Below are positions 1-64,000 of a stretch of 64,000 nt of DNA, one piece after another. Position 1 is the first letter of the stretch. Each line of letters opens with the position of its first letter. Source of the stretch: Nocardioides baculatus. GTDB lineage: Bacteria > Actinomycetota > Actinomycetes > Propionibacteriales > Nocardioidaceae. Made by a program: the position numbers and the translations under genes. A model generated the notes under the pieces. The model saw only the letters and a program-made list of their open reading frames with translations, did no database searches and was not told the origin of the DNA. The stretch spans positions 62,001 through 126,000 of the forward strand of contig NZ_JAERSG010000005.1 in the NCBI RefSeq assembly GCF_016735675.1, given 5' to 3'.

Positions 1-901
1 ACACCGACCAGTCGGGGGCGTAGGTCGCGGTCGAGAGGCGCAGCTTGCCGTCGTGGAACGGGTTGCCCTCGACCTTGTCCCAGCGGCCCACCTTGAAGAG
101 CTCGGGGTCGGAGGTGTCGCGCGCCTCGCCCATCGTCAGCTTCCCGTCGGACACCTCCATCGGGACCATCGTCAGGGGTGCGCCGCCGGAGAAGCGCTGC
201 TCGCTGGGGTTGAGCAGGACCAGGAGGTACGTCCGGTCGCCGTCGGCACCGAAGAGGGTCGGGAGCACGTCGGCGAGCGGCTTGGCGCGCCGGGCGTCGC
301 GGGCGAGCGGGGCGACCACGTCCGTCGCCTGGTCGCGTGCCTCGGCCAGCATCGTCCCCACGCCGAGGGCCGAGTCGTTGACCTCGCCGAGCTCGAGCTG
401 AGCGGTGTCGAGGTGGAGGCTGACCTCCTCGACCGAGGAGACGAGCGTGCGCAGCGTCGGCACGTCGATCGACTGGTCGGCGAAGAGCGTCGCGTCGTCA
501 CCGTCGACGGCCGGCCAGGCGGCGACGGCGATCTCGGCGGCCGAGGTCATGTTGTCGAGCGCGTTGCCGAGGTGGCGTACGTCCGAGACGGGCTCGCCGA
601 CGACGGGGACCAGGCTCCAGATGTCGCCCCCGATGCCCTGCATCGCCCCCTGCACCTCGTCAGCGTGCTTGCGGGCGCTCTCGATCGCCGTCTGCGCCGC
701 GGCGACGTCGCCGCTGCTGAGCGACACCTTCGCGGACTCGAGGTCGGCCTTCGCCGCCTTGGCGTTGCCCGGCGCCTTGAGGAAGGGGATCGCCAGGAGC
801 GCGAGGCCGATCAGGAGCAGGACGAGGACCGAGATGATCGTGCCCGGCCGCAGCAGCCGTCGTCGCCACGTGCTGGCGGACGGACGACGGGTGGACGGCA
901 T
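1..901 (-). CDS. DUF4012 family membrane-anchored protein, partial (3' end off window)
   Basis: The frame is open from an ATG at 901 to the left edge, giving about 300 residues without a stop; the C-terminus lies outside the window. A basic N-terminus ([11 protein letters not shown]) leads into one membrane helix at about residues 21-41, then an Ala/Lys-rich helical stretch (45-90). At 226-243 the segment [15 protein letters not shown] matches the conserved LLL-N-E-R-GG type motif of DUF4012. Family function is unknown; members are single-pass envelope proteins, often beside polysaccharide genes, which fits here. It is transcribed divergently from rmlA, 53 nt away. The start could be another upstream codon, but none is better placed. 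Its long antisense frames are shadows. Confidence 0.8.
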
Positions 902-941
902 GCCCACATGGTGCCAGCACGGTCCGCAGGTCGTGGCCCCT

Positions 942-947
942 TAGGGT
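942..947 (+). promoter_or_regulatory. Leaderless-type -10 box of rmlA (TAGGGT)
   Basis: TAGGGT followed by 7 nt and then the ATG at 955. This spacing puts transcription start at or next to the start codon, and recurs at many genes in this window. Confidence 0.55.
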
Positions 948-954
948 GACCCCC

Positions 955-1821
955 ATGCGCGGAATCATCCTGGCCGGCGGCACCGGCTCGCGGCTGCACC
1001 CGATCACCCAGGGCATCAGCAAGCAGCTGGTGCCGGTCTACGACAAGCCGATGATCTACTACCCGCTCTCGACGCTGATGCTCGCCGGCATCCGCGACGT
1101 CCTCATCATCACCACGCCGCACGAGGCCGACGGGTTCCACCGCCTGCTCGGCGACGGCTCGCAGTTCGGGATCAACCTGACCTTCGCGACGCAGCCCTCG
1201 CCCGACGGCCTCGCCCAGGCCTTCATCATCGGCGCCGCCCACATCGGCAGCGAGCGCTCGGCCCTCGTGCTCGGCGACAACATCTTCTACGGCTCGGGCC
1301 TCGGCTCCCAGCTGCTGCGCTTCAAGGACCTCGACGGGGCCGCCGTCTTCGGCTACCACGTCGCCGACCCGCGGGCCTACGGCGTCGTCGAGTTCGACGA
1401 CCAGGGCAAGGCGCTCTCGCTGGAGGAGAAGCCGGAGCACCCGAAGAGCGACTTCGCGGTGCCGGGCCTCTACTTCTACGACAACGACGTCGTGCAGTAC
1501 GCCGCCGAGCTGGAGCCGTCGCCGCGCGGCGAGCTCGAGATCACCGACCTCAACCGCCGCTACCTCGAGGAGGGCCGCCTCCACGTCGAGGTGCTGCCCC
1601 GCGGGACGGCGTGGCTCGACACCGGCACGTTCGACTCGCTGAACGACGCCTCCAACTTCGTGCGCACCATCGAGGGCCGCCAGGGCTTCAAGGTCGGCGC
1701 CCCCGAGGAGGTCGCCTGGCGGATGGGCTGGCTCTCCGACGACGACCTGGTCGAGCGCGCCGAGCCGCTGCGCAAGAGCGGCTACGGCGAGTACCTGCGC
1801 GGCCTGATCGAGCACGGCTGA
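955..1821 (+). CDS. rmlA: Glucose-1-phosphate thymidylyltransferase
   Basis: Makes dTDP-glucose from glucose-1-phosphate and dTTP, the first step to dTDP-rhamnose and other dTDP-6-deoxy sugars, in the cytoplasm. The N-terminus [16 protein letters not shown] is the nucleotide-binding signature of the family. [17 protein letters not shown] and the later [13 protein letters not shown] and [13 protein letters not shown] motifs are all typical of RmlA. At 288 residues it has the normal length. An in-frame GTG at 946 exists, but the ATG at 955 starts exactly at the usual residue and sits 7 nt after a TAGGGT box, so ATG is preferred. RmlB, C and D are not in this window. It converges on the dehydratase gene across a palindromic spacer. 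Confidence 0.95.
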
Positions 1822-1842
1822 GGTCGGCGCCTCTGGTCGCGA

Positions 1843-1905
1843 TCCCCGGGTACCCGGGGAAACTGGAGCCTTGACCCCGAAACTTCGCGGGTGAGGCTCC
1901 AGTTT
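1843..1905. terminator. Palindromic spacer between convergent genes; probable bidirectional terminator
   Basis: Two structures lie here. TCCCCGGGTACCCGGGGA at 1843-1860 is a perfect 18-bp palindrome. AAACTGGAGCC at 1860-1870 is complemented exactly by GGCTCCAGTTT at 1895-1905, an 11-bp stem around 24 nt. There is no U-tract, as is usual in actinobacteria. The position between two convergent stop codons favours termination. Confidence 0.6.
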
Positions 1906-1934
1906 GGGACCGGAAGCGCGCGTCGCTCCGGGGG

Positions 1935-2866
1935 TCAGGAGAGGTCGGCCGCCACCATCCGGGCCACGATCTCCTCGAACCCGACGGTCGGCTCCCAGCC
2001 GAGCACCTCGCGCGCCCGCGACGCGTCACCGACCAGCTCGGTCGGGTCGGCGGGGCGGAAGAACCGCTCGTCCTGGCGCACCAGCGGCTCCCAGTCGTCG
2101 ATGCCCGCGGCGGCGAACGCGGCCGCCACGAACTCGCGTACGGAGTGGGCGCGCCCGGTCGCGACCACGTAGTCGCCCGGCTGGTCGGCCCGCGCGGCGC
2201 GGACCATCGCGTCGACGTAGTCGGGCGCCCAGCCCCAGTCGCGGCGCGCGTCGAGGTTGCCCATCACCAGCTCGTCGGCCTCGCCGCGGGCGATCGCGGC
2301 CACGGTCGAGGTGATCTTGCGGGTCACGAAGCGCTCGTGGCGCCGCGGCGACTCGTGGTTGTAGAGGATGACGCTCGAGACGTGCTCCTCGCGCTGGCGG
2401 AAGACGCCGGCGGAGAGGTGGGCGAAGGCCTTCGCGGCGCCGTACGGGTTCACCGGCCGGATCGGCGTCTCCTCGGTCTGCGGCGACTCGGCCGCCTCCC
2501 CGAAGATCTCGGCGCTCGACGCCTGCACGAGGCGTACGCCGCCCACCTGGCGCGCGGACTCCATCAGCGCGACCGCTGCCTGCCCGTTGACGTGGGCGGT
2601 GAGGTCGGGCTCGTCCCACGACTGGGCGACCGAGCTGATCGCGGCGAGGTTGTAGACCTCCCGCGGCGCCAGCTCCAGCACCAGCCGGCGGGTGGCCTCG
2701 ACGTCGCCGAGGTCGCCCGGGTGGAGGACGATCTCGTCCGGGCAGTGCGCCGGGTGGCCGTCAGCGGTCAGGACGAGGGCGTGGACCTCCAGGCCCTCGG
2801 CGACGAGGCGCTCGGCGAGATAGGTGCCGTCCTGTCCGCCGATGCCGGTGATGAAGGCGCGAGCCG

Positions 2867-2870
<4 letters not shown>
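1935..2870 (-). CDS. GDP-mannose 4,6-dehydratase-like SDR enzyme (second paralogue)
   Basis: An NAD(P)-dependent extended SDR protein of 311 residues. It has the N-terminal FITGIGGQDGTYLAE nucleotide-binding motif, SSAEIFG, the catalytic YGAAK pair, NHESPRR, FVTRKI and GNLDARRDWG. The last three are diagnostic of the GMD family rather than of reductases. It is clearly related to the gene immediately upstream. Its GTG start overlaps that gene's TGA in a GTGA, so the two are translationally coupled. The frame stays open far upstream, but that extension is antisense-type read-through inside gmd. It may act on the same GDP-hexose, on another NDP-hexose, or as a partner epimerase/reductase; the sequence does not decide. 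Confidence 0.85.
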
Positions 2871-3847
<977 letters not shown>

Positions 3848-3875
3848 GGGCTCAGTCTGTCAGGAGGCCCTGTCC

Positions 3876-3881
3876 TAGGGT
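3876..3881 (+). promoter_or_regulatory. Leaderless-type -10 box of galE (TAGGGT)
   Basis: TAGGGT, then 6 nt, then the ATG at 3888. It lies in the 40-nt divergent spacer shared with gmd. Confidence 0.55.
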
Positions 3882-3887
3882 GGCCGC

Positions 3888-4901
3888 ATGAAGATCCTCG
3901 TCAGCGGCGGCGCCGGCTACATCGGCTCGCACACCGTCGTCCAGCTCATCGCCGCCGGTCACGACGTGGTCATCGTCGACAACTTCAGCAACGCCCACCC
4001 GACCGTGCTCGGTCGGCTCGAGGCGCTGACCGGGACGCGGATCACGCTGCACTCCTTCGACCTCACCGACCACGACAAGACCGAGCACCTCTTCTCGACC
4101 GAGGAGTTCGACGGGGTCATCCACTTCGCCGGCTACAAGGCGGTCGGCGAGAGCGTCGAGAAGCCGCTGGAGTACTACGAGAACAACCTCGTCTCCACGT
4201 TCTCCCTGGTCCGCGCGATGCAGCGCTACGACGTCGACAAGCTGGTCTTTTCCTCCAGCGCCACGGTGTACGGCGAGGACCAGGCCGGCGCGACCGAGGA
4301 CCGCCGCACCTACGCGACCAACCCCTACGGCTGGACCAAGGTCATGCAGGAGCAGATCCTGCGCGACGTCGCCGTGGCGTCGCCGAAGATGCGGTTCGCG
4401 CTGCTGCGCTACTTCAACCCGGTCGGCGCGCACCCGTCGGGGACGATCGGCGAGGACCCCTCCGGCATCCCCAACAACCTGGTGCCCTTCATCGCCCAGG
4501 TGGCCGTCGGCAAGCGCGAGAAGCTGATGGTCTTCGGCGACGACTACGACACCGTCGACGGCACCGGCGTGCGCGACTACATCCACGTCGAGGACCTCGC
4601 CGCCGGCCACATCGCGGCGCTCAAGGCGCTGGAGACCACCGACGAGCCCGTCAACACCTGGAACCTCGGCTCCGGCAAGGGCACCAGCGTCCTGGAGATG
4701 CTGCACGCGTTCGAGCGCGCCGTCGGGCGCGAGCTCCCCTACGAGGTCGTCTCGCGACGCGCGGGCGACATCGCGACGTCCTACGCCGACCCGTCCAAGG
4801 CCAACGCCGAGCTCGGCTGGAGCACCCAGAAGACGGTCGACGAGATGTGTGCCGACACCTGGCGCTGGCAGTCGCAGAACCCGCAGGGCTTCGCCGGGTG
4901 A
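3888..4901 (+). CDS. galE: UDP-glucose 4-epimerase
   Basis: Interconverts UDP-glucose and UDP-galactose (or the N-acetyl forms) for glycan synthesis. The 337-residue extended SDR shows GGAGYIGSHT at the N-terminus, the serine region SSSATVYG, the catalytic pair in NPYGWTK, LRYFNPVGAHPSG, and GTGVRDYIHVEDLA, which together are specific for GalE. The ATG is 6 nt after a TAGGGT box. Its TGA overlaps the GTG of the following amidase gene (GTGA), so the two are co-translated although functionally distinct. Confidence 0.95.
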   Translation: MKILVSGGAGYIGSHTVVQLIAAGHDVVIVDNFSNAHPTVLGRLEALTGTRITLHSFDLTDHDKTEHLFSTEEFDGVIHFAGYKAVGESVEKPLEYYENNLVSTFSLVRAMQRYDVDKLVFSSSATVYGEDQAGATEDRRTYATNPYGWTKVMQEQILRDVAVASPKMRFALLRYFNPVGAHPSGTIGEDPSGIPNNLVPFIAQVAVGKREKLMVFGDDYDTVDGTGVRDYIHVEDLAAGHIAALKALETTDEPVNTWNLGSGKGTSVLEMLHAFERAVGRELPYEVVSRRAGDIATSYADPSKANAELGWSTQKTVDEMCADTWRWQSQNPQGFAG

Positions 4902-5647
4902 TCCTGCGGCTCGCGGCGGCGGCGCTGCTGGTCCTCACCGGGCTGGCCGCGCCCGGGTCCGCGTCGGCGCAGCCCTCGAGACCGCTCGACGGTCGCACGA
5001 TCGTCATCGACCCGGGCCACCAGCTCGGCAACCACCGCTTCCCCCAGCAGATCAACCGCCCGGTCCCCGCCGGGGGCTTCACCAAGCCGTGCAACACCAC
5101 CGGCACCGCGACCGACGGCGGCTACGCCGAGGCGACGTTCGTGTGGCAGGTCTCGCGCGCGGTCGCCCGGCGCCTGCGCGCGCTCGGCGCGACGGTCGTC
5201 CTCACCCGCCACAGCAACCGGCAGGACCGTTGGGGTCCGTGCGTCGACGCCCGCGGTCGCGCCGGGAACTCGATCGACGCCGACCTCAAGCTGTCGGTCC
5301 ACGCCGACGGGTCGTACGCCGCCGGTGCCCGCGGCTTCCACGTGATCGCCCCGGCCGACCGGGCACCGTGGACCGACGACATCTTCGAGCCGTCGTCGCG
5401 CCTGGCCAGGGACGTGAAGTCCGGTCTGGTCGCGAAGGGCTTCGCCCCCGCCAACTACATCGCCGGGGGAGACGGCCTCGACGTCCGCTCCGACCTCGGC
5501 ACCCTCAACCTCTCCGACGTCCCGACCGTGATGGTCGAGCTCGGCAACATGCGCAGCGCCGCCGAGGCCCGGGTGATGACCTCCGCCGCCGGCCGGGCGC
5601 GCTACGCCCGCGGGCTCGTCGCCGGCGTCCGCGGCTTCCTCGACTGA
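4898..5647 (+). CDS. Secreted N-acetylmuramoyl-L-alanine amidase (Amidase_3)
   Basis: A zinc amidase that cuts the bond between MurNAc and L-alanine in peptidoglycan, outside the membrane. Residues 1-25 form a Sec signal peptide ending ASAQ. The Amidase_3 fold follows, with zinc ligands in IDPGHQ, GGYAEA and VHADGS and the catalytic glutamate in VMVELGN. At 249 residues it is a single-domain enzyme without a binding repeat. The start is the GTG overlapping the galE stop; the much longer frame running back to 3059 is an artefact of antisense reading through gmd. The insert FTKPCNTTG between the first two ligands is typical of actinobacterial members. Confidence 0.9.
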   Translation: MILRLAAAALLVLTGLAAPGSASAQPSRPLDGRTIVIDPGHQLGNHRFPQQINRPVPAGGFTKPCNTTGTATDGGYAEATFVWQVSRAVARRLRALGATVVLTRHSNRQDRWGPCVDARGRAGNSIDADLKLSVHADGSYAAGARGFHVIAPADRAPWTDDIFEPSSRLARDVKSGLVAKGFAPANYIAGGDGLDVRSDLGTLNLSDVPTVMVELGNMRSAAEARVMTSAAGRARYARGLVAGVRGFLD

Positions 5648-5651
5648 GGTC

Positions 5652-6554
5652 TCAGCGCACGTCGAGCTCGTCGAGCGCCCGGAGCACGACCCGCAGGTGG
5701 GCGGGCTCGTGGGTGCGGACGAGGTGGGTGCCGCCGAGGGTGGCGAGCACGCCGAAGAAGCCCTCGCCCTTGCGGAACTCGTCGCCGAAGAGGTCGAAGC
5801 TGTGCGGGACGGCGTTGCAGACGGGTACGCCGAGGGGGCGCAGGCGGAAGCCCTGCGCAAGCACCCGGGCCTGGTGCCGCGCGCGGGTGAGCGGGTCGAC
5901 GAGGTTGCCGTAGTAGAACCCCATGCCGGGGTCGATGACCACGCGGTGGGTGCCGAGCGCGCGGGCGTGGGCGATGCGGGGCGCGAAGTGGTCGAGCAGG
6001 ACCGGCAACGGGTCGGCGTCGGGGGGCACGTCGGAGATCTCGCGGACGTTGGCCGTCTCGCCGAAGCACAGCACGACAGCGGCGTCGTACTCCGCGGCGA
6101 GCTTGAGCATCTCGTCCTCGTGCTCGCGACCGGTCATGTTGAGGATGCGCGCGCCGGCGTCGAGGCACGCACGCACGACGTCGGGCTCGTAGGTCTCGAC
6201 GGAGACGACCGCCTCGGCGGCGAGGCCCTTGACGGTGGGGACGAGGGCGGCGATCTGATCGTCGGCGGCGACGCGGGCCGCCTTCGCCGTGCTCGACTCG
6301 GCGCCGAGGTCGATGATCCCTGCCCCCTGCGCGGCCTGCACCCGCCCCATGCGTACGGCGTCGGCGGGGCTCGTCGCGATGCTCTCGCGGTAGGTCGAGT
6401 CGCGGGACAGGTTGACGCAGCCCATCAGGGTGACCGGCCCGTCGCCGATCACGACGGAGCCGCGTGGCCCGTCGACCACCACCGGCGCGACCGGGCTGGC
6501 CCAGGCGTCGCCGTGGGCGTTCTGGAGCGCGGCCAGGTCCGCGAGGGTGATCAC
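5652..6554 (-). CDS. Divergent dihydropteroate synthase-family protein
   Basis: A pterin-binding TIM-barrel protein of 300 residues. The normal DHPS landmarks are present but altered: MGCVNLSRDSTY where DHPS has MGIxNxTPDSF; GIIDLGAESS; VSVETYEPDVVRACLDAGARILNMTG; VIDPGMGFYYG; and CNAVPHSFDLFGDEFRKGEGFFG where DHPS has a short S-x-K-x-F-x-G loop. It could therefore condense a different pterin or para-aminobenzoate-like substrate, or be non-catalytic in folate synthesis as reported for mycobacterial FolP2 (recalled). The GTG start at 6554 follows a TACCCT box by 7 nt. It diverges from a RibD-C reductase gene 30 nt away, so a joint pterin/flavin role is possible but unproven. Confidence 0.75.
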   Translation of the reverse strand: MITLADLAALQNAHGDAWASPVAPVVVDGPRGSVVIGDGPVTLMGCVNLSRDSTYRESIATSPADAVRMGRVQAAQGAGIIDLGAESSTAKAARVAADDQIAALVPTVKGLAAEAVVSVETYEPDVVRACLDAGARILNMTGREHEDEMLKLAAEYDAAVVLCFGETANVREISDVPPDADPLPVLLDHFAPRIAHARALGTHRVVIDPGMGFYYGNLVDPLTRARHQARVLAQGFRLRPLGVPVCNAVPHSFDLFGDEFRKGEGFFGVLATLGGTHLVRTHEPAHLRVVLRALDELDVR

Positions 6555-6561
6555 GCCCGAA

Positions 6562-6567
6562 AGGGTA
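6562..6567 (-). promoter_or_regulatory. Leaderless-type -10 box of the DHPS-like gene (TACCCT)
   Basis: Read on the minus strand, TACCCT is followed by 7 nt and the GTG at 6554-6552. Confidence 0.45.
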
Positions 6568-6584
6568 GAGGGCAGGATGGAACG

Positions 6585-7277
6585 GTGACCGACTCCTTCG
6601 AGCTGCAACGCCTTCGCGACCTCTCCGACGACCAGCTGCAGGAGGCCTATGCGCCTCGCGGCGAGCCATGGCTGCGGGTGAACTTCGTCAGCACCGTCGA
6701 CGGCTCGGCGACCGGCGCCGACGGACTCAGCGGCAGCATCAACAACGACGCCGACAAGCGGGTCTTCGACACCCTGCGCAAGCACGCGGACTGCCTCGTG
6801 GTGGGTGCCGGGACGATCCGCGACGAGGAGTACGACGTCCCCGCCGTCCCGGTGGTGGTCGTCAGCCGTCGTGCCGACGTGCCGCCGACGCTCCGGGAGG
6901 CGCCGCGCGGGCGGGTGCTGATGGCCACGGTGTCGTCGTCCGAGGGCCTCGACCGTGCGCGCGAGCTGCTCGGTCACGACAACGTGCTGGTGCTGGGGGA
7001 GGACGAGATCGACCTGGTGGCACTCAAGGCGGAGCTGCTGCACCGCGGGTGGCGCGACCAGCTCTGCGAGGGAGGGCCGTCGCTGTTCGGTGACCTGCTC
7101 GCCGCGGGTGTCGTCGACGAGCTCTGCTGGACCATCTCGCCGCGATTGGTCGCCGGGGACGGACCGCGCATCGCGGGTGGGCCCACGGTCGACGTGGACG
7201 CGCGCCCCGCCCTGCTGCTCGAGCAGGACGGGACGCTGCTGGGTCGCTGGTTGGTCCGGGCTCAGGGAGCCGGGTAG
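6585..7277 (+). CDS. Pyrimidine reductase-family protein (RibD C-terminal domain)
   Basis: A 230-residue NADPH-dependent reductase of the RibD_C/dihydrofolate-reductase-like fold. It shows VNFVSTVDGSATG near the N-terminus (substrate loop), VFDTLRKHADCLVVGAGTIRDE, and CEGGPSLFGDLLAAGVVDEL, the conserved E-G-G motif. RibD normally has an N-terminal deaminase domain; this protein lacks it, like many stand-alone actinobacterial members. The GTG at 6585 is preceded by an AGGA at 6574. The 3' end overlaps the convergent beta-helix gene by 16 nt. Its divergent partner is a DHPS-like gene. The substrate is not shown by the sequence. Confidence 0.85.
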   Translation: MTDSFELQRLRDLSDDQLQEAYAPRGEPWLRVNFVSTVDGSATGADGLSGSINNDADKRVFDTLRKHADCLVVGAGTIRDEEYDVPAVPVVVVSRRADVPPTLREAPRGRVLMATVSSSEGLDRARELLGHDNVLVLGEDEIDLVALKAELLHRGWRDQLCEGGPSLFGDLLAAGVVDELCWTISPRLVAGDGPRIAGGPTVDVDARPALLLEQDGTLLGRWLVRAQGAG

Positions 7278-9154
7278 TCCACCACGTAGCTCGGCAGGCC
7301 GGACCGGGTGCTGTCGACCTGGTCGCCGGTGTCGTTGACGACGTGCTGGATGGTGCCGGCGTCGAGGTTGACGGTCAGCACGTGGTGCAGGCGCACGCCC
7401 GTGCGGTCCGGCACCTCGAAGCCGCTTTCGGTGACGATCGTCGGATCGTTGCGGTTGAAGACGTAGACCCCGCCGCCGTAGAGCTGGTGACGCCGCACGC
7501 CGTCGCCGACCTTGTAGCCGGCCCAGCCGAGGGTGCCGTCCGGCCGGGTCCAGTCGGCCTGCGAGGGCGGGTCGTAGGGCAGCTCGTTCTGGTAGAGCAC
7601 GACCTCGCCGTCCTCGCCGTTCCAGATCGTGTTGTGCTGCTGGTAGTGCTCGACGAAGAGGCCGGTCGCGCGGACGCGGTCGCCGTCGACGACGAGCCCG
7701 ACGCGGCCGGTGTTGGTGTTCCAGCGGTCGGTGTCGCCGCTCGCGCCGGCCGTGAAGCCCTCGATGCCGTGGTCGGCGCGCCAGACCCACGCGTGGTCGA
7801 TCAGCACGTCGTCGGCGTCGATCCGCAGCGACGTGTCGGCCTTGCCGACGTGCGGTCCACCGACGCGGAAGTAGACGTCGTTGAGGGTCGTGGTCGGCGT
7901 GCTGCCGGGGCGGTGGTGGCCGGAGCGACCGGGGTGTCCCTGCAGGTGCATCAGGTTGGCCGAGAGCCGGGTGCCCGCGTCGACGGTGATGCCGGCGAGC
8001 ACGACGTCGGTCGCGTCCGGGCGTACGACGACGGGGGTGGCGCCGCCGACGGCGGTCAGCGTGGCCTGGCCCAGCCCGAGCACCACGGTGTGGTCGCGGC
8101 GGACCGTGAGGCTGCGGTCGACGTCGTACACGCCGGGGGTGAGCAGGAGGTTGCGGCCCTGGTCGAGGGCCCGGCGCAGCACCTGCGCGGAGTCGTTCGG
8201 CCGGGCGACGTGGAACGACGACAGCGGGAGGTCGCGGCCGGCCGTGGTGCCGGCGGCCCACGTCGTGCCGAGCGAGTCGCGGCGGGCGTCGGGCACGCGG
8301 ACCATCCAGCGGCCGTCGGCGACGTGGAGGAACGGCTTCTCGCGACTCAGCGGCGTCCGGTCGAGGGTCGTGTAGGGCGGGTTGGGGAAGGTCGCCTCGG
8401 AGGGGGCGCCGATGGTGCCGGCGAAGACCTGGTTCCAGACGCCGTTGGACCACGACCCGACCTCGCTGTTGCGGGTGAGCCACTGCTGCTGCGAGCCGTT
8501 GATGACCGTCCCGGCGCGCGAGTCGGCGAGGTAGCCGCCGCTGGCGAACTGCGGACCGGCGGTGCAGTAGTCCATCAGCGACAGGTTGCCGCCGCGGATG
8601 TCGACGCGGCGCAGCGAGGCGGCCTGGGAGGTCGCCCAGAAGTTGGCCGACTGCCGGCAGCCGTCCTGCCCGGTGCCGTTGACGTCGATGGTGAGGTTGG
8701 ACAGCGAGCGCCAGAAGTTGTTGAGCGCGACGCAGTAGGTCTCGGTGGGGCCGTCGGTGAGGCAGCGGTTGTAGACCTCGACCTTGCCGTTGATGACGGT
8801 GTCGCCCGGCGACGCGCCGAGCCCGGCGACCTCGGTGTAGTAGCCGACCTTGATCTGCAACGGGTCGGTGGCGGTGCCGTAGGTGCCTGGGAGGAACAGC
8901 ATGCTCCAGCGCTCCGACGACATCTCGGCGTCGACCTGCTGCTGCCAGATCGCGTCCGCTCGCGCACGGATCTGCGCGACCGGCATCGAGGGGTCGAACA
9001 CGACGACCCGGTCACCGAGGTCGGGAGCGGCCACGGCCGGCGGCGGGGCTGCGGCCTGCGCCGGCAGCACGGAGGTGGCCGCGAGGCTCGCGGCGGTCAG
9101 GAGGAGCGCGGTCAGGACGCCGGGCGTACGGCGTCCGAGGCGGGAGCGGGGCAT
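7262..9154 (-). CDS. Secreted right-handed beta-helix protein (pectate-lyase/GH55-like fold)
   Basis: A 630-residue exported protein. Residues 1-40 are a signal peptide (basic start, hydrophobic core, AQAAAPPP). The mature part contains WSMLFLPGTYG, IKVGYYTEVAGLGASPG, VINGKVEVYNRC, then a second half with VYDVDRSLTVRRDHTVVLGLG, LRIDADDVLIDHAWVWRADHG and VVDGDRVRATGLFVEHYQQHNTIWNGEDGE. Such repeating short beta-strands are typical of parallel beta-helix polysaccharide-acting enzymes. Close relatives in streptomycetes are often labelled 'adenylyl cyclase', a name nothing in the sequence supports. The ATG at 9154 has an upstream AAGG. A perfect LacI-type operator lies 23-36 nt upstream, suggesting sugar-responsive control. 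An in-frame extension to 9223 would put the operator inside the gene and is rejected. Confidence 0.8.
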   Translation of the reverse strand: MPRSRLGRRTPGVLTALLLTAASLAATSVLPAQAAAPPPAVAAPDLGDRVVVFDPSMPVAQIRARADAIWQQQVDAEMSSERWSMLFLPGTYGTATDPLQIKVGYYTEVAGLGASPGDTVINGKVEVYNRCLTDGPTETYCVALNNFWRSLSNLTIDVNGTGQDGCRQSANFWATSQAASLRRVDIRGGNLSLMDYCTAGPQFASGGYLADSRAGTVINGSQQQWLTRNSEVGSWSNGVWNQVFAGTIGAPSEATFPNPPYTTLDRTPLSREKPFLHVADGRWMVRVPDARRDSLGTTWAAGTTAGRDLPLSSFHVARPNDSAQVLRRALDQGRNLLLTPGVYDVDRSLTVRRDHTVVLGLGQATLTAVGGATPVVVRPDATDVVLAGITVDAGTRLSANLMHLQGHPGRSGHHRPGSTPTTTLNDVYFRVGGPHVGKADTSLRIDADDVLIDHAWVWRADHGIEGFTAGASGDTDRWNTNTGRVGLVVDGDRVRATGLFVEHYQQHNTIWNGEDGEVVLYQNELPYDPPSQADWTRPDGTLGWAGYKVGDGVRRHQLYGGGVYVFNRNDPTIVTESGFEVPDRTGVRLHHVLTVNLDAGTIQHVVNDTGDQVDSTRSGLPSYVVDYPAP

Positions 9155-9176
9155 GGAGGACCTTCCGAGACGGGGG

Positions 9177-9190
9177 TGGAAGCGCTTCCA
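9177..9190. promoter_or_regulatory. LacI-family operator TGGAAGCGCTTCCA
   Basis: A perfect 14-bp palindrome with the central CG typical of LacI/CcpA-family operators. It sits just upstream of the secreted beta-helix gene. No LacI-family gene lies in the window, so the regulator would act in trans. Confidence 0.7.
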
Positions 9191-9224
9191 CTCAGCATGC
9201 CGCATGAGCGTGATGAGCGCCACA

Positions 9225-9238
9225 CCCCCGTCTGGGGG
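9225..9238 (-). terminator. Possible small terminator after the DJ-1-like gene
   Basis: CCCCC and GGGGG flank a 4-nt loop immediately downstream of the stop codon at 9243. The stem is only 5 bp, so support is weak. Confidence 0.3.
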
Positions 9239-9242
9239 AGGG

Positions 9243-9767
9243 TCAGCCGAGAGCGTCGAGCAGGGCCTTGTTGAACGCCGGGATGTCGTCGGGGTTGCGG
9301 CTGGTGATGAGGTTGCCGTCGACGACGACCTCCTCGTCGACCCACTCGCCGCCGCCGTTGCGGATGTCGGTCTGCAGGCTCGGCCAGCTGGCGAGGCGCT
9401 TGCCTCGCACCCGGTCGGCCTCGACGAGGGTCCACGGTGCGTGGCAGATCGCCGCGACGGGCTTGCCGGAGTCGACGAAGTCGCGGATGAACGACACCGC
9501 GGTCTCGTCGGCCCGCAGGGCGTCGGGGTTGGCCACGCCGCCGGGGAGGACGAGTGCGTCGTAGTCGGCGACGGCGACGTCGCTGACGCGACGGTCGATC
9601 CGCTGGGTGGAGGACTTGTCGAGGTGCTGGAAGAGCTGGACCTCGCCCTCGTCGAGGGACAGGAGCTCGGCGGTGTGGCCGGCGTCGACGGCGGCCTTCC
9701 ACGGCTGGGTCAGCTCGACCTCCTCGACGCCCTCGGCTGCGGTCAGGAATGCGATGCGCTTGGACAT
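9243..9767 (-). CDS. DJ-1/PfpI family protein (type 1 glutamine amidotransferase-like)
   Basis: A 174-residue cytoplasmic protein of the PfpI/YhbO subfamily. It starts MSKRIAFLTAAEGVEEVEL, has VLPGGVANPD with the conserved glycine turn, then the nucleophile elbow AAICHAPWTLVEA. The Cys in ICHAPW and the following His match the Cys-His pair of the family. WPSLQTDIRNGGGEWVDEEVVVDGNLITSRNPDD is the typical C-terminal part. Members act as glyoxalase-type or protein-deglycating stress enzymes; the exact reaction is debated. No -10 box of the leaderless type precedes the ATG. Confidence 0.88.
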   Translation of the reverse strand: MSKRIAFLTAAEGVEEVELTQPWKAAVDAGHTAELLSLDEGEVQLFQHLDKSSTQRIDRRVSDVAVADYDALVLPGGVANPDALRADETAVSFIRDFVDSGKPVAAICHAPWTLVEADRVRGKRLASWPSLQTDIRNGGGEWVDEEVVVDGNLITSRNPDDIPAFNKALLDALG

Positions 9768-9835
9768 GTCCCCACGTTTGCTCGACCGCCGCGGGCCGAC
9801 AACAGCCCTCGGGGTGGGCGTCGTACGACGTTCGC

Positions 9836-9841
9836 TAGCGT
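9836..9841 (+). promoter_or_regulatory. Leaderless-type -10 box of the F420-reductase-like gene (TAGCGT)
   Basis: TAGCGT, 7 nt, then the ATG at 9849. Confidence 0.5.
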
Positions 9842-9848
9842 CGACCGC

Positions 9849-10511
9849 ATGGACGTCGACCTCGCTGCCCTGACCATCGCCGTGCTCGGGGGCACCGGAC
9901 CGCAGGGCCGCGGGCTGGCGCGTCGCTTCGCCGCTGCCGGGCTCGACGTGGTGCTGGGCTCGCGCGACGCCGCCCGGGCCGCCTCCGCCGCGGACGACCT
10001 CGCCGCCGTCGGTCGCGTGCGCGGGGCGTCCAACGCCGAGGCCGCAGTCGCCGGCGACATCGTGCTCGTGGTCGTCCCGTGGGACGGCCACGCCGAGCTG
10101 CTCGAGTCGCTCCGCGATGAGCTGGCCGGCAAGGTCGTCGTCGACTGCGTGAACCCGCTCGGCTTCGACAAGCAGGGCGCCTACGCCCTCCCGGTCGAGG
10201 AGGGCTCTGCGACCCAGCAGGCTGCCGCGATCCTCACCCGGTCGCGCGTCGTGGGCGCCTTCCACAACGTCAGCGCCGTGCTGCTCGAGGACCCGTCGGT
10301 CGAGTCCGTCGACACCGACGTCCTCGTCCTCGGCGACGACCGGGAGGCCACCGACCTCGTGCAGGCCCTGGCCGACGTCGTGCCCGGCATGCGCGGGATG
10401 TACGGCGGCCGGCTCCGCAACGCCCACCAGGTCGAGGCGCTGACCGCCAACCTGATCTCCATCAACCGGCGCTACAAGGCCCACGCCGGGGTGCGGGTCA
10501 CCGACGTCTAG
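9849..10511 (+). CDS. NADPH-dependent F420 reductase-like protein
   Basis: A 220-residue Rossmann protein related to Fno, which moves hydride between F420 and NADP. AVLGGTGPQGRGLARRFAAAG is the dinucleotide-binding motif and LGSRD is the short basic loop expected for NADP phosphate recognition. VVVPWDGH, VVDCVNPL and VGAFHNVSAVLL match the family. The start ATG follows a TAGCGT box. F420 enzymes are widespread in actinobacteria, supporting the taxonomic reading. Its TAG shares the four bases CTAG with the stop of the convergent acyl-CoA dehydrogenase gene. Whether it truly binds F420 rather than another partner cannot be told from sequence. Confidence 0.82.
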   Translation: MDVDLAALTIAVLGGTGPQGRGLARRFAAAGLDVVLGSRDAARAASAADDLAAVGRVRGASNAEAAVAGDIVLVVVPWDGHAELLESLRDELAGKVVVDCVNPLGFDKQGAYALPVEEGSATQQAAAILTRSRVVGAFHNVSAVLLEDPSVESVDTDVLVLGDDREATDLVQALADVVPGMRGMYGGRLRNAHQVEALTANLISINRRYKAHAGVRVTDV

Positions 10512-11668
10512 GAGATCCCGCCCGCGTTGTCCTTGGCGAGCGAGCGGGAGATGACCATCCGCTGGATCTGGTTGGTCCCCTCGAAGATCTGCATCACCTT
10601 CGCCTCGCGCATGTAGCGCTCGACGGGGAAGTCGCGGGTGTAGCCGTAGCCGCCGAGGACCTGGACGGCGTCGGTGGTGACCTTCATGGCGTTGTCGGTG
10701 GCGACGAGCTTGGCGACCGATGCCTCGCGGGAGAACGGCAGGCCGGCGTCGCGCAGGCGCGCGGCGTGGAGCATCGTCGCGCGGGCCGAGACGATCGCGG
10801 CCTCCATGTCGGCGAGCACGAAGGCGAGGCCCTGGTGGTCGATGATCCGGGTGCCGAAGGTCTCCCGCTCGCGAGCGTACGCCACCGCGGAGTCGAGGGC
10901 CCCCTGGGCGAGCCCGACCGCGACGGCGGCGATCCCGAGCCGGCCGGAGTCGAGGCCGGCGAGCGCGATCTTGAGCCCCTCGCCCTCCTCCCCGAGCCGG
11001 CGATCGGAGGAGACGCGGACGTTGTCGAAGCGCATCGTCGCGGTGGCCGAGCCGGTGAGCCCCATCTTGCGCTCCGGCGGGTCGGCCGAGAGGCCCTCGG
11101 CGGTGGCGGGCACGAGGAAGCAGGAGATGCCGTTGCGGTCGTCGGACGTCCGCGCCATCACCTTGTAGAAGTCGGCGTGGCCGCCGTGGGTGGTCCACGC
11201 CTTCGCGCCGTTGAGGACGTAGGAGTCGCCGTCGCGGCGCGCGGTCGTACGCATCGCGGCCGGGTCGGAGCCGGCGTGCGGCTCGGAGAGGCAGTAGGCG
11301 CCGAGGAGGTCGCCGCTGAGCATGTCGGGCAGCCACTCGGCACGCTGCTCGTCGGTGCCGAAGTAGGCCAGCCCGAAGCAGGAGAGCGCGTGCACGGAGA
11401 CGCCGACGCCGACCGACGCCCACACCGCGCCGATCTCCTCGAGCACCTGGAGGTAGACCTCGTAGGGCTGGTCGCCGCCACCCATCTCCTCGGGGTAGGG
11501 CAGCGAGAGCAGGCCGGCCTGACCGAGCATCGCGAAGACGTCACGCGGGAAGGTCTCGGTCGCCTCGGCCTCCGCCGAGCGCGGCGCGAGCTCCTTGGTC
11601 GCGATCTCGCGGGTGAGCGCGAGGAGGTCGCGCGACTCCTCCGTGGGCAGCTGGCGGCGAGCGGTCAT
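10508..11668 (-). CDS. Acyl-CoA dehydrogenase
   Basis: An FAD enzyme that introduces an alpha-beta double bond into acyl-CoA. The 386-residue protein has the usual N-terminal helical domain and AYCLSEPHAGSDPAAMRT (FAD/substrate loop, C-x-S-E-P-x-A-G-S-D). The C-terminal helices carry RETFGTRIIDHQGLAF, VLGGYGYTRDFPVERYMREAKVMQIFEGTNQIQ. The catalytic glutamate is the E of FEGTNQIQ in the usual position. A GTG three codons upstream keeps frame, but the ATG at 11668 follows TAGCGT by exactly 7 nt, so it is preferred. No electron-transfer flavoprotein gene is nearby; substrate is unknown. Confidence 0.93.
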   Translation of the reverse strand: MTARRQLPTEESRDLLALTREIATKELAPRSAEAEATETFPRDVFAMLGQAGLLSLPYPEEMGGGDQPYEVYLQVLEEIGAVWASVGVGVSVHALSCFGLAYFGTDEQRAEWLPDMLSGDLLGAYCLSEPHAGSDPAAMRTTARRDGDSYVLNGAKAWTTHGGHADFYKVMARTSDDRNGISCFLVPATAEGLSADPPERKMGLTGSATATMRFDNVRVSSDRRLGEEGEGLKIALAGLDSGRLGIAAVAVGLAQGALDSAVAYARERETFGTRIIDHQGLAFVLADMEAAIVSARATMLHAARLRDAGLPFSREASVAKLVATDNAMKVTTDAVQVLGGYGYTRDFPVERYMREAKVMQIFEGTNQIQRMVISRSLAKDNAGGIS

Positions 11669-11675
11669 GTTCTGC

Positions 11676-11681
11676 ACGCTA
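11676..11681 (-). promoter_or_regulatory. Leaderless-type -10 box of the acyl-CoA dehydrogenase gene (TAGCGT)
   Basis: On the minus strand TAGCGT precedes the ATG (11668-11666) by 7 nt. It decides between two in-frame starts. Confidence 0.5.
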
Positions 11682-11710
11682 CCGGCGGCCCACGCCGTCG
11701 GACGAAGCGG

Positions 11711-12121
11711 CTAGGCCGAGACCTCGGTGCCGTTGACGAGGGTGGCGGCCAGGTCGCGGAGCTTGGTGTTGGTGCGCTGGCTGGTCTCCTTGAGGACGGT
11801 GAGCGCCTCCGCCTGCCCGATGTTGCGGCTGGCCATCAGGATCCCGAGAGCGGCCCCGATCGTGCGCGACGATGCGAGCGCCGCCTCCAGCTCCGCGACG
11901 TGTTCCTGCCGGACCACCCCGTCGGTGTGGAGCTCGGCGATGAGCTCGCGGTCGATGACGGATCGCGCCTCCAGGTCGTCCGCCCGGTCACGGGCGGCAT
12001 CGGCGCGCAGGTCGGCCGCGTCGGCGCGCTCGGTCAATCCCTGGATGTCGTCGCGATTGCTCTTCACCTGGGCGACGAGCTGGTCGATCTGCCGCTGCAG
12101 ATCGTCGTACTGATCGTTCAC
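11711..12121 (-). CDS. Coiled-coil ANTAR-domain protein
   Basis: A 136-residue protein with a heptad-like N-terminal coiled coil (about residues 5-80, rich in D, R, A, L). A C-terminal ANTAR domain follows (about 85-136): SRTIGAALGILMASRNIGQAEALTVLKETSQRTNTKLRDLA. ANTAR domains bind paired hairpins in nascent RNA and prevent termination. There is no receiver or PAS domain, so a signal would come through the coiled coil or a partner. The GTG at 12121 is chosen; an upstream TTG frame extension would run into an 18-bp palindrome. It follows the HPr-kinase-like gene on the same strand with a 39-nt gap, so may be its co-transcribed regulator. Confidence 0.8.
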   Translation of the reverse strand: MNDQYDDLQRQIDQLVAQVKSNRDDIQGLTERADAADLRADAARDRADDLEARSVIDRELIAELHTDGVVRQEHVAELEAALASSRTIGAALGILMASRNIGQAEALTVLKETSQRTNTKLRDLAATLVNGTEVSA

Positions 12122-12137
12122 GAGAGCATTTTGCCCA

Positions 12138-12155
12138 TGCCTTGTGCACAAGGCA
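12138..12155. promoter_or_regulatory. Perfect 18-bp palindrome TGCCTTGTGCACAAGGCA
   Basis: It lies in the short gap between the HprK-like stop and the ANTAR start, on the same operon strand. With no loop it looks more like a protein-binding operator than a terminator. Confidence 0.5.
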
Positions 12156-12160
12156 ATAGG

Positions 12161-13219
12161 TCAGCCGGGTGGAAGCAGCAGCCCGTCGCCGGCCAGCAGG
12201 GCGAGCGCGTCGGCCACCAGCGCCCCCGCCTCGGGATGCTCTCCCAGCACCGCGGTGGTCGACGCGACGAGCTCGTCGAGAGCCTGGGGGACCTCCAGTG
12301 CGACCCACAGCAGGAGGCCGAGCCCCGCGAGCACGCGGACCTCGGCATCGACCATCAGCACGACCTCCTCGTCGTACTCGACGGCGTCGACCCACGCCGC
12401 GCGGCGCCACGCACCCGCGACGGGCTCGGTCGCCGGTCCGCCGGGGTGGTGCCGGCGGGCCGGGCTGGGGCGTGGCTCTCGGTCGAGCAGCCCGACGAGG
12501 TCGTCGAGCCGCGCCCCGATCTCGCGGTAGCGGAGGCTCCAGACGCCCCCGCAGGCGTCGATCGTCTCGGCGAGCCGCAGGATTGGGTCCTCGAGGCGGA
12601 GCAGGGAGGACGTCTGCGCGACCACCTCCGCGATGGCGTACGCCGGATCAACAGGCACGAGCCCGGCGTCGTCGTCGCCGCGGTGGAGCAGCACGATGCG
12701 GTGGAGGTGGGACTCGGCGGGAGGGCTGAGGAGCCCGGCATCATCGGGCGACAGCGACTTCTTGAGGTGGGGCTCGTCGGGGTCGGTGATGACCGACAGC
12801 GGCTTGGGGTGGCCGTGCACGAGCAGCGACTCGTCGAGGGAGACGGTCTCGTCGGAGAGGTAGCCGAGCCGGGTGGCGAGCAGTCCGATCGCGGTCGTCT
12901 TGCCGGAGCCGGACGGCCCGATCACGGCGAGCACGCGGCCCCGCTCGTCCGCGACCGCGCCGGCGTGGAGGTTGATCCGGAGCCCCGCGGTCGCGTCGAG
13001 CGCCGCCATCGTGACCAGGGAGGTGACGGCGTAGTCGTGGGCGATCTCGTGCTCGATCTCGAGGTGGTCGAGCTGCACCACGGTCGCCGGGTCGCGGTCG
13101 GTCAGCGAGCGGCTCCACTGGTGCCGGAGCCGGGCAGCGGCCTCGCCGGTGACGGGGATGCCCACGGGCACGCCGAGGGCCTCCACCACCACCTCGGGAG
13201 AGACCTCCTCGCTGCTCAC
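12161..13219 (-). CDS. HPr kinase-like P-loop protein fused to a PqqD-like domain
   Basis: A 352-residue protein. The N-terminal 90 residues are of unknown type. Then comes LHAGAVADERGRVLAVIGPSGSGKTT with Walker A at about 101-109 and GYLSDETVSLD, the D-E pair after the P-loop typical of HPr kinase/phosphorylase relatives. The segment from about residue 275 to the end (VVLMVDAEVRVLAGLGLLLW ... LALLAGDGLLLP) has the winged-helix pattern of PqqD, the RiPP recognition domain. So a kinase-like core carries its own recognition domain. Neighbours are a free PqqD and a nucleotidyltransferase, as in the HPr-rel-A gene sets near exosortase/polysaccharide loci and in lasso-peptide kinase clusters (recalled). 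Start: GTG at 13219, 7 nt after TAGAGT; a GTG at 13228 is the alternative. The substrate is unknown. Confidence 0.75.
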   Translation of the reverse strand: MSSEEVSPEVVVEALGVPVGIPVTGEAAARLRHQWSRSLTDRDPATVVQLDHLEIEHEIAHDYAVTSLVTMAALDATAGLRINLHAGAVADERGRVLAVIGPSGSGKTTAIGLLATRLGYLSDETVSLDESLLVHGHPKPLSVITDPDEPHLKKSLSPDDAGLLSPPAESHLHRIVLLHRGDDDAGLVPVDPAYAIAEVVAQTSSLLRLEDPILRLAETIDACGGVWSLRYREIGARLDDLVGLLDREPRPSPARRHHPGGPATEPVAGAWRRAAWVDAVEYDEEVVLMVDAEVRVLAGLGLLLWVALEVPQALDELVASTTAVLGEHPEAGALVADALALLAGDGLLLPPG

Positions 13220-13226
13220 GCCGGTC

Positions 13227-13236
13227 ACTCTAGGGT
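13227..13236. promoter_or_regulatory. Back-to-back leaderless -10 boxes sharing a CTAG-like core
   Basis: ACTCTAGGGT contains TAGGGT (13231-13236, plus strand), 7 nt before the VanZ GTG. It also contains TAGAGT (13227-13232 read on the minus strand), 7 nt before the HprK-like GTG. The two boxes overlap by two bases, so the two transcripts should compete for polymerase. Confidence 0.5.
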
Positions 13237-13243
13237 GGGCGGC

Positions 13244-13696
13244 GTGGGGTGGGTCGGCGATCGCAGGTACGTCTTCGCGTTGCTGACGACCTACGGGGTG
13301 GGTCTCGCCATCCTCGTGACGCAGCCGTGGGGCTGGGAGCTGAACCGGCTGACGGTGCGACTGTGGGTGTTCTTCCGGCACGACGTCCCCATCGCCCCGG
13401 GCCGCGTCTCGCCGGAGGACTACGGCGTGCTGCTCAACGTCCTGCTGTTCGTGCCCTTCGGCGTGCTGCTGACCCTGGCGCTCCGTCGGCCCTGGTGGTG
13501 GGTGACGACCGCTGCCGCCTTCGTGGTGTCCGCCCTGATCGAGCAGGCGCAGTGGCGCTGGCTGGAGCGGGACGGCAGCTGGGGCGACGTCGCGGCCAAC
13601 ACCGTCGGCGCGCTGCTGGGGGCCGTGGCCGTCAGCCTGCCGTTGCGAGCCCGAGCGCGACCAGCTCGTCGAGCAGGGCCAGCACGTCGCCCCTGA
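13244..13696 (+). CDS. VanZ-like membrane protein
   Basis: A 150-residue membrane protein with about four helices. It shows LLNVLLFVPFGVLLTLAL and ALIEQAQWRWLERDGSWGDVAANTVGALLGAVAV, the N-L-F-P-G and D-N-x-G-x-G features of the VanZ family. VanZ relatives are often found in exopolysaccharide loci; their biochemical role is unclear. The GTG at 13244 is chosen because TAGGGT lies 7 nt upstream; GTG 13235 is in frame but overlaps the box. Its 3' end overlaps the convergent PqqD-like gene by 65 nt, unusually much, so the Arg/Ala/Pro-rich last 20 residues may be a recent extension. Confidence 0.75.
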   Translation: MGWVGDRRYVFALLTTYGVGLAILVTQPWGWELNRLTVRLWVFFRHDVPIAPGRVSPEDYGVLLNVLLFVPFGVLLTLALRRPWWWVTTAAAFVVSALIEQAQWRWLERDGSWGDVAANTVGALLGAVAVSLPLRARARPARRAGPARRP

Positions 13697-13916
13697 TCTC
13701 GTCGGGATCGATGCCCCACAGGAGCGCGGCCGCCGCGACGATGTCGTCGTGCGAACCGTTCTCGGAGAGCGCCAGCCACACGACGCAGGCCGGGCCGTTC
13801 AGGGTGGTCGGTGGACCCTGGGGCAGCCGCGTCACGTAGGCGCAGGGCATCCCCTCGGCGTCCAGCTCCTCGTGGCTCACCCAGGCCACGTCGTCGGCTA
13901 TCCGGTAGGTCGTCAT
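13632..13916 (-). CDS. PqqD family protein (free-standing RiPP-recognition-type domain)
   Basis: A 94-residue winged-helix protein. LNGPACVVWLALSENGSHDDIVAAAALLWGIDPDEIRGDVLALLDELVALGLA matches PqqD: a beta-hairpin with L-N-x-x-x, W-x-x-L, then three helices ending in L-x-x-x-G-L. PqqD-like domains bind leader peptides and hand them to modifying enzymes. No obvious precursor peptide gene lies next to it. Its ATG overlaps the nucleotidyltransferase stop (ATGA), so the two are coupled. It belongs with the HprK-like/PqqD fusion 0.4 kb away. Confidence 0.8.
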   Translation of the reverse strand: MTTYRIADDVAWVSHEELDAEGMPCAYVTRLPQGPPTTLNGPACVVWLALSENGSHDDIVAAAALLWGIDPDEIRGDVLALLDELVALGLATAG

Positions 13917-14785
13917 CGGCGCGTGACCCGCCGCGCGAGCTCGTCGGCCGCGCGACGCAGCCGTCGCAGCTGGCGCGAGCGGACCTCCTGCCGCGTCGGC
14001 GCGTGACCGAGCTCCATCCGCAGGTGGTCGCGGTTGACGCGGAGGGCGGAGGTCAGGAGATCGGCCTTGGCCCGGGCGCCGGGCGCTGCAGCGAGCCGAG
14101 CGCGCCACTCGTCCAGCCGGGTGCCGCCGTGCACGAACTGGTGCCACAGCGCGTACGTCGGCGCCCCCCGGTGCAGCTCGAGCTCCCCGATGCCTGCGGC
14201 GAGGGCGACCTCGGCGCCCAGCTCGGCCGTCAGCGCACGCACCTCGGCCTGCTCGGCGGGGTCGGCGGCGTCCCACGCGCCCTCGACATCGGGACCTCCG
14301 CCCGAGCGGGCGGCGTGGAGGACGAGTACGAGACGCTGCGCCGTGCGGCCGGGGACGGGGCACGCGCGGTGCGCGATCGGGTGCCGGACGCTGTCGCGGG
14401 ACAGCACCTCGAACGCGCGCTCGGAGTCGATCGTGACTCCGGGCCACGACACGTGGACGTCCACCCAGCCCCAGTGGTCGTGCCACCAGTTGGCGGCGTG
14501 CGCGAAGACCGACCCGGTGGCGAAGTCGGTGCGCTGCTCGAAGCCCACCGACTCCAGGGACGCGACCAGCACGTGGAGGTGGGAGGGCCGCACGAGCACG
14601 TCGACGTCGCTCGACTGGCGGCCGTCCGCCCGCAGTCCGGGGAGGACGGCCGGACCTTTGAGGTGGAGCAGGTCGATCCCGCGGTCGTCGGCCAGCTTCT
14701 GCACCACGGCGTGGGCGAGGTGGACACGCGCCGCGATCGGCATCTGGCCCGTCGCCGCGCTCGCCTCCTGGGTCATGGGGGCCAT
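13913..14785 (-). CDS. Nucleotidyltransferase family protein (NTP_transf_5 type)
   Basis: About 290 residues. The LLHLKG segment and the SSDVDVLV motif (about residues 58-65, the D-x-D metal site of the fold) identify the uncharacterised nucleotidyltransferase family often paired with HPr-kinase-like and PqqD-like proteins. WWHDHWGWVDVHVSWPG follows, with the third acidic residue likely in VDVHV. The C-terminal half is helical and Arg-rich. The start is uncertain: ATGs at 14785 and 14776 and a GTG at 14842 are all in frame; no clear ribosome site decides. It is coupled by ATGA to the PqqD gene and diverges from the tyrosine autokinase gene. Substrate (protein, peptide or sugar) is unknown. 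Confidence 0.75.
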   Translation of the reverse strand: MAPMTQEASAATGQMPIAARVHLAHAVVQKLADDRGIDLLHLKGPAVLPGLRADGRQSSDVDVLVRPSHLHVLVASLESVGFEQRTDFATGSVFAHAANWWHDHWGWVDVHVSWPGVTIDSERAFEVLSRDSVRHPIAHRACPVPGRTAQRLVLVLHAARSGGGPDVEGAWDAADPAEQAEVRALTAELGAEVALAAGIGELELHRGAPTYALWHQFVHGGTRLDEWRARLAAAPGARAKADLLTSALRVNRDHLRMELGHAPTRQEVRSRQLRRLRRAADELARRVTRR

Positions 14786-14846
14786 CGTGCCAGCAGCGCG
14801 CCCGGCGGTGTCCGTCGTTATGACCGGACGGCAGCGTGTCACGGCC

Positions 14847-14852
14847 TAGACT
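14847..14852 (+). promoter_or_regulatory. Leaderless-type -10 box of the tyrosine autokinase gene (TAGACT)
   Basis: TAGACT, 7 nt, then the ATG at 14860. It decides against the GTG-type extension at 14836. Confidence 0.5.
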
Positions 14853-14859
14853 CGCGAGC

Positions 14860-16353
14860 ATGACGTTTGCCGATTTCGTCCGGCTGAGCCGCGCCTACGT
14901 GTGGGTGCTCATCGGCTGCACGATCCTGGGCGCCCTCCTGATGATCGCCAAGACGACCCGGGAGCCGGTGCTCTACGCGGCGACCTCGTCGGGCCTCGTA
15001 CGGGTCGGCAACGCCACCGACGCGGGCACGGAGCAGGGCAACAGCCAGCTCGCGGAGGACAAGGCCAACCTCTACGCCTACCTCGCCACCAAGACCCCGG
15101 TGGCCCAGGAGGTGATCGACGAGCTCGACCTCGACGTCCCGCCGGCCGCCATCGCCGGTCGTTTCACGCCGTCGGTCGACGCGGACGTCAACGCACTCAC
15201 CATCACGGCGATCGGGACGACTCCCGAGGAGGCGCGCGACCTCGCCAATGCTGTGGTCGAGGCGGTGGTCGTCGTGGCGAAGGAGGTCGACGGCGACACC
15301 GGCCTCACCAAGATCATCCCGCTCGAGCCGGCCGAGCTGCCGGGCGCGCCGTTCACGCCCGACTACGAGAGGGCGGCGATGAAGGGAGCGGCTGGTGGCC
15401 TGGCCATCGCCTACGCCTTCCTGATCGCGCGTCGCCTGATCGACCGGAAGGTGCGGTCTGCCAAGCATGTCGAGGAAGCGACAGGGGCGGCCGTGCTCGG
15501 CGTGATCCCCAAGGAGGAGGTCCTCGGTCGCAGCAACCGCGGGGTGCGGGGCGACCTCGGGAAGGCGGCCGAGGCGTTCCGCCAGCTGCGCACCAACCTC
15601 CGCTTCGTCGACATCGACAACGAGCCGCGCAAGATCGTGGTGACCTCGGCCCTGCCCGGCGAGGGGAAGTCGACCGTGTCGTCCAACATCGCGCGCCTGG
15701 TCGCGCAGGCCGGCACCAAGGTGCTGCTGATCGACGCCGACCTGCGTCGGCCGATGATCGCCACCACGTTCGAGGTCGACGGGGCCGTCGGCCTCACTCA
15801 GGCCCTCGCCGGCGACATCGACGTGACGGACGTGATCGTCGAGTCCGGGATGGCCAACCTCAGCCTCCTCCCCGCCGGTCGGATCCCGCCCAACCCCAGC
15901 GAGCTGCTCGGGTCGCTGAAGATGAAGCAGATGATCGACGACCTCGCGGTCGACTACCTCGTCATCCTCGACGCCCCTCCGCTGCTGCCCGTCACCGACG
16001 CCGGCCTCCTGTCCGCCTTCTGCGACGGAGCCCTCCTCGTGCAGGCGTCGGGCAAGACGCAGATCGAGCAGAGCCAGCACTGCCGCCGGATCCTCGACCA
16101 GGTCGGCAGCCGGCTGCTGGGAGTCGTGCTCAACAAGGCCCCCGTGAAGGGCGCCAACGCGATCGTCTACGGCGGCGGTTACGGCGGCTACGGCGGCTAC
16201 GGCGGCGGGTACAAGTCCGAGTACAAGGCACTCGACGCCTACTCCACGGCCGGCAAGGGCCGTCGGCGTAAGTCGGCTGCAAAGACCGACAAGACCGGCA
16301 AGGTCGACAAGGCCGCTCGCACGAGCAAGGCGGAGAAGGCGACCAAGGCGTGA
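14860..16353 (+). CDS. Polysaccharide co-polymerase/tyrosine autokinase (Wzz-Wzc type)
   Basis: Controls chain length and export of surface polysaccharide. Membrane helix 1 is at about 13-30, the extracytoplasmic Wzz part at 35-165 and helix 2 at 172-192. The BY-kinase domain has Walker A LPGEGKST (265-272), Walker A' LLIDADLRRP (289-298) and Walker B LVILDAPP (367-374). Seven tyrosines lie at 437-461 in a GGY-rich segment, the autophosphorylation cluster. A Lys/Ala/Thr-rich tail of about 30 residues (KTDKTGKVDK...) follows and is unusual. The sensor and kinase are one polypeptide, as in Wzc, rather than split as in many Gram-positives. It opens the polysaccharide locus and converges on the initiating transferase. 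Confidence 0.93.
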   Translation: MTFADFVRLSRAYVWVLIGCTILGALLMIAKTTREPVLYAATSSGLVRVGNATDAGTEQGNSQLAEDKANLYAYLATKTPVAQEVIDELDLDVPPAAIAGRFTPSVDADVNALTITAIGTTPEEARDLANAVVEAVVVVAKEVDGDTGLTKIIPLEPAELPGAPFTPDYERAAMKGAAGGLAIAYAFLIARRLIDRKVRSAKHVEEATGAAVLGVIPKEEVLGRSNRGVRGDLGKAAEAFRQLRTNLRFVDIDNEPRKIVVTSALPGEGKSTVSSNIARLVAQAGTKVLLIDADLRRPMIATTFEVDGAVGLTQALAGDIDVTDVIVESGMANLSLLPAGRIPPNPSELLGSLKMKQMIDDLAVDYLVILDAPPLLPVTDAGLLSAFCDGALLVQASGKTQIEQSQHCRRILDQVGSRLLGVVLNKAPVKGANAIVYGGGYGGYGGYGGGYKSEYKALDAYSTAGKGRRRKSAAKTDKTGKVDKAARTSKAEKATKA

Positions 16354-16369
16354 GCCCGGCGGCCGCGCG

Positions 16370-17791
16370 TCAGTAGGCTCCGCGGCTGCTGACGACAGCG
16401 CTGACGGTGCGCGCCAGGATGAGCAGGTCCTGCACCATCGACCAGTTGTCGACGTAGTAGAGGTCGAGCCGGACGGTGTCCTCCCAGGACAGGTCGGAGC
16501 GACCGGAGACCTGCCAGAGACCCGTCATGCCGGGCAGCACGTTGAGCCGGCGCAGCATGTCGTCCTCGTACTGCTGGACCTCGGACGGCAGCGGCGGTCG
16601 AGGACCGACGAGGCTCATCTCGCCACGGAGGACGTTCATGAGCTGCGGCAGCTCGTCGAGCGAGAACCGGCGGATGAAGCGTCCGGGCTTGGTCACCCGG
16701 GGATCTTCGGTGCTCTTGAAGAGCACGTGGTCGCGCGCCTCGACCTCCGTCAGTCGTTGCTCGGCGTCCACCGACATCGAGCGCAGCTTGAGGCAGGTGA
16801 ACTCCGCCCCCTCCCGCCCGACCCGGGTCTGCCGGAAGAGCGCCGGTCCGCCGTCGTGCCTCTTGATCCACAGCATCAGGCCGAGGAGCAACGGCCACAG
16901 CACGGCGAGGATCGCCAGCGCGCCGACGACGTCGAAGGCACGCTTGGCGTCGTTCGTGGCCAGCTGCGAGCGCGAGCGGCCCAGGTGCATGAGGGGCAGC
17001 CCAGCGACCGGGCGGATGCGCACCCGCTCGCTCGACACGTCGGTCACGTTGGGTGCCACGATGATCTGCACGTGGGCGTGGTCCTCGAGGTCCCACGCGA
17101 GGCGGCGCAGAGCCGTCGAGGAGCTCACCGCGCCCGCGGTGAAGAAGACGATGTCGGGGTTCAGCTCGTCGACGACCGCCCGCACCTCCTCGCTGTGCCC
17201 CAGCACCGGGATCCCGGTCGACGTCGTCTCCAGCCCCGCGTAGTCGCTCGGGACGAGGCACCCCATCACCTGGTAGCCGAGCCACTTCTCGCGGGCCAGC
17301 ACCGTGTGGATCTCGCCGATGTAGCCGGGCGTGCCGACCAGCAGCACCTTCTCGTTGAAGTGTCCCGCGGCCCGGAACCTCTGGATCAGCCGTCGGGTCA
17401 GCAGCCGGCCGAGGACGAGCAGGAGCACGCCGATCGGGAAGAGCAGGACGAAGAACCCGCGGGAGAGCGGGTACTGCATGAGGAAGGCCATGGTGGCCAC
17501 CAGCGCCGCCGTGAAGAACGACGCGTTGACGACGAGCTTGAACTCCTCGGTCCCGGCGCCGAAGACGTCCAGCTCGTAGGTTCCGAAGAAGACCAGCATC
17601 ACCAGCCAGGTGCCGACGAAGAAGACGCTGGCGAGTGCTGAGTTCTCGAGGACGTCGCCGGCCGTGTCGAAGATCGACAGCGAGACCCGGAAGCGGATCG
17701 CCAGGACAGTCGCTATGGCGATCATCGCGAGGTCCATGGTGCCGACCAGCCACGGGAGCAGCTTGATGCCCTCAGGGCGCATGCGGTCCAC
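16370..17791 (-). CDS. Initiating sugar-1-phosphate transferase (WbaP/WcaJ-type polyprenyl glycosylphosphotransferase)
   Basis: Puts the first sugar-phosphate on undecaprenyl phosphate. The 473-residue protein has four N-terminal membrane helices (about 12-135), a central Rossmann-like CoA-binding-type domain (KVLLVGTPGYIGEI...), and a C-terminal catalytic domain. The latter begins KRAFDVVGALAI with its membrane insert, then LFRQTRVGREG, KLRSM, the D-P-R-x-T motif, FSLDELPQLMNVLRGEMSLVGPRPPLP and LPGMTGLWQVSGRS. All catalytic features look intact. It is the last gene of the long minus-strand operon and overlaps the preceding glycosyltransferase by 20 nt. Which UDP-sugar it uses is not evident. 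Confidence 0.93.
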   Translation of the reverse strand: MDRMRPEGIKLLPWLVGTMDLAMIAIATVLAIRFRVSLSIFDTAGDVLENSALASVFFVGTWLVMLVFFGTYELDVFGAGTEEFKLVVNASFFTAALVATMAFLMQYPLSRGFFVLLFPIGVLLLVLGRLLTRRLIQRFRAAGHFNEKVLLVGTPGYIGEIHTVLAREKWLGYQVMGCLVPSDYAGLETTSTGIPVLGHSEEVRAVVDELNPDIVFFTAGAVSSSTALRRLAWDLEDHAHVQIIVAPNVTDVSSERVRIRPVAGLPLMHLGRSRSQLATNDAKRAFDVVGALAILAVLWPLLLGLMLWIKRHDGGPALFRQTRVGREGAEFTCLKLRSMSVDAEQRLTEVEARDHVLFKSTEDPRVTKPGRFIRRFSLDELPQLMNVLRGEMSLVGPRPPLPSEVQQYEDDMLRRLNVLPGMTGLWQVSGRSDLSWEDTVRLDLYYVDNWSMVQDLLILARTVSAVVSSRGAY

Positions 17792-18905
17792 CCCTCCCTG
17801 GGCCGTCGGTCTCGCCGAGCGCGATGGCTCGGATCCTGTCGATGAACCGTGCCTCCCCGAACTGCTCGGCCCTCGCCCTCATTGTGTCAGCGTCCCAGTC
17901 GTGGCGATCCGTTAGCGCGAGGGTCGCGGCGATGGCGTCGGGATCGGGACGATCGAAGAACAGCCCGGTGCTGCCCTCGACGACGGTCTCCAGGAAGCCA
18001 CCTCCCCGCAGGGCTGCGGCCGGCACGCCGAAGGCGGCCGCCTCGAGCGGCGCCAGCCCGAAGTCCTCGTGGCTCGCTGCGACCAGCACGCCCGCGCGGG
18101 CGTACACCCAGCGCAGCTGGGCATCGCTCAGCCCGCCGAGCAGGCGCACGTGGTCGGGGAGCGTGGCCCGCAGGCGCGCCTCCTCGGGCCCGTGGCCGAC
18201 GACCACGAGGCGTCGGCCGGTGCCGCGGACGGCCTCGATGACGGCGTCGACGTTCTTGTAGGGGAGCAGGCGGGACACGACGAGCGCGTAGCCCGGGTCC
18301 CAGCCCGTCAGCTCGGTCACGGGGTCCTGGTCGGCCGCGGCGTCCATGCCGTGCGGCGGCGGCAGCAGCTCCGCCTCGCGACCGTACGTCGTCGCGATCC
18401 GCTGCTGCACCACGCGGCTGTTGGCGAGGTAGACGTCGACGCCGTCGGCTGCCCGGCGGTCCCAGCGACGCAGCATCGGGCGGAGGGCGAGGACGGGCGG
18501 TCCAAGGGGGGAGCGCCACGCGGGACCGCCGAGATACTCGTCGGTCTGGTAGAGCCAGCGCGCTGGGTTGTGGCAGTAGACGACGGTGCGACCCGCGGTG
18601 CGGAAGCCGTGGGCCCAGCCGCTGCTCGATGCCACCACGACGTCTGCATCGATGCGCATGCGCGACGCTGCGGGAGCGAGCAGGGGCAGCGCGAGGCGGT
18701 GGTCGCGCCGGAGCGCGCCGAGCCGGTTGAGCGGCGAGGTGCGGATGTCGGCGTCGGCGAACTCCGGGTAGGTGCCCGCGGGATCGTAGAGCGTGGTGTG
18801 GACCGGCGCGTCCGGGAAGGCCCGCATCAGGCTGAGCACGACGCGCTCGGCGCCACCGCGCTGGGTGAGGTAGTCGTGGGCGATCGCCACGGTCGGCTGT
18901 GCCAT
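17772..18905 (-). CDS. Glycosyltransferase family 4
   Basis: A 377-residue GT-B enzyme. The N-terminal AIAHDYLTQRGGAERVVLSL is the typical acceptor-domain start of WbaZ-like mannosyltransferases. YCHNPARWLYQTDEYLG and NSRVVQQRIATTYGR follow, and VVSRLLPYKNVDAVIEA opens the donor domain. ASHEDFGLAPLEAAAFGVPAAAL holds the E-x7-E donor motif. The first ATG is joined to the upstream gene's stop (TGATG). It probably adds a mannose or similar sugar early in the repeat unit; donor specificity is not certain. Confidence 0.9.
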   Translation of the reverse strand: MAQPTVAIAHDYLTQRGGAERVVLSLMRAFPDAPVHTTLYDPAGTYPEFADADIRTSPLNRLGALRRDHRLALPLLAPAASRMRIDADVVVASSSGWAHGFRTAGRTVVYCHNPARWLYQTDEYLGGPAWRSPLGPPVLALRPMLRRWDRRAADGVDVYLANSRVVQQRIATTYGREAELLPPPHGMDAAADQDPVTELTGWDPGYALVVSRLLPYKNVDAVIEAVRGTGRRLVVVGHGPEEARLRATLPDHVRLLGGLSDAQLRWVYARAGVLVAASHEDFGLAPLEAAAFGVPAAALRGGGFLETVVEGSTGLFFDRPDPDAIAATLALTDRHDWDADTMRARAEQFGEARFIDRIRAIALGETDGPGRGGPHAP

Positions 18906-19927
18906 CACACCCCCAGCTCCTCGAGGAGACGTCGTACGCGCTCGCGGCCAGCCGCTGGGGAGTACTCGTCCTCCCAACGCTTTCGGGCGGCGTCGGTCAC
19001 GGTCCTCACCTGCTCCGTGTCGGCCGACAGGGCGTCCCGCAGCGTCCGCGCCAGGTCGTGCGGATCGCCGCTTCGTGCGACCCACGGGTGGGCCGGACCG
19101 GCCACCTCGGGGAGGGCTCCGGCGTCGGACACCACGAAGGGGACCCCGGCCGCCATCGCTTCGGCCACCACGAGCCCGAAGGACTCGGCGATGCGGCTCG
19201 GGATGACGGCGAGGTCCACCTGGTCGAAGAACGCGTCCGGGGAGTCGACGCGGCCCAGCAGGCTCACCCGATCTCCCAGCGCTGCGAGCGCCTCGCGGAC
19301 GGGCCGGGCATCGGTGTCGGGCACCCAGCGCTCGTCGCCGGCCACCACGAGGTCGACGTCGTCGAGGCCTCGTTGGGCCAGTGCTTCTGCCAGCACGTCC
19401 AACCCCTTGATCGTCGAGAGCCGACCCAGGAAGCCGACGCGCCTCGCCCGGTCGTGCCCGGAGCGGCGTGGCGCGTCGTCCGTCCAGTTGGCGAACGGCT
19501 GGGCTCCGCCGAGCTGGCGGGCGAGGAACTGCGACGGCACGAGCAGCCGCTCGCTCCCGATGCCCGCGGCCACCAGCGCACCCGTCTGTGCCCGGGAGCG
19601 CGGCAGCTGGTGGAGGTGCACGATGCGACGCCGATGGCCGGCGGTGGCGAGCGCGGGGACCAGGCCGTGGCACCAGAGCAGTCCGCGCCTCTGCGTCCGG
19701 TCCCACGACCGCAGGCGCCGCATGTACTGCTTCCGGCCGTCGGCCCGGATCGCCACGGGCACGGCGCCCAGTCCCGCAGCAGCGTCGAGCACCTCGGTCG
19801 GGGAGTCGGGGGCGACCACGGCCACGTCGTGGCCCAGGTCGAGCAGTGCGGCAGCGGCGCGGACGAGCATCTGCTCGCCACCGCCCAGGTCGGCGTTGTT
19901 GGCGGCGAGGTGGATCCGCTCAGCCAT
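18905..19927 (-). CDS. Glycosyltransferase family 4
   Basis: A 340-residue GT-B protein. The N-terminal NNADLGGGEQMLVRAAAALLDLGHDV is the acceptor-binding loop; the donor domain begins VGFLGRLSTIKGLDVLAEAL. IPSRIAESFGLVVAEAMAAGVPFVVSDAGALPEV carries the E-x7-E signature. It is slightly shorter than the usual 370 residues because the first domain is compact. The stop shares one base with the start of the next gene, and its start overlaps the Wzy-like gene by 8 nt, so it is part of the long operon. Confidence 0.9.
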   Translation of the reverse strand: MAERIHLAANNADLGGGEQMLVRAAAALLDLGHDVAVVAPDSPTEVLDAAAGLGAVPVAIRADGRKQYMRRLRSWDRTQRRGLLWCHGLVPALATAGHRRRIVHLHQLPRSRAQTGALVAAGIGSERLLVPSQFLARQLGGAQPFANWTDDAPRRSGHDRARRVGFLGRLSTIKGLDVLAEALAQRGLDDVDLVVAGDERWVPDTDARPVREALAALGDRVSLLGRVDSPDAFFDQVDLAVIPSRIAESFGLVVAEAMAAGVPFVVSDAGALPEVAGPAHPWVARSGDPHDLARTLRDALSADTEQVRTVTDAARKRWEDEYSPAAGRERVRRLLEELGV

Positions 19928-21083
19928 CGGGTGGGTCCTCGGCAGGGCGACGCAGCGCGTGGCCGAGGGCGAACGCGACGACGACGCTCACCGGCGTGTC
20001 GAGCAGGACCTCACCGAGGGTGATGGCCATGACGCCGGTGCTGATGATGGCGGCCTGGCAGGCCGCGGCCTGGAGGTCACCGTTCCGGGACTGGGCAGAC
20101 AGCCTGACGAAGCAATAGGCCAGCAGCAGCAGGACGAGAACCAGAGCCACCCAGCCGCCTTCCTGGCGGGTCGCCAGGTAGCTGTTGTGGAAGTAGAAGG
20201 TGAGGTTGCGGATCTCCACCGTGGCCGAGCCCGGCCCGTTGCCGTACCACGGCGCTCCCGCGAGCTCGACCTGCTCCTGCGCGATGATCCGCAGGCGCAG
20301 CTTGTCGCTGCCGGAGCGGTCCGAGAAGGGGCCGACTGTGGTCAGGCTCTCGGGGATGTTGTTGACGGCCCAGACCATCACGAGGGCGAGCACGGCGCCC
20401 GCCACCTGACCCAGCCGGCGTCCGAGCAGCAGCCACACGGCCGCGAACACGCCGGCGAGGAGGCCGGTGCGGGAGTAGACGAGGACGAGTCCGACCACGA
20501 TCGGGACGGCGACGGCGATCCGCACTTTCGTGCGCTCGTCGCAGAAGAAGATGGCGATGATCCCCACCACGGCGATGAAGTACGCCGCAGCGTTGGGGTC
20601 CGCCAGGTAGCCGGTCAGCCGTCCGGGGTAGTAGTCGCCACCCACCTTGACGATCGCGAGCCCGATCACCACGGCAAACCCTGTCGCCATCCCGGCGCCA
20701 GCCGACCTCAGCGAGAGTCGCCCGGTTCCTCCGGCCCAGATGAGGCCCGCCATGATGACGACGTGCCCGACGCGACGCGTCCAGTCAGCCTCGTTGGAGC
20801 CGACGTTCGCGAGCCCGGAGTAGGTGAGCACGGCGAGCAGGCCGCCGATGGTCAGCACGACCTGAACAGGCAACCGGGCCCCGCCACGCGGGGACCGGAA
20901 GAGGCACAGGCCGATGAGGGCGACGATCGCCAGCTCGTTGAGCGGGAAGCCCGCGACCGCGATCGAGCGCACGGGCAGCAGCGCGAGGAGGGCGAAGTCG
21001 CTCATCCGGATCTCGCGGTCGGCCTCGTCGGCGCGCGCGACCGTCTTGTCCGGAAGTGCCCACGGCGTGTTCTTGGTGCTCAC
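19920..21083 (-). CDS. O-antigen polymerase/ligase-like membrane protein (Wzy type)
   Basis: A 387-residue protein with about ten membrane helices. There is a large non-cytoplasmic loop at roughly 245-300 containing GPFSDRSGSDKLRLRIIAQ and GNGPGSATVEI...HNSYLATRQEGG. The N-S-x-L after a histidine in that loop is typical of the Wzy_C/O-antigen ligase superfamily. It probably polymerises the lipid-linked repeat outside the membrane. The GTG at 21083 overlaps the upstream TGA (GTGA), which selects it over an open extension to 21128. No other polymerase candidate is in the window. Confidence 0.82.
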   Translation of the reverse strand: MSTKNTPWALPDKTVARADEADREIRMSDFALLALLPVRSIAVAGFPLNELAIVALIGLCLFRSPRGGARLPVQVVLTIGGLLAVLTYSGLANVGSNEADWTRRVGHVVIMAGLIWAGGTGRLSLRSAGAGMATGFAVVIGLAIVKVGGDYYPGRLTGYLADPNAAAYFIAVVGIIAIFFCDERTKVRIAVAVPIVVGLVLVYSRTGLLAGVFAAVWLLLGRRLGQVAGAVLALVMVWAVNNIPESLTTVGPFSDRSGSDKLRLRIIAQEQVELAGAPWYGNGPGSATVEIRNLTFYFHNSYLATRQEGGWVALVLVLLLLAYCFVRLSAQSRNGDLQAAACQAAIISTGVMAITLGEVLLDTPVSVVVAFALGHALRRPAEDPPDG

Positions 21084-22156
21084 GCCCGTGCTCCGGCGTC
21101 GGCGTACGTCGACGCCACCCGCGCGCACATCTCGGCGACGGACGGCCAGTCGACCAGGCCCGGACGCACTTCGGGCTCGAGGCCCTGGGCGGCCAGGGCG
21201 GTGGCGACGGCTCCGGAGTCGGCGGCATCGACGAGCGAGCTCGCGGGCAGGATCTCCGGGTTGCCCCCGACGGGGCTCGCCACCACGCCCATGCCGCGCG
21301 CGGCGGCGTCGAGCAGTGCGTACGAGCAGTTCTCCCAGACCGACAGCATCGCGAGCACGTCGTGCTCAGCCATGGCGACGTCGGGGTCGACGAACCCCGG
21401 CATGGCCACGGCGTCGGTGAGCGCCAACCGCGCGACCTGCGCGCGCAGCGCGGCATCCTCCGGCCCGGTCCCGGCCAACGTGAGTCGCGCCTCCGGGTGC
21501 GTCCGGTGCAGCGCGGCGAAGCCGTCGACCAGTGCCGGGAGCCGCTTCTCCGGCGACAGTCGTGCGAGCGACAGCACCCGCAGTCCGGGTTCCCTTGATG
21601 GTTGAGGTGCGAGCGGAGCGAGCCTCGAAACCACGTCGACGCCGTTGGGGATGACGGTGATCGGCACCTTCGGGTGCCACTTCTGCACCATCGCGTCGGC
21701 GGTCGCACGGCTGACGGCGATCGCCGCGTCGAAGCGCCGCATCCGGGCGGTGTGCGCGAGCGCCATCACGCGGCCCTTGGCCGTCGAGCGGTGGTAGACC
21801 ACGTCGTCGCGGGCGATGCCGTGCTCGGTCGTCACGAGCCGCGGCCCGCGCACGACGAGGGCCGAGACGATGTCGGCGTAGGCCAGGTGCGTGTGCACGA
21901 CCGCCGGACGCTCACGGCGTACGACCTTGCGCAGCGTCCGCGCGGACGACCGCAGCCCGTGCGCCGGTCCGAAGTCGCCCTCGACCACCTCGGCGCCGAC
22001 CGCGCGCAGCTCGCGCGGCAGGTCGCCGGGCGGGGTCAGGAACACCAGCCGCCAGCCAGGGATGCCGTTGCGTGCCACGTCGAGGACGTGGCGCGCCACC
22101 CCGGCCAGGTCGCTCACCGGGATCGCCCAGAGGGCGGTCGGCTGCGTCAGAACCAT
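21080..22156 (-). CDS. Glycosyltransferase family 4 with an in-frame repeat element
   Basis: A 358-residue GT-B protein: TALWAIPVSDLAGVARHVLD, VVHTHLAYADIVSALVV, TEHGIARDDVVYHRS, VIPNGVDV, then LARLSPEKRLPALVDGF and SVWENCSYALLDAAARGMGVVASPVGGNPEIL. Between the PNGVDV turn and the donor domain lies an unusual run VSRLAPLAPQPS. It is encoded by a 35-bp quasi-palindrome at 21599-21633 that looks like a mobile intergenic repeat inserted in frame. This is normally a variable loop, so the enzyme is probably still active. The ATG overlaps the end of the NeuB-fusion gene by 10 nt. Confidence 0.88.
   Translation of the reverse strand: MVLTQPTALWAIPVSDLAGVARHVLDVARNGIPGWRLVFLTPPGDLPRELRAVGAEVVEGDFGPAHGLRSSARTLRKVVRRERPAVVHTHLAYADIVSALVVRGPRLVTTEHGIARDDVVYHRSTAKGRVMALAHTARMRRFDAAIAVSRATADAMVQKWHPKVPITVIPNGVDVVSRLAPLAPQPSREPGLRVLSLARLSPEKRLPALVDGFAALHRTHPEARLTLAGTGPEDAALRAQVARLALTDAVAMPGFVDPDVAMAEHDVLAMLSVWENCSYALLDAAARGMGVVASPVGGNPEILPASSLVDAADSGAVATALAAQGLEPEVRPGLVDWPSVAEMCARVASTYADAGARA
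21599..21633. repeat. REP-like 35-bp quasi-palindrome inside a glycosyltransferase gene
   Basis: TGGTTGAGG at one end mirrors CCTCGAAACCA at the other, around a core with GCGAGC given twice (GCGAGCGGAGCGAGC). Such a layout is that of small palindromic repeats usually found between genes. Here it is read in frame. Confidence 0.55.
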
Positions 22157-24420
22157 TGCTCCAGCCGCTCCAGGGCGATCCAGAAGCCCTCGCCGTCGTT
22201 GACGTGGCCCTGCCAGATCTCGGGGATGAAGCTGACGCCCGGCGACATCGTGTCGAGCTGCTGCGCGAGGACGGCCCAGTCGATCTCGCCGTCGCCGACC
22301 TGCACGCCCTCGCCGTCGACGCCGGTCGCGTCGACGAGGTGGAGGTGCTCGCTGTGCGGCGCGAGGAGGTCCGTGGCCTCGGCGAACGACATCCCGAGGT
22401 AGTTGGCCGAGAGCTTGGAGTGAGAGACGTCGAAGCACAGCCGCCGGGCGTGCTTCTCGGCGAAGGCCGCGGTGTCGCGCGGGTCGACGAAGAGGTTGCA
22501 GTAGAGCTGGCCGCCCATGTACCAGGGGTAGGGCGGCAGCGTCTGCGCGCAGAGGCGTACGCCGGAGTCGTCGACGCGGGCGAGCCCGGCGGCCACCCGG
22601 TCGTACATCGCTTCCCTCTCGGCCGGGGTCACGAAGGCGTCGGTCGTGAACCCGCCCAGGCTGGCCACGATCACCGGTCCCTCGGTCTCGCCCTTCGCGT
22701 CGGCGCTCCGCGTGAAGTGCTGCTGCATCTCGCGCGTCGTGTCGACGACGCGCTGGAGCTCGCGGATCGAGCGCTCCCAGTGGTCGTCGTCGGTGGAGGC
22801 GAGGTTGAGCAGGAAGTCGCCGGCGAAGAGGTCGGGGGAGTGGGTGGTGAAGCCCATCGGCAGGCCGCCGGGGTACTTCGCGAAGACCTCCGCGACCGGC
22901 AGGTCGAGGTCCTTGTAGGAGAAGTGGAACTCCAGGAAGTCGGGGGTGGTGTCCTTCGTCATCGCGTCGACGTCGTGGTAGCGGACGGCCAGCCCCCAGG
23001 GGCGGCGGAAGTCGTAGGCGCGGCCGTGTGGCGCCGCATCGCCGAGGTCGGTGGCGTAGAAGAAGTCACCGGCCTCGAGGGCTCGCGTCGTCGTGCGACC
23101 CACGAGCTTGTCGTACGCATTGGGCTGGAGGCCGCGGCCGGGGCTCTTGATGTCGATGTCGGCGTCGGTGAGCGTCTCGCCGACCTCGATCCGGCGGGCG
23201 GCGACGAGCGACTTGGCGAGGTTGACGCGGTTCATCATCTCGCCGGTGGAGACCGCGCGCGGCGCCGCGGTGCCGAGTGCCTCCTCGATCTCGCGGACGC
23301 GCTGCACCATCTCCTTGAACTCGCCCGGCAGCAGGCTGACCTTGTGGTCGTTGCCCTCGAGGCCGCGGTCGATGGTGAAGTGCTTCTCGATGATCCGCGC
23401 GCCGAGGGCGACTGCCGCGACCGGGACGTGGAAGCCGCGCTCGTGCCCGGAATAGCCCACCGGTGCCTGGGTCAGCTCGGCGAGTCGCGTGAGGTAGGCG
23501 AGGTTGATGTCCTTGAAGGGCGCCGGGTAGGTCGACTGGCAGTGCAGGAAGGCGTGCGCGACGCCGGTGCTGCGGACCACCTCGACGGTCTCGCGGATCT
23601 CGCCCTCAGTGGACATGCCGGTCGAGATGACCATCGGCGTCCCGCTCGCGGCCATGTGGCGCAGGAGCGCGTGGTTGGTCATGTCGGCGGAGGCGACCTT
23701 GAGCGACGGGACACCGTAGTCGACCAGCCGGTCGACGCTGACCGGGTCCCACGCGGTGCACATGACCTCGATGCCGGCGTCGCGGCAGTGGTCGAAGACC
23801 TCGAAGAGCTGGTCGGCCTCGAGGTTGTACTTCGCGAGGAGGTCGAGGGTGTACTGCGGACCCAGGTCCTCCCCGCCCGAGCCCGACGAGCCCTGGCGGT
23901 AGACCGACTCCATGTCGCGGAGCTGGAACTTGACGATGTCGGCGCCGGCCTCGACGGACAGGTCCACGAGCTGCTTGGCCAGCGAGACGTCGCCCTGGTG
24001 GTTGATGCCGATCTCGGAGATCAGCACCGTGGGCGCGTCGGCGGCGACGACGTGGCGGCCGATCCGCAGCTCGTCGGCGCGGTTGATCGCGATCGCGACG
24101 AGGTGGCCGCGCTCGTCGACGAGGGCGACGTGGTCGATGCCGGAGCCGAAGGCGTGGGAGATCTCGGCGGGGCTGCTGCCGATGGGCAGGCTGCGCGGCG
24201 AGGTGTTGGCGGCCTCGATGGCCGGCACGTCGACGGTGAGGCTGGCGGCGCCGCTCACCCAGCGGCGGAAGTCGCCGTCGGACAGCACACCGTCGAGGTG
24301 GCCGTGCGAGTCGACGAGGAAGATCACTCGCGCCTGGTTGGCGGTGATCTTCTCCAGCGCGCGCAGGACCGGGTCGCCGGAGTAGACGACGTAGGGCGTG
24401 AGGTCACGCTCGATGATCAA
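22147..24420 (-). CDS. Nonulosonate synthase fusion: CBS pair - NeuB - SAF - TIM-barrel
   Basis: A 757-residue four-part protein; ordinary NeuB is about 340-350. Residues 1-125 resemble a tandem CBS module (ARVIFLVDSHGHLDGVLSDGDFRRW; HVALVDERGHLVAIAINR). Residues 130-375 are the NeuB barrel: EIGINHQGD, AGADIVKFQ, STGMSTEGEI, LHCQSTYPAPF, GYSGHERG, IIEKHFTIDR, DHKVSL. Residues 400-460 are the SAF/antifreeze-like domain. Residues 470-757 are a second barrel of the xylose-isomerase/AP-endonuclease-2 type (FSYKDLDLPVAEVFAKYP, CFDVSHSKLSANYLGM, HLHLVDATG). NeuB condenses PEP with a six-carbon amino sugar to a nine-carbon sialic-type acid. The CBS part suggests nucleotide control. The second barrel could epimerise or isomerise a precursor. 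Product identity (Neu5Ac, legionaminate or other) is open. Confidence 0.88.
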   Translation of the reverse strand: MIIERDLTPYVVYSGDPVLRALEKITANQARVIFLVDSHGHLDGVLSDGDFRRWVSGAASLTVDVPAIEAANTSPRSLPIGSSPAEISHAFGSGIDHVALVDERGHLVAIAINRADELRIGRHVVAADAPTVLISEIGINHQGDVSLAKQLVDLSVEAGADIVKFQLRDMESVYRQGSSGSGGEDLGPQYTLDLLAKYNLEADQLFEVFDHCRDAGIEVMCTAWDPVSVDRLVDYGVPSLKVASADMTNHALLRHMAASGTPMVISTGMSTEGEIRETVEVVRSTGVAHAFLHCQSTYPAPFKDINLAYLTRLAELTQAPVGYSGHERGFHVPVAAVALGARIIEKHFTIDRGLEGNDHKVSLLPGEFKEMVQRVREIEEALGTAAPRAVSTGEMMNRVNLAKSLVAARRIEVGETLTDADIDIKSPGRGLQPNAYDKLVGRTTTRALEAGDFFYATDLGDAAPHGRAYDFRRPWGLAVRYHDVDAMTKDTTPDFLEFHFSYKDLDLPVAEVFAKYPGGLPMGFTTHSPDLFAGDFLLNLASTDDDHWERSIRELQRVVDTTREMQQHFTRSADAKGETEGPVIVASLGGFTTDAFVTPAEREAMYDRVAAGLARVDDSGVRLCAQTLPPYPWYMGGQLYCNLFVDPRDTAAFAEKHARRLCFDVSHSKLSANYLGMSFAEATDLLAPHSEHLHLVDATGVDGEGVQVGDGEIDWAVLAQQLDTMSPGVSFIPEIWQGHVNDGEGFWIALERLEQWF

Positions 24421-24492
24421 CGCAGAGGCCTTCCGTGGGTGGTGGTGCGCCTCAACCGTAAAGGGACGAGCGACATCGCGCGGTCAGTCTGG

Positions 24493-25164
24493 TCAACGCG
24501 CCGTCAACAAGCGCGCCGCAAGGGCGACGTCCAGCTCGGTGTCGATGTCGATGCCCTCGTCCTCCGCCATCACGAAGAGACCGATCCGTCCGCCGAGCCG
24601 GTTGTCCTGCTCCTCGTAGACCTCGGTGCGGGTGACGTAGAGCGAACCGGTCTCCCGATAGCGCCGCGTGGACTCCGTCAGGTCCTGCCGGCGTGGACGC
24701 GCTGTGACGTCGTACGCCGCCGAGGGCGGGTCTCCCGCCTGCCAGATGAACGGCGGTTGCTCGACCACGCCGACCATCGAGTCCACGCCGGTGGCCGTGA
24801 ACTCCGTCAACGCTCGCGCGAGCGTGTCGGCGTGGCGCACGGGCGAGGTGGCCTGGAGCAGCATCACCGCCTCCGGGCGACCGCGGTCGGCACTCACCTG
24901 CTCGATGGCGTGGCGGACGACCGGCTCGGTCGGCGTGGTGTCCTGGGCCAGGTCGGCTGGTCGCAACCACGGCACCCGGGCGCCGGCCGCGCGCGCGACC
25001 TCGGCGATCTCCTCGTCATCGGTGGACACCAGGACGTCGAGGCCCGGGACGGCCAACGCCTGCTCGATCGTCCAGACGATCAGCGGCTTGCCGGCCACGT
25101 CGAGGAGGTTCTTGCGCGGCACGCCCTTCGAGCCGCCCCGGGCGGGGATCACGCAGAGCGTCAT
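24493..25164 (-). CDS. neuA: CMP-nonulosonate (sialic acid-type) cytidylyltransferase
   Basis: Activates the nine-carbon acid with CTP. The 223-residue protein begins CVIPARGGSKGVPRKNL, the CTP-binding signature of NeuA/KdsB-type enzymes. VLVSTDDEEIAEVARAAGA, LLQATSPVRHADTL, RRYRETGSLYVTR and DIDTELDVALA follow, all in register with NeuA rather than KdsB. It overlaps the upstream gene by ATGA and lies 72 nt from the NeuB fusion. NeuC-type epimerase and other early steps are missing from the window. Confidence 0.9.
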   Translation of the reverse strand: MTLCVIPARGGSKGVPRKNLLDVAGKPLIVWTIEQALAVPGLDVLVSTDDEEIAEVARAAGARVPWLRPADLAQDTTPTEPVVRHAIEQVSADRGRPEAVMLLQATSPVRHADTLARALTEFTATGVDSMVGVVEQPPFIWQAGDPPSAAYDVTARPRRQDLTESTRRYRETGSLYVTRTEVYEEQDNRLGGRIGLFVMAEDEGIDIDTELDVALAARLLTAR

Positions 25165-26249
25165 CGCGCGGCCTCGGTCACGATCTCGGCGATCCGGCGG
25201 GCGGGCTCGACGCTCGGCTGGTCTGGCGCGGGCGTGGGCGCGGTGCCGAGGCGGTGCATGCCGTAACGCTCCCAGAACTCACCCAGCCATGCGGGAGGTC
25301 GCGGGAAGTCGACCCACGCCCGGCGCCCGCGTGCGGCGGCTTCCAGCACGCCGGTGGAGAACACGCTGACGATCGGCGCGTCGAGGTCGACCAGGGGAAC
25401 GCCGCTCGTGTCGATCGTGATGCCGGCGCGGGCGTACGCCCCGAGCACCGCACGCGAGGTCACGTCGCGCTCCGACGGGTGCGGCCGGTAGGCGGCGCCG
25501 TGCTCGCGACAGGTGACCAGCGCGGCGTGGGCCAGACGGGCGCGCGAGATCTCGGCCGCGTGCCCCTGGCCCAGGTAGACGAGGCGTTCGCTGTCACTGC
25601 TGGTCGAGGAAGGCGCGTTGGCGCTTCCACTGCTGGTCGAGGAGGGCGCGCTGGCGCCCGTCACGAGACCCGCGGTCCAGAGCAGCTGACTCCCGGTCGC
25701 GGACACCTGCACGTCCTGCCGACCCTCCGTCCAGAAGTCACCGTCGCTCTCGCTCCAGGCGAGAAGGCGAGCAGCACGTGGGAGCGGCGGAGCGAACGGC
25801 GTCAGGGCTCCGTGCTGCGCGACGAAGAAGGTCGCTCCGTGCCGCTCGGCGAGGTCGTAGGCAGCACTGCCGATCTCCGTGTAGTGGCCTGCTGCCAGCA
25901 CCGCGCGCGGTGGCGCCGACGTGGTCAGCCCGGCGAGGTCGGTCGCCCGGCGTCGGTGTCCGGCGAAGCCCGGTGGTGCCTGCCAGCCGGTGGGTGCGAC
26001 GACGATCGTCCGGCCGGGGTCGAGGTGGTCGAGGGGAGCGGCGACTGCATGGCGGACGCTGGCATGGGTCGCTTCCACCGCCACCAGGACGTCGGGCTCG
26101 CCCTCGGGCTCCAACACGTCGACCAGGGCCGAGGCCGGCTTGCGGATGCGCGAGCGCGCGGTGCGAACGGCGTGACGCAGCGGGTGGCGCGACTCGTGCC
26201 AGCGGCGCCACGCGACGAGGTCACCGGGATGCCTCAGGCCGTGTCCCAT
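25161..26249 (-). CDS. Unrecognised GT-B-like protein in the nonulosonate operon (candidate NulO transferase)
   Basis: 362 residues with no named family recognised by eye. The order of motifs resembles GT-B enzymes that use CMP-sugars or CDP-glycerol: AQHGALTPFAPPLP and LLAWSESDGDFW mid-way, VYLGQGHAAEISR, YRPHPSERD, then SVFSTGVLEAAARGRRAWVDFPRPPAW. The H-P-x-E and S-x-S-T-G pairs suit the donor site. Being next to neuA, a nonulosonate transfer role is inferred, not shown. At about residues 197-219 there is a low-complexity double repeat (APSSTSSGSAN-APSSTSSDSE) encoded by two 33-bp DNA units. ATGA overlap with neuA; the start at 26249 overlaps the preceding gene by 16 nt. A frame extension to 26363 is rejected. 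Confidence 0.65.
   Translation of the reverse strand: MGHGLRHPGDLVAWRRWHESRHPLRHAVRTARSRIRKPASALVDVLEPEGEPDVLVAVEATHASVRHAVAAPLDHLDPGRTIVVAPTGWQAPPGFAGHRRRATDLAGLTTSAPPRAVLAAGHYTEIGSAAYDLAERHGATFFVAQHGALTPFAPPLPRAARLLAWSESDGDFWTEGRQDVQVSATGSQLLWTAGLVTGASAPSSTSSGSANAPSSTSSDSERLVYLGQGHAAEISRARLAHAALVTCREHGAAYRPHPSERDVTSRAVLGAYARAGITIDTSGVPLVDLDAPIVSVFSTGVLEAAARGRRAWVDFPRPPAWLGEFWERYGMHRLGTAPTPAPDQPSVEPARRIAEIVTEAAR
25595..25670. repeat. Two 33-bp direct repeats plus a hairpin-forming REP-like unit inside a gene
   Basis: CACTGCTGGTCGAGGA begins units at 25595 and 25628; the units differ at only a few positions. The second unit continues into a palindrome, GGTC...GGGCGC-GCTG-GCGCCC...GACC (25635-25670). 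All is in frame with the host gene (11 codons per unit). Confidence 0.6.
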
Positions 26250-27238
26250 GCGTCCTCCAGGACCGCGACGCGGTGGTCGAAGGTGTGCTCGGCAAGGGTT
26301 CTCGCCCGCGCAGCGGTGCGGACGGCGTCGGTCCAGGTCCGATCGACGATGCTGCGGCGGCACAGCTCGACGAGCTCCTCGAGCGTGCTCCAGGGCAGCA
26401 CCTCGACGCCGGGCTCGTAGAGGCCCTCCACATCGGCGCGGTCGATCAGCTCGACGGTCCCTGTGCCGGCGGCCTCGAAGGTGCGCATCGTGAAGCCGTC
26501 CTGGTCGCCGTGCAGGTTGAGCGTCGCGACCGAGGCGGTCATCAGGTCGTAGGCGTCGGCGCGCGACCTGTCCCGTCCTGCTGGGATCGACGGGGCACCC
26601 ACGCGCCAGGTGCGGAGGCGGTCCACGGGGTGCCCCGACCAGTCGCGACCGTAGGCCCTGACGGGCACGCCCTCAGCGACCAGCGCGGCCAGCACGTGCT
26701 CGCGCGACGGGTAGCGCGCCCCGACGAAGGTGACCGGTTGGTCGCGGCGCCTGGTGGGGTGTGGCACGAGTCGGTGGTCGAACGCCAGCGGGACGTGACG
26801 CACGTCGAGGCCTGCGGCATCGAGGTCGGCCGTGTCGAGGGCGGAGTAGGTCGCCACGGGACCGAGCGGCTGCAGTCGCTCGGCGCTCCACTGCGTGCGT
26901 CGGAGCTCGTCGTAGAGCCAGATGATGCGCGGCAACCCGCGGATCGCGGTCCAGAACTGCTCTCCCAGCCGGTCGCCCTTCACCACGAGCACGGCTTGAG
27001 GGCGGGTCTGGTCGACCGCGGCCGCGGACCGCACCGTCTCCTCCCGGGCCAGTCGTCGGAGCGAACCGGCGCCGACGCGGTGCGGGAGCTGGTGACGCAG
27101 CTGGTGCCACGCTCGACCCGCCAGACCGCCGTGGTCGTCGTACACGTGGGTCGTCACGTCGTGCCCGCGAGCGGACAGCGCAGCCGAGATGGCGGAGTGG
27201 TAGCCGTGGAAGCCGGGGCTGACCACCAGTACCTTCAT
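26234..27238 (-). CDS. CgeB-like glycosyltransferase (GT-B)
   Basis: A 334-residue GT-B protein. KVLVVSPGFHGYHSAISAALSARGHDV starts the first domain; VVKGDRLGEQFWTAI and WLYDELRR lie in the middle. VTFVGARYPSREHVLAALVAEGVPVRAYGRDW and NLHGDQDGFTMRTFEAAGTGTVELID match the CgeB/Glyco_trans_1_4 C-terminal domain, where F-x-x-R-x-F-E-x-x-x-x-G is diagnostic. Substrate unknown. The start ATG lies 4 nt after the stop of the acyltransferase gene, in the same operon. Confidence 0.85.
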   Translation of the reverse strand: MKVLVVSPGFHGYHSAISAALSARGHDVTTHVYDDHGGLAGRAWHQLRHQLPHRVGAGSLRRLAREETVRSAAAVDQTRPQAVLVVKGDRLGEQFWTAIRGLPRIIWLYDELRRTQWSAERLQPLGPVATYSALDTADLDAAGLDVRHVPLAFDHRLVPHPTRRRDQPVTFVGARYPSREHVLAALVAEGVPVRAYGRDWSGHPVDRLRTWRVGAPSIPAGRDRSRADAYDLMTASVATLNLHGDQDGFTMRTFEAAGTGTVELIDRADVEGLYEPGVEVLPWSTLEELVELCRRSIVDRTWTDAVRTAARARTLAEHTFDHRVAVLEDAWDTA

Positions 27239-27242
27239 CGGC

Positions 27243-27785
27243 TCACGCCCCGACGGGACGAGCGGGGATCCCGACGACCGTCTGGCCCGGCGCGACGTCC
27301 TTGGTGACCACGGCGTGCGCGCCGATCGTCGCGCCGTCGCCGATCGTGACCCCACCGAGCACGACGCACCTCTGGCCCAGGAAGACACGGTCACCGATGG
27401 TGATCGCGCCGGTGCCATGCACGAGGTGCCGGTCGTCACGATCGTGGTCGGACGAGCCGACGAACACGCCGTCGGCGATCACGCAGCCCGACCCGATCGT
27501 GACGGCGTCGTAGGCGTGGAGGTGGACGTCGTGGCCGAGGTAGGTGTTGTCTCCGATCCGCAGGTCACCGCCGTCCGGCTCGCTCGCCAGCCAGGCGCCC
27601 TCGAAGACCGAGCAGCCGGTGCCGAGGTGGATCCGCTCAACCCCCTGCAACTTGTGAGGGCGGACAATGACAGTCCCATCGCCGATGCCGCCGAACGCCC
27701 GCGCGTAGACGAGCCGTGTCGCCAACTGGCCTGCGCGCCACCGGAGGGCCGGCCGTGCCTCGGTCAGCCGCTGGGTCAGGGTCAC
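27243..27785 (-). CDS. Hexapeptide-repeat O-acetyltransferase
   Basis: A 180-residue left-handed beta-helix acyltransferase. Hexapeptide repeats run from about residue 34 to the end (IGDGTVIV, IHLGTGCSVF, LRIGDNTYLG, VTIGSGCVIADGV, ITIGDRVFLGQRCVVLGGVTIGDGATIGAHAVVTKDV). VGSSDHDRDD supplies the histidine expected at the active site. It most likely acetylates a glycan sugar, perhaps the nonulosonic acid as NeuD/NeuO-type enzymes do. It lies in the same operon between two glycosyltransferases. Confidence 0.87.
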   Translation of the reverse strand: MTLTQRLTEARPALRWRAGQLATRLVYARAFGGIGDGTVIVRPHKLQGVERIHLGTGCSVFEGAWLASEPDGGDLRIGDNTYLGHDVHLHAYDAVTIGSGCVIADGVFVGSSDHDRDDRHLVHGTGAITIGDRVFLGQRCVVLGGVTIGDGATIGAHAVVTKDVAPGQTVVGIPARPVGA

Positions 27786-27794
27786 CCGCCCAGT

Positions 27795-28637
27795 CTAGTG
27801 AGCAGTGCGACCTCGACCGGTCAGACGAGCTCGGAAGCCGCCCGCCCGGGAGATCGCATCCTCGATCCGCCCGTAGCGCTTCTTGAAGTGCGCCAACATG
27901 TCCCACTGCCGCTGGTGCTCGATGAGCATCTCTGCCATCGCGTCCGCGTGCTCTACGTAGAGATCGGAGTTTGCCGCGAAGATCCGGGCCAGCGCCTCGA
28001 CACGGTCGGCGTGTGTCATGACGTGTGCGCGCGATGACCCCACGTCTCGGTAGCGGAACAGGATCTCGTCCAGTCGGACGACGCCGCGCCCCAGCGCAAG
28101 GATCTTCAGCCAGAAGTCGTAGTCCTCGTCGCCGCTGCGTAGCTCGGTCGAGTAGCCGCCGACCAGAGACCAGTCCGTTCGGCGGTACATCGAGCAGGCG
28201 TGGATGACGTTGCGCGCGAACATCGCCTTCAGGCTGAATTCCGGAAGGTCCCACTCGCCCTCGGATGCACCGAATCGCTCGGCCCGCGCGTAGACGATGC
28301 CAGTCGCAGGCTCCGAGTCCAGGACCGATGCTGCCCTTGCTACGTAGTCGGCGTGGATCTCGTCGTCATGATCCAAGGGAAGGATGTACTCGCCTGACGC
28401 CATTTCGATCCCGAGGTTTCGTGCTGCGCTCGGCCCGCCGTTCGGTTGGCTCAGCACGAGCGCGCGACCGTCATCTCGCAGCTCGTCCAGCGCACGCAGC
28501 GTGGCCTCGTCGGAAGACCCGTCATCGACGACCACCACCTGCGTCTCGTCGTGGGTCTGACCAAGGGCTGACGCGACCGCCGCGAGCACCATGTCGCCAC
28601 CGTTGTAGCAAGGGATGACGATCGAGACGCTGGTCAT
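27795..28637 (-). CDS. Glycosyltransferase family 2
   Basis: A 280-residue GT-A enzyme. SVSIVIPCYNGGDMVLAAVASAL, VVVVDDGSSDEAT, NGGPSAARNLGIEMASGEYILPLDHDDEIHADY provide the UDP-binding region and the D-x-D metal motif (DHDD). RSGDEDYDFWLKI holds the likely catalytic base. It is the first gene of the long minus-strand operon that ends with the initiating transferase. The ATG at 28637 sits 7 nt after TACGGT, favouring it over an upstream in-frame start at 28688. Confidence 0.9.
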   Translation of the reverse strand: MTSVSIVIPCYNGGDMVLAAVASALGQTHDETQVVVVDDGSSDEATLRALDELRDDGRALVLSQPNGGPSAARNLGIEMASGEYILPLDHDDEIHADYVARAASVLDSEPATGIVYARAERFGASEGEWDLPEFSLKAMFARNVIHACSMYRRTDWSLVGGYSTELRSGDEDYDFWLKILALGRGVVRLDEILFRYRDVGSSRAHVMTHADRVEALARIFAANSDLYVEHADAMAEMLIEHQRQWDMLAHFKKRYGRIEDAISRAGGFRARLTGRGRTAH

Positions 28638-28644
28638 CTGCCTA

Positions 28645-28650
28645 ACCGTA
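28645..28650 (-). promoter_or_regulatory. Leaderless-type -10 box heading the 12-kb glycan operon (TACGGT)
   Basis: On the minus strand TACGGT, 7 nt, then the ATG of the GT2 gene at 28637. Confidence 0.5.
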
Positions 28651-28721
28651 ATGCGTGCATCTGTGGGCAGTGGCGATCTGCGGGCCAACTCACCTCAGAG
28701 TCCAATCCGCAGCCGGGCTTG

Positions 28722-29810
28722 TCATGCGGGGATGTTGTCGAGCTGAGCGGCGGGCTTCCGTGAACCGCGCATCCGCCTCTCGATGGGCTGTTCAACCAAT
28801 CGGTACACCGCACCCGACAGTGCGATCGCGCAGGCCACGAAGATCACCGCCGTCCACGGCCGACCGAGCATGAACGGGCGAGCAACTCGCAGGACGAGCT
28901 CATGCACCATGTAGAGCGCGAACGACCAGCGTCCGAGTCGGACGAGAGCAGGACTACTCAGCCATCCCTCGTCGCCGTTCAGGTCGCGGCGAGCAAAGAC
29001 CACGAGCATGAGCGCGACAGCAGGGATGAACATGAGGGAGACGACCCACAGGTGGTCGCCAAGTGTGCCCGCGGAAAGCCGGTCTACGACGATCAGGCCA
29101 GCGTAAGAAACAGCCGCGAAGGCGACCGCGAGGAACGGACGGATACCCGATGAGTCGTTTGTGCGGACGAGGAGCGCAATGCCCATGCCGATCAGGAACT
29201 CGCCCACTCGGTATGCGGAGAAGGTGTAGGTGAGCGCGTAGGTCGCTGTTGGCGTAGCCAGTGCCTCGGCCAGTAAGCCGCCCAGCACCAGCCAACCGAC
29301 CCCTACGGCAATGGCCAAGGTGGGCGCCTGCCGTCGGAAGACGAGGTAGAGCAGAGGGAATACCGCGTAAAAGAACGCTTCGGCCGACAACGACCACGCG
29401 ACGCTGTTGTAGGAGTACGCGACGCTCAGCTCCATGGTCCATGCCTGCAACAGCAGCGCGTTCGCCGTGGTCGTGCCCAGTCCGGTGCGGCTCTCCAGTA
29501 CTCCGGCCGCGACCAACGTCGCGGCTGCGACCAGTGTCAATGCATGAACCGGCCATACCCGAGCAAATCGCCGACGGTAGTAGGACGCAGCCGCACTTCC
29601 ATCGCGTGCCGACCACACCATGACGAACCCTGAGAGGACGAAGAAGAAGGTGACGCCCAAGTAGCCGAACCGCAAGCTGGCAAACGCGTGGCCGTCAGCC
29701 GGCGTCGACTGATGGGCAGCGTGGTACGCGACGACGAGCATTGCGGCGAAGAACCGAAGGCTCGTCAGAGAAGGCAGGTGCCGGCTGCCCCGAGACATGC
29801 GCTTGATCAT
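28722..29810 (-). CDS. Acyltransferase 3 family membrane protein (OafA type)
   Basis: A 362-residue integral membrane acyltransferase with about ten helices. LPSLTSLRFFAAMLVVAYHAAHQ contains the catalytic histidine (Y-H). FGYLGVTFFFVLSGFVMVWSAR is the second family motif and YYRRRFARVWPVHAL carries the R-R-x-x-R-x-x-P region. WSLSAEAFFYAVFPLLY is the S-x-E-x-F-x-Y motif. There is no SGNH domain, unlike the larger gene at 30.9 kb. It probably O-acylates the polysaccharide at the membrane. Bases in this gene look noticeably richer in A/T than its neighbours, hinting at separate acquisition. Confidence 0.9.
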   Translation of the reverse strand: MIKRMSRGSRHLPSLTSLRFFAAMLVVAYHAAHQSTPADGHAFASLRFGYLGVTFFFVLSGFVMVWSARDGSAAASYYRRRFARVWPVHALTLVAAATLVAAGVLESRTGLGTTTANALLLQAWTMELSVAYSYNSVAWSLSAEAFFYAVFPLLYLVFRRQAPTLAIAVGVGWLVLGGLLAEALATPTATYALTYTFSAYRVGEFLIGMGIALLVRTNDSSGIRPFLAVAFAAVSYAGLIVVDRLSAGTLGDHLWVVSLMFIPAVALMLVVFARRDLNGDEGWLSSPALVRLGRWSFALYMVHELVLRVARPFMLGRPWTAVIFVACAIALSGAVYRLVEQPIERRMRGSRKPAAQLDNIPA

Positions 29811-29883
29811 TCCACAGGGTTGCTCGGTGCGGATGTGCGGTCAGGCAGCGGCCGAGCCCCGCCCCATTCTGAGCGACGGATCG

Positions 29884-30762
29884 TCAGATGTCGCCCATCC
29901 TCTTGCGGATGGCGAATGACGCCCTGCCGTAGAACGGGTGTGCCCTTACGGCTTCGACGACGGGCCATGACGCATGGTCCTGTGCTCGGGCGATGAACAG
30001 CTCGATGGCCTCGATGGCAGGTCGTTGACGCAGCAAACGCGTGCTGGCGAAAACGATGTTGTACTGGCTCGGCTGCTCGATGTCGCGAGCTACGGGAATC
30101 AGCCCTGAGTCCCCCAGTTGACTAATGACGTCCGTGGCGAGCGACTGTCCCTCCCAGAACGGTTCCTCCTCGACCTCGATCTTCAGGACGTCACACGCAG
30201 CGAGACGCCGAGCGGCGCCGCGAAGGACTTGTCCGGACGCTCCCTCGACATCCACCCACATGGCGACACGGGCGGCGTCAGGAGTGTGATCGTCGAGCCG
30301 CACTCCTTGGACCGTGACGGGCTGCACCGGTCCGTCATGGTTCGCGCTCCGCTCGAGCAACGAGCTGTGGCCGACGATGGTGGACCCGTTCACGGTCTGC
30401 CGATGAAATGTGACAGGGCCCGGCGCGTCAGTGAGTGCGAAATTGAGGTACTGCACCCCATTCCGGTCGAACTCTCGCAACCTCGCGAAGTGGGCGTGAT
30501 TGTCGGGGTTTGCCTCGAAAGCGATCACCGAACAGTCGGAGTGGGTGCGTGCGATGTGCAGCGACGTCTCAGCCTCGAAAGCCCCGGCCTCGACGAAGAG
30601 ATCGGGCCGGGCGGCGTCCACGAGCGCGAAGAACAGGTCATTCAAGATCCCCGTGGAACGCGCTCGCGCTCGGTCCTGATAACGCCTGGCCGGCGCTCGG
30701 AAGAGGTCCGCCTGTAGTCGAAGGTGTGCCTGCCACAGGTGCGTCAGCTCGGAATCCGCCAT
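29884..30762 (-). CDS. FkbM family methyltransferase
   Basis: A 292-residue SAM-dependent enzyme. DLFVEAGAFEAETSLHIARTH is the glycine-poor form of motif I, SVIAFEANPDNHAHFARL is the acidic loop, VQYLNFALTDAPG follows, and MWVDVEGASGQVLRGA is the characteristic D-V-E-G motif of FkbM. It probably O-methylates a sugar hydroxyl of the glycan. A TATAGT box lies 8 nt before the ATG. Its composition, like the adjacent acyltransferase gene, is less GC-rich by eye. Confidence 0.88.
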   Translation of the reverse strand: MADSELTHLWQAHLRLQADLFRAPARRYQDRARARSTGILNDLFFALVDAARPDLFVEAGAFEAETSLHIARTHSDCSVIAFEANPDNHAHFARLREFDRNGVQYLNFALTDAPGPVTFHRQTVNGSTIVGHSSLLERSANHDGPVQPVTVQGVRLDDHTPDAARVAMWVDVEGASGQVLRGAARRLAACDVLKIEVEEEPFWEGQSLATDVISQLGDSGLIPVARDIEQPSQYNIVFASTRLLRQRPAIEAIELFIARAQDHASWPVVEAVRAHPFYGRASFAIRKRMGDI

Positions 30763-30770
30763 ACCGCTGG

Positions 30771-30776
30771 ACTATA
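30771..30776 (-). promoter_or_regulatory. -10 box of the FkbM gene (TATAGT)
   Basis: TATAGT on the minus strand, 8 nt before the ATG at 30762; close to the actinobacterial consensus. Confidence 0.5.
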
Positions 30777-30824
30777 GGTGGCCTCCTGTGTCATTCGGGG
30801 CGGTGCACCACCGCTGGAGGAGAA

Positions 30825-30842
30825 CACTTGGAGCACCAAGTG
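30825..30842. promoter_or_regulatory. Inverted repeat CACTTGG-AGCA-CCAAGTG
   Basis: A perfect 7-bp stem with a 4-nt loop in the 148-nt divergent gap between the FkbM and the large acyltransferase genes. It could be an operator or RNA hairpin; no T-run follows. Confidence 0.4.
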
Positions 30843-30910
30843 ACCGGGCCGGTGGATGAGTCTGCGGGAACTCCCGCGCCGTCGGTTCGAAGGAGGCAGG
30901 ATCTCCATTC

Positions 30911-32911
30911 ATGTCACGAGTCGACCTGCCTGAAGCGCGGTCCACTGTGCAAGCCCAGATGAAGCACTCGCGTCGGCCGGACGTTCAGGGCCTTCGAGCG
31001 ATTGCGGTCCTGATGGTGATTGCATTCCACGCCGGACTGCCAGTGCCGGGCGGCTACATCGGGGTCGACGTGTTCTTCGTGATCTCGGGGTTCGTCATCA
31101 CTGGGCTGTTGCTGCGCGAGCACGGTAGGTCGGGAACGATCAACCTGCGGCGGTTCTACGGACGGCGCCTTCGGCGGCTGGCCCCAGCTCTGGCGCTGAT
31201 GCTGACGACGGTCCTGGTCCTCTCCGTGTTCTTGCAGTCGCCACTCACCCGGGCAGGAGGACAGGAGCTGACGGCGCAGACGGCGCTCGGAGCGTCGTTC
31301 TTCAGCGCCAACGCCGTGCTCTACAGGGTCCCTGTCTTTGGCTACTTCGCGGAGCGTGCCGCCGACAACCCGCTGCTGCACACCTGGTCGCTCTCGGTGG
31401 AGGAGCAGTTCTACCTCGTCTTTCCCTTCATCGTGCTTCTCGCCGCGCGCCGTCGCGTCGGTGGGTCGCGATCGGTGCTGACGGCAGTGGTGGCTGTGGT
31501 TGCCGCGCTGTCGTTGCTCGCCAGCGTGGTGCTGTCGTACGAACTGGTCACGCCGCCGGGGATCACTGTGCCCGCAGCATTCGCCTTCTACGTGCCCCTG
31601 ACGAGGGCGTGGGAGTTCGCAGCGGGCGCCCTCGTCGCTCTCGCCGCTTCCCGGCTCCGCGGCCTGGGCGCCATACCTACGCGTGTTGCTGCTGCCGTCG
31701 GCGCAGCCGGGCTCGTGGTGTCCGCCGGCCTGCTCAGCGAGGGGCGTTTCCCCTTCCCCGGCGCGATCGCACTCGTGCCGGTCGCATCGACGGCGATGCT
31801 CATCGCCGCCGGCACCTCCTTGTCGTCCTCGCTTCCCACCCGCCTGTTGTCCACCCCCGTGATGTCGGCAATCGGGGATCGCTCCTACAGCCTCTACTTG
31901 TGGCACTGGCCATTCATCGTCTTCTCGACGATCGTGCCCCTCGACCTCCCCATCTTGCCCTTGCTGGGCGCACTCCTCTCGGTCGTGCCGGCGATGGTTG
32001 CCTACCGCTACGTGGAGAATCCGATCAGGCTCGGGACGGTTTCGACCTGGCGCGTCGCCGTCGTCGCGACGGCGCTTCCCGCGATCGTCGCCGCGGCGGT
32101 CCTGGGCGGTGTGTCGACCGGCTGGGGGAGCGACCGCATCAAGGGCCAGCGAGACTCCGTCGCAGCCCCTACTCTCGGAGTGCGGTCCGGGTGCTTCGTC
32201 GATGGTGAGGCCGACCCAGGCGTCTTCGACCGTTGCACTTTTCCGGTCGAGGGCCGAGCGTCCGCCGGCACGATCATGTTGGTCGGCGACTCGCACGCCG
32301 ATGGCCTGTCGGACGGCGTGGTCGAGGCGGGCAACGATCTCGGGTACGACGTCGTCATGGCCACGGGTGCAGCGTGCCCTTACGTCGGGCCAGCCGTGCC
32401 TACTGCGGGCCTTGTGTCGAACTGCCCCGAGCTGACCGCGTGGCGCACCGAGTTCGCGACGGAGAACAAGGTCGATCTCGTCGTGACCGCGCAGTCCGCC
32501 CTCGATCGCGCGTCAGACCCCGACGCCTGGGTCTCCGGCAACGTCGAGGTACTGGAGCAGCTGGACACGGCCGGCGTGCCGGTGCTCCTCATTGGCGATG
32601 TTCCGTATGTCGGTGCCAACGGGTCGCCCTGCAGGTACGGGATCATCAATCCGTCGTGCACGGTGAGCCGAGAGCAGGTGCTCGATGTGCAAGGTCCTGG
32701 CCTCGGCGTCGATGCGGACGTGGCCGAACGGCTCGAGAACGTCTCGTTGTGGTCGCCGTTCGACCGTTTCTGTGGTGCCGTGACGTGCTCGGCGGTCGAC
32801 GGCCGGACGACGCTGTACCGCGACCCCGAGCACCTCAATGCCTACGGGTCGCTCTTCCTGGCGGATGACCTCGAGGTCGAGATGCAGCGCGCGATCGAAG
32901 CTGCTCCATGA
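30911..32911 (+). CDS. Acyltransferase 3 - SGNH fusion (OafA/OatA type)
   Basis: A 666-residue two-domain O-acyltransferase. Residues about 20-360 form the membrane domain: RPDVQGLRAIAVLMVIAFHAG with the catalytic histidine, GGYIGVDVFFVISGFVITG, RRFYGRRLRRLAPAL, HTWSLSVEEQFYLVFPF and IGDRSYSLYLWHWPFIVF. Residues about 420-660 form an extracytoplasmic SGNH hydrolase-like domain: GDSHADG near 458 (nucleophile Ser) and DPEHLNAYGS near 637 (Asp/His pair). The membrane part passes acyl groups across, and the SGNH part adds them to a glycan. A GGAGG lies about 14 nt before the ATG at 30911; the ATG at 30959 is the alternative start. Confidence 0.9.
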   Translation: MSRVDLPEARSTVQAQMKHSRRPDVQGLRAIAVLMVIAFHAGLPVPGGYIGVDVFFVISGFVITGLLLREHGRSGTINLRRFYGRRLRRLAPALALMLTTVLVLSVFLQSPLTRAGGQELTAQTALGASFFSANAVLYRVPVFGYFAERAADNPLLHTWSLSVEEQFYLVFPFIVLLAARRRVGGSRSVLTAVVAVVAALSLLASVVLSYELVTPPGITVPAAFAFYVPLTRAWEFAAGALVALAASRLRGLGAIPTRVAAAVGAAGLVVSAGLLSEGRFPFPGAIALVPVASTAMLIAAGTSLSSSLPTRLLSTPVMSAIGDRSYSLYLWHWPFIVFSTIVPLDLPILPLLGALLSVVPAMVAYRYVENPIRLGTVSTWRVAVVATALPAIVAAAVLGGVSTGWGSDRIKGQRDSVAAPTLGVRSGCFVDGEADPGVFDRCTFPVEGRASAGTIMLVGDSHADGLSDGVVEAGNDLGYDVVMATGAACPYVGPAVPTAGLVSNCPELTAWRTEFATENKVDLVVTAQSALDRASDPDAWVSGNVEVLEQLDTAGVPVLLIGDVPYVGANGSPCRYGIINPSCTVSREQVLDVQGPGLGVDADVAERLENVSLWSPFDRFCGAVTCSAVDGRTTLYRDPEHLNAYGSLFLADDLEVEMQRAIEAAP

Positions 32912-32980
32912 CACCGGCAACGTCATGATCGGCCAGGCCGGAGCGACAGACCCCATGTACGACGAGCTGCGGAGCCATCC

Positions 32981-33850
32981 CTACCGGTAGTCGCGGAACG
33001 ACGGACGGAACGCGTCATCCATCATCAGGCGTTCGGGGTACTTCAAGCAGAGCGGGTGCAGGACGCCACCGAGGATCGCGGTCCACGGGATGGGGTAGCC
33101 GTCGTTGTCCCCCAGCGCATTGCCGGGGCTGGCCCGCAGTGCGGGGCTGTAGTGGTCCAGTCGTCGATGCACCTCCGCCAGCCATTCGTGCGTGAGGGGT
33201 GACCCGGGCTTGGCGGCGAAGGCACACATCGCGAGGAGGAGTCGATAGTGGCGCCGGAGGGCTGCGCCGACCTCACCCTGCTCGGGAGCCACCGTGTGGG
33301 GGCCGAGCTCGCGGAAGCTCATCATCCAGTGCTGGGGCGAGGCGTTGAGCGAGTTGACCGCCGCGAGGACGTCGCCGTACTCCCGCTTGATGTCGAGGTA
33401 GGCGCCACCGTGGTGATGCATCAAGTACGCGCGCAGGTAGTCGGAGCGGTGCACGAAGGACAGGTGGTCGTACGCCGGATGGAGCGGGGCGTCAGGCACT
33501 ACCCACTCCTCGAGGTTGGCCGGGGTGATCAGCGTGATCGGGAGCCGAGACTCCAGGTCCGCGAAGGCCGCGGCGCGGTTGACGGACATCTGGTTGTCGC
33601 CGGTCCACAACGCGAAGACACGCACCGGAGCCGGCCCGCTCTCGTGAACGGCGACCTTCGGTGTCTCGGCGATGAACGATTCGGGAAACAACCCGTCCGA
33701 GTAGGTGAAAGGCCGGACGGTGTCGACGAGGCGATGCACGCGGTCGCGGGCGGGATCGAGGCGGGGAGCCAGTCTCCGGCGTGCGACGAGCTGCGCGTGC
33801 TTGACCTCACGTGCGATGTCGATGAGGCGCATGACCAGGCAGTTTTGCAC
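32981..33850 (-). CDS. Capsular polysaccharide synthesis-type glycosyltransferase (GT32-like, Caps_synth)
   Basis: A 289-residue protein. VRVFALWTGDNQMSVNRAAAF, PITLITPANLEEWV, LSFVHRSDYLRAYLMHHHGGAYLDIKR give the H-x-S-D-x-x-R-x-x-x-L ... G-G-x-Y-x-D-x-K arrangement of DXD-containing sugar transferases related to Och1 and capsular Caps_synth proteins. The second acidic residue of the canonical D-x-D is a lysine here (DIK), which is odd and may alter metal binding. The start is unclear: GTG at 33850 or ATG at 33832. Its TAG stop shares a CTACCGGTAG palindrome with a small open frame on the other strand. Confidence 0.75.
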   Translation of the reverse strand: MQNCLVMRLIDIAREVKHAQLVARRRLAPRLDPARDRVHRLVDTVRPFTYSDGLFPESFIAETPKVAVHESGPAPVRVFALWTGDNQMSVNRAAAFADLESRLPITLITPANLEEWVVPDAPLHPAYDHLSFVHRSDYLRAYLMHHHGGAYLDIKREYGDVLAAVNSLNASPQHWMMSFRELGPHTVAPEQGEVGAALRRHYRLLLAMCAFAAKPGSPLTHEWLAEVHRRLDHYSPALRASPGNALGDNDGYPIPWTAILGGVLHPLCLKYPERLMMDDAFRPSFRDYR

Positions 33851-33874
33851 ACCATCTCGTCCGGTAGTGATCGC

Positions 33875-33880
33875 TAGTCT
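33875..33880 (+). promoter_or_regulatory. Leaderless-type -10 box of the GT17-like gene (TAGTCT)
   Basis: TAGTCT, 7 nt, then the ATG at 33888. It excludes the longer in-frame start at 33705. Confidence 0.5.
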
Positions 33881-33887
33881 TCATCCC

Positions 33888-34868
33888 ATGCCGGGCAGAC
33901 GAGTGGTGGTGGACTCGGTGCCGGTCAATGACGAGCTGGACCTGCTCGAGCTCAGGCTCGAGCACCTGTCGCCATATGTCGACCGCTTCGTGATCGCGGA
34001 GTCGGCGCAGACCTTCACCGGCGAGCCCAAGCCGCTCCACGTCACTCAGAATCTTGACCGGTTCGCGCAGTACGCGGACCGCATGGAGATCGTCATCTAC
34101 GCACCGGGTCGGGATGACAGCGCGTGGGATCGCGAACGTCTCGCCCGAACGACGCTGCTGCAGCGACTGCAGCAGCTCGAGGAAGACAGCGTTGTCCTGC
34201 TGGGTGATGTCGACGAGTTCCCCAGCTCCTCTCAGGCGCAAGCGCTTCAGACCGTCGACGGGCCTGTCGTGGTCCCGCTGGACACGTTCTACCGTCGAGC
34301 GAACTGGCGTCTTGAGCTCGACACCCCGTTCCTCAAGACAAAGGCAATGCCCGTTCGCGACCTTCCAGGTGACCTGCACGCTCTGCGGCTGGACGAGGAG
34401 CTTCCGGAAGTGACCGGCGAGCGGGGAGCGCACCTGTCGTTCATGGGGTTCGACGCGGCGGCTCTCGCGGCCAAGCTCCTCGCCTTCAGCCACACCGAGT
34501 ACCAGTTCGCGGCCTCGGCGGCAGAGCGGGTGCTCGGGGTGTCCGACGACATGGCACTCGACCATTTCGGACGGTCGCGAGCACGCGGCGGGGGAGTGCT
34601 GACCTACGTGGCACCGCCCGACGAGTCCGAGCTCCATGGCTGGCTACGGAGTCGGCGTCCTGAGTGGTTCGGGTCCCGCCCCAAGGCCGTTCACGTGTGG
34701 CGCGCGATGAGCGCGGCCGCGCTCGACGAGGCGATGAGCTCACACGACGCGTCCAAGCTCGCCGACCTGGGTGCCTGGGGCACCGTACGCAGCCCGTCGG
34801 CGCGCCGACTCCTCGTGCTGCGGGCCCGGGCGGCCCTGGGAAGGATCCGCCATGGGCGACGGCACTGA
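33888..34868 (+). CDS. Glycosyltransferase family 17-like protein
   Basis: A 326-residue protein. VVDSVPVNDELDLLELRLEHLSPYVDRFVIAESAQTFTGEPKPLH closely follows the GT17 (beta-1,4-GlcNAc transferase) start seen in bacteria and eukaryotes. LLGDVDEFPSSSQAQAL supplies a D-x-D-E metal site. YVAPPDESELHGWL and the basic C-terminus complete it. Bacterial GT17 proteins are usually in polysaccharide loci; donor not shown. It overlaps the next gene by 17 nt. Confidence 0.83.
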   Translation: MPGRRVVVDSVPVNDELDLLELRLEHLSPYVDRFVIAESAQTFTGEPKPLHVTQNLDRFAQYADRMEIVIYAPGRDDSAWDRERLARTTLLQRLQQLEEDSVVLLGDVDEFPSSSQAQALQTVDGPVVVPLDTFYRRANWRLELDTPFLKTKAMPVRDLPGDLHALRLDEELPEVTGERGAHLSFMGFDAAALAAKLLAFSHTEYQFAASAAERVLGVSDDMALDHFGRSRARGGGVLTYVAPPDESELHGWLRSRRPEWFGSRPKAVHVWRAMSAAALDEAMSSHDASKLADLGAWGTVRSPSARRLLVLRARAALGRIRHGRRH

Positions 34869-35643
34869 GACCGGCGACGCAGCGCCCAGCGTCACCTTCG
34901 AGACGAAGGTGTGGGAGGGCGACTACCGCGTCGTCCTGACGGAGGAGCGCCTGTCCGCGGCGCTCGACCGCAACTGCTTCGAGTTCGCCAGGCGCGTGGT
35001 CCATGTCAACAACGTCGACAACCGGCGGGCCGTCGAGCGTCGCGCGCGTTCGGTGGTCGCCGCAGGACTCGTCGACGACGTCGTGTTCGTCGAGGACCAC
35101 GCCGCCTCCGCCCTCGACCACTTCGGTCTCACCGTGACCGACCTGGGCCGCGGGTACGTCTACTCGATCAGCGAGCTGGTCAGCATCTACCTGGCGACGA
35201 CGGACCATGTACTGCACTTCGCGGGCGACACGATCCTCAGCCAGGAGTACAACTGGCTGCCAGACGCTCTTGACCTCCTCCGTCGGCGTCCGGATGTCGC
35301 CGTGGTCAACCTCAGCTGGACGTCGGACATCACGGCCGTCGAGGCCGAGTCCGAGGATCGCGACGGCGACTTCCTCCTGGGGTACGGGTTCTCCGACCAG
35401 ATGTACCTGGTGCGGACGTCAGACTTCTCCGCACAGATCTACGGGGAGTCGCACCCCGCGTCCGACCGCTATCCCGACTATGGCGGGGAGCTCTTCGAGA
35501 AGCGCGTCGACTCCTGGATGCGCAACCACTCGAGGCTGCGAGCCACCTGGACCGATGGGTACTACGCGCACGAGAACATCCGCGCGCCCGGTCTGAAGAA
35601 CCGCCTGCGGGGATCTTGGTTCATGCCGGGAGGCGGTCGCTGA
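34852..35643 (+). CDS. Glycosyltransferase-like protein, family unclear
   Basis: A 263-residue protein I cannot place firmly. The layout looks like GT-A: an early beta-strand segment RRVVHVNNVDNRRAVERRA (in the position of the N-D-x-S loop), GYVYSISELVSIYLATTDHVLHFAGDTILS, where the hydrophobic strand ends in GD rather than D-x-D, then VAVVNLSWTSD and GYGFSDQMYLVRTSDF. The C-terminal KNRLRGSWFMPGGGR is basic. The GT17 gene upstream overlaps it by 17 nt, so they are coupled. It may be a GT2-related transferase or a non-catalytic partner. Confidence 0.6.
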   Translation: MGDGTETGDAAPSVTFETKVWEGDYRVVLTEERLSAALDRNCFEFARRVVHVNNVDNRRAVERRARSVVAAGLVDDVVFVEDHAASALDHFGLTVTDLGRGYVYSISELVSIYLATTDHVLHFAGDTILSQEYNWLPDALDLLRRRPDVAVVNLSWTSDITAVEAESEDRDGDFLLGYGFSDQMYLVRTSDFSAQIYGESHPASDRYPDYGGELFEKRVDSWMRNHSRLRATWTDGYYAHENIRAPGLKNRLRGSWFMPGGGR

Positions 35644-35652
35644 CAGGCTCGG

Positions 35653-36591
35653 TCATGTCTCCTCGACGTCCGGGGGCGACGGCCATGGCGGCGTGCTCGC
35701 AGCACGCATCTCCCGCCTCCATGCCACGCGCGGAGCGGTCGGTCGGCCCGCCACCCGTTGGACGGATCGGGTGGCGAAGTTGACCACAGCGACGGCGCGC
35801 ATGGCGTGCCGCAGGGACCTCAGGCCTCCCCATTTGTCCGCATAGGTGATGCGGGAGCGCACCAGCCACTCGTTCGACCGGTCGAAGTCTGTCGACGAGC
35901 CGCCCTCGTGCTCGACGGACACCGTGGGCAACAACCAGGCACTCACTCCGACGTCGGACAATCGCCTCTGCAGGTCGACCTCCTCCGAGTAGAGGTAGAA
36001 ACGCTCGTCGAAACCATCGACGGCCCGGAAGGCATTCGCCGGGAGCAGGAGCAGCGATCCCTGCAGCCAGTCCACCTTCCGCGGGTGGGGATCGCGAGGG
36101 CGCACACGCCCAGTGGCGCGCTGGTACCAGCCTTGTTCCGAGAACTTCTGGAGCGCCACCAGACGCTCGATCACCCAGTGGTGGGTGGTCGGAAATCGAC
36201 GGCCGGTCGGTTCCTCGGCGCCCGCCGGGGTCGTGGTGCGGGGCCCCACCACCGCCGGCATCAGCGGCGTGGCCTGTTCCACGAGGCGCGCCACGAGGTC
36301 GTGCGAGAGCCTGACGTCGCTGTTGAGGACCATCAGGAGCTCGCCTCGGGCCACAGCGGCGCCGCTGTTGACGGCGGCACCGAAGCCACCGTTGTCTTGA
36401 CGGCGTACGACGACGACCTCCGACTGGTCGGGGAACTCAGTCGGCGAACAGTCGTCCACGACGATCACCTCCAGCAGATGGCCGCTTGTCTGGTCGTGGA
36501 GGTCGGCGACGACCTGCTGCGCGAGCGCCGGATCGCCGTAGTGCGGAATGATCGCGGAGACGCGGGGTGTGTCGGCCGGCACCCGGGTCAT
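35653..36591 (-). CDS. Glycosyltransferase family 2, rhamnosyltransferase-like
   Basis: A 312-residue GT-A enzyme. RVSAIIPHYGDPALAQQVVADL, VIVVDDCSP, NGGFGAAVNSGAAVARGELLMVLNSDVRLS (N-S-D is the metal motif), WLQGSLLLLPANAFRAVDGFDERFYLYSEEVDLQRRL and VEHEGGSS match WbbL/RfbF-type rhamnosyltransferases. The ATG overlaps the stop of the upstream ABC exporter (ATGA). It resembles the second half of the two-domain transferase at 45-47 kb. Confidence 0.88.
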   Translation of the reverse strand: MTRVPADTPRVSAIIPHYGDPALAQQVVADLHDQTSGHLLEVIVVDDCSPTEFPDQSEVVVVRRQDNGGFGAAVNSGAAVARGELLMVLNSDVRLSHDLVARLVEQATPLMPAVVGPRTTTPAGAEEPTGRRFPTTHHWVIERLVALQKFSEQGWYQRATGRVRPRDPHPRKVDWLQGSLLLLPANAFRAVDGFDERFYLYSEEVDLQRRLSDVGVSAWLLPTVSVEHEGGSSTDFDRSNEWLVRSRITYADKWGGLRSLRHAMRAVAVVNFATRSVQRVAGRPTAPRVAWRREMRAASTPPWPSPPDVEET

Positions 36592-38468
36592 CTGCCCCGA
36601 CCGGCCCGCAGCGGTGACTCGGCCGAGGATGCGGGTGCGTCGAGAGAGCCGAGCTCCACCAGACGGGCGAAGGTCGAGTTCTCCGAGCGCACGTCCTCGA
36701 ATGTTCCAGCGCTCGCGACCTTGCCGCTCTCCATGAACACCAAACGGTCGCAGTGGCGGACGGTGGAGAGCCGGTGAGCGACGACGATGACGGTCACTGT
36801 CCCGCGCAGGCTCTCCATCGTGTCGGTGATCCTGCGCTCGGTCTGGTTGTCGAGCGCTGACGTGGCTTCGTCCAGCACCAGCAGAGAAGGGTTCCGGTAG
36901 AGCGCGCGCGCGATGCCGACGCGCTGACGCTGTCCACCCGACAGGCGCATGCCGCGCTCGCCAGCGAGGGTCTCGAGACCGTCAGGCAGGTCGTCGATGA
37001 GGTCCTGGAGCTGTGCGCGTTCGATGGTGTGGGCGAGTCGCGTCGGGTCGAGCGGCTCGTTGAAGGCGATGTTCTCGCTGATGCTGACGTCGAGGAGCGT
37101 CACCTCTTGGGGCACGACCGCGAGCTGTCGCTGCCATGCGGGCAGGTTGTCGAAGACGGAGACGGTGCCCGCCCGGATCTCGCCCCGCTGCGGGTGCTGG
37201 AGACCCAGGATGACGTCGACCAGGGTGCTCTTGCCGGCCCCGCTCATGCCAACGACGGCGAGCGAGGTGCCGGAGGGGATCTCGAGGTCCACTCCGTCCA
37301 GCACGTCGACCTCGGGGCGTCCGGGATAGGCGTAGTGAACTCCGGCGAGAGTCAGGTCGCCGGTCGGGACCTCGTCCGTGACGACCCGCTGCTCCTCCTC
37401 CTTGGCACTCACCTGCATCTCATCGTGGACGGCCACCAGATGCTCCAGGGGTGCCCTGGCGTAGCGGACGCCGGACAGCGCGCTGATGAGGCGGACGGAG
37501 CTGGGCAGCACCCGCGTGCCCGCCGCGACGAAGAGGCCCAGCAGGACCAGCCCGTTCTGGCCGCTCTCCCCTGTGGTGGCAACCGCAGCCAGCACGCCGA
37601 TGCCCAGCACGAACGTGATCTCCAGGAAGTAGGACGGCAGCGAGGTCAGGATCTGTGCCCGGACCTCGGCCTCGGCGCCGTCGGTGCTCTTCTCCCGGAA
37701 CTCGTCGACGAACGGCTGGTGAGCCCGGCGCAGCCTGATCTCCTTCACCGCGGTCAGGGACTGCAGGCTGGACTTGGACACAGCCTGGGATGCGATCCGG
37801 GTGCGCTCGCCGGCGGCCTGGATGCGTGGGCGGATCATCCGCTGGACCACGAAGGCGGCGATGCCGAAGTAGAGGCCGGCGGCGAGTGCGATGGTGGGCG
37901 AGATCACGAGAAGCGAAACGAAGATGAAGGTGATGGTGAAGACCTCGGTCAGAGCGCCCATCGCGGACGCCAGCCCACCCGCGTAGCCCATCGCCACCGC
38001 GCCCTGGACGGTCCAGAGCTTGTCACCGGTGGTCTGACTGAGATGCCACCAGTAGGGAGCCGTGAGGTATCCCCGCAGCATCTGCGTAGAGATGTTGATG
38101 TTCTGGATGGCCATGAAGCGCAGCTGCCATCGCTTGACGAGCAGGGCCGCAACGTCCTTCGCAACGAACGCGCCGAAGATGATCAGCGCGAGGGAGAGCA
38201 CGAGGACGCGTGGCTCCGGGTCGCCCAGCGCATCGCCCACCTTCCCGACGGCGCCAGAGTCGAGCGATTGCCCTGTCACGTACTGCATCATCGGCAGCAT
38301 GGCGAGCACGCCGACCATGTCCAGCACCGCCAGGAACGCCGACAGGCCGATGGAGACGACGAGCCGCTTGCGAGTCGGGTGGTCGATCAGTGCGCCGGTC
38401 CCGGGCGGGAAGCCGAGGACGCCGGCCAGACGTCGGAGTGATGGACCGGTGAGGCTGCGCACGCGCAC
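36588..38468 (-). CDS. ABC exporter, fused membrane and ATPase domains (MsbA/PglK-like)
   Basis: A 626-residue half-transporter that would dimerise. Six membrane helices span about 28-335. The nucleotide-binding domain has Walker A VVGMSGAGKST, the Q-loop VPQEV, signature LSGGQRQRVGIARAL, Walker B LLVLDEATSALDNQ and the H-loop VAHRLSTVRHCD. The Q-loop residue and catalytic glutamate are present. It resembles exporters that flip lipid-linked oligosaccharides. The GT2 gene is coupled by ATGA. The start is GTG at 38468, or GTG at 38462, which follows a CAGACT box by 6 nt. With no Wzx in the window this is the best flippase candidate. Confidence 0.85.
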   Translation of the reverse strand: MRVRSLTGPSLRRLAGVLGFPPGTGALIDHPTRKRLVVSIGLSAFLAVLDMVGVLAMLPMMQYVTGQSLDSGAVGKVGDALGDPEPRVLVLSLALIIFGAFVAKDVAALLVKRWQLRFMAIQNINISTQMLRGYLTAPYWWHLSQTTGDKLWTVQGAVAMGYAGGLASAMGALTEVFTITFIFVSLLVISPTIALAAGLYFGIAAFVVQRMIRPRIQAAGERTRIASQAVSKSSLQSLTAVKEIRLRRAHQPFVDEFREKSTDGAEAEVRAQILTSLPSYFLEITFVLGIGVLAAVATTGESGQNGLVLLGLFVAAGTRVLPSSVRLISALSGVRYARAPLEHLVAVHDEMQVSAKEEEQRVVTDEVPTGDLTLAGVHYAYPGRPEVDVLDGVDLEIPSGTSLAVVGMSGAGKSTLVDVILGLQHPQRGEIRAGTVSVFDNLPAWQRQLAVVPQEVTLLDVSISENIAFNEPLDPTRLAHTIERAQLQDLIDDLPDGLETLAGERGMRLSGGQRQRVGIARALYRNPSLLVLDEATSALDNQTERRITDTMESLRGTVTVIVVAHRLSTVRHCDRLVFMESGKVASAGTFEDVRSENSTFARLVELGSLDAPASSAESPLRAGRGR

Positions 38469-38511
38469 AGTCTGCCTTGCCGCATCGACCTCGCGTGGGC
38501 GCCTCGAGAGT

Positions 38512-38517
38512 TAGGGT
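38512..38517 (+). promoter_or_regulatory. Leaderless-type -10 box of a short leader ORF (TAGGGT)
   Basis: TAGGGT, 6 nt, then GTG at 38524, which opens a 10-codon frame rather than the glycosyltransferase itself. Confidence 0.45.
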
Positions 38518-38523
38518 GCCGTC

Positions 38524-38556
38524 GTGGAGGACATTCCCGGCAGGTGGAGCTCTTGA
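38524..38556 (+). CDS. Candidate leader peptide (10 codons) upstream of a glycosyltransferase
   Basis: GTG start placed 6 nt after TAGGGT; the peptide reads VEDIPGRWSS. Its TGA overlaps a TTG at 38553 (TTGA), which is the likely start of the next gene and has GGAG just upstream. It would allow translational coupling. No attenuator hairpin was found, and the evidence is position only. Confidence 0.35.
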   Translation: MEDIPGRWSS

Positions 38557-39641
38557 CGATCCGTTTCATGGTGCCTGACCTCCCGACACCCAGCGGGGGG
38601 ATCAAGGTGATCTACCGCTACGTCGAGCACCTCTGCGCCCTCGGGTACGACGCTCGTGTCTGGCACGGCGCTTCCGGGTTCGCGTACGAGTCGTGGGGTT
38701 CGACGGCTCCGGTCGACACCGGGGTGGAGCTCGACTTCGCGGCCGGTGACGTCCTGGTCATGCCTGAGACGGGCGGCTCGAAGTGGAGCTTCCTGTCGGA
38801 GGGTCAGCCGGTCGTGATGCTCTGCCAGGGCATGGACTTCGTCTTCGCCAACTCCGACTTCCTCACCGACGAGCCGGGCGACTACCCGGGCTGGCCGCAC
38901 GCGACCGCCGCGATCACCGTGTCGGACGCGATCCACACCTTCCTCGACCGCGCCTGTCACGACGGCTTCCCGCTGCACAACGTGCCAGTGCAGATCGAGG
39001 ACTGGTTCCAGCCCGGCGCGAAGGAGAAGCGCATCGCGCTGATGCCTCGCCGCCGGCGCGAGGACCTGCTCGGTGCCGTCCAGCTCGTACGTCGCTCGGG
39101 ACGTCTCGGTGACTGGGAGATCGTGCTCATCGACGGCATGACCCAGCAGCAGGTGGCCGACGAGCTCGGCCGCGCCGCGATCTTCCTCTTCGGGGCCGAG
39201 CGCGAGGGCGTCGGTCTTCCGGGCGCCGAGGCGATGGCCTCGGGCTGCTACGTCGTCGGCTTCACCGGTGACGGAGCGAAGGAGTACATGCTCGCCGAGC
39301 ACGCGTCCGTCATCGCCGACTCCGACGTGGTCGGAATGTGCGACCGCACGCTCGAGGCGATGGACTGGTTCGAGCACGACCGGGCGGTCATCGATGACCG
39401 AGCGCGTCGCGGCCACGACTGGGTCCGCTCCCGCCACAGCGGCGAGCTGGTTCGGGAGCGCCTGAGCACAGCCTTCGCCGCGATCACCGCACCCGGGTCA
39501 CCGTCCTTGCTGCCTGAGGCCGTGACGTTGGAGCACTACCAGGCCCACGCTCCGGCCACCGACCCCTACAACCGCGCGCGCGTCGTCGTACGCGGTGCGG
39601 GTCGGCGGGTGCTGGACCGGATCGAGGGCCTGCGCGGATGA
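38553..39641 (+). CDS. Glycosyltransferase, GT4-like
   Basis: About 362 residues. IRFMVPDLPTPSGGIKVIYRYVEHLCALGYD is a typical acceptor-domain start, followed by a compact first domain and DFVFANSDFL. The donor domain runs from KRIALMPRRRREDL through ELGRAAIFLFGAEREGVGLPGAEAMASGCYVVGF, where E-x-x-G-x-x-x-x-E is the GT4 donor motif. The start is uncertain: TTG 38553 has a Shine-Dalgarno GGAG and a coupled upstream leader; GTG 38544 and ATG 38568 are alternatives. The TGA overlaps the ATG of the fucosyltransferase-like gene (ATGA). Confidence 0.8.
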   Translation: MTIRFMVPDLPTPSGGIKVIYRYVEHLCALGYDARVWHGASGFAYESWGSTAPVDTGVELDFAAGDVLVMPETGGSKWSFLSEGQPVVMLCQGMDFVFANSDFLTDEPGDYPGWPHATAAITVSDAIHTFLDRACHDGFPLHNVPVQIEDWFQPGAKEKRIALMPRRRREDLLGAVQLVRRSGRLGDWEIVLIDGMTQQQVADELGRAAIFLFGAEREGVGLPGAEAMASGCYVVGFTGDGAKEYMLAEHASVIADSDVVGMCDRTLEAMDWFEHDRAVIDDRARRGHDWVRSRHSGELVRERLSTAFAAITAPGSPSLLPEAVTLEHYQAHAPATDPYNRARVVVRGAGRRVLDRIEGLRG

Positions 39642-40549
39642 GCGGACCGAAGGACGTCGCACGGAAGATCGCGGCCCCGGGCCTGAGCGCGGCGCGCCGT
39701 GGCCTCGGTCGTCGCGTGGTGAACTGGACCCCGGACTTCATGGGGTTCGGCAACCAGCTCTACCTCTGGGCGTGGGCCCATGCGCACCGCGACGAGAAGC
39801 CATCACCGCGCGTGCTCGTGATCGACAAGATGCGCTACTGGATCTCCTACTTCCCGGACGTCCAGCCGTGGTTGCTCGAGCCGGGGGAGGTGAAGGCGCT
39901 CGACCAGCGGGCCCACCACTGGGCCCAGCCGCTCGAGCACTCGGGTGATCCGCGGGGCTACACCGATGAGAGCCGGGCAGCGTTCATCCGGGACTGGCTG
40001 CTCACGTCGCCCGCCCTGTCCTGCCTCGCGGACTCCGAGCTCGCACAGGACGATGTCCTGACCCTCAACGTCCGGCGTGGGGACTACTACAGCAACCCTG
40101 TCCACCGCCCGGAGTTCGCCATTGACCTGTCCGCCTACCTGCACCTTGCGGTCACGTCCGCCGTCGAGACAGACGGGCCGGTCCGACGGGTGCACGTCGT
40201 TTCCGACGACCAGGCCTGGTGCCGGCAGCGCCTCCCGTGGTTGTCCGGTGTCGCGGACGAGGTCACCTACCCGGGCCCTGACGAGGGTCCGATCGACAAC
40301 TTCAGGGACGTCTCGTCGTCTCGGCGACTGGTCATCTCCAACTCCACCTTCTCGATCTGGGGCGCAGCAGTGGCCGCCACGGCGCTGGGCCGCACGAGCG
40401 TCTGGGCGCCTGCGTTCTTCCAGGCCCGCTACGGCCCGGGACGGTGCTACGAGTACGACCAGCAGTGGAGCTTCGTCGATGAGCTCCCCGGCGGCTGGCA
40501 GCCGGAGTGGGTGCTGGCCGGCGAGGGCGTCAGGTCCGGCGAGACGTGA
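39638..40549 (+). CDS. Alpha-1,2-fucosyltransferase-family protein (GT11)
   Basis: A 303-residue GT-B protein. The conserved GT11 features are MGFGNQLYLWAWAHAH near the start (G-x-G-N-x-x), LNVRRGDYY (the H/R-R-R-G-D-Y GDP-binding motif), VHVVSDDQAWCRQRL and LVISNSTFSIWGA (S-N-S-T-F-S-W). It would transfer fucose or a related sugar from GDP. The gmd gene supplies the GDP-sugar family, but no GDP-fucose synthase is seen. It is one of a tandem pair with the next gene, 7 nt apart. Confidence 0.88.
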   Translation: MSGPKDVARKIAAPGLSAARRGLGRRVVNWTPDFMGFGNQLYLWAWAHAHRDEKPSPRVLVIDKMRYWISYFPDVQPWLLEPGEVKALDQRAHHWAQPLEHSGDPRGYTDESRAAFIRDWLLTSPALSCLADSELAQDDVLTLNVRRGDYYSNPVHRPEFAIDLSAYLHLAVTSAVETDGPVRRVHVVSDDQAWCRQRLPWLSGVADEVTYPGPDEGPIDNFRDVSSSRRLVISNSTFSIWGAAVAATALGRTSVWAPAFFQARYGPGRCYEYDQQWSFVDELPGGWQPEWVLAGEGVRSGET

Positions 40550-40556
40550 GCGGCTG

Positions 40557-41423
40557 ATGCACTGGCGAGTTCGGAAGGCGGCCGACCGGGCGCAGGACCG
40601 GTGGGTCCGTCGCGGTCCGCGCACCGTCCTGTGGACCCAGCCGACGGCGCACCTCGGCAACTTCCTCTACGACTGGATGCACGCGTGGGACCAGCGCCGG
40701 CAGGGTGCTGACATGGTCTGCTTGCGTACGTCAGCGATGGAGCGGTGGATGCCCCTGTTCGGTGACCCGGCGCGCGAGCTGGTCGTCGATCGGGAAGACG
40801 TACGTCTGACGGATCGTCGTGAGCGCGGGCTGCACAACGAGTTCGGTCCCCACTTCGACGAGAGCACCCTCGGTCGTTTCATCGAAGGCTTCCTCGAACC
40901 GAGCGGCCTCCTCGACGCTGACCGCGTGCCCGCAGGCCTCAGGCTGGGCAACGATGGCGTCGTGGTCAACGTCAGGCGAGGGGACTACGTCACGAACGAG
41001 TCGAACTGGCGCAACTACGGCTTCGACGTCCACGACTACCTGCGTGTCGCGCTCGACCGAAGCGTTGCGGTCGGTGGGCCGATCCGGCGGATACTCGTCG
41101 TCTCCGACGGCATCGAGTGGTGCAAGGCGGAGCTGGGGTGGTTGTCGCGCCGGTGCGAGGTGCTGGACTTCGAGGACACCGGTCGGCCGCCGGAGGTGCA
41201 TCTTGCGGTCCTGTCCCACGCGTCGAGGCTCGTGCTGACCAACTCGACGTTCTCCTACTGGGGCGGCTACCTGAGCGCGTGGCGGTCCGGCCGGCCGGAG
41301 CAGGTCGTCGCTCCGTGGTTCCACATCCGGACCGATCTTGGCGGTGCCGCATGGCAGCTCGATCCACGCTGGAGTGTTGTCGAGGACATCCCCACTCAGT
41401 GGCGGCTCCCTGATCCTCAGTGA
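40557..41423 (+). CDS. Alpha-1,2-fucosyltransferase-family protein (GT11), second copy
   Basis: A 288-residue relative of the preceding gene with GNFLYDWMHAWD, VNVRRGDYVTNES, ILVVSDGIEWCKAEL and LVLTNSTFSYWGGY. Similarity is confined to these motifs, so the copies are old paralogues rather than a recent duplication. The two probably decorate different positions. It ends 7 nt into the convergent WbqC-like gene. Confidence 0.87.
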   Translation: MHWRVRKAADRAQDRWVRRGPRTVLWTQPTAHLGNFLYDWMHAWDQRRQGADMVCLRTSAMERWMPLFGDPARELVVDREDVRLTDRRERGLHNEFGPHFDESTLGRFIEGFLEPSGLLDADRVPAGLRLGNDGVVVNVRRGDYVTNESNWRNYGFDVHDYLRVALDRSVAVGGPIRRILVVSDGIEWCKAELGWLSRRCEVLDFEDTGRPPEVHLAVLSHASRLVLTNSTFSYWGGYLSAWRSGRPEQVVAPWFHIRTDLGGAAWQLDPRWSVVEDIPTQWRLPDPQ

Positions 41424-42064
41424 GGCGCTGCCGCCCTCGCCACGATGTCCATCGGATCGTCGTAGTCCATCAGGACCGTGACGATCGAGTCCCCGGTGGT
41501 CTTGTGGTGGTCGGAGAACTCGAGGCCGATCTTGAGCTCTCGGAACTTGGCCTGCGCCTCGTCGCCGAGGTAGTCCTTCGCGCCGGTGCCGGAGAGGTAC
41601 GACGTCGCACCGACCATCTGGAGCTGCTCGAGCACACGGTCGGCCGCCTTCTCCTGCGGTGGGTCTGTCACCACGACCTCGGTCGTGATCCCGAGGTAGT
41701 CGCGCATCGACAGGATCAGCTGGTGATTGATGTCGGCAAGGTTGTGCGAGTCGACAGCGTGGACCATCGCGAGCACATCGTCGCTGCGGTCCTTCCAGTG
41801 GCGGGCGTTGCGGTAACGACCGGTGATCGACGACTCGAGGTGGTCCTGCCAGCCGGGCTTCACCGTCGTCTGGTTGATCGGGATCAGGTGGGGCTTGGTC
41901 TCCAACGGGAGCGTCACCCACGTCTCGCGCATCATCACGCGGCGCTGCACCCAGTGCTTCTGGAGCTGGTCGTGCACGGCCAGGACGAAGAGGTCGCAGT
42001 TGACCATCTTGAACCAGAACCCCGGCCACGGCAGGAGGTCGGGCTGGTGGATCGCGACCTTCAC
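41417..42064 (-). CDS. WbqC-like family protein
   Basis: A 215-residue cytoplasmic protein. KVAIHQPDLLPWPGFWFKMVNCDLFVLAVHDQLQKHWVQRR is the diagnostic N-terminus of WbqC (I-x-Q-P-x-Y/L-x-P-x-x-G-x). SLPI-like and INQTTV segments and YLSGTGAKDYL follow. WbqC-like genes are common in O-antigen and capsule clusters; no enzyme activity is established as far as I recall, though a role in making modified amino sugars has been suggested. The GTG overlaps the stop of the PIG-L deacetylase gene (GTGA), so the two are a coupled pair. Confidence 0.85.
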   Translation of the reverse strand: MKVAIHQPDLLPWPGFWFKMVNCDLFVLAVHDQLQKHWVQRRVMMRETWVTLPLETKPHLIPINQTTVKPGWQDHLESSITGRYRNARHWKDRSDDVLAMVHAVDSHNLADINHQLILSMRDYLGITTEVVVTDPPQEKAADRVLEQLQMVGATSYLSGTGAKDYLGDEAQAKFRELKIGLEFSDHHKTTGDSIVTVLMDYDDPMDIVARAAAPH

Positions 42065-42681
42065 CGGCGGACCGTCCGGACGAGCGCGAACTGCTCGGCA
42101 TACGGCACGAGCCGCACCTGTCCGAGCGCACCGGCGATCTGTCGGACGCTGTTGATCGGGTGCACCTCGGTCGGGATCTCCGACTGGTAGGCCTGGCAGG
42201 CCGCCTCCTTGGCGGTGATCTGCTCCTCCGTCAGCGCCTCGAAGACGTTCCACCGGAGGTCGGTGGGGTAGAGGTTCACGTCGTAGACCGCAATGTCGTA
42301 GACGTAGACGCTCGGCGGGAACCAGTGGTCGAGCGACATCGACACCCGGCACGACCGCATGCCGGCCTCGTAGACCGCGATGTGGTCCTGATGGAGCGAG
42401 GGATAGGGGAGGTACAGCTCGTCGGGCTTGACCTCGGCCATGATCTCGTCGATCGCACCGACCATCTCGGTCATGTGCTGCGGGGTCTGTCCGTCGGGGA
42501 AGCCGAGGCGGCGCGACTCGGCGACACCGAGGATCTTCATCGCCTCGACGTGCTCGCGGGCGCGGGTCTCGCCACTCTCCGTCATCACGACGACCACGCA
42601 CTCGTCCGGGTGCTTGGCCATCAGGCCGCCGCACCCCATGGCCTCGTCGTCCATGTGGGGGGCCAGGATCAGCCGCAACAT
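42061..42681 (-). CDS. PIG-L family N-deacetylase
   Basis: A 206-residue zinc hydrolase of the LmbE/MshB type. LILAPHMDDEAMGCGG is the zinc-binding H-x-D-D-E motif, TESGE follows, and LPYPSLHQDHIAVYEAG gives the H-x-D-H second metal/catalytic motif. PIG-L enzymes remove acetyl groups from N-acetyl-amino sugars. A GAAGGAG Shine-Dalgarno lies 5 nt before the ATG. It is coupled to the WbqC-like gene, so it may prepare a free amino group for a WbqC-dependent modification. Confidence 0.9.
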   Translation of the reverse strand: MLRLILAPHMDDEAMGCGGLMAKHPDECVVVVMTESGETRAREHVEAMKILGVAESRRLGFPDGQTPQHMTEMVGAIDEIMAEVKPDELYLPYPSLHQDHIAVYEAGMRSCRVSMSLDHWFPPSVYVYDIAVYDVNLYPTDLRWNVFEALTEEQITAKEAACQAYQSEIPTEVHPINSVRQIAGALGQVRLVPYAEQFALVRTVRR

Positions 42682-42743
42682 CTGCGCTCCTTCGTCGGGA
42701 CGCTCGGAAGTCTAGGTGCGTCAGGTCTGGAAGGATCGCAGGC

Positions 42744-43955
42744 GTGACCCGACCCCGCGTGGTGCTGATCAGCATGTACGTCGGACACGAGGGCGTGCCG
42801 CACGCGGGAGGTCGCTACCTCCTCGAGCTGCAGCGCCTTCTGGACGCGGAGACCGACCTCACCATGCTCACCGTCGGCAACCAGCTCAATCACGAGGCCG
42901 CAACGCGTCCAGGCATTCCGGGGCGGATGCTCCTGCTCGGGCACGAGGCCGGACGTGGGCCCGTCCGACGTGTGCTCAACCGTCTCGCCCACCTCGCCGA
43001 CACGACGTGGCGGCACAAGCGAGATCCGGGCATGCCGTCGGCGGCGTTCGTGCTTGGCCTGCTGCGCTCGAAGGAGGCGCGAGCCGCAGTGCAGGCGGCT
43101 GACATCATCGACCTGCAGTACTCCGAGTCGATCCGCCTGGTTCGCCTTCTTCGGCGCATCAATCCCAGCGCCCGGATCACCGGCACCTTCCACGACGTGA
43201 TGAGCCAGTCATTCTCGCGTGAGCCGCAGACCACGGAGGACGAGCGGCGCTACTGGCAAGGAGTGGCCAGGCGCTCGCGTGCGCGCGAGGCGCGGATGGT
43301 GGAGCAGCTCGACGAGGTCCTGGTCTTCAGCCAGAAGGACGCCGACCTGCTCGGCAACCCGTTGCACACTGTCGTGCACCCGCCCCTGTCCGATGGCGCC
43401 GAGCCCCGGCACGAGCGAGCAGACGAGCCGGTGGTGATCGTCGTGTCCTACCTCGCTCGCGACGAGAACAACAAGGCCGCACTCTGGGCGATCGACCACA
43501 TCTGGCCGCTCGTGCGTGCTCGGCGTCCCGACGCGGTGCTCCGGTTCGTCGGTGGTGGCGCCTCCGACGAGCTGCGGACCCGGGTGGCAGATCTGGGTCC
43601 TGACGGTGGCGTCGTGCTGGCGGGCTTCGTCGACGACCTGTTCGCGGAGTACGCCGAAGCGTCTGCCGCGCTGGTCCCGGTGCTCCAGGGCGCGGGGGTG
43701 AAGTTCAAGACTGTCGAGGCCATGTGCCACGGGGTGCCGGTGGTGACCACCAGCGTCGGAGCCGAAGGCATCGAGGGGGAGGACCTGTACGCAGGGTTGG
43801 CCGACGCGCCGGAGGCCCTGGCCGCCTCGCTGGTGTCCGTGCTCGACGATCCCGGCGTGGCCCAGCTCCGTTCGGACCGGGTGCAGACGTGGGCGCAAGG
43901 CGTGTACGGGCGCGAACGATTCCGGGACATCGTCCGCTCGACGTGGATCGGTTGA
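42744..43955 (+). CDS. Glycosyltransferase family 4
   Basis: A 403-residue GT-B enzyme. RVVLISMYVGHEGVPHAGGRYLLELQRLL starts the first domain; ITGTFHDVMSQSFSREPQT is mid-way; VVSYLARDENNKAALWAIDHIWPLV and ADLGPDGGVVLAGFVDDLF open the donor site. VPVLQGAGVKFKTVEAMCHGVPVVTTSVGAEGI has G-x-K-x-K-x-x-E, the Cps/WcaI-like donor motif. A GTG start is preceded by GGAAGGA. Sugar not known. Confidence 0.9.
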   Translation: MTRPRVVLISMYVGHEGVPHAGGRYLLELQRLLDAETDLTMLTVGNQLNHEAATRPGIPGRMLLLGHEAGRGPVRRVLNRLAHLADTTWRHKRDPGMPSAAFVLGLLRSKEARAAVQAADIIDLQYSESIRLVRLLRRINPSARITGTFHDVMSQSFSREPQTTEDERRYWQGVARRSRAREARMVEQLDEVLVFSQKDADLLGNPLHTVVHPPLSDGAEPRHERADEPVVIVVSYLARDENNKAALWAIDHIWPLVRARRPDAVLRFVGGGASDELRTRVADLGPDGGVVLAGFVDDLFAEYAEASAALVPVLQGAGVKFKTVEAMCHGVPVVTTSVGAEGIEGEDLYAGLADAPEALAASLVSVLDDPGVAQLRSDRVQTWAQGVYGRERFRDIVRSTWIG

Positions 43956-43975
43956 GGGCCGGTCACGGACCGTCC

Positions 43976-45040
43976 TCAGACCAGCCCTCGCTCCACGCAG
44001 GACGCGGCGATCTCCGCCCACATGCCTCGCGCGCTGAACCTGGTCTGCGCAGCGACACGAGCTGAGGCACCGAGCGCTGCTCGTTGAGCCGGGTCGTCGC
44101 GGAGCTCGAGCAACAGCTGTCGCCAACCCTCGGCGTCACCGACGTCGACGAGGCGAGCAGTTGTGCCGTCCTCGAAGTACTCCCGCATCGCCTGCGTCCC
44201 GGTCACTGCAACGCACGCTCCTGTCGAGGCAGCTTCGAGTGCCACGCTCTGTCCGGTGGGGTAGGCGAGCTCGTGGGTAGGAACGACCACCACGCGTGCT
44301 CGTCTGAGCAGCTCGCGGTAGTCGGCCAGGGGTACGAGACCCATCATCCGGACGTTGTCCGGGACATCGAGTCCGGCCACGTTGGCCGGGGCGCACACGA
44401 GGGTCAGCACGAGATCGGTCCCGCGAACAGCGTCGAACAGCGTCCGGTAGTCGCGGCCCCTGTCCTGGCCCACGGCGAGGAGCTCGATGTCGCGGGGACC
44501 GGTACCCGGTGTGTAGTAGTCGTCGTTCACTCCAAAAGTCACCGGCAAGGTCCGGTCACGGCTGATCCCAGCGTCTTCGAGGATCTCGGTCTCGTGCACC
44601 GACATGTGGGTGATGAGGTCGGCGCCGGAGTATCGCTTGGCCAGCTGCCGCCGTGCCTCGGGCGCCGCCGAACGGATGTCTTCGGCGAGCCACACCGAGA
44701 AGAGAACGAGCGGCTTCGAGGCGTAGGGAGGCAGGCGCCACCGGCGTGCCGTCGACACAGCGGCCCCCTGCTGCTCGAGAAGCGCCAGCACCACGTCGCT
44801 GCGGGCCGCGGCAGCCGTACCGCGGAGGGCCCGCTCGACAGGAAAACCGGCGCGGTGCTCGATGACGTCGCGCACCTTGCTCCACGCGGGACGGGGCGAC
44901 CGCGGAACCCACTCGAGCGTCCATCCTGCATCGCGTAGTGCGTCGACGCCGTAGGGAAGACCAGCCGGAACTTCCGCTCGCTGGAACCGCTCGCTCCAAG
45001 CGTCCAGGTCGTGCTCGGACAGGACCAGCGCCCGCGTCAA
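43976..45040 (-). CDS. Glycosyltransferase family 4
   Basis: About 354 residues. LVLFSVWLAEDI and HMSVHETEILEDAGISRDRTLPVTFGVNDDYYTP resemble the linker of GT4/GT1 enzymes; LLAVGQDRGRDYRTLFDAV and PTHELAYPTGQSVALEAASTGACVAVT carry the donor signature with Q-S-x-x-x-E-A. The only start that fits the operon is TTG at 45040, which overlaps the stop of the upstream gene as TTGA; the frame extends to 45187 but that part lies inside the neighbour. Confidence in the start is moderate. Confidence 0.8.
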   Translation of the reverse strand: MTRALVLSEHDLDAWSERFQRAEVPAGLPYGVDALRDAGWTLEWVPRSPRPAWSKVRDVIEHRAGFPVERALRGTAAAARSDVVLALLEQQGAAVSTARRWRLPPYASKPLVLFSVWLAEDIRSAAPEARRQLAKRYSGADLITHMSVHETEILEDAGISRDRTLPVTFGVNDDYYTPGTGPRDIELLAVGQDRGRDYRTLFDAVRGTDLVLTLVCAPANVAGLDVPDNVRMMGLVPLADYRELLRRARVVVVPTHELAYPTGQSVALEAASTGACVAVTGTQAMREYFEDGTTARLVDVGDAEGWRQLLLELRDDPAQRAALGASARVAAQTRFSARGMWAEIAASCVERGLV

Positions 45041-46878
45041 CGTCTGCCTCGGATCAGAGACAGTTCGATGCGGGCGGTCTCGGCAGCATCGATCTGCCGC
45101 CCCGCGGCCTGACGCATCGAGTTGACGACGAAGTTGGCAGCGGTCGCGGCCGTGAGCGCCGCCTGCAGTCGACGCCGCGATCCCCACTTGGCGGCGTACA
45201 GCATCTGCCCCTGGACCAGCCAGCGTCGCCGCGACTCCGAGGGTGACGAGCCCCCACCCTCATGGACGACCGTGGGTGTCCGGAGGGCCACGGCCTTGAC
45301 GCCGCGCCCGCGGAGGCGCAGCTGGAGGTCGACCTCCTCGGAGTTCATGAAGAACCGCTCGTCGAAGCCGCCGACGGCACGGAACTCTGCCGTTGGGATC
45401 CACATCGCGGCACCCACGACCCAGTCCACCTCGGCCTCGGCTCCGTGTGCGCGTACGTCATGGCCGACCGCTCGGTGCCAGGCGGAGGTACCGCGGAAGC
45501 GAGCGAGTGGAGTCAGCCACGCAGCGACCTGGTGGCGGACACGCGGGAAGTCGCGGCCGACCCACGCCTCCTGGCCGTGCTCGTCGACCATCCGTGGTGC
45601 CAGCACGGCACTGGGGTGCATCCGAGCAGCGGCGACCATCTCGGCCACGAAGGTGGGCTCGATGGTGAGGTCGCTGTTGAGCACCAGCACGGCATCGCCG
45701 GTGGCTGCATCAGCTCCTGAGTTCACGTTGGCGCCGAAGCCCCCGTTGGATCGCCTCCGGACCACCTGGATCCCGGGACGGTCCGGAAAGGGTTGGGGTG
45801 ACGCGTCGTCGGCGACGATCACCTGCACCGGATGCGTCTGGACTGCCAGCTGGTCAAGGAGGGCGAGGGTGGGAGTCGGGTCACCGTGGTGGGGCACCAC
45901 CACGCTCACGGAGTCAATTGCCGAGGGCGCGTGCCTGACCCACTCGGAGTCGCCGACTCGTCCGCCAGCGACCGCGGCCGCCTCGACAACCCATGCAACT
46001 GCCTTTCCACGCACCCGCCGTGGCATCCGGGGCAGCGCGGCGTCCACGCGGGCCCCGAGTGCGGCGGCCGAGGTCCGAGAGTCGATCCGGTCCGCGGCCG
46101 CAGCGACGGCCCTGCTCCACGGGCCGCCCGCCTTGGTCGTCGTCGGACGGGTGCCGGGGTGGCGTGCCTCGAGGTCGAGCGCAGAGGCCCCCGAGGTGAA
46201 GGCACGCGCGGCCCGGGCGGCCGTGTCGGGAGCAGGTCCACGGTGCTCCACCTCGAGGGCCGGGTCGATCACGATTTCTACGCCCGAGCGCGCGAGCCGG
46301 AACCCCAGCTCGGAGTCCTCGCGATAGCCCATCGTGAGGTCGAAGCCTCCGGCTGCGTCGTATGCGGCCTTGGGCACGGAGTTGCAGGCAGCCCAGTGCC
46401 TCCACCTCTCGTCCGCAGGGCGTGAATAGGCCTCGGACAGAAGTCGCGCGTTGGCTGGACGGCCGTAGGACTCCGCGTAAGGCGAGTCCTCGAAGACGTC
46501 CCGCGTCAACGAGATGACGCCGAGAGGTGCCGCGTCGTGGGACCGATCGCGGTGCCAGGCAAGATGGCCCGCGAGAAGTCCACGTGGAAGTGACAGGTCG
46601 TCGTCGCAGCGCAGGACGATCTCTCCGCCGGCTTCGGCATAGCCTGCTGCTAGGGCGGCAGCGACGCCGTTCGAGCCCTCGCGTGTGATCACGCGCAGCG
46701 GCAAGCGGTCGGCGTACTCCTCGAGCAGTGCCCGACTGCCGTCCACCTCGCCGTCGAGGACCACGATCACCTCCCATGGGTCCGCCAGGTCCTGCCGAGC
46801 GAGCGCCTCGAGCAGCCCAGGCAGTCGGGACACCCCTCCCCGGGTGGGTACGACGACGGAGATGGCGACGTCAGGCAC
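45037..46878 (-). CDS. Two-domain glycosyltransferase (GT2-GT2)
   Basis: A 613-residue protein with two family-2 domains. First domain: ISVVVPTRGGVSRLPGLLEALA, VLDGEVDGS, LRCDDDLSLP (D-x-D) and GYREDSELGFRLARSG. Second domain from about residue 325: SVSVVVPHHGDPTPTLALLDQL, NGGFGANVNSGADAATGDAVLVLNSDLTI, GGFDERFFMNSEEVDLQLRL and VVHEGGGSSPSESRRRWL. The second half resembles the rhamnosyltransferase-like gene at 36 kb, including the C-terminal helix. Each domain keeps its metal motif, so two consecutive transfers are likely. TAGGAT lies 6 nt before the GTG. Confidence 0.88.
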   Translation of the reverse strand: MPDVAISVVVPTRGGVSRLPGLLEALARQDLADPWEVIVVLDGEVDGSRALLEEYADRLPLRVITREGSNGVAAALAAGYAEAGGEIVLRCDDDLSLPRGLLAGHLAWHRDRSHDAAPLGVISLTRDVFEDSPYAESYGRPANARLLSEAYSRPADERWRHWAACNSVPKAAYDAAGGFDLTMGYREDSELGFRLARSGVEIVIDPALEVEHRGPAPDTAARAARAFTSGASALDLEARHPGTRPTTTKAGGPWSRAVAAAADRIDSRTSAAALGARVDAALPRMPRRVRGKAVAWVVEAAAVAGGRVGDSEWVRHAPSAIDSVSVVVPHHGDPTPTLALLDQLAVQTHPVQVIVADDASPQPFPDRPGIQVVRRRSNGGFGANVNSGADAATGDAVLVLNSDLTIEPTFVAEMVAAARMHPSAVLAPRMVDEHGQEAWVGRDFPRVRHQVAAWLTPLARFRGTSAWHRAVGHDVRAHGAEAEVDWVVGAAMWIPTAEFRAVGGFDERFFMNSEEVDLQLRLRGRGVKAVALRTPTVVHEGGGSSPSESRRRWLVQGQMLYAAKWGSRRRLQAALTAATAANFVVNSMRQAAGRQIDAAETARIELSLIRGRR

Positions 46879-46884
46879 GTGGTG

Positions 46885-46890
46885 ATCCTA
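46885..46890 (-). promoter_or_regulatory. Leaderless-type -10 box of the GT2-GT2 gene (TAGGAT)
   Basis: On the minus strand TAGGAT, 6 nt, then GTG at 46878. Confidence 0.5.
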
Positions 46891-46943
46891 GAAAGGTGGG
46901 CGGAGTGCGTTGATGTGGCGCGGGGCCACCGTCCGGGTGGCCA

Positions 46944-48440
46944 TCACCGTTCGGCAACTGTCTCAAGGTTGATGAGCAGCAGTCCTTCGGAGACCTGCAT
47001 GTATCCCGGCTCGGGGTAGGCAGGCATGGACTGGAGCAGCTCATGTCCTCGCTCCAGCTCATCGGAGCTGGGATCGACGACATTCATGCCGCGCATCTGC
47101 AGGAAGCGAAGTGCCTCGCCATCCGTTCCCATCACTCCAGCCTCGAAGGTGCTTCGTCCGGACCAGGCGGGCGGTCTGGAGTACTCGTCCGACCGGGGAG
47201 CGATGACTGCCGGTAGCGGTGCGGTGAAGTCGCCCGGCAGTGATCGATAGGTCGTTGCCACGTTCGCTGCGACAGCGAGATCCTCCTCGTACACCATCGT
47301 GCCGGAGTAGAAGATGCCGTTGCCGAGCGAGGCGTTGCCCGCAACGGCCAGTATGGCGAGCACCACCATCGCGTGACCGGCCCACGACCGGTACCGATCG
47401 CGCATGGCCGGCAGCCCCACGCCCAGCACCATCACCACGATCAGGGGCAGGTAGACCATCGACCTCTGGAAGATCACGCGCGTCATGACAGCCGCCACGA
47501 ACGGGATGATCGGCAACGCGATCAGCACGAGCATGCTCCACAGCCGCGCAGTTGCAGTTCGCGACCACGCCACACGTACGCCGGCGATGAAGACGATGCC
47601 GACGAAGATGGCTGGCAGCGGGTTCGAGTAGCCGAGATAGAGCCAGCGCTCGACAATGATGCCGAACGTTCGGCTCGCGGCATCGACGACCCGCGTGACC
47701 GGATCTGCGACGGCACCGTTCACGTCCACCATGCTGGTCACGTAGTTACCGCCCTCGCGCGGGAGGGCGAGAATGAAGACGTACCTCACGAGGAACCACG
47801 TCACGGTCGCCCCTACCGCGACGGCGGCGCAGCGCAGGACGGTTGACAGCTTGGGGCTTCGCCAGATGAGGGCCAACAAGGTCACCCCGAGCACGAATGC
47901 GAAGCTTTCGTAGACGCCGATCGCGACGGCTCCGAGCGCTGTCGCGGCCACCGTCGAGAGCGGTGTGTGTCTTGTCATCAGTACAGCCGCGCAACCCGCG
48001 CAGGCGGCGTACGCGATGCCCACGCCCAAGGCGTTGATCATGAAGCTGAAGTGGAAGACGAGCGCTGGCAGGCTCATCGCGAGGGAGACCGCGAGTGCCG
48101 ACTCCCATTCGGTCAGGTCGAACACACGGCGAGCCGTCCACCAGAACGCCGCGACGCTGAGGGCGAGTCCGAGCGCGAGGGGAACGAGCGGGACGTTGGT
48201 CGACGGGAGCAGCAGGGCCGCAAGACCCATGCCCCACCGCCCTTGGTTGCTCCAGACCTCCAGCATCTCGACGCGAGACATGTTCCAGTAGAGCGGCTCG
48301 TCGACCGAGACATTGAAGTTGAACAGCTCGAAACCATACGTGAGCAGCACTGTGCCCAAGAGAGCGAGATGCGACCACTTCACCCCGGTCGACAGGGTCG
48401 ACGCCCTCTCGTGCCCGTGGTGATCGTGCTGTTGCGTCAT
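46944..48440 (-). CDS. GtrII-like (Glucos_trans_II) membrane glycosyltransferase
   Basis: A 498-residue protein with about ten to eleven helices. The early YGFELFNFNVSVDEPL is typical of GtrII proteins (acidic D-E near the first loop). NQGRWGMGLAALLLP, FSFMINALGVGIAYAACAGCAA and GVYESFAFVLGVTLLAL follow. GtrII enzymes add glucose from a lipid-linked donor outside the membrane. The N-terminus is His-rich (TQQHDHHGHE), perhaps metal-binding or just cytoplasmic. The ATG at 48440 has AAAGGAA upstream; an ATG at 48512 is in frame. By eye its bases are less G/C-biased than neighbours. Confidence 0.8.
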   Translation of the reverse strand: MTQQHDHHGHERASTLSTGVKWSHLALLGTVLLTYGFELFNFNVSVDEPLYWNMSRVEMLEVWSNQGRWGMGLAALLLPSTNVPLVPLALGLALSVAAFWWTARRVFDLTEWESALAVSLAMSLPALVFHFSFMINALGVGIAYAACAGCAAVLMTRHTPLSTVAATALGAVAIGVYESFAFVLGVTLLALIWRSPKLSTVLRCAAVAVGATVTWFLVRYVFILALPREGGNYVTSMVDVNGAVADPVTRVVDAASRTFGIIVERWLYLGYSNPLPAIFVGIVFIAGVRVAWSRTATARLWSMLVLIALPIIPFVAAVMTRVIFQRSMVYLPLIVVMVLGVGLPAMRDRYRSWAGHAMVVLAILAVAGNASLGNGIFYSGTMVYEEDLAVAANVATTYRSLPGDFTAPLPAVIAPRSDEYSRPPAWSGRSTFEAGVMGTDGEALRFLQMRGMNVVDPSSDELERGHELLQSMPAYPEPGYMQVSEGLLLINLETVAER

Positions 48441-48729
48441 GTGTCGGCGTTCCTTTTCTGTCGATTCCGCACGAGTGTCCACCATGAGGTTGACGTACAG
48501 GTGTGGTTTCACAAGCCGTGCTCAGGGCAGGCCCTCATGTGAAGACCTCGTGGGCCGAGCTGAGTGGAGGGCCCGTGGACTGGATTCCGGCCGACGACCT
48601 GGCGTGCCGAACGGATGTTTGGCGGCGCTGTTGGCGGCCACGCTGTGGGTCAACCGTCTCCGCGCGCCATGCCTACGACCTGGACGACTGCATTCCGTGC
48701 GTCCGAGCTGTCCTTGGATCGAGACCGCC
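48441..48729. other. Intergenic stretch of about 290 nt, no confident gene
   Basis: Between the GtrII-like and MauE-Trx genes, both on the minus strand. Open frames on both strands cross it, but none shows a recognisable motif, ribosome site or family feature. It may be a decayed gene. No tRNA or strong hairpin was seen. Confidence 0.5.
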
Positions 48730-49740
48730 TCAGCTGACGGGTTGCTCTGGCGGAGGTGCCCCCAGCTCGATGAAGACGGCTTCGACGAGATCGCGCACCT
48801 CGTCCTCGCCGGACACCGGTCCGCCTGCCAGGAAGCCGTCGGCACCGAGGAGGACGGCCGAGGGCGGAAGGAGACCGAAGACCCTGCGCACGTTCCAGTC
48901 CGGCTCGTAGGTCGAGAGCTCCGGGGAGTGTCCGGTCTGTCCCCTCGCCGCGTGCTCGTCGGGGTAGACCACGATGACGCCGATCACCGGGTGGAGGCGC
49001 CGCGCCCACTCGTCGATCTTCTCCCCGGTCCGGACGCACGGGCCGCAGTTGGCGTTGAGCGCGATGACCAGGCGCGCCTGGGACGTGGCGGCCTCGACCA
49101 GCGTGAGCGGGTGTCCATCGAGGCGGTGGACGACCCCGTAGGGGATCGGCTGCCGCTCGTAGTCCGCGATCTCCGCATCCTGGAGGACGTCGCGCTCGGC
49201 GGAATGGGCAGACGACGATGCCGCGGCCACCAGGAGTGCAACCGCAACGGCTGCGGCCGTCGCCAGCAGCGCCCACCAACCGGCGGCACCCAGTTCGCCG
49301 AACGCGTCGACGGCCGAGCCGCCCTGGAGGGCGTACCAGAGCACGATGGCGGCGATGACCGACAGCAGGATGTTGCGACCCAGTGTCCGCGGCCCCACCT
49401 CGTGACTGCCGATGCTGCCGAAGCACGAGCACGACACCGACTCGTCGAACCGCAGGGCCCGGGCGATCAGGGCGGTGTAGGCCAGCATCAGCAGCAGGAC
49501 GAGCGCCGCGGGTAGCCAGGCGACGGCGGCCGGTGACACCAGCAACAGCACGGCGAGCACGATCTCCGCCCACGGGAGGGCAGCTGCGCTCGGGCCGACC
49601 GGAACCACGCTCGGCACGCGCAGCGCGACGAAGGCATCCTGTGTCGCCCGCGCGTCGCGCAGCTTTGCTGCTCCGCTCGTCAGCAGCACGGCGGACAGCG
49701 TGAGCAGGAGGACGAGCACAGCGACGGGTGCCGACGACAT
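48730..49740 (-). CDS. MauE/DoxX-like membrane protein with thioredoxin-like domain
   Basis: A 336-residue membrane protein. Four helices lie in the first about 150 residues with LRFDESVSCSCFGS (CSCFG, 104-107), the paired-cysteine motif of MauE-type redox membrane proteins. A further helix at about 155-175 leads into a thioredoxin-like domain with LNANCGPCVRTG (CGPC at 232-235). It likely delivers disulfide reducing or oxidising power outside the membrane. The ATG at 49740 follows TACGAT by 7 nt; frames reaching 49944 are rejected. Target proteins are unknown. Confidence 0.85.
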   Translation of the reverse strand: MSSAPVAVLVLLLTLSAVLLTSGAAKLRDARATQDAFVALRVPSVVPVGPSAAALPWAEIVLAVLLLVSPAAVAWLPAALVLLLMLAYTALIARALRFDESVSCSCFGSIGSHEVGPRTLGRNILLSVIAAIVLWYALQGGSAVDAFGELGAAGWWALLATAAAVAVALLVAAASSSAHSAERDVLQDAEIADYERQPIPYGVVHRLDGHPLTLVEAATSQARLVIALNANCGPCVRTGEKIDEWARRLHPVIGVIVVYPDEHAARGQTGHSPELSTYEPDWNVRRVFGLLPPSAVLLGADGFLAGGPVSGEDEVRDLVEAVFIELGAPPPEQPVS

Positions 49741-49747
49741 GGCAGGA

Positions 49748-49753
49748 ATCGTA
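49748..49753 (-). promoter_or_regulatory. Leaderless-type -10 box of the MauE-Trx gene (TACGAT)
   Basis: On the minus strand TACGAT, 7 nt, then ATG at 49740. Confidence 0.5.
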
Positions 49754-49779
49754 CGGCTCGTCGGCCATAGTGGTGCCCC

Positions 49780-50832
49780 GTGAGGACCGAGGGGACCACA
49801 GCGCGTGACCGCAGCGTCGACGTCGCCCGCGCACTGGCGATGGTCGCGATCGTCGTCGGGCACGTCGAGCGGGGTCTGAGTGCGGCACTCCTCATGCCGT
49901 CCGACACGGCCGTCACGTTGGATCGTGTCGTCTACCTCGTCCACCTCTCGACGTTCGCCTACCTGTCGGGACTCTTCGTCCGGCGGTCCGTCGTGCGCGA
50001 CGGTCCGCGGCTCCTGATGGTGCGCCGCACCACACTGCTGGTGTGGCTCTACCTGCTCTGGTCGCTGATCCAGGGCTTCACCCGCGTCGCGGCGTCGTCG
50101 GCATCCAACACAGCGATCACGGTGAGCGACGTGTTCGAGCTCTGGGTGCCCGAAGGACAGCTCTGGTTCCTCCCGTGGCTGATCGCGGTGACCGGCATCG
50201 CAGCAGTTGCCCAGCCATGGCGAAGCGTCCTGCGCGGTGCTGTCGTCCTGACGGTGGCGGCCGTGCTGGCCGTCGCCGTGTGGGGTTTCGAGCCGTTGTA
50301 CGTCTTCACCCGTGGCTGGGCCCTCCTCCTTCCCTTCCTGATCGGGTGCGTCGTGACGCAGTCACGACACGCGGCTCTGGCCCGACACCTGCCGCTCGTC
50401 GCCGGAGCGGCAGTCGTGGGCACCGCGGTCTGGCTGTGGATCGGTCTGACGACCGTGGCCACGACGCCCACGACGGGCGGGGACGTGCGGACGACCGCGA
50501 CCGTGGCCCTGGGGGTCGTCGGTTGCACGGCGGGCACCGTGGCGGTGCTGGCCTGCGCGGCGCTGCTCAGCAGGTCACCGGCCGCGGGGCTGCTGGCCCT
50601 CGTCGGCCGCCGGTCGCTCGAGATCTTCCTGGCTCACATCGTGGTCACGGCAGGCACGCGCGTCGCACTGGTGAGGCTCGAGGTGACCGATCTCTGGGTG
50701 CACCTGCTGGTTGGGACCGTCCTCGGCCTGGTCGTACCGCTGGCCGTGGCGAGCGTGGCCGAGCGGCTGGGCTGGACCTGGCTCTTCGGCCTGCCGCGGC
50801 TGCACCGTGACCCACGTCGCATCGGTGAGTGA
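49780..50832 (+). CDS. Acyltransferase 3-like membrane protein
   Basis: A 350-residue protein with about ten helices. RDRSVDVARALAMVAIVVGHVERG has the catalytic histidine of the family (G-H). HLSTFAYLSGLFVRRSV and LLVWLYLLWSL follow; GQLWFLPWLIAV and RSLEIFLAHIVVTAG complete the pattern of YfcC/WecH-like acyltransferases. It ends the glycan locus and probably O-acetylates a lipid-linked sugar or a surface glycan. GTG start at 49780, divergent from MauE-Trx. Confidence 0.8.
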   Translation: MRTEGTTARDRSVDVARALAMVAIVVGHVERGLSAALLMPSDTAVTLDRVVYLVHLSTFAYLSGLFVRRSVVRDGPRLLMVRRTTLLVWLYLLWSLIQGFTRVAASSASNTAITVSDVFELWVPEGQLWFLPWLIAVTGIAAVAQPWRSVLRGAVVLTVAAVLAVAVWGFEPLYVFTRGWALLLPFLIGCVVTQSRHAALARHLPLVAGAAVVGTAVWLWIGLTTVATTPTTGGDVRTTATVALGVVGCTAGTVAVLACAALLSRSPAAGLLALVGRRSLEIFLAHIVVTAGTRVALVRLEVTDLWVHLLVGTVLGLVVPLAVASVAERLGWTWLFGLPRLHRDPRRIGE

Positions 50833-50863
50833 ACGAACGTACTCACACGCTGCATCAAGATCC

Positions 50864-50870
50864 TTTACTC
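50864..50870 (+). promoter_or_regulatory. TTTACTC element upstream of the first Tat-signal gene
   Basis: Matches the GTTACTC seen upstream of the two other Tat-signal genes at 53.9 and 56.7 kb. A GATAAT hexamer at 50890-50895 may be the -10. Confidence 0.35.
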
Positions 50871-50909
50871 TTGACTTCGATGAACCTTGGATAATTCTTC
50901 GATCTCGGG

Positions 50910-51647
50910 ATGTGGAGAGTGAACGACGTCGGTATCTCGGAGCGCGCAGCCACCCGTCGCACGGTCGTGCGAGGCGCAGCCTGGACCCTCCCGGTGGTGG
51001 CGGCAGCCACGGCCGCTCCCGCCTTCGCGGCTTCCGCCTGTCCGAACAGGACCGCCCTGCTCCCGGTGACGTGGTCGGCGACCTCGACCACGACCAGCCA
51101 GAGCGGGACCACGACCACCGGAGCGACGGTCACCGTCAGTGCTGCCTACACGCAGGCGGGTGCCGCTCCGGGCTCCTTGGGGACGAACAACCTCAGCGCG
51201 CAGACCGCAGCCAGCACCCGCGACTCCTTCGCCATCGTCAACAACTCGCCGGCGACCCTCCTCGGCGACCCGGCGACCAACTTCCAGACGGTGACGTTCA
51301 CCTTCCTGCAGCCCGTCTACGGACTGACGTTCTCGATCGACGACATCGACCGGGGTACGGGCTACTGGGACTACGTGAGCCTGACCGCCACTCCGAGCCA
51401 GACGCCGTCGGCCGGCTACGGCAACCCGACGACGATCACGGGCGCCGGGACCGATACGAGTCCCTGGCGCACCACAGTGACCACGGGGGGTGACAACCTT
51501 GCGTCGCAGTCCGTCGCCGTGACGTACGCGAACGGCGCCGTCGGCGTCACCCAGGTGCGACTCAAGTTCTGGTCGACCACCCAGACCGCGACGTCGGCAA
51601 TACACCTCCTGCGACTGAGGCAGATGTCGTTCCGCACCTGCGCCTGA
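50910..51647 (+). CDS. Tat-signal exported protein, paralogue group A
   Basis: A 245-residue exported protein of unknown function. Twin arginines at 16-17 (ATRRTVVRGAAW), hydrophobic core and APAFAAS cleavage at about residue 40. The mature part has a Thr/Ser-rich start, then FLQPVYGLTFSIDDIDRGTGYWDYVSLTATP and LKFWSTTQTATSAIHLLRLRQMSFRTC, suggesting an all-beta domain with a C-terminal Cys pairing with the N-terminal Cys. It is homologous to the exported protein at 56.7 kb (LVFTITDIDSSTDD in place of LTFSIDDIDRGTG). Start uncertain: ATG 50910 or GTG 50919. Confidence 0.7.
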   Translation: MWRVNDVGISERAATRRTVVRGAAWTLPVVAAATAAPAFAASACPNRTALLPVTWSATSTTTSQSGTTTTGATVTVSAAYTQAGAAPGSLGTNNLSAQTAASTRDSFAIVNNSPATLLGDPATNFQTVTFTFLQPVYGLTFSIDDIDRGTGYWDYVSLTATPSQTPSAGYGNPTTITGAGTDTSPWRTTVTTGGDNLASQSVAVTYANGAVGVTQVRLKFWSTTQTATSAIHLLRLRQMSFRTCA

Positions 51648-51727
51648 CAGCCCGCCGGCGCCGCACCCCCTTATCGTCCGACGCTCGCGCGGAATGGAGC
51701 GCGTGCCGACGGGGTTGTCGTCCTTCG

Positions 51728-53086
51728 ATGACCTCCCCAGCCGAAACCCGCCCTGACATCCCGGCCGCCGCCGACGCGCCCGACGACTCCCGACGCATCT
51801 CGATGCTGCTGGGCCTGCTGTTCGGCCTGGCGGGGATGGGGTCCTCGAGTGCTGCCGTGACGCTGCCGCTGCTCGGCCCGGACCTCGGCGTGAGCGCCGG
51901 GATCGCCGCGTGGACGATCAGCCTCTACGTGCTGATGCTCGCCGTGACCACGGCGCTCTACGGGCGGATCTCCGACCTCGTGGGAGTCCGGGCGCCGCTG
52001 CTGGCCGGGCTCGTGCTCATGTCGGTGGGCGCGCTCGTCGCGGCTCTCGCGCCGACCTTCGGGGTCCTGCTCGGCGCCCGGGTGCTCCAGGGTGCGGGCG
52101 CTGCGGCAGTCCCTACCCTGGGCGTCGCCATCCTGTCGGCGCGCTACACCGGCGAGGTCCGGGGGGTGGCGTTCGGCCGCCTGGCGGGAGTCGCGGCGGC
52201 GGTGAGCTGTCTCGGTCCCCTCATCGGTGGCCTGGTCGAGGCATCCTTCGGCTGGCGCGCGGTGATGGCTCTCCCCATCCTCGGCGCGCTCGTCATCCCG
52301 TTCCTCTGGCGCGCGCTGTCCACCGACGGCACGGGCGCACGACTCGACATCGTCGGCGCCGTGCTCGTCGCACTGACCGCTGCCGGGATAGTGCTGCTCG
52401 TGCAGTCGCCCTCGGGCGGCCTGGTCGTCGCCGCAGTCGGCGCCACGCTGCTCGTCCTCGGCGTCCCCGCCGTCCGCGCGACCGTACGCCGACGCCCCGA
52501 CGGGTTCCTGCCGGTGGAGGTGATCCGCAACGCGACCGTGGTGCGGAGCGCCGTCGCTGCCTCGGCCGTGCCGGCGTCGTGGTTCGCCATGCTCATCGCC
52601 CTCCCCGCCGTGCTGCTGTCCGACGGCTGGGAGGCGTGGCAGGTCGGCCTGGCGATGGTGCCGAGCGCCGTCGTCGCGCTCGCAGTCCCGCAGCTCACCG
52701 GCCCGCTGCTCAACCGCGTGGGGTCGGCGCGCGCCCTGGCCATCGCCGGCGTGGTCGCGTCGGTCGCGCTCGTCGTGGCGACGGTCGGCGCGTGGGCCAC
52801 GAGCGCACCGGTGCTGGTGGTCGGCATCGTCCTCGTCACCTTCGCCTTCGGCCTCGGTCAGCCGGCGTTGAGCGCGGTCGTCGGCGATGCGGTGCAGCCT
52901 GAGGTGCGTGGGGTGGCGCTCGGGGTGTCGACGCTGCTGTTCCTCATCGGCGGGAGCATCGGCTCCGCCGTCGTGGCCGGCATCAGCGGCCCCCTCGGCA
53001 TGCCTGCCGCGCTGCTGGTGCTCGCCGTGCTGCCGCTGCTCGGCCTCGTCGTGCTCAGGCCGACGCTGCGCCGCGACCCGAGCTGA
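51728..53086 (+). CDS. MFS transporter (drug/H+ antiporter-like)
   Basis: A 452-residue membrane transporter with about 12-14 helices. Motif A occurs as LYGRISDLVGVRAPLLAG, and motif C-like GLAGMGSSSAAVTLPLLGPDLG and QGAGAAAVPTLGVAIL follow, as in DHA2-type exporters. Substrate unknown, possibly multidrug or metabolites. It is not obviously part of the glycan locus. The convergent ParS-like gene begins 4 nt after its stop. Confidence 0.9.
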   Translation: MTSPAETRPDIPAAADAPDDSRRISMLLGLLFGLAGMGSSSAAVTLPLLGPDLGVSAGIAAWTISLYVLMLAVTTALYGRISDLVGVRAPLLAGLVLMSVGALVAALAPTFGVLLGARVLQGAGAAAVPTLGVAILSARYTGEVRGVAFGRLAGVAAAVSCLGPLIGGLVEASFGWRAVMALPILGALVIPFLWRALSTDGTGARLDIVGAVLVALTAAGIVLLVQSPSGGLVVAAVGATLLVLGVPAVRATVRRRPDGFLPVEVIRNATVVRSAVAASAVPASWFAMLIALPAVLLSDGWEAWQVGLAMVPSAVVALAVPQLTGPLLNRVGSARALAIAGVVASVALVVATVGAWATSAPVLVVGIVLVTFAFGLGQPALSAVVGDAVQPEVRGVALGVSTLLFLIGGSIGSAVVAGISGPLGMPAALLVLAVLPLLGLVVLRPTLRRDPS

Positions 53087-53089
53087 GGG

Positions 53090-53818
53090 TCAGGTCCGCG
53101 TCCGCTCGGCGAGCGCGACCGCCGCGCGCTCGACGACCGGCAGCTCCTCGGGGTCGCGCGCGGCCTCGTGCGGCACAGCCCCACCGAGAAGGGCAGCGGG
53201 CGAGGTGAGCCAGATCCAGGTCCGCCACGGGTCGGCCCCGGATGCCAGCAGTGTCTCGAGGACGACCAGGAGCTCGTCGCGCACCTGGCCCTCGGTGTCG
53301 AGCTGGAAGGTCGGGACGAGCGTGGCGCCGTCGTGGGGCACCAGCAGGCAGGCCCGCCGCTCCGCCGCCTTGTGCAGCGCGAACCGGGCGGCGTTCTCCG
53401 AGACCCCACGCCGACGCCCGACCTCGGCGTAGTCGACCCAGCCACCGTCGAGGAGCGCTGACCGCGCCCGGCTCTCCCGACGCAGCCGGACCAGCTCCAC
53501 CGGTACGGCGTGGGTCGGGTCGTCACCGACCGAGCGGAGCAGGGCGTCGAGCTCGGCAAGCCGCTCGTCGGACACGGGGTCGCCGGTTGCGGGGTCGCGC
53601 CACGTCACGCCCTCGGGGCCGCGGTCGTACGTCGGCAGGCCGGCCGTGGCCAGGTGGTCGGCCAGGCCGAGGCCCTCCAGCCATTCCGCCAGCTCGCTGC
53701 CGAGAGTGCGGGAGGCAGGAGAAGCGGGGGCATCGCGGGACTCGGGCACGGGAATCGACTGTACGGGACCCTGCCGACGAGCGGTTTCGCGCTGCTCTAG
53801 ACCACTAGCAGGTGTCAC
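53090..53818 (-). CDS. MbcA/ParS-like (DUF2384) protein with HTH, no toxin partner
   Basis: Up to 242 residues. A middle helix-turn-helix-like segment WVDYAEVGRRRGVSENAARFALHKAAERR is followed by the C-terminal GADPWRTWIWLTSPAALLGGAVPHEAARDPEELPVVERAA, close to the toxin-binding domain of MbcA/ParS antitoxins (W-L-x-x-P...L-G-x-x-P). No RES or other toxin gene is next to it, so it is either orphan or a regulator. The N-terminal about 90 residues are of unknown type. Start ambiguous: GTG 53818 or GTG 53749. A nested palindrome (53802-53828) covers the first start. Confidence 0.65.
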   Translation of the reverse strand: MTPASGLEQRETARRQGPVQSIPVPESRDAPASPASRTLGSELAEWLEGLGLADHLATAGLPTYDRGPEGVTWRDPATGDPVSDERLAELDALLRSVGDDPTHAVPVELVRLRRESRARSALLDGGWVDYAEVGRRRGVSENAARFALHKAAERRACLLVPHDGATLVPTFQLDTEGQVRDELLVVLETLLASGADPWRTWIWLTSPAALLGGAVPHEAARDPEELPVVERAAVALAERTRT

Positions 53819-53828
53819 CGTCTAGTGG
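53802..53828. promoter_or_regulatory. Nested palindrome CCACTAG...GGTG-T-CACC...CTAGTGG
   Basis: A 7-bp outer arm and 4-bp inner arm symmetrical about one base, with only the two-base pairs between them mismatched. It sits between the ParS-like gene and the second Tat-signal gene, fitting an autoregulatory operator. Confidence 0.5.
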
Positions 53829-53853
53829 CAATTCGGTGGCAAGCGGGGGTCTT

Positions 53854-53860
53854 GTTACTC
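53854..53860 (+). promoter_or_regulatory. GTTACTC element upstream of the second Tat-signal gene
   Basis: The same seven bases occur at 56674-56680, 56 nt before the third Tat-signal gene; here the distance to the ATG is 58 nt. Confidence 0.4.
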
Positions 53861-53918
53861 CCTAGTCTCGTCGAAGACTTAACCAATTCTCCTGTGGGGG
53901 AGATCAAGGGGAGAACCG

Positions 53919-54482
53919 ATGAGTACAACCATGTTTGCTGCCCGACCGACACGGCGCACCTTGGTGCGCGGAGCTGCCTGGAGCGTGCCTGTCGTCGCCC
54001 TCGCGGCCACGGCGCCCGCGTTCGCCGCGTCGACCGCATCGACCGATTTCACCGGCGTGGCCGGCACGGCGGAGAAGTGGAGCAACGGCAACGAGAAGCA
54101 CGTGTCGTGGGACCTGCAGCTCACCAATGGCCCGGTCGCCATCGACGAGATCCGGATCACCTTCACCTACAACCCGACCAGCACGGGGCCGTTCACGTCG
54201 TTCGAGATCTACGGCTACGCGGCGACCTCCGGTGCCCGCGACACGTCGTGGACCTATCCGGCGATCTCGACGCCGACCTCGACGCTCACGGCGACGCACC
54301 TGCCCGACATCGCGGCCAACTCGACCTACCGGCTCCACACCGACTTCGCCGGTGGTGACAACGCCGCCGGAACGGTCCAGGCGACGGCACAGATCAAGTA
54401 CGTCGGCTCGACGACGTTCGTCTCGCAGACGGTCGGTCCCATCACCTGGGATGCCGGAAAGCAGCACACCCACCCGGCCTGA
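53919..54482 (+). CDS. Tat-signal exported protein, group B
   Basis: A 187-residue exported protein with twin arginines at 12-13 (TRRTLVRGAAWSVPVVALA) and an APAFAAS cleavage region near 37. The mature domain, from about 40, is rich in Thr, Ser and aromatic residues (WDLQLTNGPVAIDEIRITFTYNP), typical of a beta-sandwich. There is no Cys pair. It shares only the signal region with the proteins at 50.9 and 56.7 kb. AGGGGAG lies 6 nt before the ATG. No function is known. Confidence 0.75.
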   Translation: MSTTMFAARPTRRTLVRGAAWSVPVVALAATAPAFAASTASTDFTGVAGTAEKWSNGNEKHVSWDLQLTNGPVAIDEIRITFTYNPTSTGPFTSFEIYGYAATSGARDTSWTYPAISTPTSTLTATHLPDIAANSTYRLHTDFAGGDNAAGTVQATAQIKYVGSTTFVSQTVGPITWDAGKQHTHPA

Positions 54483-54498
54483 TCGTCACCGCACAGGC

Positions 54499-54533
54499 AA
54501 CAGCCCGGCTCCGCATCGCGGAGCCGGGCTGTT
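54499..54533. terminator. Strong bidirectional terminator between convergent genes
   Basis: AACAGCCCGGCTCCG (54499-54513) and CGGAGCCGGGCTGTT (54519-54533) form a perfect 15-bp stem with a 5-nt loop. It sits between the exported-protein and typA stop codons. The ends provide A and T runs for both directions. Confidence 0.85.
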
Positions 54534-54553
54534 CCCGTGTCTGAGGTGCTGCG

Positions 54554-56449
<1,896 letters not shown>

Positions 56450-56663
56450 GCAGGGGCCTTCCGGGCGGTGACAGACGAGTGGCCACGAAGGCCGGGCGAC
56501 CAACACGGCCGCAGCGTCAAAGTCTAGTGCGACGCGCGCGAAACGCTGATTCCGCGAAACCACGGGTCGGCGCGCCCGGATGCCGACATGCAGTCCAGGC
56601 GCAACATGCGCGCTTCCCACGGAATCGGGCAATAACGGGAAGTTTCGGAACGATATATGGGGC

Positions 56664-56718
56664 GTAACTTGGTGTTACTCATGCGTAACCCGTGCATTCA
56701 TACGGTTGATCCATCAAC
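56664..56718 (+). promoter_or_regulatory. Two inverted repeats upstream of the third Tat-signal gene
   Basis: GTAAC-TTGGT-GTTAC at 56664-56678 and GTTGAT-CC-ATCAAC at 56705-56718, in the promoter-proximal part of the 287-nt gap. The first overlaps the GTTACTC element shared with the 53.9-kb gene. Both may be operators. Confidence 0.45.
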
Positions 56719-56736
56719 TGGATCCGGGGGGGGTCC

Positions 56737-57573
56737 ATGCTCAGACATAGGACGCCAGACATGACGCAGGACAGCGCCACCCTCAGCCCGGTGCGACCGA
56801 CACGACGGGTGGTCACTCGCACCGCCGTCTGGACCGTGCCGGTGATCGCGGCGGCGACGACCGCACCGGCCTACGCCGCGTCGCCGTGCAACCTGCGCGT
56901 GGGACAGGTCCTGGACTGGGACGGCTCCGCGGTCGCGTACACCAAGACGAGCGCGACGGAGGCGTACGCGGTCCTCGACCCGGACGCTGCGGGCCCGATC
57001 CCCGGCCTCCGTCTCGACGTCAAGGCGTCCTACGTGGGAAATATGGTCGCGGGCACGGAGGGCGGAGACACCAGCCAGACGATGACGCGCCAGGCCGCGG
57101 TGGGCGGTCTGAACGTGTCGGGGCTGGGCCTGATGCAGGCCACCACCTCGAGCGCGCCCAACACCCCTGCCGGGACAACCCGTGGTTACGGTGATCGCGG
57201 CACCTACACCTTCACCTTCTCGCGAGCCGTGTCCAACCTCGTGTTCACCATCACCGACATCGACTCCTCGACCGACGACTTCCGCGACGCCCTCATCATC
57301 AGCGGGGGCTACGTCGTGGAGAGCCAGGCGCCCGGGATCACGGCGATCACGAACAACAACAACCAGCCCGTCAACTGGTTCCAGGGAGCCGACGCCAACT
57401 TGCCGCAGGACGACACGGCTGGAAGCGGCGGCAACCTGCGCATCAAGTTCGCCGGACCGATCTCGACCTTCTCCATCACGTACTGGAACCGGCAGACTGC
57501 CTACGACCAGAACATCGACACGAATCAGCGGATCTTCGTCAGCGACATGACCTTCGACTACAGGCCCTGCTGA
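56737..57573 (+). CDS. Tat-signal exported protein, paralogue group A
   Basis: A 278-residue exported protein. Twin arginines at about 23-24 (PTRRVVTRTAVWTVPVIAAA) precede APAYAAS. The mature domain includes YTFTFSRAVSNLVFTITDIDSSTDDFRDALIISGG, which aligns with VTFTFLQPVYGLTFSIDDIDRGTGYWDYVSL of the 50.9-kb protein, and ends FVSDMTFDYRPC. Cysteines lie near both ends of the mature chain. ATG at 56737 has a G-run 3-4 nt upstream; ATG 56761 with AGGA 8 nt upstream is an alternative. No known function. Confidence 0.75.
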   Translation: MLRHRTPDMTQDSATLSPVRPTRRVVTRTAVWTVPVIAAATTAPAYAASPCNLRVGQVLDWDGSAVAYTKTSATEAYAVLDPDAAGPIPGLRLDVKASYVGNMVAGTEGGDTSQTMTRQAAVGGLNVSGLGLMQATTSSAPNTPAGTTRGYGDRGTYTFTFSRAVSNLVFTITDIDSSTDDFRDALIISGGYVVESQAPGITAITNNNNQPVNWFQGADANLPQDDTAGSGGNLRIKFAGPISTFSITYWNRQTAYDQNIDTNQRIFVSDMTFDYRPC

Positions 57574-57617
57574 TCCGACCCCTTCCCGGTGTCGGAGCCG
57601 CGGGGTAGACCTGTGCC

Positions 57618-58901
57618 ATGACGTCTCGGGACTCCACGCACTGCACCTTCATCCCGCCCTGGCTCGCCGAGCGGGTCGACGGCGCCGAGCGGGCCGCGCT
57701 CGACGACGCGCTGCGCACCCGCCGCGGCGTGGAGGCACGGTCCGCGCGCCGGACCGTCGTGCCGGGTGGTCCGGCCTGGACGGTCCACGACGCCGGCTCG
57801 ACGACGTCGCTGCCCGGCGAGGCGGTTCGCAGTGCCGGTGACCCCGAGTCCGGCGACGTCGCGGTCGACGAGGCCGCCGTCGGGATCGAGGAGACCCTTG
57901 CGATGTTCGCCGAGGTGCTCTCGCGCGACTCCCACGACGACGCCGGGGCGCCGGTGAGCCTGACCGTCCACTACGGCTCGCGCTACAACAACGCCTTCTG
58001 GGACGGCACCCAGCTGGTCTTCGGCGACGGCGACGGCCAGGTCTTCGAGCGCTTCACCAAGCCGGTCGACGTGCTGGCCCACGAGTTCTCCCACGCGGTC
58101 GTCGAGCACACCGCGGGGCTGGTCTACCAGGGCCAGTCCGGCGCGCTCAACGAGTCGGTGGCCGACGTCTTCGCCTCCTGCCTCAAGCAGCGGCTGCTCG
58201 GCCAGGCCGCCGCCGAGGGCGACTGGCTGATCGGGGAGGGCATCTTCACGCCGAAGGTCGCGGCGCGGGGGCTGCGCGACATGGCCGCTCCCGGCACCGC
58301 CTACGACGACCCCGAGCTCGGCACGGACCCGCAGGTCGGCCACATGGACGACTACATCGACACCACCGACGACAACGGGGGCGTCCACCTCAACTCCGGC
58401 ATCCCCAACAAGGCCTTCCAGCTCGCCGCCGTCGCGGTCGGCGGCACGGCGGTCGAGGGTGCCGGCCGGATCTGGTACGACGCGCTCGTCGGCGGCGACG
58501 TGGCCGAGGACGCCGACTTCGCAGCCTTCGCCGCCGCCACGGTCGCGGCCGCCGGGCAGCACGCCGGGGCCGTAAGCGAGGCGTGGGCGCAGGTGGGCGT
58601 CGAGCCCGCCACGGGGTCACCGGTGTCGACCGGGCCCGGCCGGCTCCGGGTCGAGCGCAGCGGCGGCTTCATCGGCCGCACCGAGACGGCCGAGGTCGAC
58701 CTCGACGACGACCTGCGCGGGCTGGTCGAGCAGGCGGCCCTGTCGACGGCCGGGACCGACGAGCCGCCGCGGCCCGACATGTACGTCTATACGTTCACCG
58801 TCGACGACGGCGAGCCCGTCCGGGTCCCGGAGCAGCGGCTGACTCCCGGCCAGGCCGAGCTGGCGCGGCGCGTGATCGACGTCGGCACGGCGCCGGCGTG
58901 A
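57618..58901 (+). CDS. Protealysin-like M4 metalloprotease fused to an emfourin-like inhibitor domain
   Basis: A 427-residue zinc endopeptidase. The N-terminus CTFIPPWLAERV resembles the short PPY-type propeptide of protealysin-type enzymes and there is no signal peptide. HEFSH at 155-159 and the third zinc ligand in ALNESVADVF (E179) form the active site; the His in GGVHLNSG is at 257. The residues from about 342 on (RLRVERSGGFIGRT...VDLDDDLRGLV...PDMYVYTFTV...RVPEQRLTP) resemble emfourin, the protein inhibitor usually encoded beside protealysin. A fused inhibitor is unusual and may self-control activity. Start at 57618; TAGACC lies 6 nt before it but lacks the final T. Confidence 0.82.
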   Translation: MTSRDSTHCTFIPPWLAERVDGAERAALDDALRTRRGVEARSARRTVVPGGPAWTVHDAGSTTSLPGEAVRSAGDPESGDVAVDEAAVGIEETLAMFAEVLSRDSHDDAGAPVSLTVHYGSRYNNAFWDGTQLVFGDGDGQVFERFTKPVDVLAHEFSHAVVEHTAGLVYQGQSGALNESVADVFASCLKQRLLGQAAAEGDWLIGEGIFTPKVAARGLRDMAAPGTAYDDPELGTDPQVGHMDDYIDTTDDNGGVHLNSGIPNKAFQLAAVAVGGTAVEGAGRIWYDALVGGDVAEDADFAAFAAATVAAAGQHAGAVSEAWAQVGVEPATGSPVSTGPGRLRVERSGGFIGRTETAEVDLDDDLRGLVEQAALSTAGTDEPPRPDMYVYTFTVDDGEPVRVPEQRLTPGQAELARRVIDVGTAPA

Positions 58902-59103
58902 GCCCTCTCCACCCCCTCGGGTGAAAGGCTCGCGCTCGGCTCGCAACACTCTGTCAAGGTCACTTTGACAAACTGTGAATCGGAGTTACTGTTCGCTGGC
59001 CGCGCGGGTCCTGTGGGTGGTCATCTGACCAGGGAGTGGTCCAGCGCGGCACACGCGAGACGGGCACGGTGCCCGCTCGACATCCGACAGGGGTTCTATC
59101 AGC
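58902..59103. other. Upstream region of the collagen-like gene (about 200 nt)
   Basis: Contains the candidate promoter and inverted repeat listed separately, plus a GTTACTG at 58985-58991 that resembles the GTTACTC upstream of two Tat-signal genes. No small gene is evident. Confidence 0.4.
58952..58992 (+). promoter_or_regulatory. Candidate promoter with an operator-like repeat over the -35
   Basis: TTGACA (58965-58970) and TACTGT (58987-58992), 16 nt apart. TGTCAA-N7-TTGACA is an inverted repeat (58952-58970) that includes the -35, so a repressor could block it. The long 5' leader (about 110 nt) sets this gene apart from the leaderless ones. Confidence 0.5.
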
Positions 59104-60033
59104 ATGCCCATTTTCAACTCGACGCACTCGCGCGGTGTCATCGTCCTGGCCGCTGCGGCCGTCCTCGCCGTCGGTGCCGGCTCCGGTGCCGTCGCCGGGT
59201 CCATGATCACCGGCAAGGACATCAAGAACCGGTCCATCGAGGCCCAGGACCTCGCGCCCGGTGCCGTGACCGCGAGCAAGGTGGAGAACGGCTCGATCAC
59301 GCTCAAGGACCTCAGCTCCGGCCTCAAGGCCGAGGTGGGCGCGGCGGGTGCCGACGGCGCCCCGGGTCCCAAGGGTCCGGAGGGGCCGCGCGGTCCTCAG
59401 GGTCCCAAGGGTGACGCCGGCTCGGTGACCTACTCCGGCGCCGACTGGAGCATCATCGACCGCAACGTCATCGGCAACGGCGACTCCTACCTCCGCTCGG
59501 GCCCGTCCGTCGGCGCCGACATCAAGCCGCCCATGGGCATCGGTTCCCTCGGGCTGCGCACGGGTTCGCCCGAGGACAAGGCGTCCTTCGGCAACCAGGT
59601 CGACTTCGCGGGTGACGCGCTCGCCTCGATCTCGACGGTGAGCTTCTGGGAGTTCACGACCGGCGAGAACCGCGCCAAGTACGTCGACAACGCCGCGAGC
59701 GTCTCGATGGAGATCAACCCGAACAAGTACGGCTCGGGCTACAGCACGCTCAACTACGTCGTCCGCAACCTGCCTGCCAACGCGTGGACCAAGGTCGAGA
59801 CCGGCGACGCCAGCTGGTACCTCACCGGTGCCGCCGGCACCGGCAGCGGCTGCAACCAGACCACCTACTGCACCCTCGAGCAGGTCAAGGCAGCCATGCC
59901 CGACGCCACGCTCTACACCGTGCAGGTCGGCAAGGGCCGCGACTACGCCTTCTCCGGCGCGATCGACGCCCTGCAGATCAACTCCACGACGTACGACTTC
60001 GAGCCGTTCGGCGTGGTCGAGACGACGGACTGA
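59104..60033 (+). CDS. Exported protein with a short collagen-like Gly-X-Y segment
   Basis: A 309-residue secreted or surface protein. Residues 1-32 form a signal sequence (GVIVLAAAAVLAVGAGSGAVAGS). A segment at 35-75 (IKNRSIEAQDLAPGAVTASKVENGSITLKDL) resembles repeats found before collagen-like stretches in actinobacterial proteins. Residues 82-106 (GADGAPGPKGPEGPRG...) make about eight Gly-X-Y triplets. A globular beta-rich C-terminal domain follows with one Cys pair (CNQTTYC). It likely trimerises and faces outside. Role unknown. Confidence 0.8.
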   Translation: MPIFNSTHSRGVIVLAAAAVLAVGAGSGAVAGSMITGKDIKNRSIEAQDLAPGAVTASKVENGSITLKDLSSGLKAEVGAAGADGAPGPKGPEGPRGPQGPKGDAGSVTYSGADWSIIDRNVIGNGDSYLRSGPSVGADIKPPMGIGSLGLRTGSPEDKASFGNQVDFAGDALASISTVSFWEFTTGENRAKYVDNAASVSMEINPNKYGSGYSTLNYVVRNLPANAWTKVETGDASWYLTGAAGTGSGCNQTTYCTLEQVKAAMPDATLYTVQVGKGRDYAFSGAIDALQINSTTYDFEPFGVVETTD

Positions 60034-60056
60034 CCGACGTCCGAGCTCTCCTCGGT

Positions 60057-60088
60057 ACGGCCCGTTGCGCTTCGGCGCGACGGGCCGT
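60057..60088 (+). terminator. Terminator with a UUCG tetraloop
   Basis: ACGGCCCGTTGCGC (60057-60070), TTCG loop, GCGCGACGGGCCGT (60075-60088): 14 pairs including one G-U. It ends the collagen-like gene. Confidence 0.85.
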
Positions 60089-60146
60089 CCGTGCGTCGTG
60101 GCGCATCGACCTCCTTGCGGGTGACCAAGGGTGTCCGGTCGGCCAG

Positions 60147-60152
60147 TAGGTT
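60147..60152 (+). promoter_or_regulatory. Leaderless-type -10 box of the topoisomerase IB gene (TAGGTT)
   Basis: TAGGTT, 7 nt, then ATG at 60160. Confidence 0.5.
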
Positions 60153-60159
60153 CGACCGC

Positions 60160-61155
60160 ATGCCCCGACTGCGGCGAACGTTCCCCGACCAGCCGGGCTG
60201 GACCCGACGCAGGTCGGGCAAGGGCTTCACCTACCTCGACGAGCAGGGGGGCCGCCTCGACGCCGAGCAGGTGCAGCGGTGCAAGGACCTCGTCATCCCG
60301 CCCGCCTGGCGCGACGTGTGGATCACGCCCCACGCCAATGGGCACCTCCAGGCCGTCGGCACCGACGACGCCGGTCGCAAGCAGTACCTCTACCACCCGC
60401 AGTGGCGGGCCAGCCGCGACGCCGCGAAGTTCGACCGGATCCTCGGCTTCGGCAAGGCGCTGTCGAAGGCGCGGGAGCGGGTGCTGACCGACATCGGCGC
60501 GGAGACCATGTCGCTCGAGCGTGCGTGCGCGGTCGCCGTACGCCTGCTCGACCTCGGCTACTTCCGCATCGGCAACGACGTCTACACCGACACCAACGGC
60601 TCCTTCGGCCTGACCACGATGCGCAAGGACCACGTCTCCAAGCACGGCGACTCGTTGCGGTTCTGCTTCGTCGGCAAGTCCGGCGTCGAGCACACCATCG
60701 ACATCGACGACAAGTCCGCCATTGAGGCGCTCCAGGTGATGCGCAAGCGGCGCGGCGGTGGTGACGAGCTCCTCGCGTGGAAGGACGGCAAGACCTGGCG
60801 CGACCTCGGCGCCAGCGACGTCAACGACTACATCCGCACGTGCTTCGGCATCGAGGCGACCGCCAAGGACTTCCGCACGTGGCACGCCACGGTCATCGCC
60901 GCGGCCGTGCTCGCCGACACCGACGAGAGCGGCGAGACCAAGGCCTCGCGCAAGCGTGCGGTCTCGGGGGCGATGAAGGAGGTCTCGGAGTTCCTCGGCA
61001 ACACCCCGACCCTGGCGCGGACGGCCTACGTCGACCCGCGGGTCGTGGAGGCCTACGAGCGCGGGCGCACCATCAAGGTGCGCGGGACGTACGACACCGA
61101 CGACGCGCGCCAGGCCGCCCTCGAGCGTGCCGTGCTCAAGCTGCTCGCTGCGTGA
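60160..61155 (+). CDS. DNA topoisomerase IB (poxvirus/bacterial type)
   Basis: A 331-residue enzyme that relaxes supercoils with a 3'-phosphotyrosyl intermediate. GFTYLDEQGGRLDAEQVQRCKDLVIPPAWRDVWI and QYLYHPQWRASRDAAKFDRI are the N-terminal region. The catalytic domain has the basic active-site residues (RIGNDVY, KDFRTWHATV) and the nucleophile tyrosine in NTPTLARTAYVDP (residue 290). At 331 residues it is normal size. The ATG at 60160 starts MPRLRRTFPDQ, 7 nt from a TAGGTT; a GTG-type frame at 60091 is rejected. Confidence 0.93.
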   Translation: MPRLRRTFPDQPGWTRRRSGKGFTYLDEQGGRLDAEQVQRCKDLVIPPAWRDVWITPHANGHLQAVGTDDAGRKQYLYHPQWRASRDAAKFDRILGFGKALSKARERVLTDIGAETMSLERACAVAVRLLDLGYFRIGNDVYTDTNGSFGLTTMRKDHVSKHGDSLRFCFVGKSGVEHTIDIDDKSAIEALQVMRKRRGGGDELLAWKDGKTWRDLGASDVNDYIRTCFGIEATAKDFRTWHATVIAAAVLADTDESGETKASRKRAVSGAMKEVSEFLGNTPTLARTAYVDPRVVEAYERGRTIKVRGTYDTDDARQAALERAVLKLLAA

Positions 61156-61173
61156 GCACGGCCCGCGAGGAGG

Positions 61174-62304
<1,131 letters not shown>

Positions 62305-62398
62305 TCACGTGCGATGAACGGCGGGCCCTGACGACGCTGTCAGATGAGTCCCTATCCTTTCATCCGCCGCCGGGACGTCTCGAAGGGGGACTCACACG

Positions 62399-62890
62399 AT
62401 GGACACCGACCTCCGCATCGAGCGGCTCCCGATCACGCATCCCGACGCGATGCTGCTGGTCGAGGCCGTGCAGGAGGAGTACGTCCTGCGCTACGGCGGG
62501 CGGGACGAGTCGCCCATCGACGCGAGCGACTTCGAGGACCCCCGCGGACGGTTCTTCGTCGGCTACCTCGACGGGGTGCCGGTCGCGACGGGCGCGTGGC
62601 GCCGCAGCACCGTGGAGGCGTTCGGCACGAGCCGCACCGCCGAGATCAAGCGGATGTACGTCGTCCCGGCAGCCCAGCGGCAGGGGCATGCCCGGCGGAT
62701 GCTTGCCCACCTCGAGACGACGGCTGCCGCGGCCGGGATCGAGGCCCTGGTGCTGGAGACCGGGCTGAAGCAGCCCGAGGCGATCGCGCTCTACCTCGCC
62801 TGCGGCTACGAGCCGGTCCCCGGCTTCGGCTACTACTGTGGCTCGGACCTGAGTCGCACCTTCGGGCGGCGTCTCGAACTACACGGTTGA
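62399..62890 (+). CDS. GNAT family N-acetyltransferase
   Basis: A 163-residue acetyl-CoA-dependent transferase. FFVGYLDGVPVATGAWRR is the beta-hairpin, AEIKRMYVVPAAQRQGHARRMLAHLE carries the V-x-x-x-x-R-x-x-G-x-A/G acetyl-CoA motif, and ALVLETGLKQPEAIALYLACGYEPV the C-terminal part. Substrate unknown. A GAAGGGGG lies upstream of the ATG. Confidence 0.93.
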   Translation: MDTDLRIERLPITHPDAMLLVEAVQEEYVLRYGGRDESPIDASDFEDPRGRFFVGYLDGVPVATGAWRRSTVEAFGTSRTAEIKRMYVVPAAQRQGHARRMLAHLETTAAAAGIEALVLETGLKQPEAIALYLACGYEPVPGFGYYCGSDLSRTFGRRLELHG

Positions 62891-62929
62891 TGTTCGCGAG
62901 AACCCCGGGCGGGACGTCGCGCACCGACC

Positions 62930-62935
62930 TACGGT
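62930..62935 (+). promoter_or_regulatory. Leaderless-type -10 box of the secreted peptidase gene (TACGGT)
   Basis: TACGGT, 6 nt, then GTG at 62942. Confidence 0.45.
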
Positions 62936-62941
62936 CGCCGG

Positions 62942-63595
62942 GTGCGCGCATCGTCGTGGGTCGCCGCAAGGGTCGTGACGCCCCTTGCGCTGCTGGCGAC
63001 CCTGCTGGCCGGTGCGACCTCCGCGTCGGCGGAGGAGGGGGCGCCGTCCTTCAAGGACACGCTCGCCAGCACCACCGTCACCAGCTCAGCGCCGTACCTC
63101 ATGCCCGTGGAGCCGTACGCCGGCTACCAGCCGCAGACGAAGTGCCGTCGCAAGGCCAAGCCGGGCGTGCTGATGCTCGCCGACTGGCTCGTCGCCCGCG
63201 GCGGTGGCTACGGGGCGATCTTCCGCGAGTGCGCCGGGTCGAGCACGAGCGAGCACAAGGAGTCGCGCGCCTTCGACTGGGTGCTCGACGCGACGAGCGA
63301 GACCGACCAGGCGCTGGCCGCGGCCCTGCTCGCCGAGCTCTTCGCCCCCGACGACACCGGTGAGCCCACCGCGCTCGCGCGCCGGATGGGAATCATGTAC
63401 GTCATCTGGGACGACACGATGTATGCGTCCTACGACGAGTTCGTCGCCAAGCGCTACCTCAGCTCGGGTTGCCGCAACCGACGCACCTGCTCGCCGACGC
63501 TGCGCCACCGCGACCACCTGCACATCTCGCTGACCCGACAGGGCGCCAAGGGCCTGACGTCCTGGTACGCCGCGCAGGTACCGGTCACTCCGTAG
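62942..63595 (+). CDS. Secreted LAS/M15-type peptidase-like protein
   Basis: A 217-residue exported protein. Residues 1-30 are a signal peptide ending ATSASAEE. The mature domain has STSEHKESRAFDWVLDA and LRHRDHLHISLTRQG, spacing and residues like the H-x6-D and H-x-x-H zinc sites of D-alanyl-D-alanine carboxypeptidase-type enzymes. Four cysteines (TKCRRK, ECAG, GCRNRRTC) likely form disulfides. It may trim peptidoglycan. GTG start at 62942, 6 nt after TACGGT. Confidence 0.78.
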   Translation: MRASSWVAARVVTPLALLATLLAGATSASAEEGAPSFKDTLASTTVTSSAPYLMPVEPYAGYQPQTKCRRKAKPGVLMLADWLVARGGGYGAIFRECAGSSTSEHKESRAFDWVLDATSETDQALAAALLAELFAPDDTGEPTALARRMGIMYVIWDDTMYASYDEFVAKRYLSSGCRNRRTCSPTLRHRDHLHISLTRQGAKGLTSWYAAQVPVTP

Positions 63596-63598
63596 GCT
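63593..63598 (+). promoter_or_regulatory. Leaderless-type -10 box overlapping a stop codon (TAGGCT)
   Basis: The TAG of the secreted peptidase gene is the first half of TAGGCT; 6 nt later is the GTG at 63605. Confidence 0.45.
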
Positions 63599-63604
63599 GG
63601 CCGC

Positions 63605-63982
63605 GTGACTCGTGGCCTGATGCTCAACGACGCCGACTGCGGCTTCTGTATGCGTACGGCCGCGCTCGTGCCGCGCCTCGGCGTGGACATCGATGCCTCC
63701 ACGATCCAGGCCGTCGACCTCGACGCGCTCGGCGTCGACGCGGAGCGCGCGCAGGTCGAGATGCCGTACGTCCACCCGGACGGTCGGGTCGACTACGGCC
63801 ACCGCGCGTTCGCCGCAATCCTGCGCACCGGCCCGCTGCCGTGGCGCGTGGTCGGTCGGCTCATGACCACCCGGCCCATCGACCCCGTCGCACGCCGGGC
63901 CTACCACTGGGTGGCGGCCAACCGGTCGCGCCTGCCCGGCGGGACCGCTGCCTGCGCACTGCCGCAGCCGGGCGAACGCTAG
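63605..63982 (+). CDS. DCC-family thiol-disulfide oxidoreductase-like protein (DUF393)
   Basis: A 125-residue protein with the D-x-D-C-x-x-C motif at 9-15 (NDADCGFCMRTAALV), which is diagnostic of DUF393/DCC proteins. A predicted thioredoxin-like fold follows: IQAVDLDALGVDAERAQ, YVHPDGRVDYGHRAFAAIL and PVARRAYHWVAANRSRLPGG. Its role is not established. It begins 9 nt after the upstream stop and starts with GTG. Confidence 0.88.
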   Translation: MTRGLMLNDADCGFCMRTAALVPRLGVDIDASTIQAVDLDALGVDAERAQVEMPYVHPDGRVDYGHRAFAAILRTGPLPWRVVGRLMTTRPIDPVARRAYHWVAANRSRLPGGTAACALPQPGER

Positions 63983-64000
63983 CCCCAGGCGGAGTCCCAG

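Follow-up and report, generated by a model that had tools for sequence, protein, structure and literature searches.

A kinase, PqqD and nucleotidyltransferase cassette in Nocardioides baculatus with probable Tat-exported protein substrates

Results

The window, the whole stretch of DNA analyzed here, comprises 64,000 nt of Nocardioides baculatus (GCF_016735675.1, contig NZ_JAERSG010000005.1, positions 62,001–126,000, forward strand). An original prediction covering positions 11711–14785, made from the letters and a list of open reading frames alone, described an HprK-like kinase fused to a PqqD-like domain, a second PqqD, a nucleotidyltransferase, a VanZ protein and an ANTAR regulator in a polysaccharide locus. 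These features, their neighbors and three genes further along the window are listed in Table 1.

Table 1. Features of the window, in window coordinates
Feature	Position	Strand	Details
ANTAR regulator	11711..12121	-	PF03861 E 7e-15
HprK/PEPCK-fold kinase (residues about 1-255) with C-terminal PqqD/RRE domain	12161..13228	-	355 aa, GTG start
C-terminal PqqD/RRE domain of the kinase	12161..12409	-	residues about 274-355
VanZ-family membrane protein	13253..13696	+	PF04892 E 5e-15
Stand-alone PqqD (RRE)	13632..13916	-	94 aa; PF05402 E 1.9e-8
NTP_transf_5 nucleotidyltransferase	13913..14785	-	290 aa; PF14907 E 3.4e-9
BY-kinase / chain-length determinant fusion (eps_fam)	14836..16353	+	TIGR01007 E 4e-53
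Polyprenyl glycosylphosphotransferase that initiates the EPS repeat unit	16370..17791	-	PF02397 E 9e-66; TIGR03025 E 1e-122
Candidate substrate 1, Tat-W protein	50919..51647	+	242 aa; leader TRRTVVRGAAWTLPVVAAATAAPAFA, then ASAC
Candidate substrate 2, Tat-W protein	53919..54482	+	187 aa; leader TRRTLVRGAAWSVPVVALAATAPAFA, then ASTA
Candidate substrate 3, Tat-W protein	56737..57573	+	270-278 aa; leader TRRVVTRTAVWTVPVIAAATTAPAYA, then ASPC

The fusion of an HprK-like kinase to a PqqD-like domain was borne out by several lines of evidence. Alone, the window kinase matches TIGR04352 weakly (E about 0.0014–0.0018, about 17–17.8 bits, cut-off 200), and 21 of the 21 relatives tested match the same model, with a best E of 2.4e-10. 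Searched against the PDB by sequence alone, the kinase profile hit P-loop proteins only, and the fold was settled by structure prediction: the AlphaFold model (pLDDT 91.9) matched structures of both PEPCK and HprK/P (probability 1.00). The catalytic residues that accompany this fold are conserved (H88, K110, D126 and E127), with Glu at 127 replacing the second Asp of His-Lys-Asp-Asp. PF05402 was matched by 6 of 14 homologous C-terminal domains, and a profile-profile comparison of this domain with the stand-alone PqqD returned a probability of 96.7.

The stand-alone PqqD was likewise confirmed by PF05402, and its profile matches RRE structures, including TbiB1 (5V1U/5V1V, E 3e-9), TfuB1 (6JX3), LppB (9X8Z) and PbaB1 (9X90). 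The LppB pocket positions C39, V67, D70 and F74 are conserved in type, but the equivalent of LppB V63 is not hydrophobic, which counts against RRE-guided modification. When the proposed TIGR04352/TIGR04353 search was run, both models were matched, yet the scores (~17 of 200 bits for the kinase, 20.2 of 35 bits for the PqqD) fall under the curated cut-offs. The nucleotidyltransferase call and its ATGA overlap with the PqqD start also hold. Its profile gave zero matches in a sequence-only PDB search, and its AF2 model (pLDDT 72) matches LnuA, ANT(2'')-Ia and MenT1, with the catalytic pattern KG..GLR..S.DVD..DvH kept.

Conservation was evaluated at 16 close orthologous loci and 20 distant loci. 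The cassette lies near BY-kinase/EPS genes in 16/16 of the former, and a BY-kinase adjoins the kinase in 18/20 of the latter, in agreement with the predicted conserved set in a polysaccharide locus. Two neighbors are constant, namely the BY-kinase fusion, divergently transcribed from the cassette, and the glycosylphosphotransferase. Loss of joint conservation of the five genes had been named as grounds for rejecting the prediction; the kinase, PqqD, nucleotidyltransferase and VanZ were found to be conserved together, while the ANTAR regulator, whose domain call is sound, occurs at 3/16 orthologous loci and was ruled out as a cassette member. The VanZ gene is real but runs opposite to the other three genes. 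It is kept in 16/16 close-clade loci and just 4/20 distant loci, so we consider it accessory and dropped it as a core member.

The original prediction saw no precursor peptide, which does not hold: candidate precursors are encoded within the window, at the distal end of this locus (50.9–57.6 kb). We named these candidate Tat-exported substrates Tat-W proteins; Pfam and NCBIfam searches with the three gave zero matches. The leader consensus is [S/T]RRTVVR-AAWSVPVVAxAAxAPAFA, with AS directly after the cleavage site, and the motif logo displays the elements of a predicted Tat signal (S/T-RR-x-hydrophobic-x-K/R, an h-region and AxA). Precursors are mostly proteins of 120–400 aa. Leaders were re-found with a model ending at AxA, which kept the count of Ser at +2 from being circular. 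Among these 99 leaders, WxxPx[hydrophobic] is present in 97, with W 16 residues ahead of the core in 96 of the 97. Ser occupies +2 past the cleavage site in 86/99, compared to 6/86 control proteins, and +2 or +3 in 92/99. Four leaders of one genome (G054) have Thr at +2, which counts against phosphorylation at this position given that LppK rejected Thr. A C-terminal Ser, as in paeninodin, was not seen in Tat-W proteins.

Kinase and leader co-occur closely. In 198 genomes of the family, the kinase was found in 43 and the leader in 44: both in 42, the kinase only in 1 (a weak match), the leader only in 2, and neither in 153 (Fisher 2e-39, a value that may partly reflect shared ancestry). Within the genus, 29 genomes have both, 1 has the leader only and 42 have neither; N. 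cavernae and N. zhouii, both in culture, are among the Nocardioides species with the set. Taxonomic breadth was judged from genome-set searches, since a scan of genome contigs gave few distant relatives (13 loci). Across the phylum (276 genomes), the sole further genome with a strong kinase, G282, is also the sole further genome with a leader, the two lying 1 kb apart. Four other genomes with remote kinases (E 1e-13 to 1e-19) also encode an adjacent twin-arginine protein of the W-x-x-P type.

For 18/42 genomes the distance from the kinase to its nearest leader is at most 5 kb (expected 0.35), and for 33/42 it is at most 50 kb (expected 3.4); most single-copy leaders adjoin the kinase. Several observations count against a cassette that acts on these proteins. 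Three kinase-negative genomes have one orphan leader each (G106, where it lacks the Ser; G114, a fragmented assembly; and G167). The window's clade has 24–39 kb between the cassette and the candidate substrates, and paralogues elsewhere in the genome mostly show no linkage to the cassette. Nucleotidyltransferase homologues above threshold are also absent from some kinase genomes, such as G147 and G197. A relaxed leader search (E up to 0.01) of 60 kinase-negative genomes returned just G106, G167 and weak matches, ruling out leader absence as a threshold artifact.

Discussion

We consider it probable that the cassette is an RRE-guided protein-modification system with Tat-exported (Tat-W) substrates, whose chemistry and role are inferred. 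Of the two options in the original prediction, a peptide- or a protein-modifying system, protein modification is the best reading. Judging from motif and spacing, the PqqD/RRE domains would bind WxxPx[V/I] in the Tat signal of a precursor that has yet to leave the cytoplasm. The HprK-like kinase, carrying its own RRE, would then phosphorylate the Ser at +2, or in some cases +3, past the AxA site, as suggested by its fold, by the conservation of its active site and by its homologs. In the least certain step, the nucleotidyltransferase, coupled to the second RRE, might add a hexose, nucleotidyl or phospho-sugar group to the phosphoserine. The folded, modified protein would finally exit via Tat, and the signal would be cut off at AxA.

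Among the closest known systems is that of the linear polyphosphorylated peptides (LPP) of the Paenibacillus alginolyticus lpp locus, stated to be restricted to Bacillota (PMC13381572). Both encode a discrete RRE, an HprK-like kinase and an NTP transferase together, both are embedded in capsular/exopolysaccharide loci, and both have variable-core precursors with a conserved N-terminus, a docking motif at -16/-13/-11 and a Ser just past the cleavage site. LppA docks via Y-16, P-13 and V-11 and is polyphosphorylated by its kinase at Ser3 of the core, and the published RRE docking motif is [Y/W]xxPx[L/V/I/F/A] (PMC13381572); the Tat-W leader has [Y/W]xxPx[V/I] at the LppA spacing. Compared to the LPP leader motif YxxPxVLxHQxIxFETxxS, this spacing is equal and the VLxHQ..FETxxS part is missing. 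LPP systems use a SipW-type peptidase, an MsbA-like exporter and precursors of 35–200 aa (PMC13381572). Here the leader is a Tat signal, W replaces Y, and there are two RREs, of which the kinase carries one. The SipW-type model TIGR02228 had zero matches in the window's genome and was present in 6 relatives away from the kinase, and no MsbA-like ABC exporter was noticed among the genes called in the loci inspected.

Lasso sets of the paeninodin/pseudomycoidin type combine an HPr kinase homologue, a nucleotidyltransferase and an RRE B1, and share the [Y/W]xxP leader motif with Tat-W. Their kinase phosphorylates Ser, and in pseudomycoidin the nucleotidyltransferase adds hexose to the phosphate. 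It also has a conserved His-Lys-Asp-Asp set, shared by the window kinase as His-Lys-Asp-Glu. In paeninodin the modified Ser is C-terminal, whereas the candidate Ser of Tat-W is near the mature N-terminus. The lasso B2 transglutaminase-like leader peptidase (PF13471) is absent from the window's genome, and no asparagine-synthetase-like lasso cyclase was noticed among the locus gene calls. HPr-rel-A sets (TIGR04352/TIGR04353) similarly pair an HprK-related kinase with a PqqD partner near polysaccharide genes, but the window proteins score far under the cut-offs, and neither the window's genome nor 6 relatives have an exosortase (PF09721). The predicted likeness to both kinds of set is thus genuine, as is the reported lack of a lasso protease or exosortase, while membership in HPr-rel-A fails. 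On defining features we rejected LPP, lasso and HPr-rel-A membership alike; the cassette fits the broader RRE-dependent, RiPP-like class, with a PqqD/RRE fold and [Y/W]xxPx[L/V/I/F/A] in 97/99 leaders. Literature searches on HPr-rel-A, on PqqD together with exosortase, and on twin-arginine signals together with PqqD or HPr kinase uncovered no relevant work.

DmsD and TorD are proofreading chaperones for the Tat signals of redox enzymes, and they resemble the proposed system in that a cytoplasmic protein reads the Tat signal before export. They have another fold than the PqqD wHTH, and the cassette adds a kinase and a nucleotidyltransferase. Could the PqqD proteins be such chaperones, with the kinase and nucleotidyltransferase targeting the RRE or the timing of export instead of Tat-W? 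RREs are peptide-binding domains and their motif lies within the hydrophobic part of the signal, as such a role would have it, but the Ser at +2 lies beyond the signal and would be left unexplained (86/99 against 6/86 in controls), and the kinases of the homologous LPP and paeninodin systems act on the precursor itself (PMC13381572, PMC8498205). We therefore regard this as unlikely.

It is also rather improbable that Tat-W and the cassette are merely co-inherited passengers of one EPS locus type, the cassette acting on the BY-kinase, a glycan or another target. The BY-kinase that adjoins the kinase in most distant loci, and the distal position of the Tat-W genes within the EPS locus in the window's clade, are what this would predict; yet even Tat-W paralogues with no linkage to an EPS locus are restricted to kinase-bearing genomes, and the leader has the RRE motif at LppA spacing. 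Very improbable, in our judgment, is the view of the original prediction that this is an orphan HPr-rel-A or lasso-like set with an unseen peptide target that regulates glycan synthesis. All 21 kinases tested touch TIGR04352 and the PqqD touches TIGR04353, but the scores are far too low (17/200 and 20/35 bits), the genome lacks exosortase and the lasso B2 peptidase, and a fitting precursor family makes an unseen peptide unnecessary. Nothing was found in favor of control of glycan synthesis.

Modification of Tat-W proteins thus remains the preferred reading, and the constant EPS/BY-kinase neighborhood suggests that the exopolysaccharide layer may be the destination of the modified proteins, either on its surface or within it. 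A more tentative extension, to which we give somewhat less than even weight, is a bifunctional export tag: one signal would be both Tat signal and RRE leader, and paralogous surface proteins would be phosphorylated, then phospho-glycosylated or nucleotidylated, near the mature N-terminus before export, perhaps for covalent joining to the exopolysaccharide of the adjoining locus. If true, this would be a protein-sorting and modification system akin in logic to exosortase/PEP-CTERM.

A soil actinobacterial gene set resembling peptide-tagging machinery appears to tag whole proteins before Tat export, with the export signal as its docking site. This would supply a concrete partner for orphan actinobacterial kinase/PqqD/nucleotidyltransferase sets, and a partner, where none was known before, for a family of exported proteins that matched no model in Pfam or NCBIfam. 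The model is specific enough to name a single residue (Ser+2) and a single docking motif (WxxPx[V/I] at -16). It would carry RRE-guided modification beyond small peptides to entire proteins exported by Tat, and it bears on why HprK-like kinases and RREs recur in the polysaccharide loci of several phyla, an issue raised by the LPP paper (PMC13381572).

Composition and conservation of the cassette

The genome carrying the window spans 4.23 Mb in 10 contigs, with the window at G000:C6:62001-126000. The PqqD, NTP_transf_5, VanZ and ANTAR calls of the original prediction each scored above their Pfam cut-offs. The window kinase reached the cut-off of no curated model in the HMM search, yet its AlphaFold2 model (8 sequences, pLDDT 91.9) matched PEPCK and HprK/P structures with probability 1.00, and TIGR04352 was matched by all 21 kinase relatives tested. 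His, Lys, Asp and Glu residues are conserved in this HprK-fold kinase. The predicted fusion to a PqqD domain was borne out, as PF05402 was matched by 6 of the 14 members of the tail-domain alignment and the kinase-tail class aligned with the other PqqD class at 96.7% probability. In most of the distant loci, the kinase and the first PqqD (PqqD-a) are separate genes, and PqqD-b adjoins the nucleotidyltransferase or the BY-kinase.

The best solved relatives of the PqqD profile were the RREs TbiB1, TfuB1, LppB and PbaB1. The character of LppB pocket positions C39, V67, D70 and F74 is kept in the Nocardioides PqqD, and that of V63 is not. In the nucleotidyltransferase the catalytic pattern is conserved, and its model (pLDDT 72) resembles LnuA, ANT(2'')-Ia and MenT1, with a weaker likeness to FKRP, a sugar-alcohol-phosphate transferase, so that either nucleotidyl or phospho-sugar transfer is possible. 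Sequence or prediction shows the RRE domains, HprK-fold kinase and nucleotidyltransferase of the cassette.

Cassette genes, neighbours and candidate substrates
Feature	Location	Strand	Support
ANTAR	11711-12121	-	passes Pfam cut-off
Kinase with C-terminal PqqD	12161-13228	-	AlphaFold2 fold match; relatives match TIGR04352
VanZ	13253-13696	+	passes Pfam cut-off
PqqD	13632-13916	-	passes Pfam cut-off
NTP_transf_5 nucleotidyltransferase	13913-14785	-	passes Pfam cut-off; ATGA overlap with PqqD
BY-kinase	14836-16353	+	
Polyprenyl glycosylphosphotransferase	16370-17791	-	
Tat-W protein	50919-51647	+	leader profile A1
Tat-W protein	53919-54482	+	leader profile A1
Tat-W protein	56737-57573	+	leader profile A1
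Four further Tat-W proteins, same genome, outside window	G000:C1:909727, C1:911369, C7:212563, C9:101977		leader profile A1

Across 16 genomes of the genus, the kept order was acyl-CoA dehydrogenase, kinase-PqqD, VanZ (opposite strand), PqqD, nucleotidyltransferase, BY-kinase, glycosylphosphotransferase and glycosyltransferases, followed by a variable EPS part. The proposed gene set was conserved together except for ANTAR, present in only 3 of these genomes. In 18 of 20 loci that are more distant (33-47% identity), a BY-kinase adjoins the kinase. A low-molecular-weight protein-tyrosine-phosphatase-like gene lies near both in 7 of the 20 (for example L049 11658-12239 and L050 10590-11153; also L056, L057, L065 and others).

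Within the window, a CBS-domain and NeuB-type synthase fusion (22147-25164, minus strand; TIGR03569 E 3e-93, below cut-off) is followed by a CMP-sugar synthetase-like gene, and a nonulosonic (sialic-like) acid is the probable product of the variable segment of the EPS locus. The product of 2-907 (minus strand), presumably a DUF4012-type EPS-associated protein, is weakly homologous (27% identity) to a protein encoded close to the BY-kinase in another locus (L053 6137-7864).

Candidate substrates and leader anatomy

Distant loci repeatedly contain one more gene, placed among or next to those of the cassette, that encodes a secreted protein with the N-terminus [S/T]RRTVVR-AAW-xxP-VV-AxAAxAPAFA-AS. 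Profile A1, built from twelve such leaders, found 1-14 leaders per kinase-bearing genome. The original prediction had seen no precursor peptide, a view overturned by three candidate Tat-W precursors (Tat signal with a WxxPx[V/I] motif) in the same window and four more outside it. The 50919-51647 and 56737-57573 products had no NCBIfam match reaching any cut-off, and six Tat-W proteins, including all three of the window, had no significant Pfam match.

The leader model was cut at the AxA cleavage site to keep the mature N-terminus from influencing the selection; it gave 107 distinct leaders from the fetched loci. WxxPx[hydrophobic] was present in 97 of 99 leaders (E up to 1e-8), with W at exactly position -16 relative to the mature start in 96 of 97. 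Ser occupies mature position +2 in 86/99, +2 or +3 in 92/99, and Ser/Thr is found in 97/99, compared with Ser at +2 in 6/86 other secreted proteins of the same loci, a control picked by a crude rule. One exception came from G106, a genome without the kinase. Conservation drops beyond +4. In the window's clade (e.g. 56737-57573), the mature protein often begins ASPC and often ends in Cys, which suggests that a disulfide may close the mature chain.

Co-occurrence and proximity

Among 198 family genomes, the kinase (E up to 1e-12) was found in 43, the leader (E up to 1e-6) in 44 and both in 42 (Fisher p 2e-39). Such tests count related genomes as independent, a caveat that is lessened but not lifted by stratifying the count and by the spread over different genera. 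Inside the genus, 29 genomes had both, 0 the kinase only, 1 the leader only and 42 neither. Strong nucleotidyltransferase matches fall in the same genomes. Across 276 genomes of the phylum, the one further strong-kinase genome (G282, another family) was also the only further leader genome, with the leader 1 kb from the kinase. A relaxed search of 60 kinase-negative genomes added one credible orphan leader (G167) to those of G106 and G114, each genome having one; the Ser is lost in G106 (L100) and kept in G114 and G167 (L101, L183).

The distance from the kinase to the nearest leader was at most 5 kb in 18/42 genomes, against 0.35 expected at random, and at most 50 kb in 33/42, against 3.4 expected. 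In the window's clade, leader genes are grouped 24-39 kb from the cassette, at the other end of the EPS locus that they share with it. Remote kinases (E 1e-13 to 1e-19; four genomes of other families) adjoin a twin-arginine protein whose leader is of the (V/A)W-x-x-P type. The leader motif with its Ser, the co-occurrence and the proximity are likewise shown by sequence or prediction.

In two remote versions (L088 6179-8992 and L093), a single run of genes encodes PqqD, a ~212-222 aa protein, the kinase, a short protein with twin arginines and the nucleotidyltransferase; no Pfam family was matched by the 212-aa product in L088. Kinase-PqqD fusions also occur in a Propionibacterium-like MAG (L078), Kytococcus aerolatus (L079) and Kocuria rhizophila (L080), with no Tat-W protein in the examined flanks (L080 begins at a contig edge); those of L078 and L080 adjoin dTDP-sugar-like genes.

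Relation to known systems and proposed mechanism

The closest comparison is LPP of Bacillota, in which a discrete RRE, an HprK-like kinase and an NTP transferase lie inside capsular polysaccharide loci (PMC13381572, 2026). There the RRE grips leader residues Y-16, P-13 and V-11, within a general motif [Y/W]xxPx[L/V/I/F/A], and the kinase polyphosphorylates core Ser3; the role of the NTP transferase was not found in that study (PMC13381572). The Tat-W leader, with W-16, P-13, V/I-11 and Ser+2, repeats this docking motif with equal spacing to a residue of like kind, except that here the motif sits inside a Tat signal. LPP membership was rejected, given no SipW-type peptidase in the window's genome and no FETxxS leader. 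A lasso cluster was likewise rejected, as the genome has no B2, in agreement with the predicted lack of a lasso protease. The HPr-rel-A assignment failed on scores under the curated cut-offs and on the lack of an exosortase, the latter as originally predicted.

In pseudomycoidin, Ser is phosphorylated and the phosphate then receives hexoses through the action of a homologous kinase and nucleotidyltransferase (PMC8498205, PMC9266682). For the cassette, we propose that the RRE would bind the Tat-W leader, the kinase would phosphorylate Ser+2 and the nucleotidyltransferase would act on the phosphoserine, with the modified protein then exported by Tat and perhaps tied to the exopolysaccharide. The cassette is anatomically LPP-like and is best regarded as a novel form of RRE-guided HprK-kinase system whose putative substrates are proteins exported by Tat.
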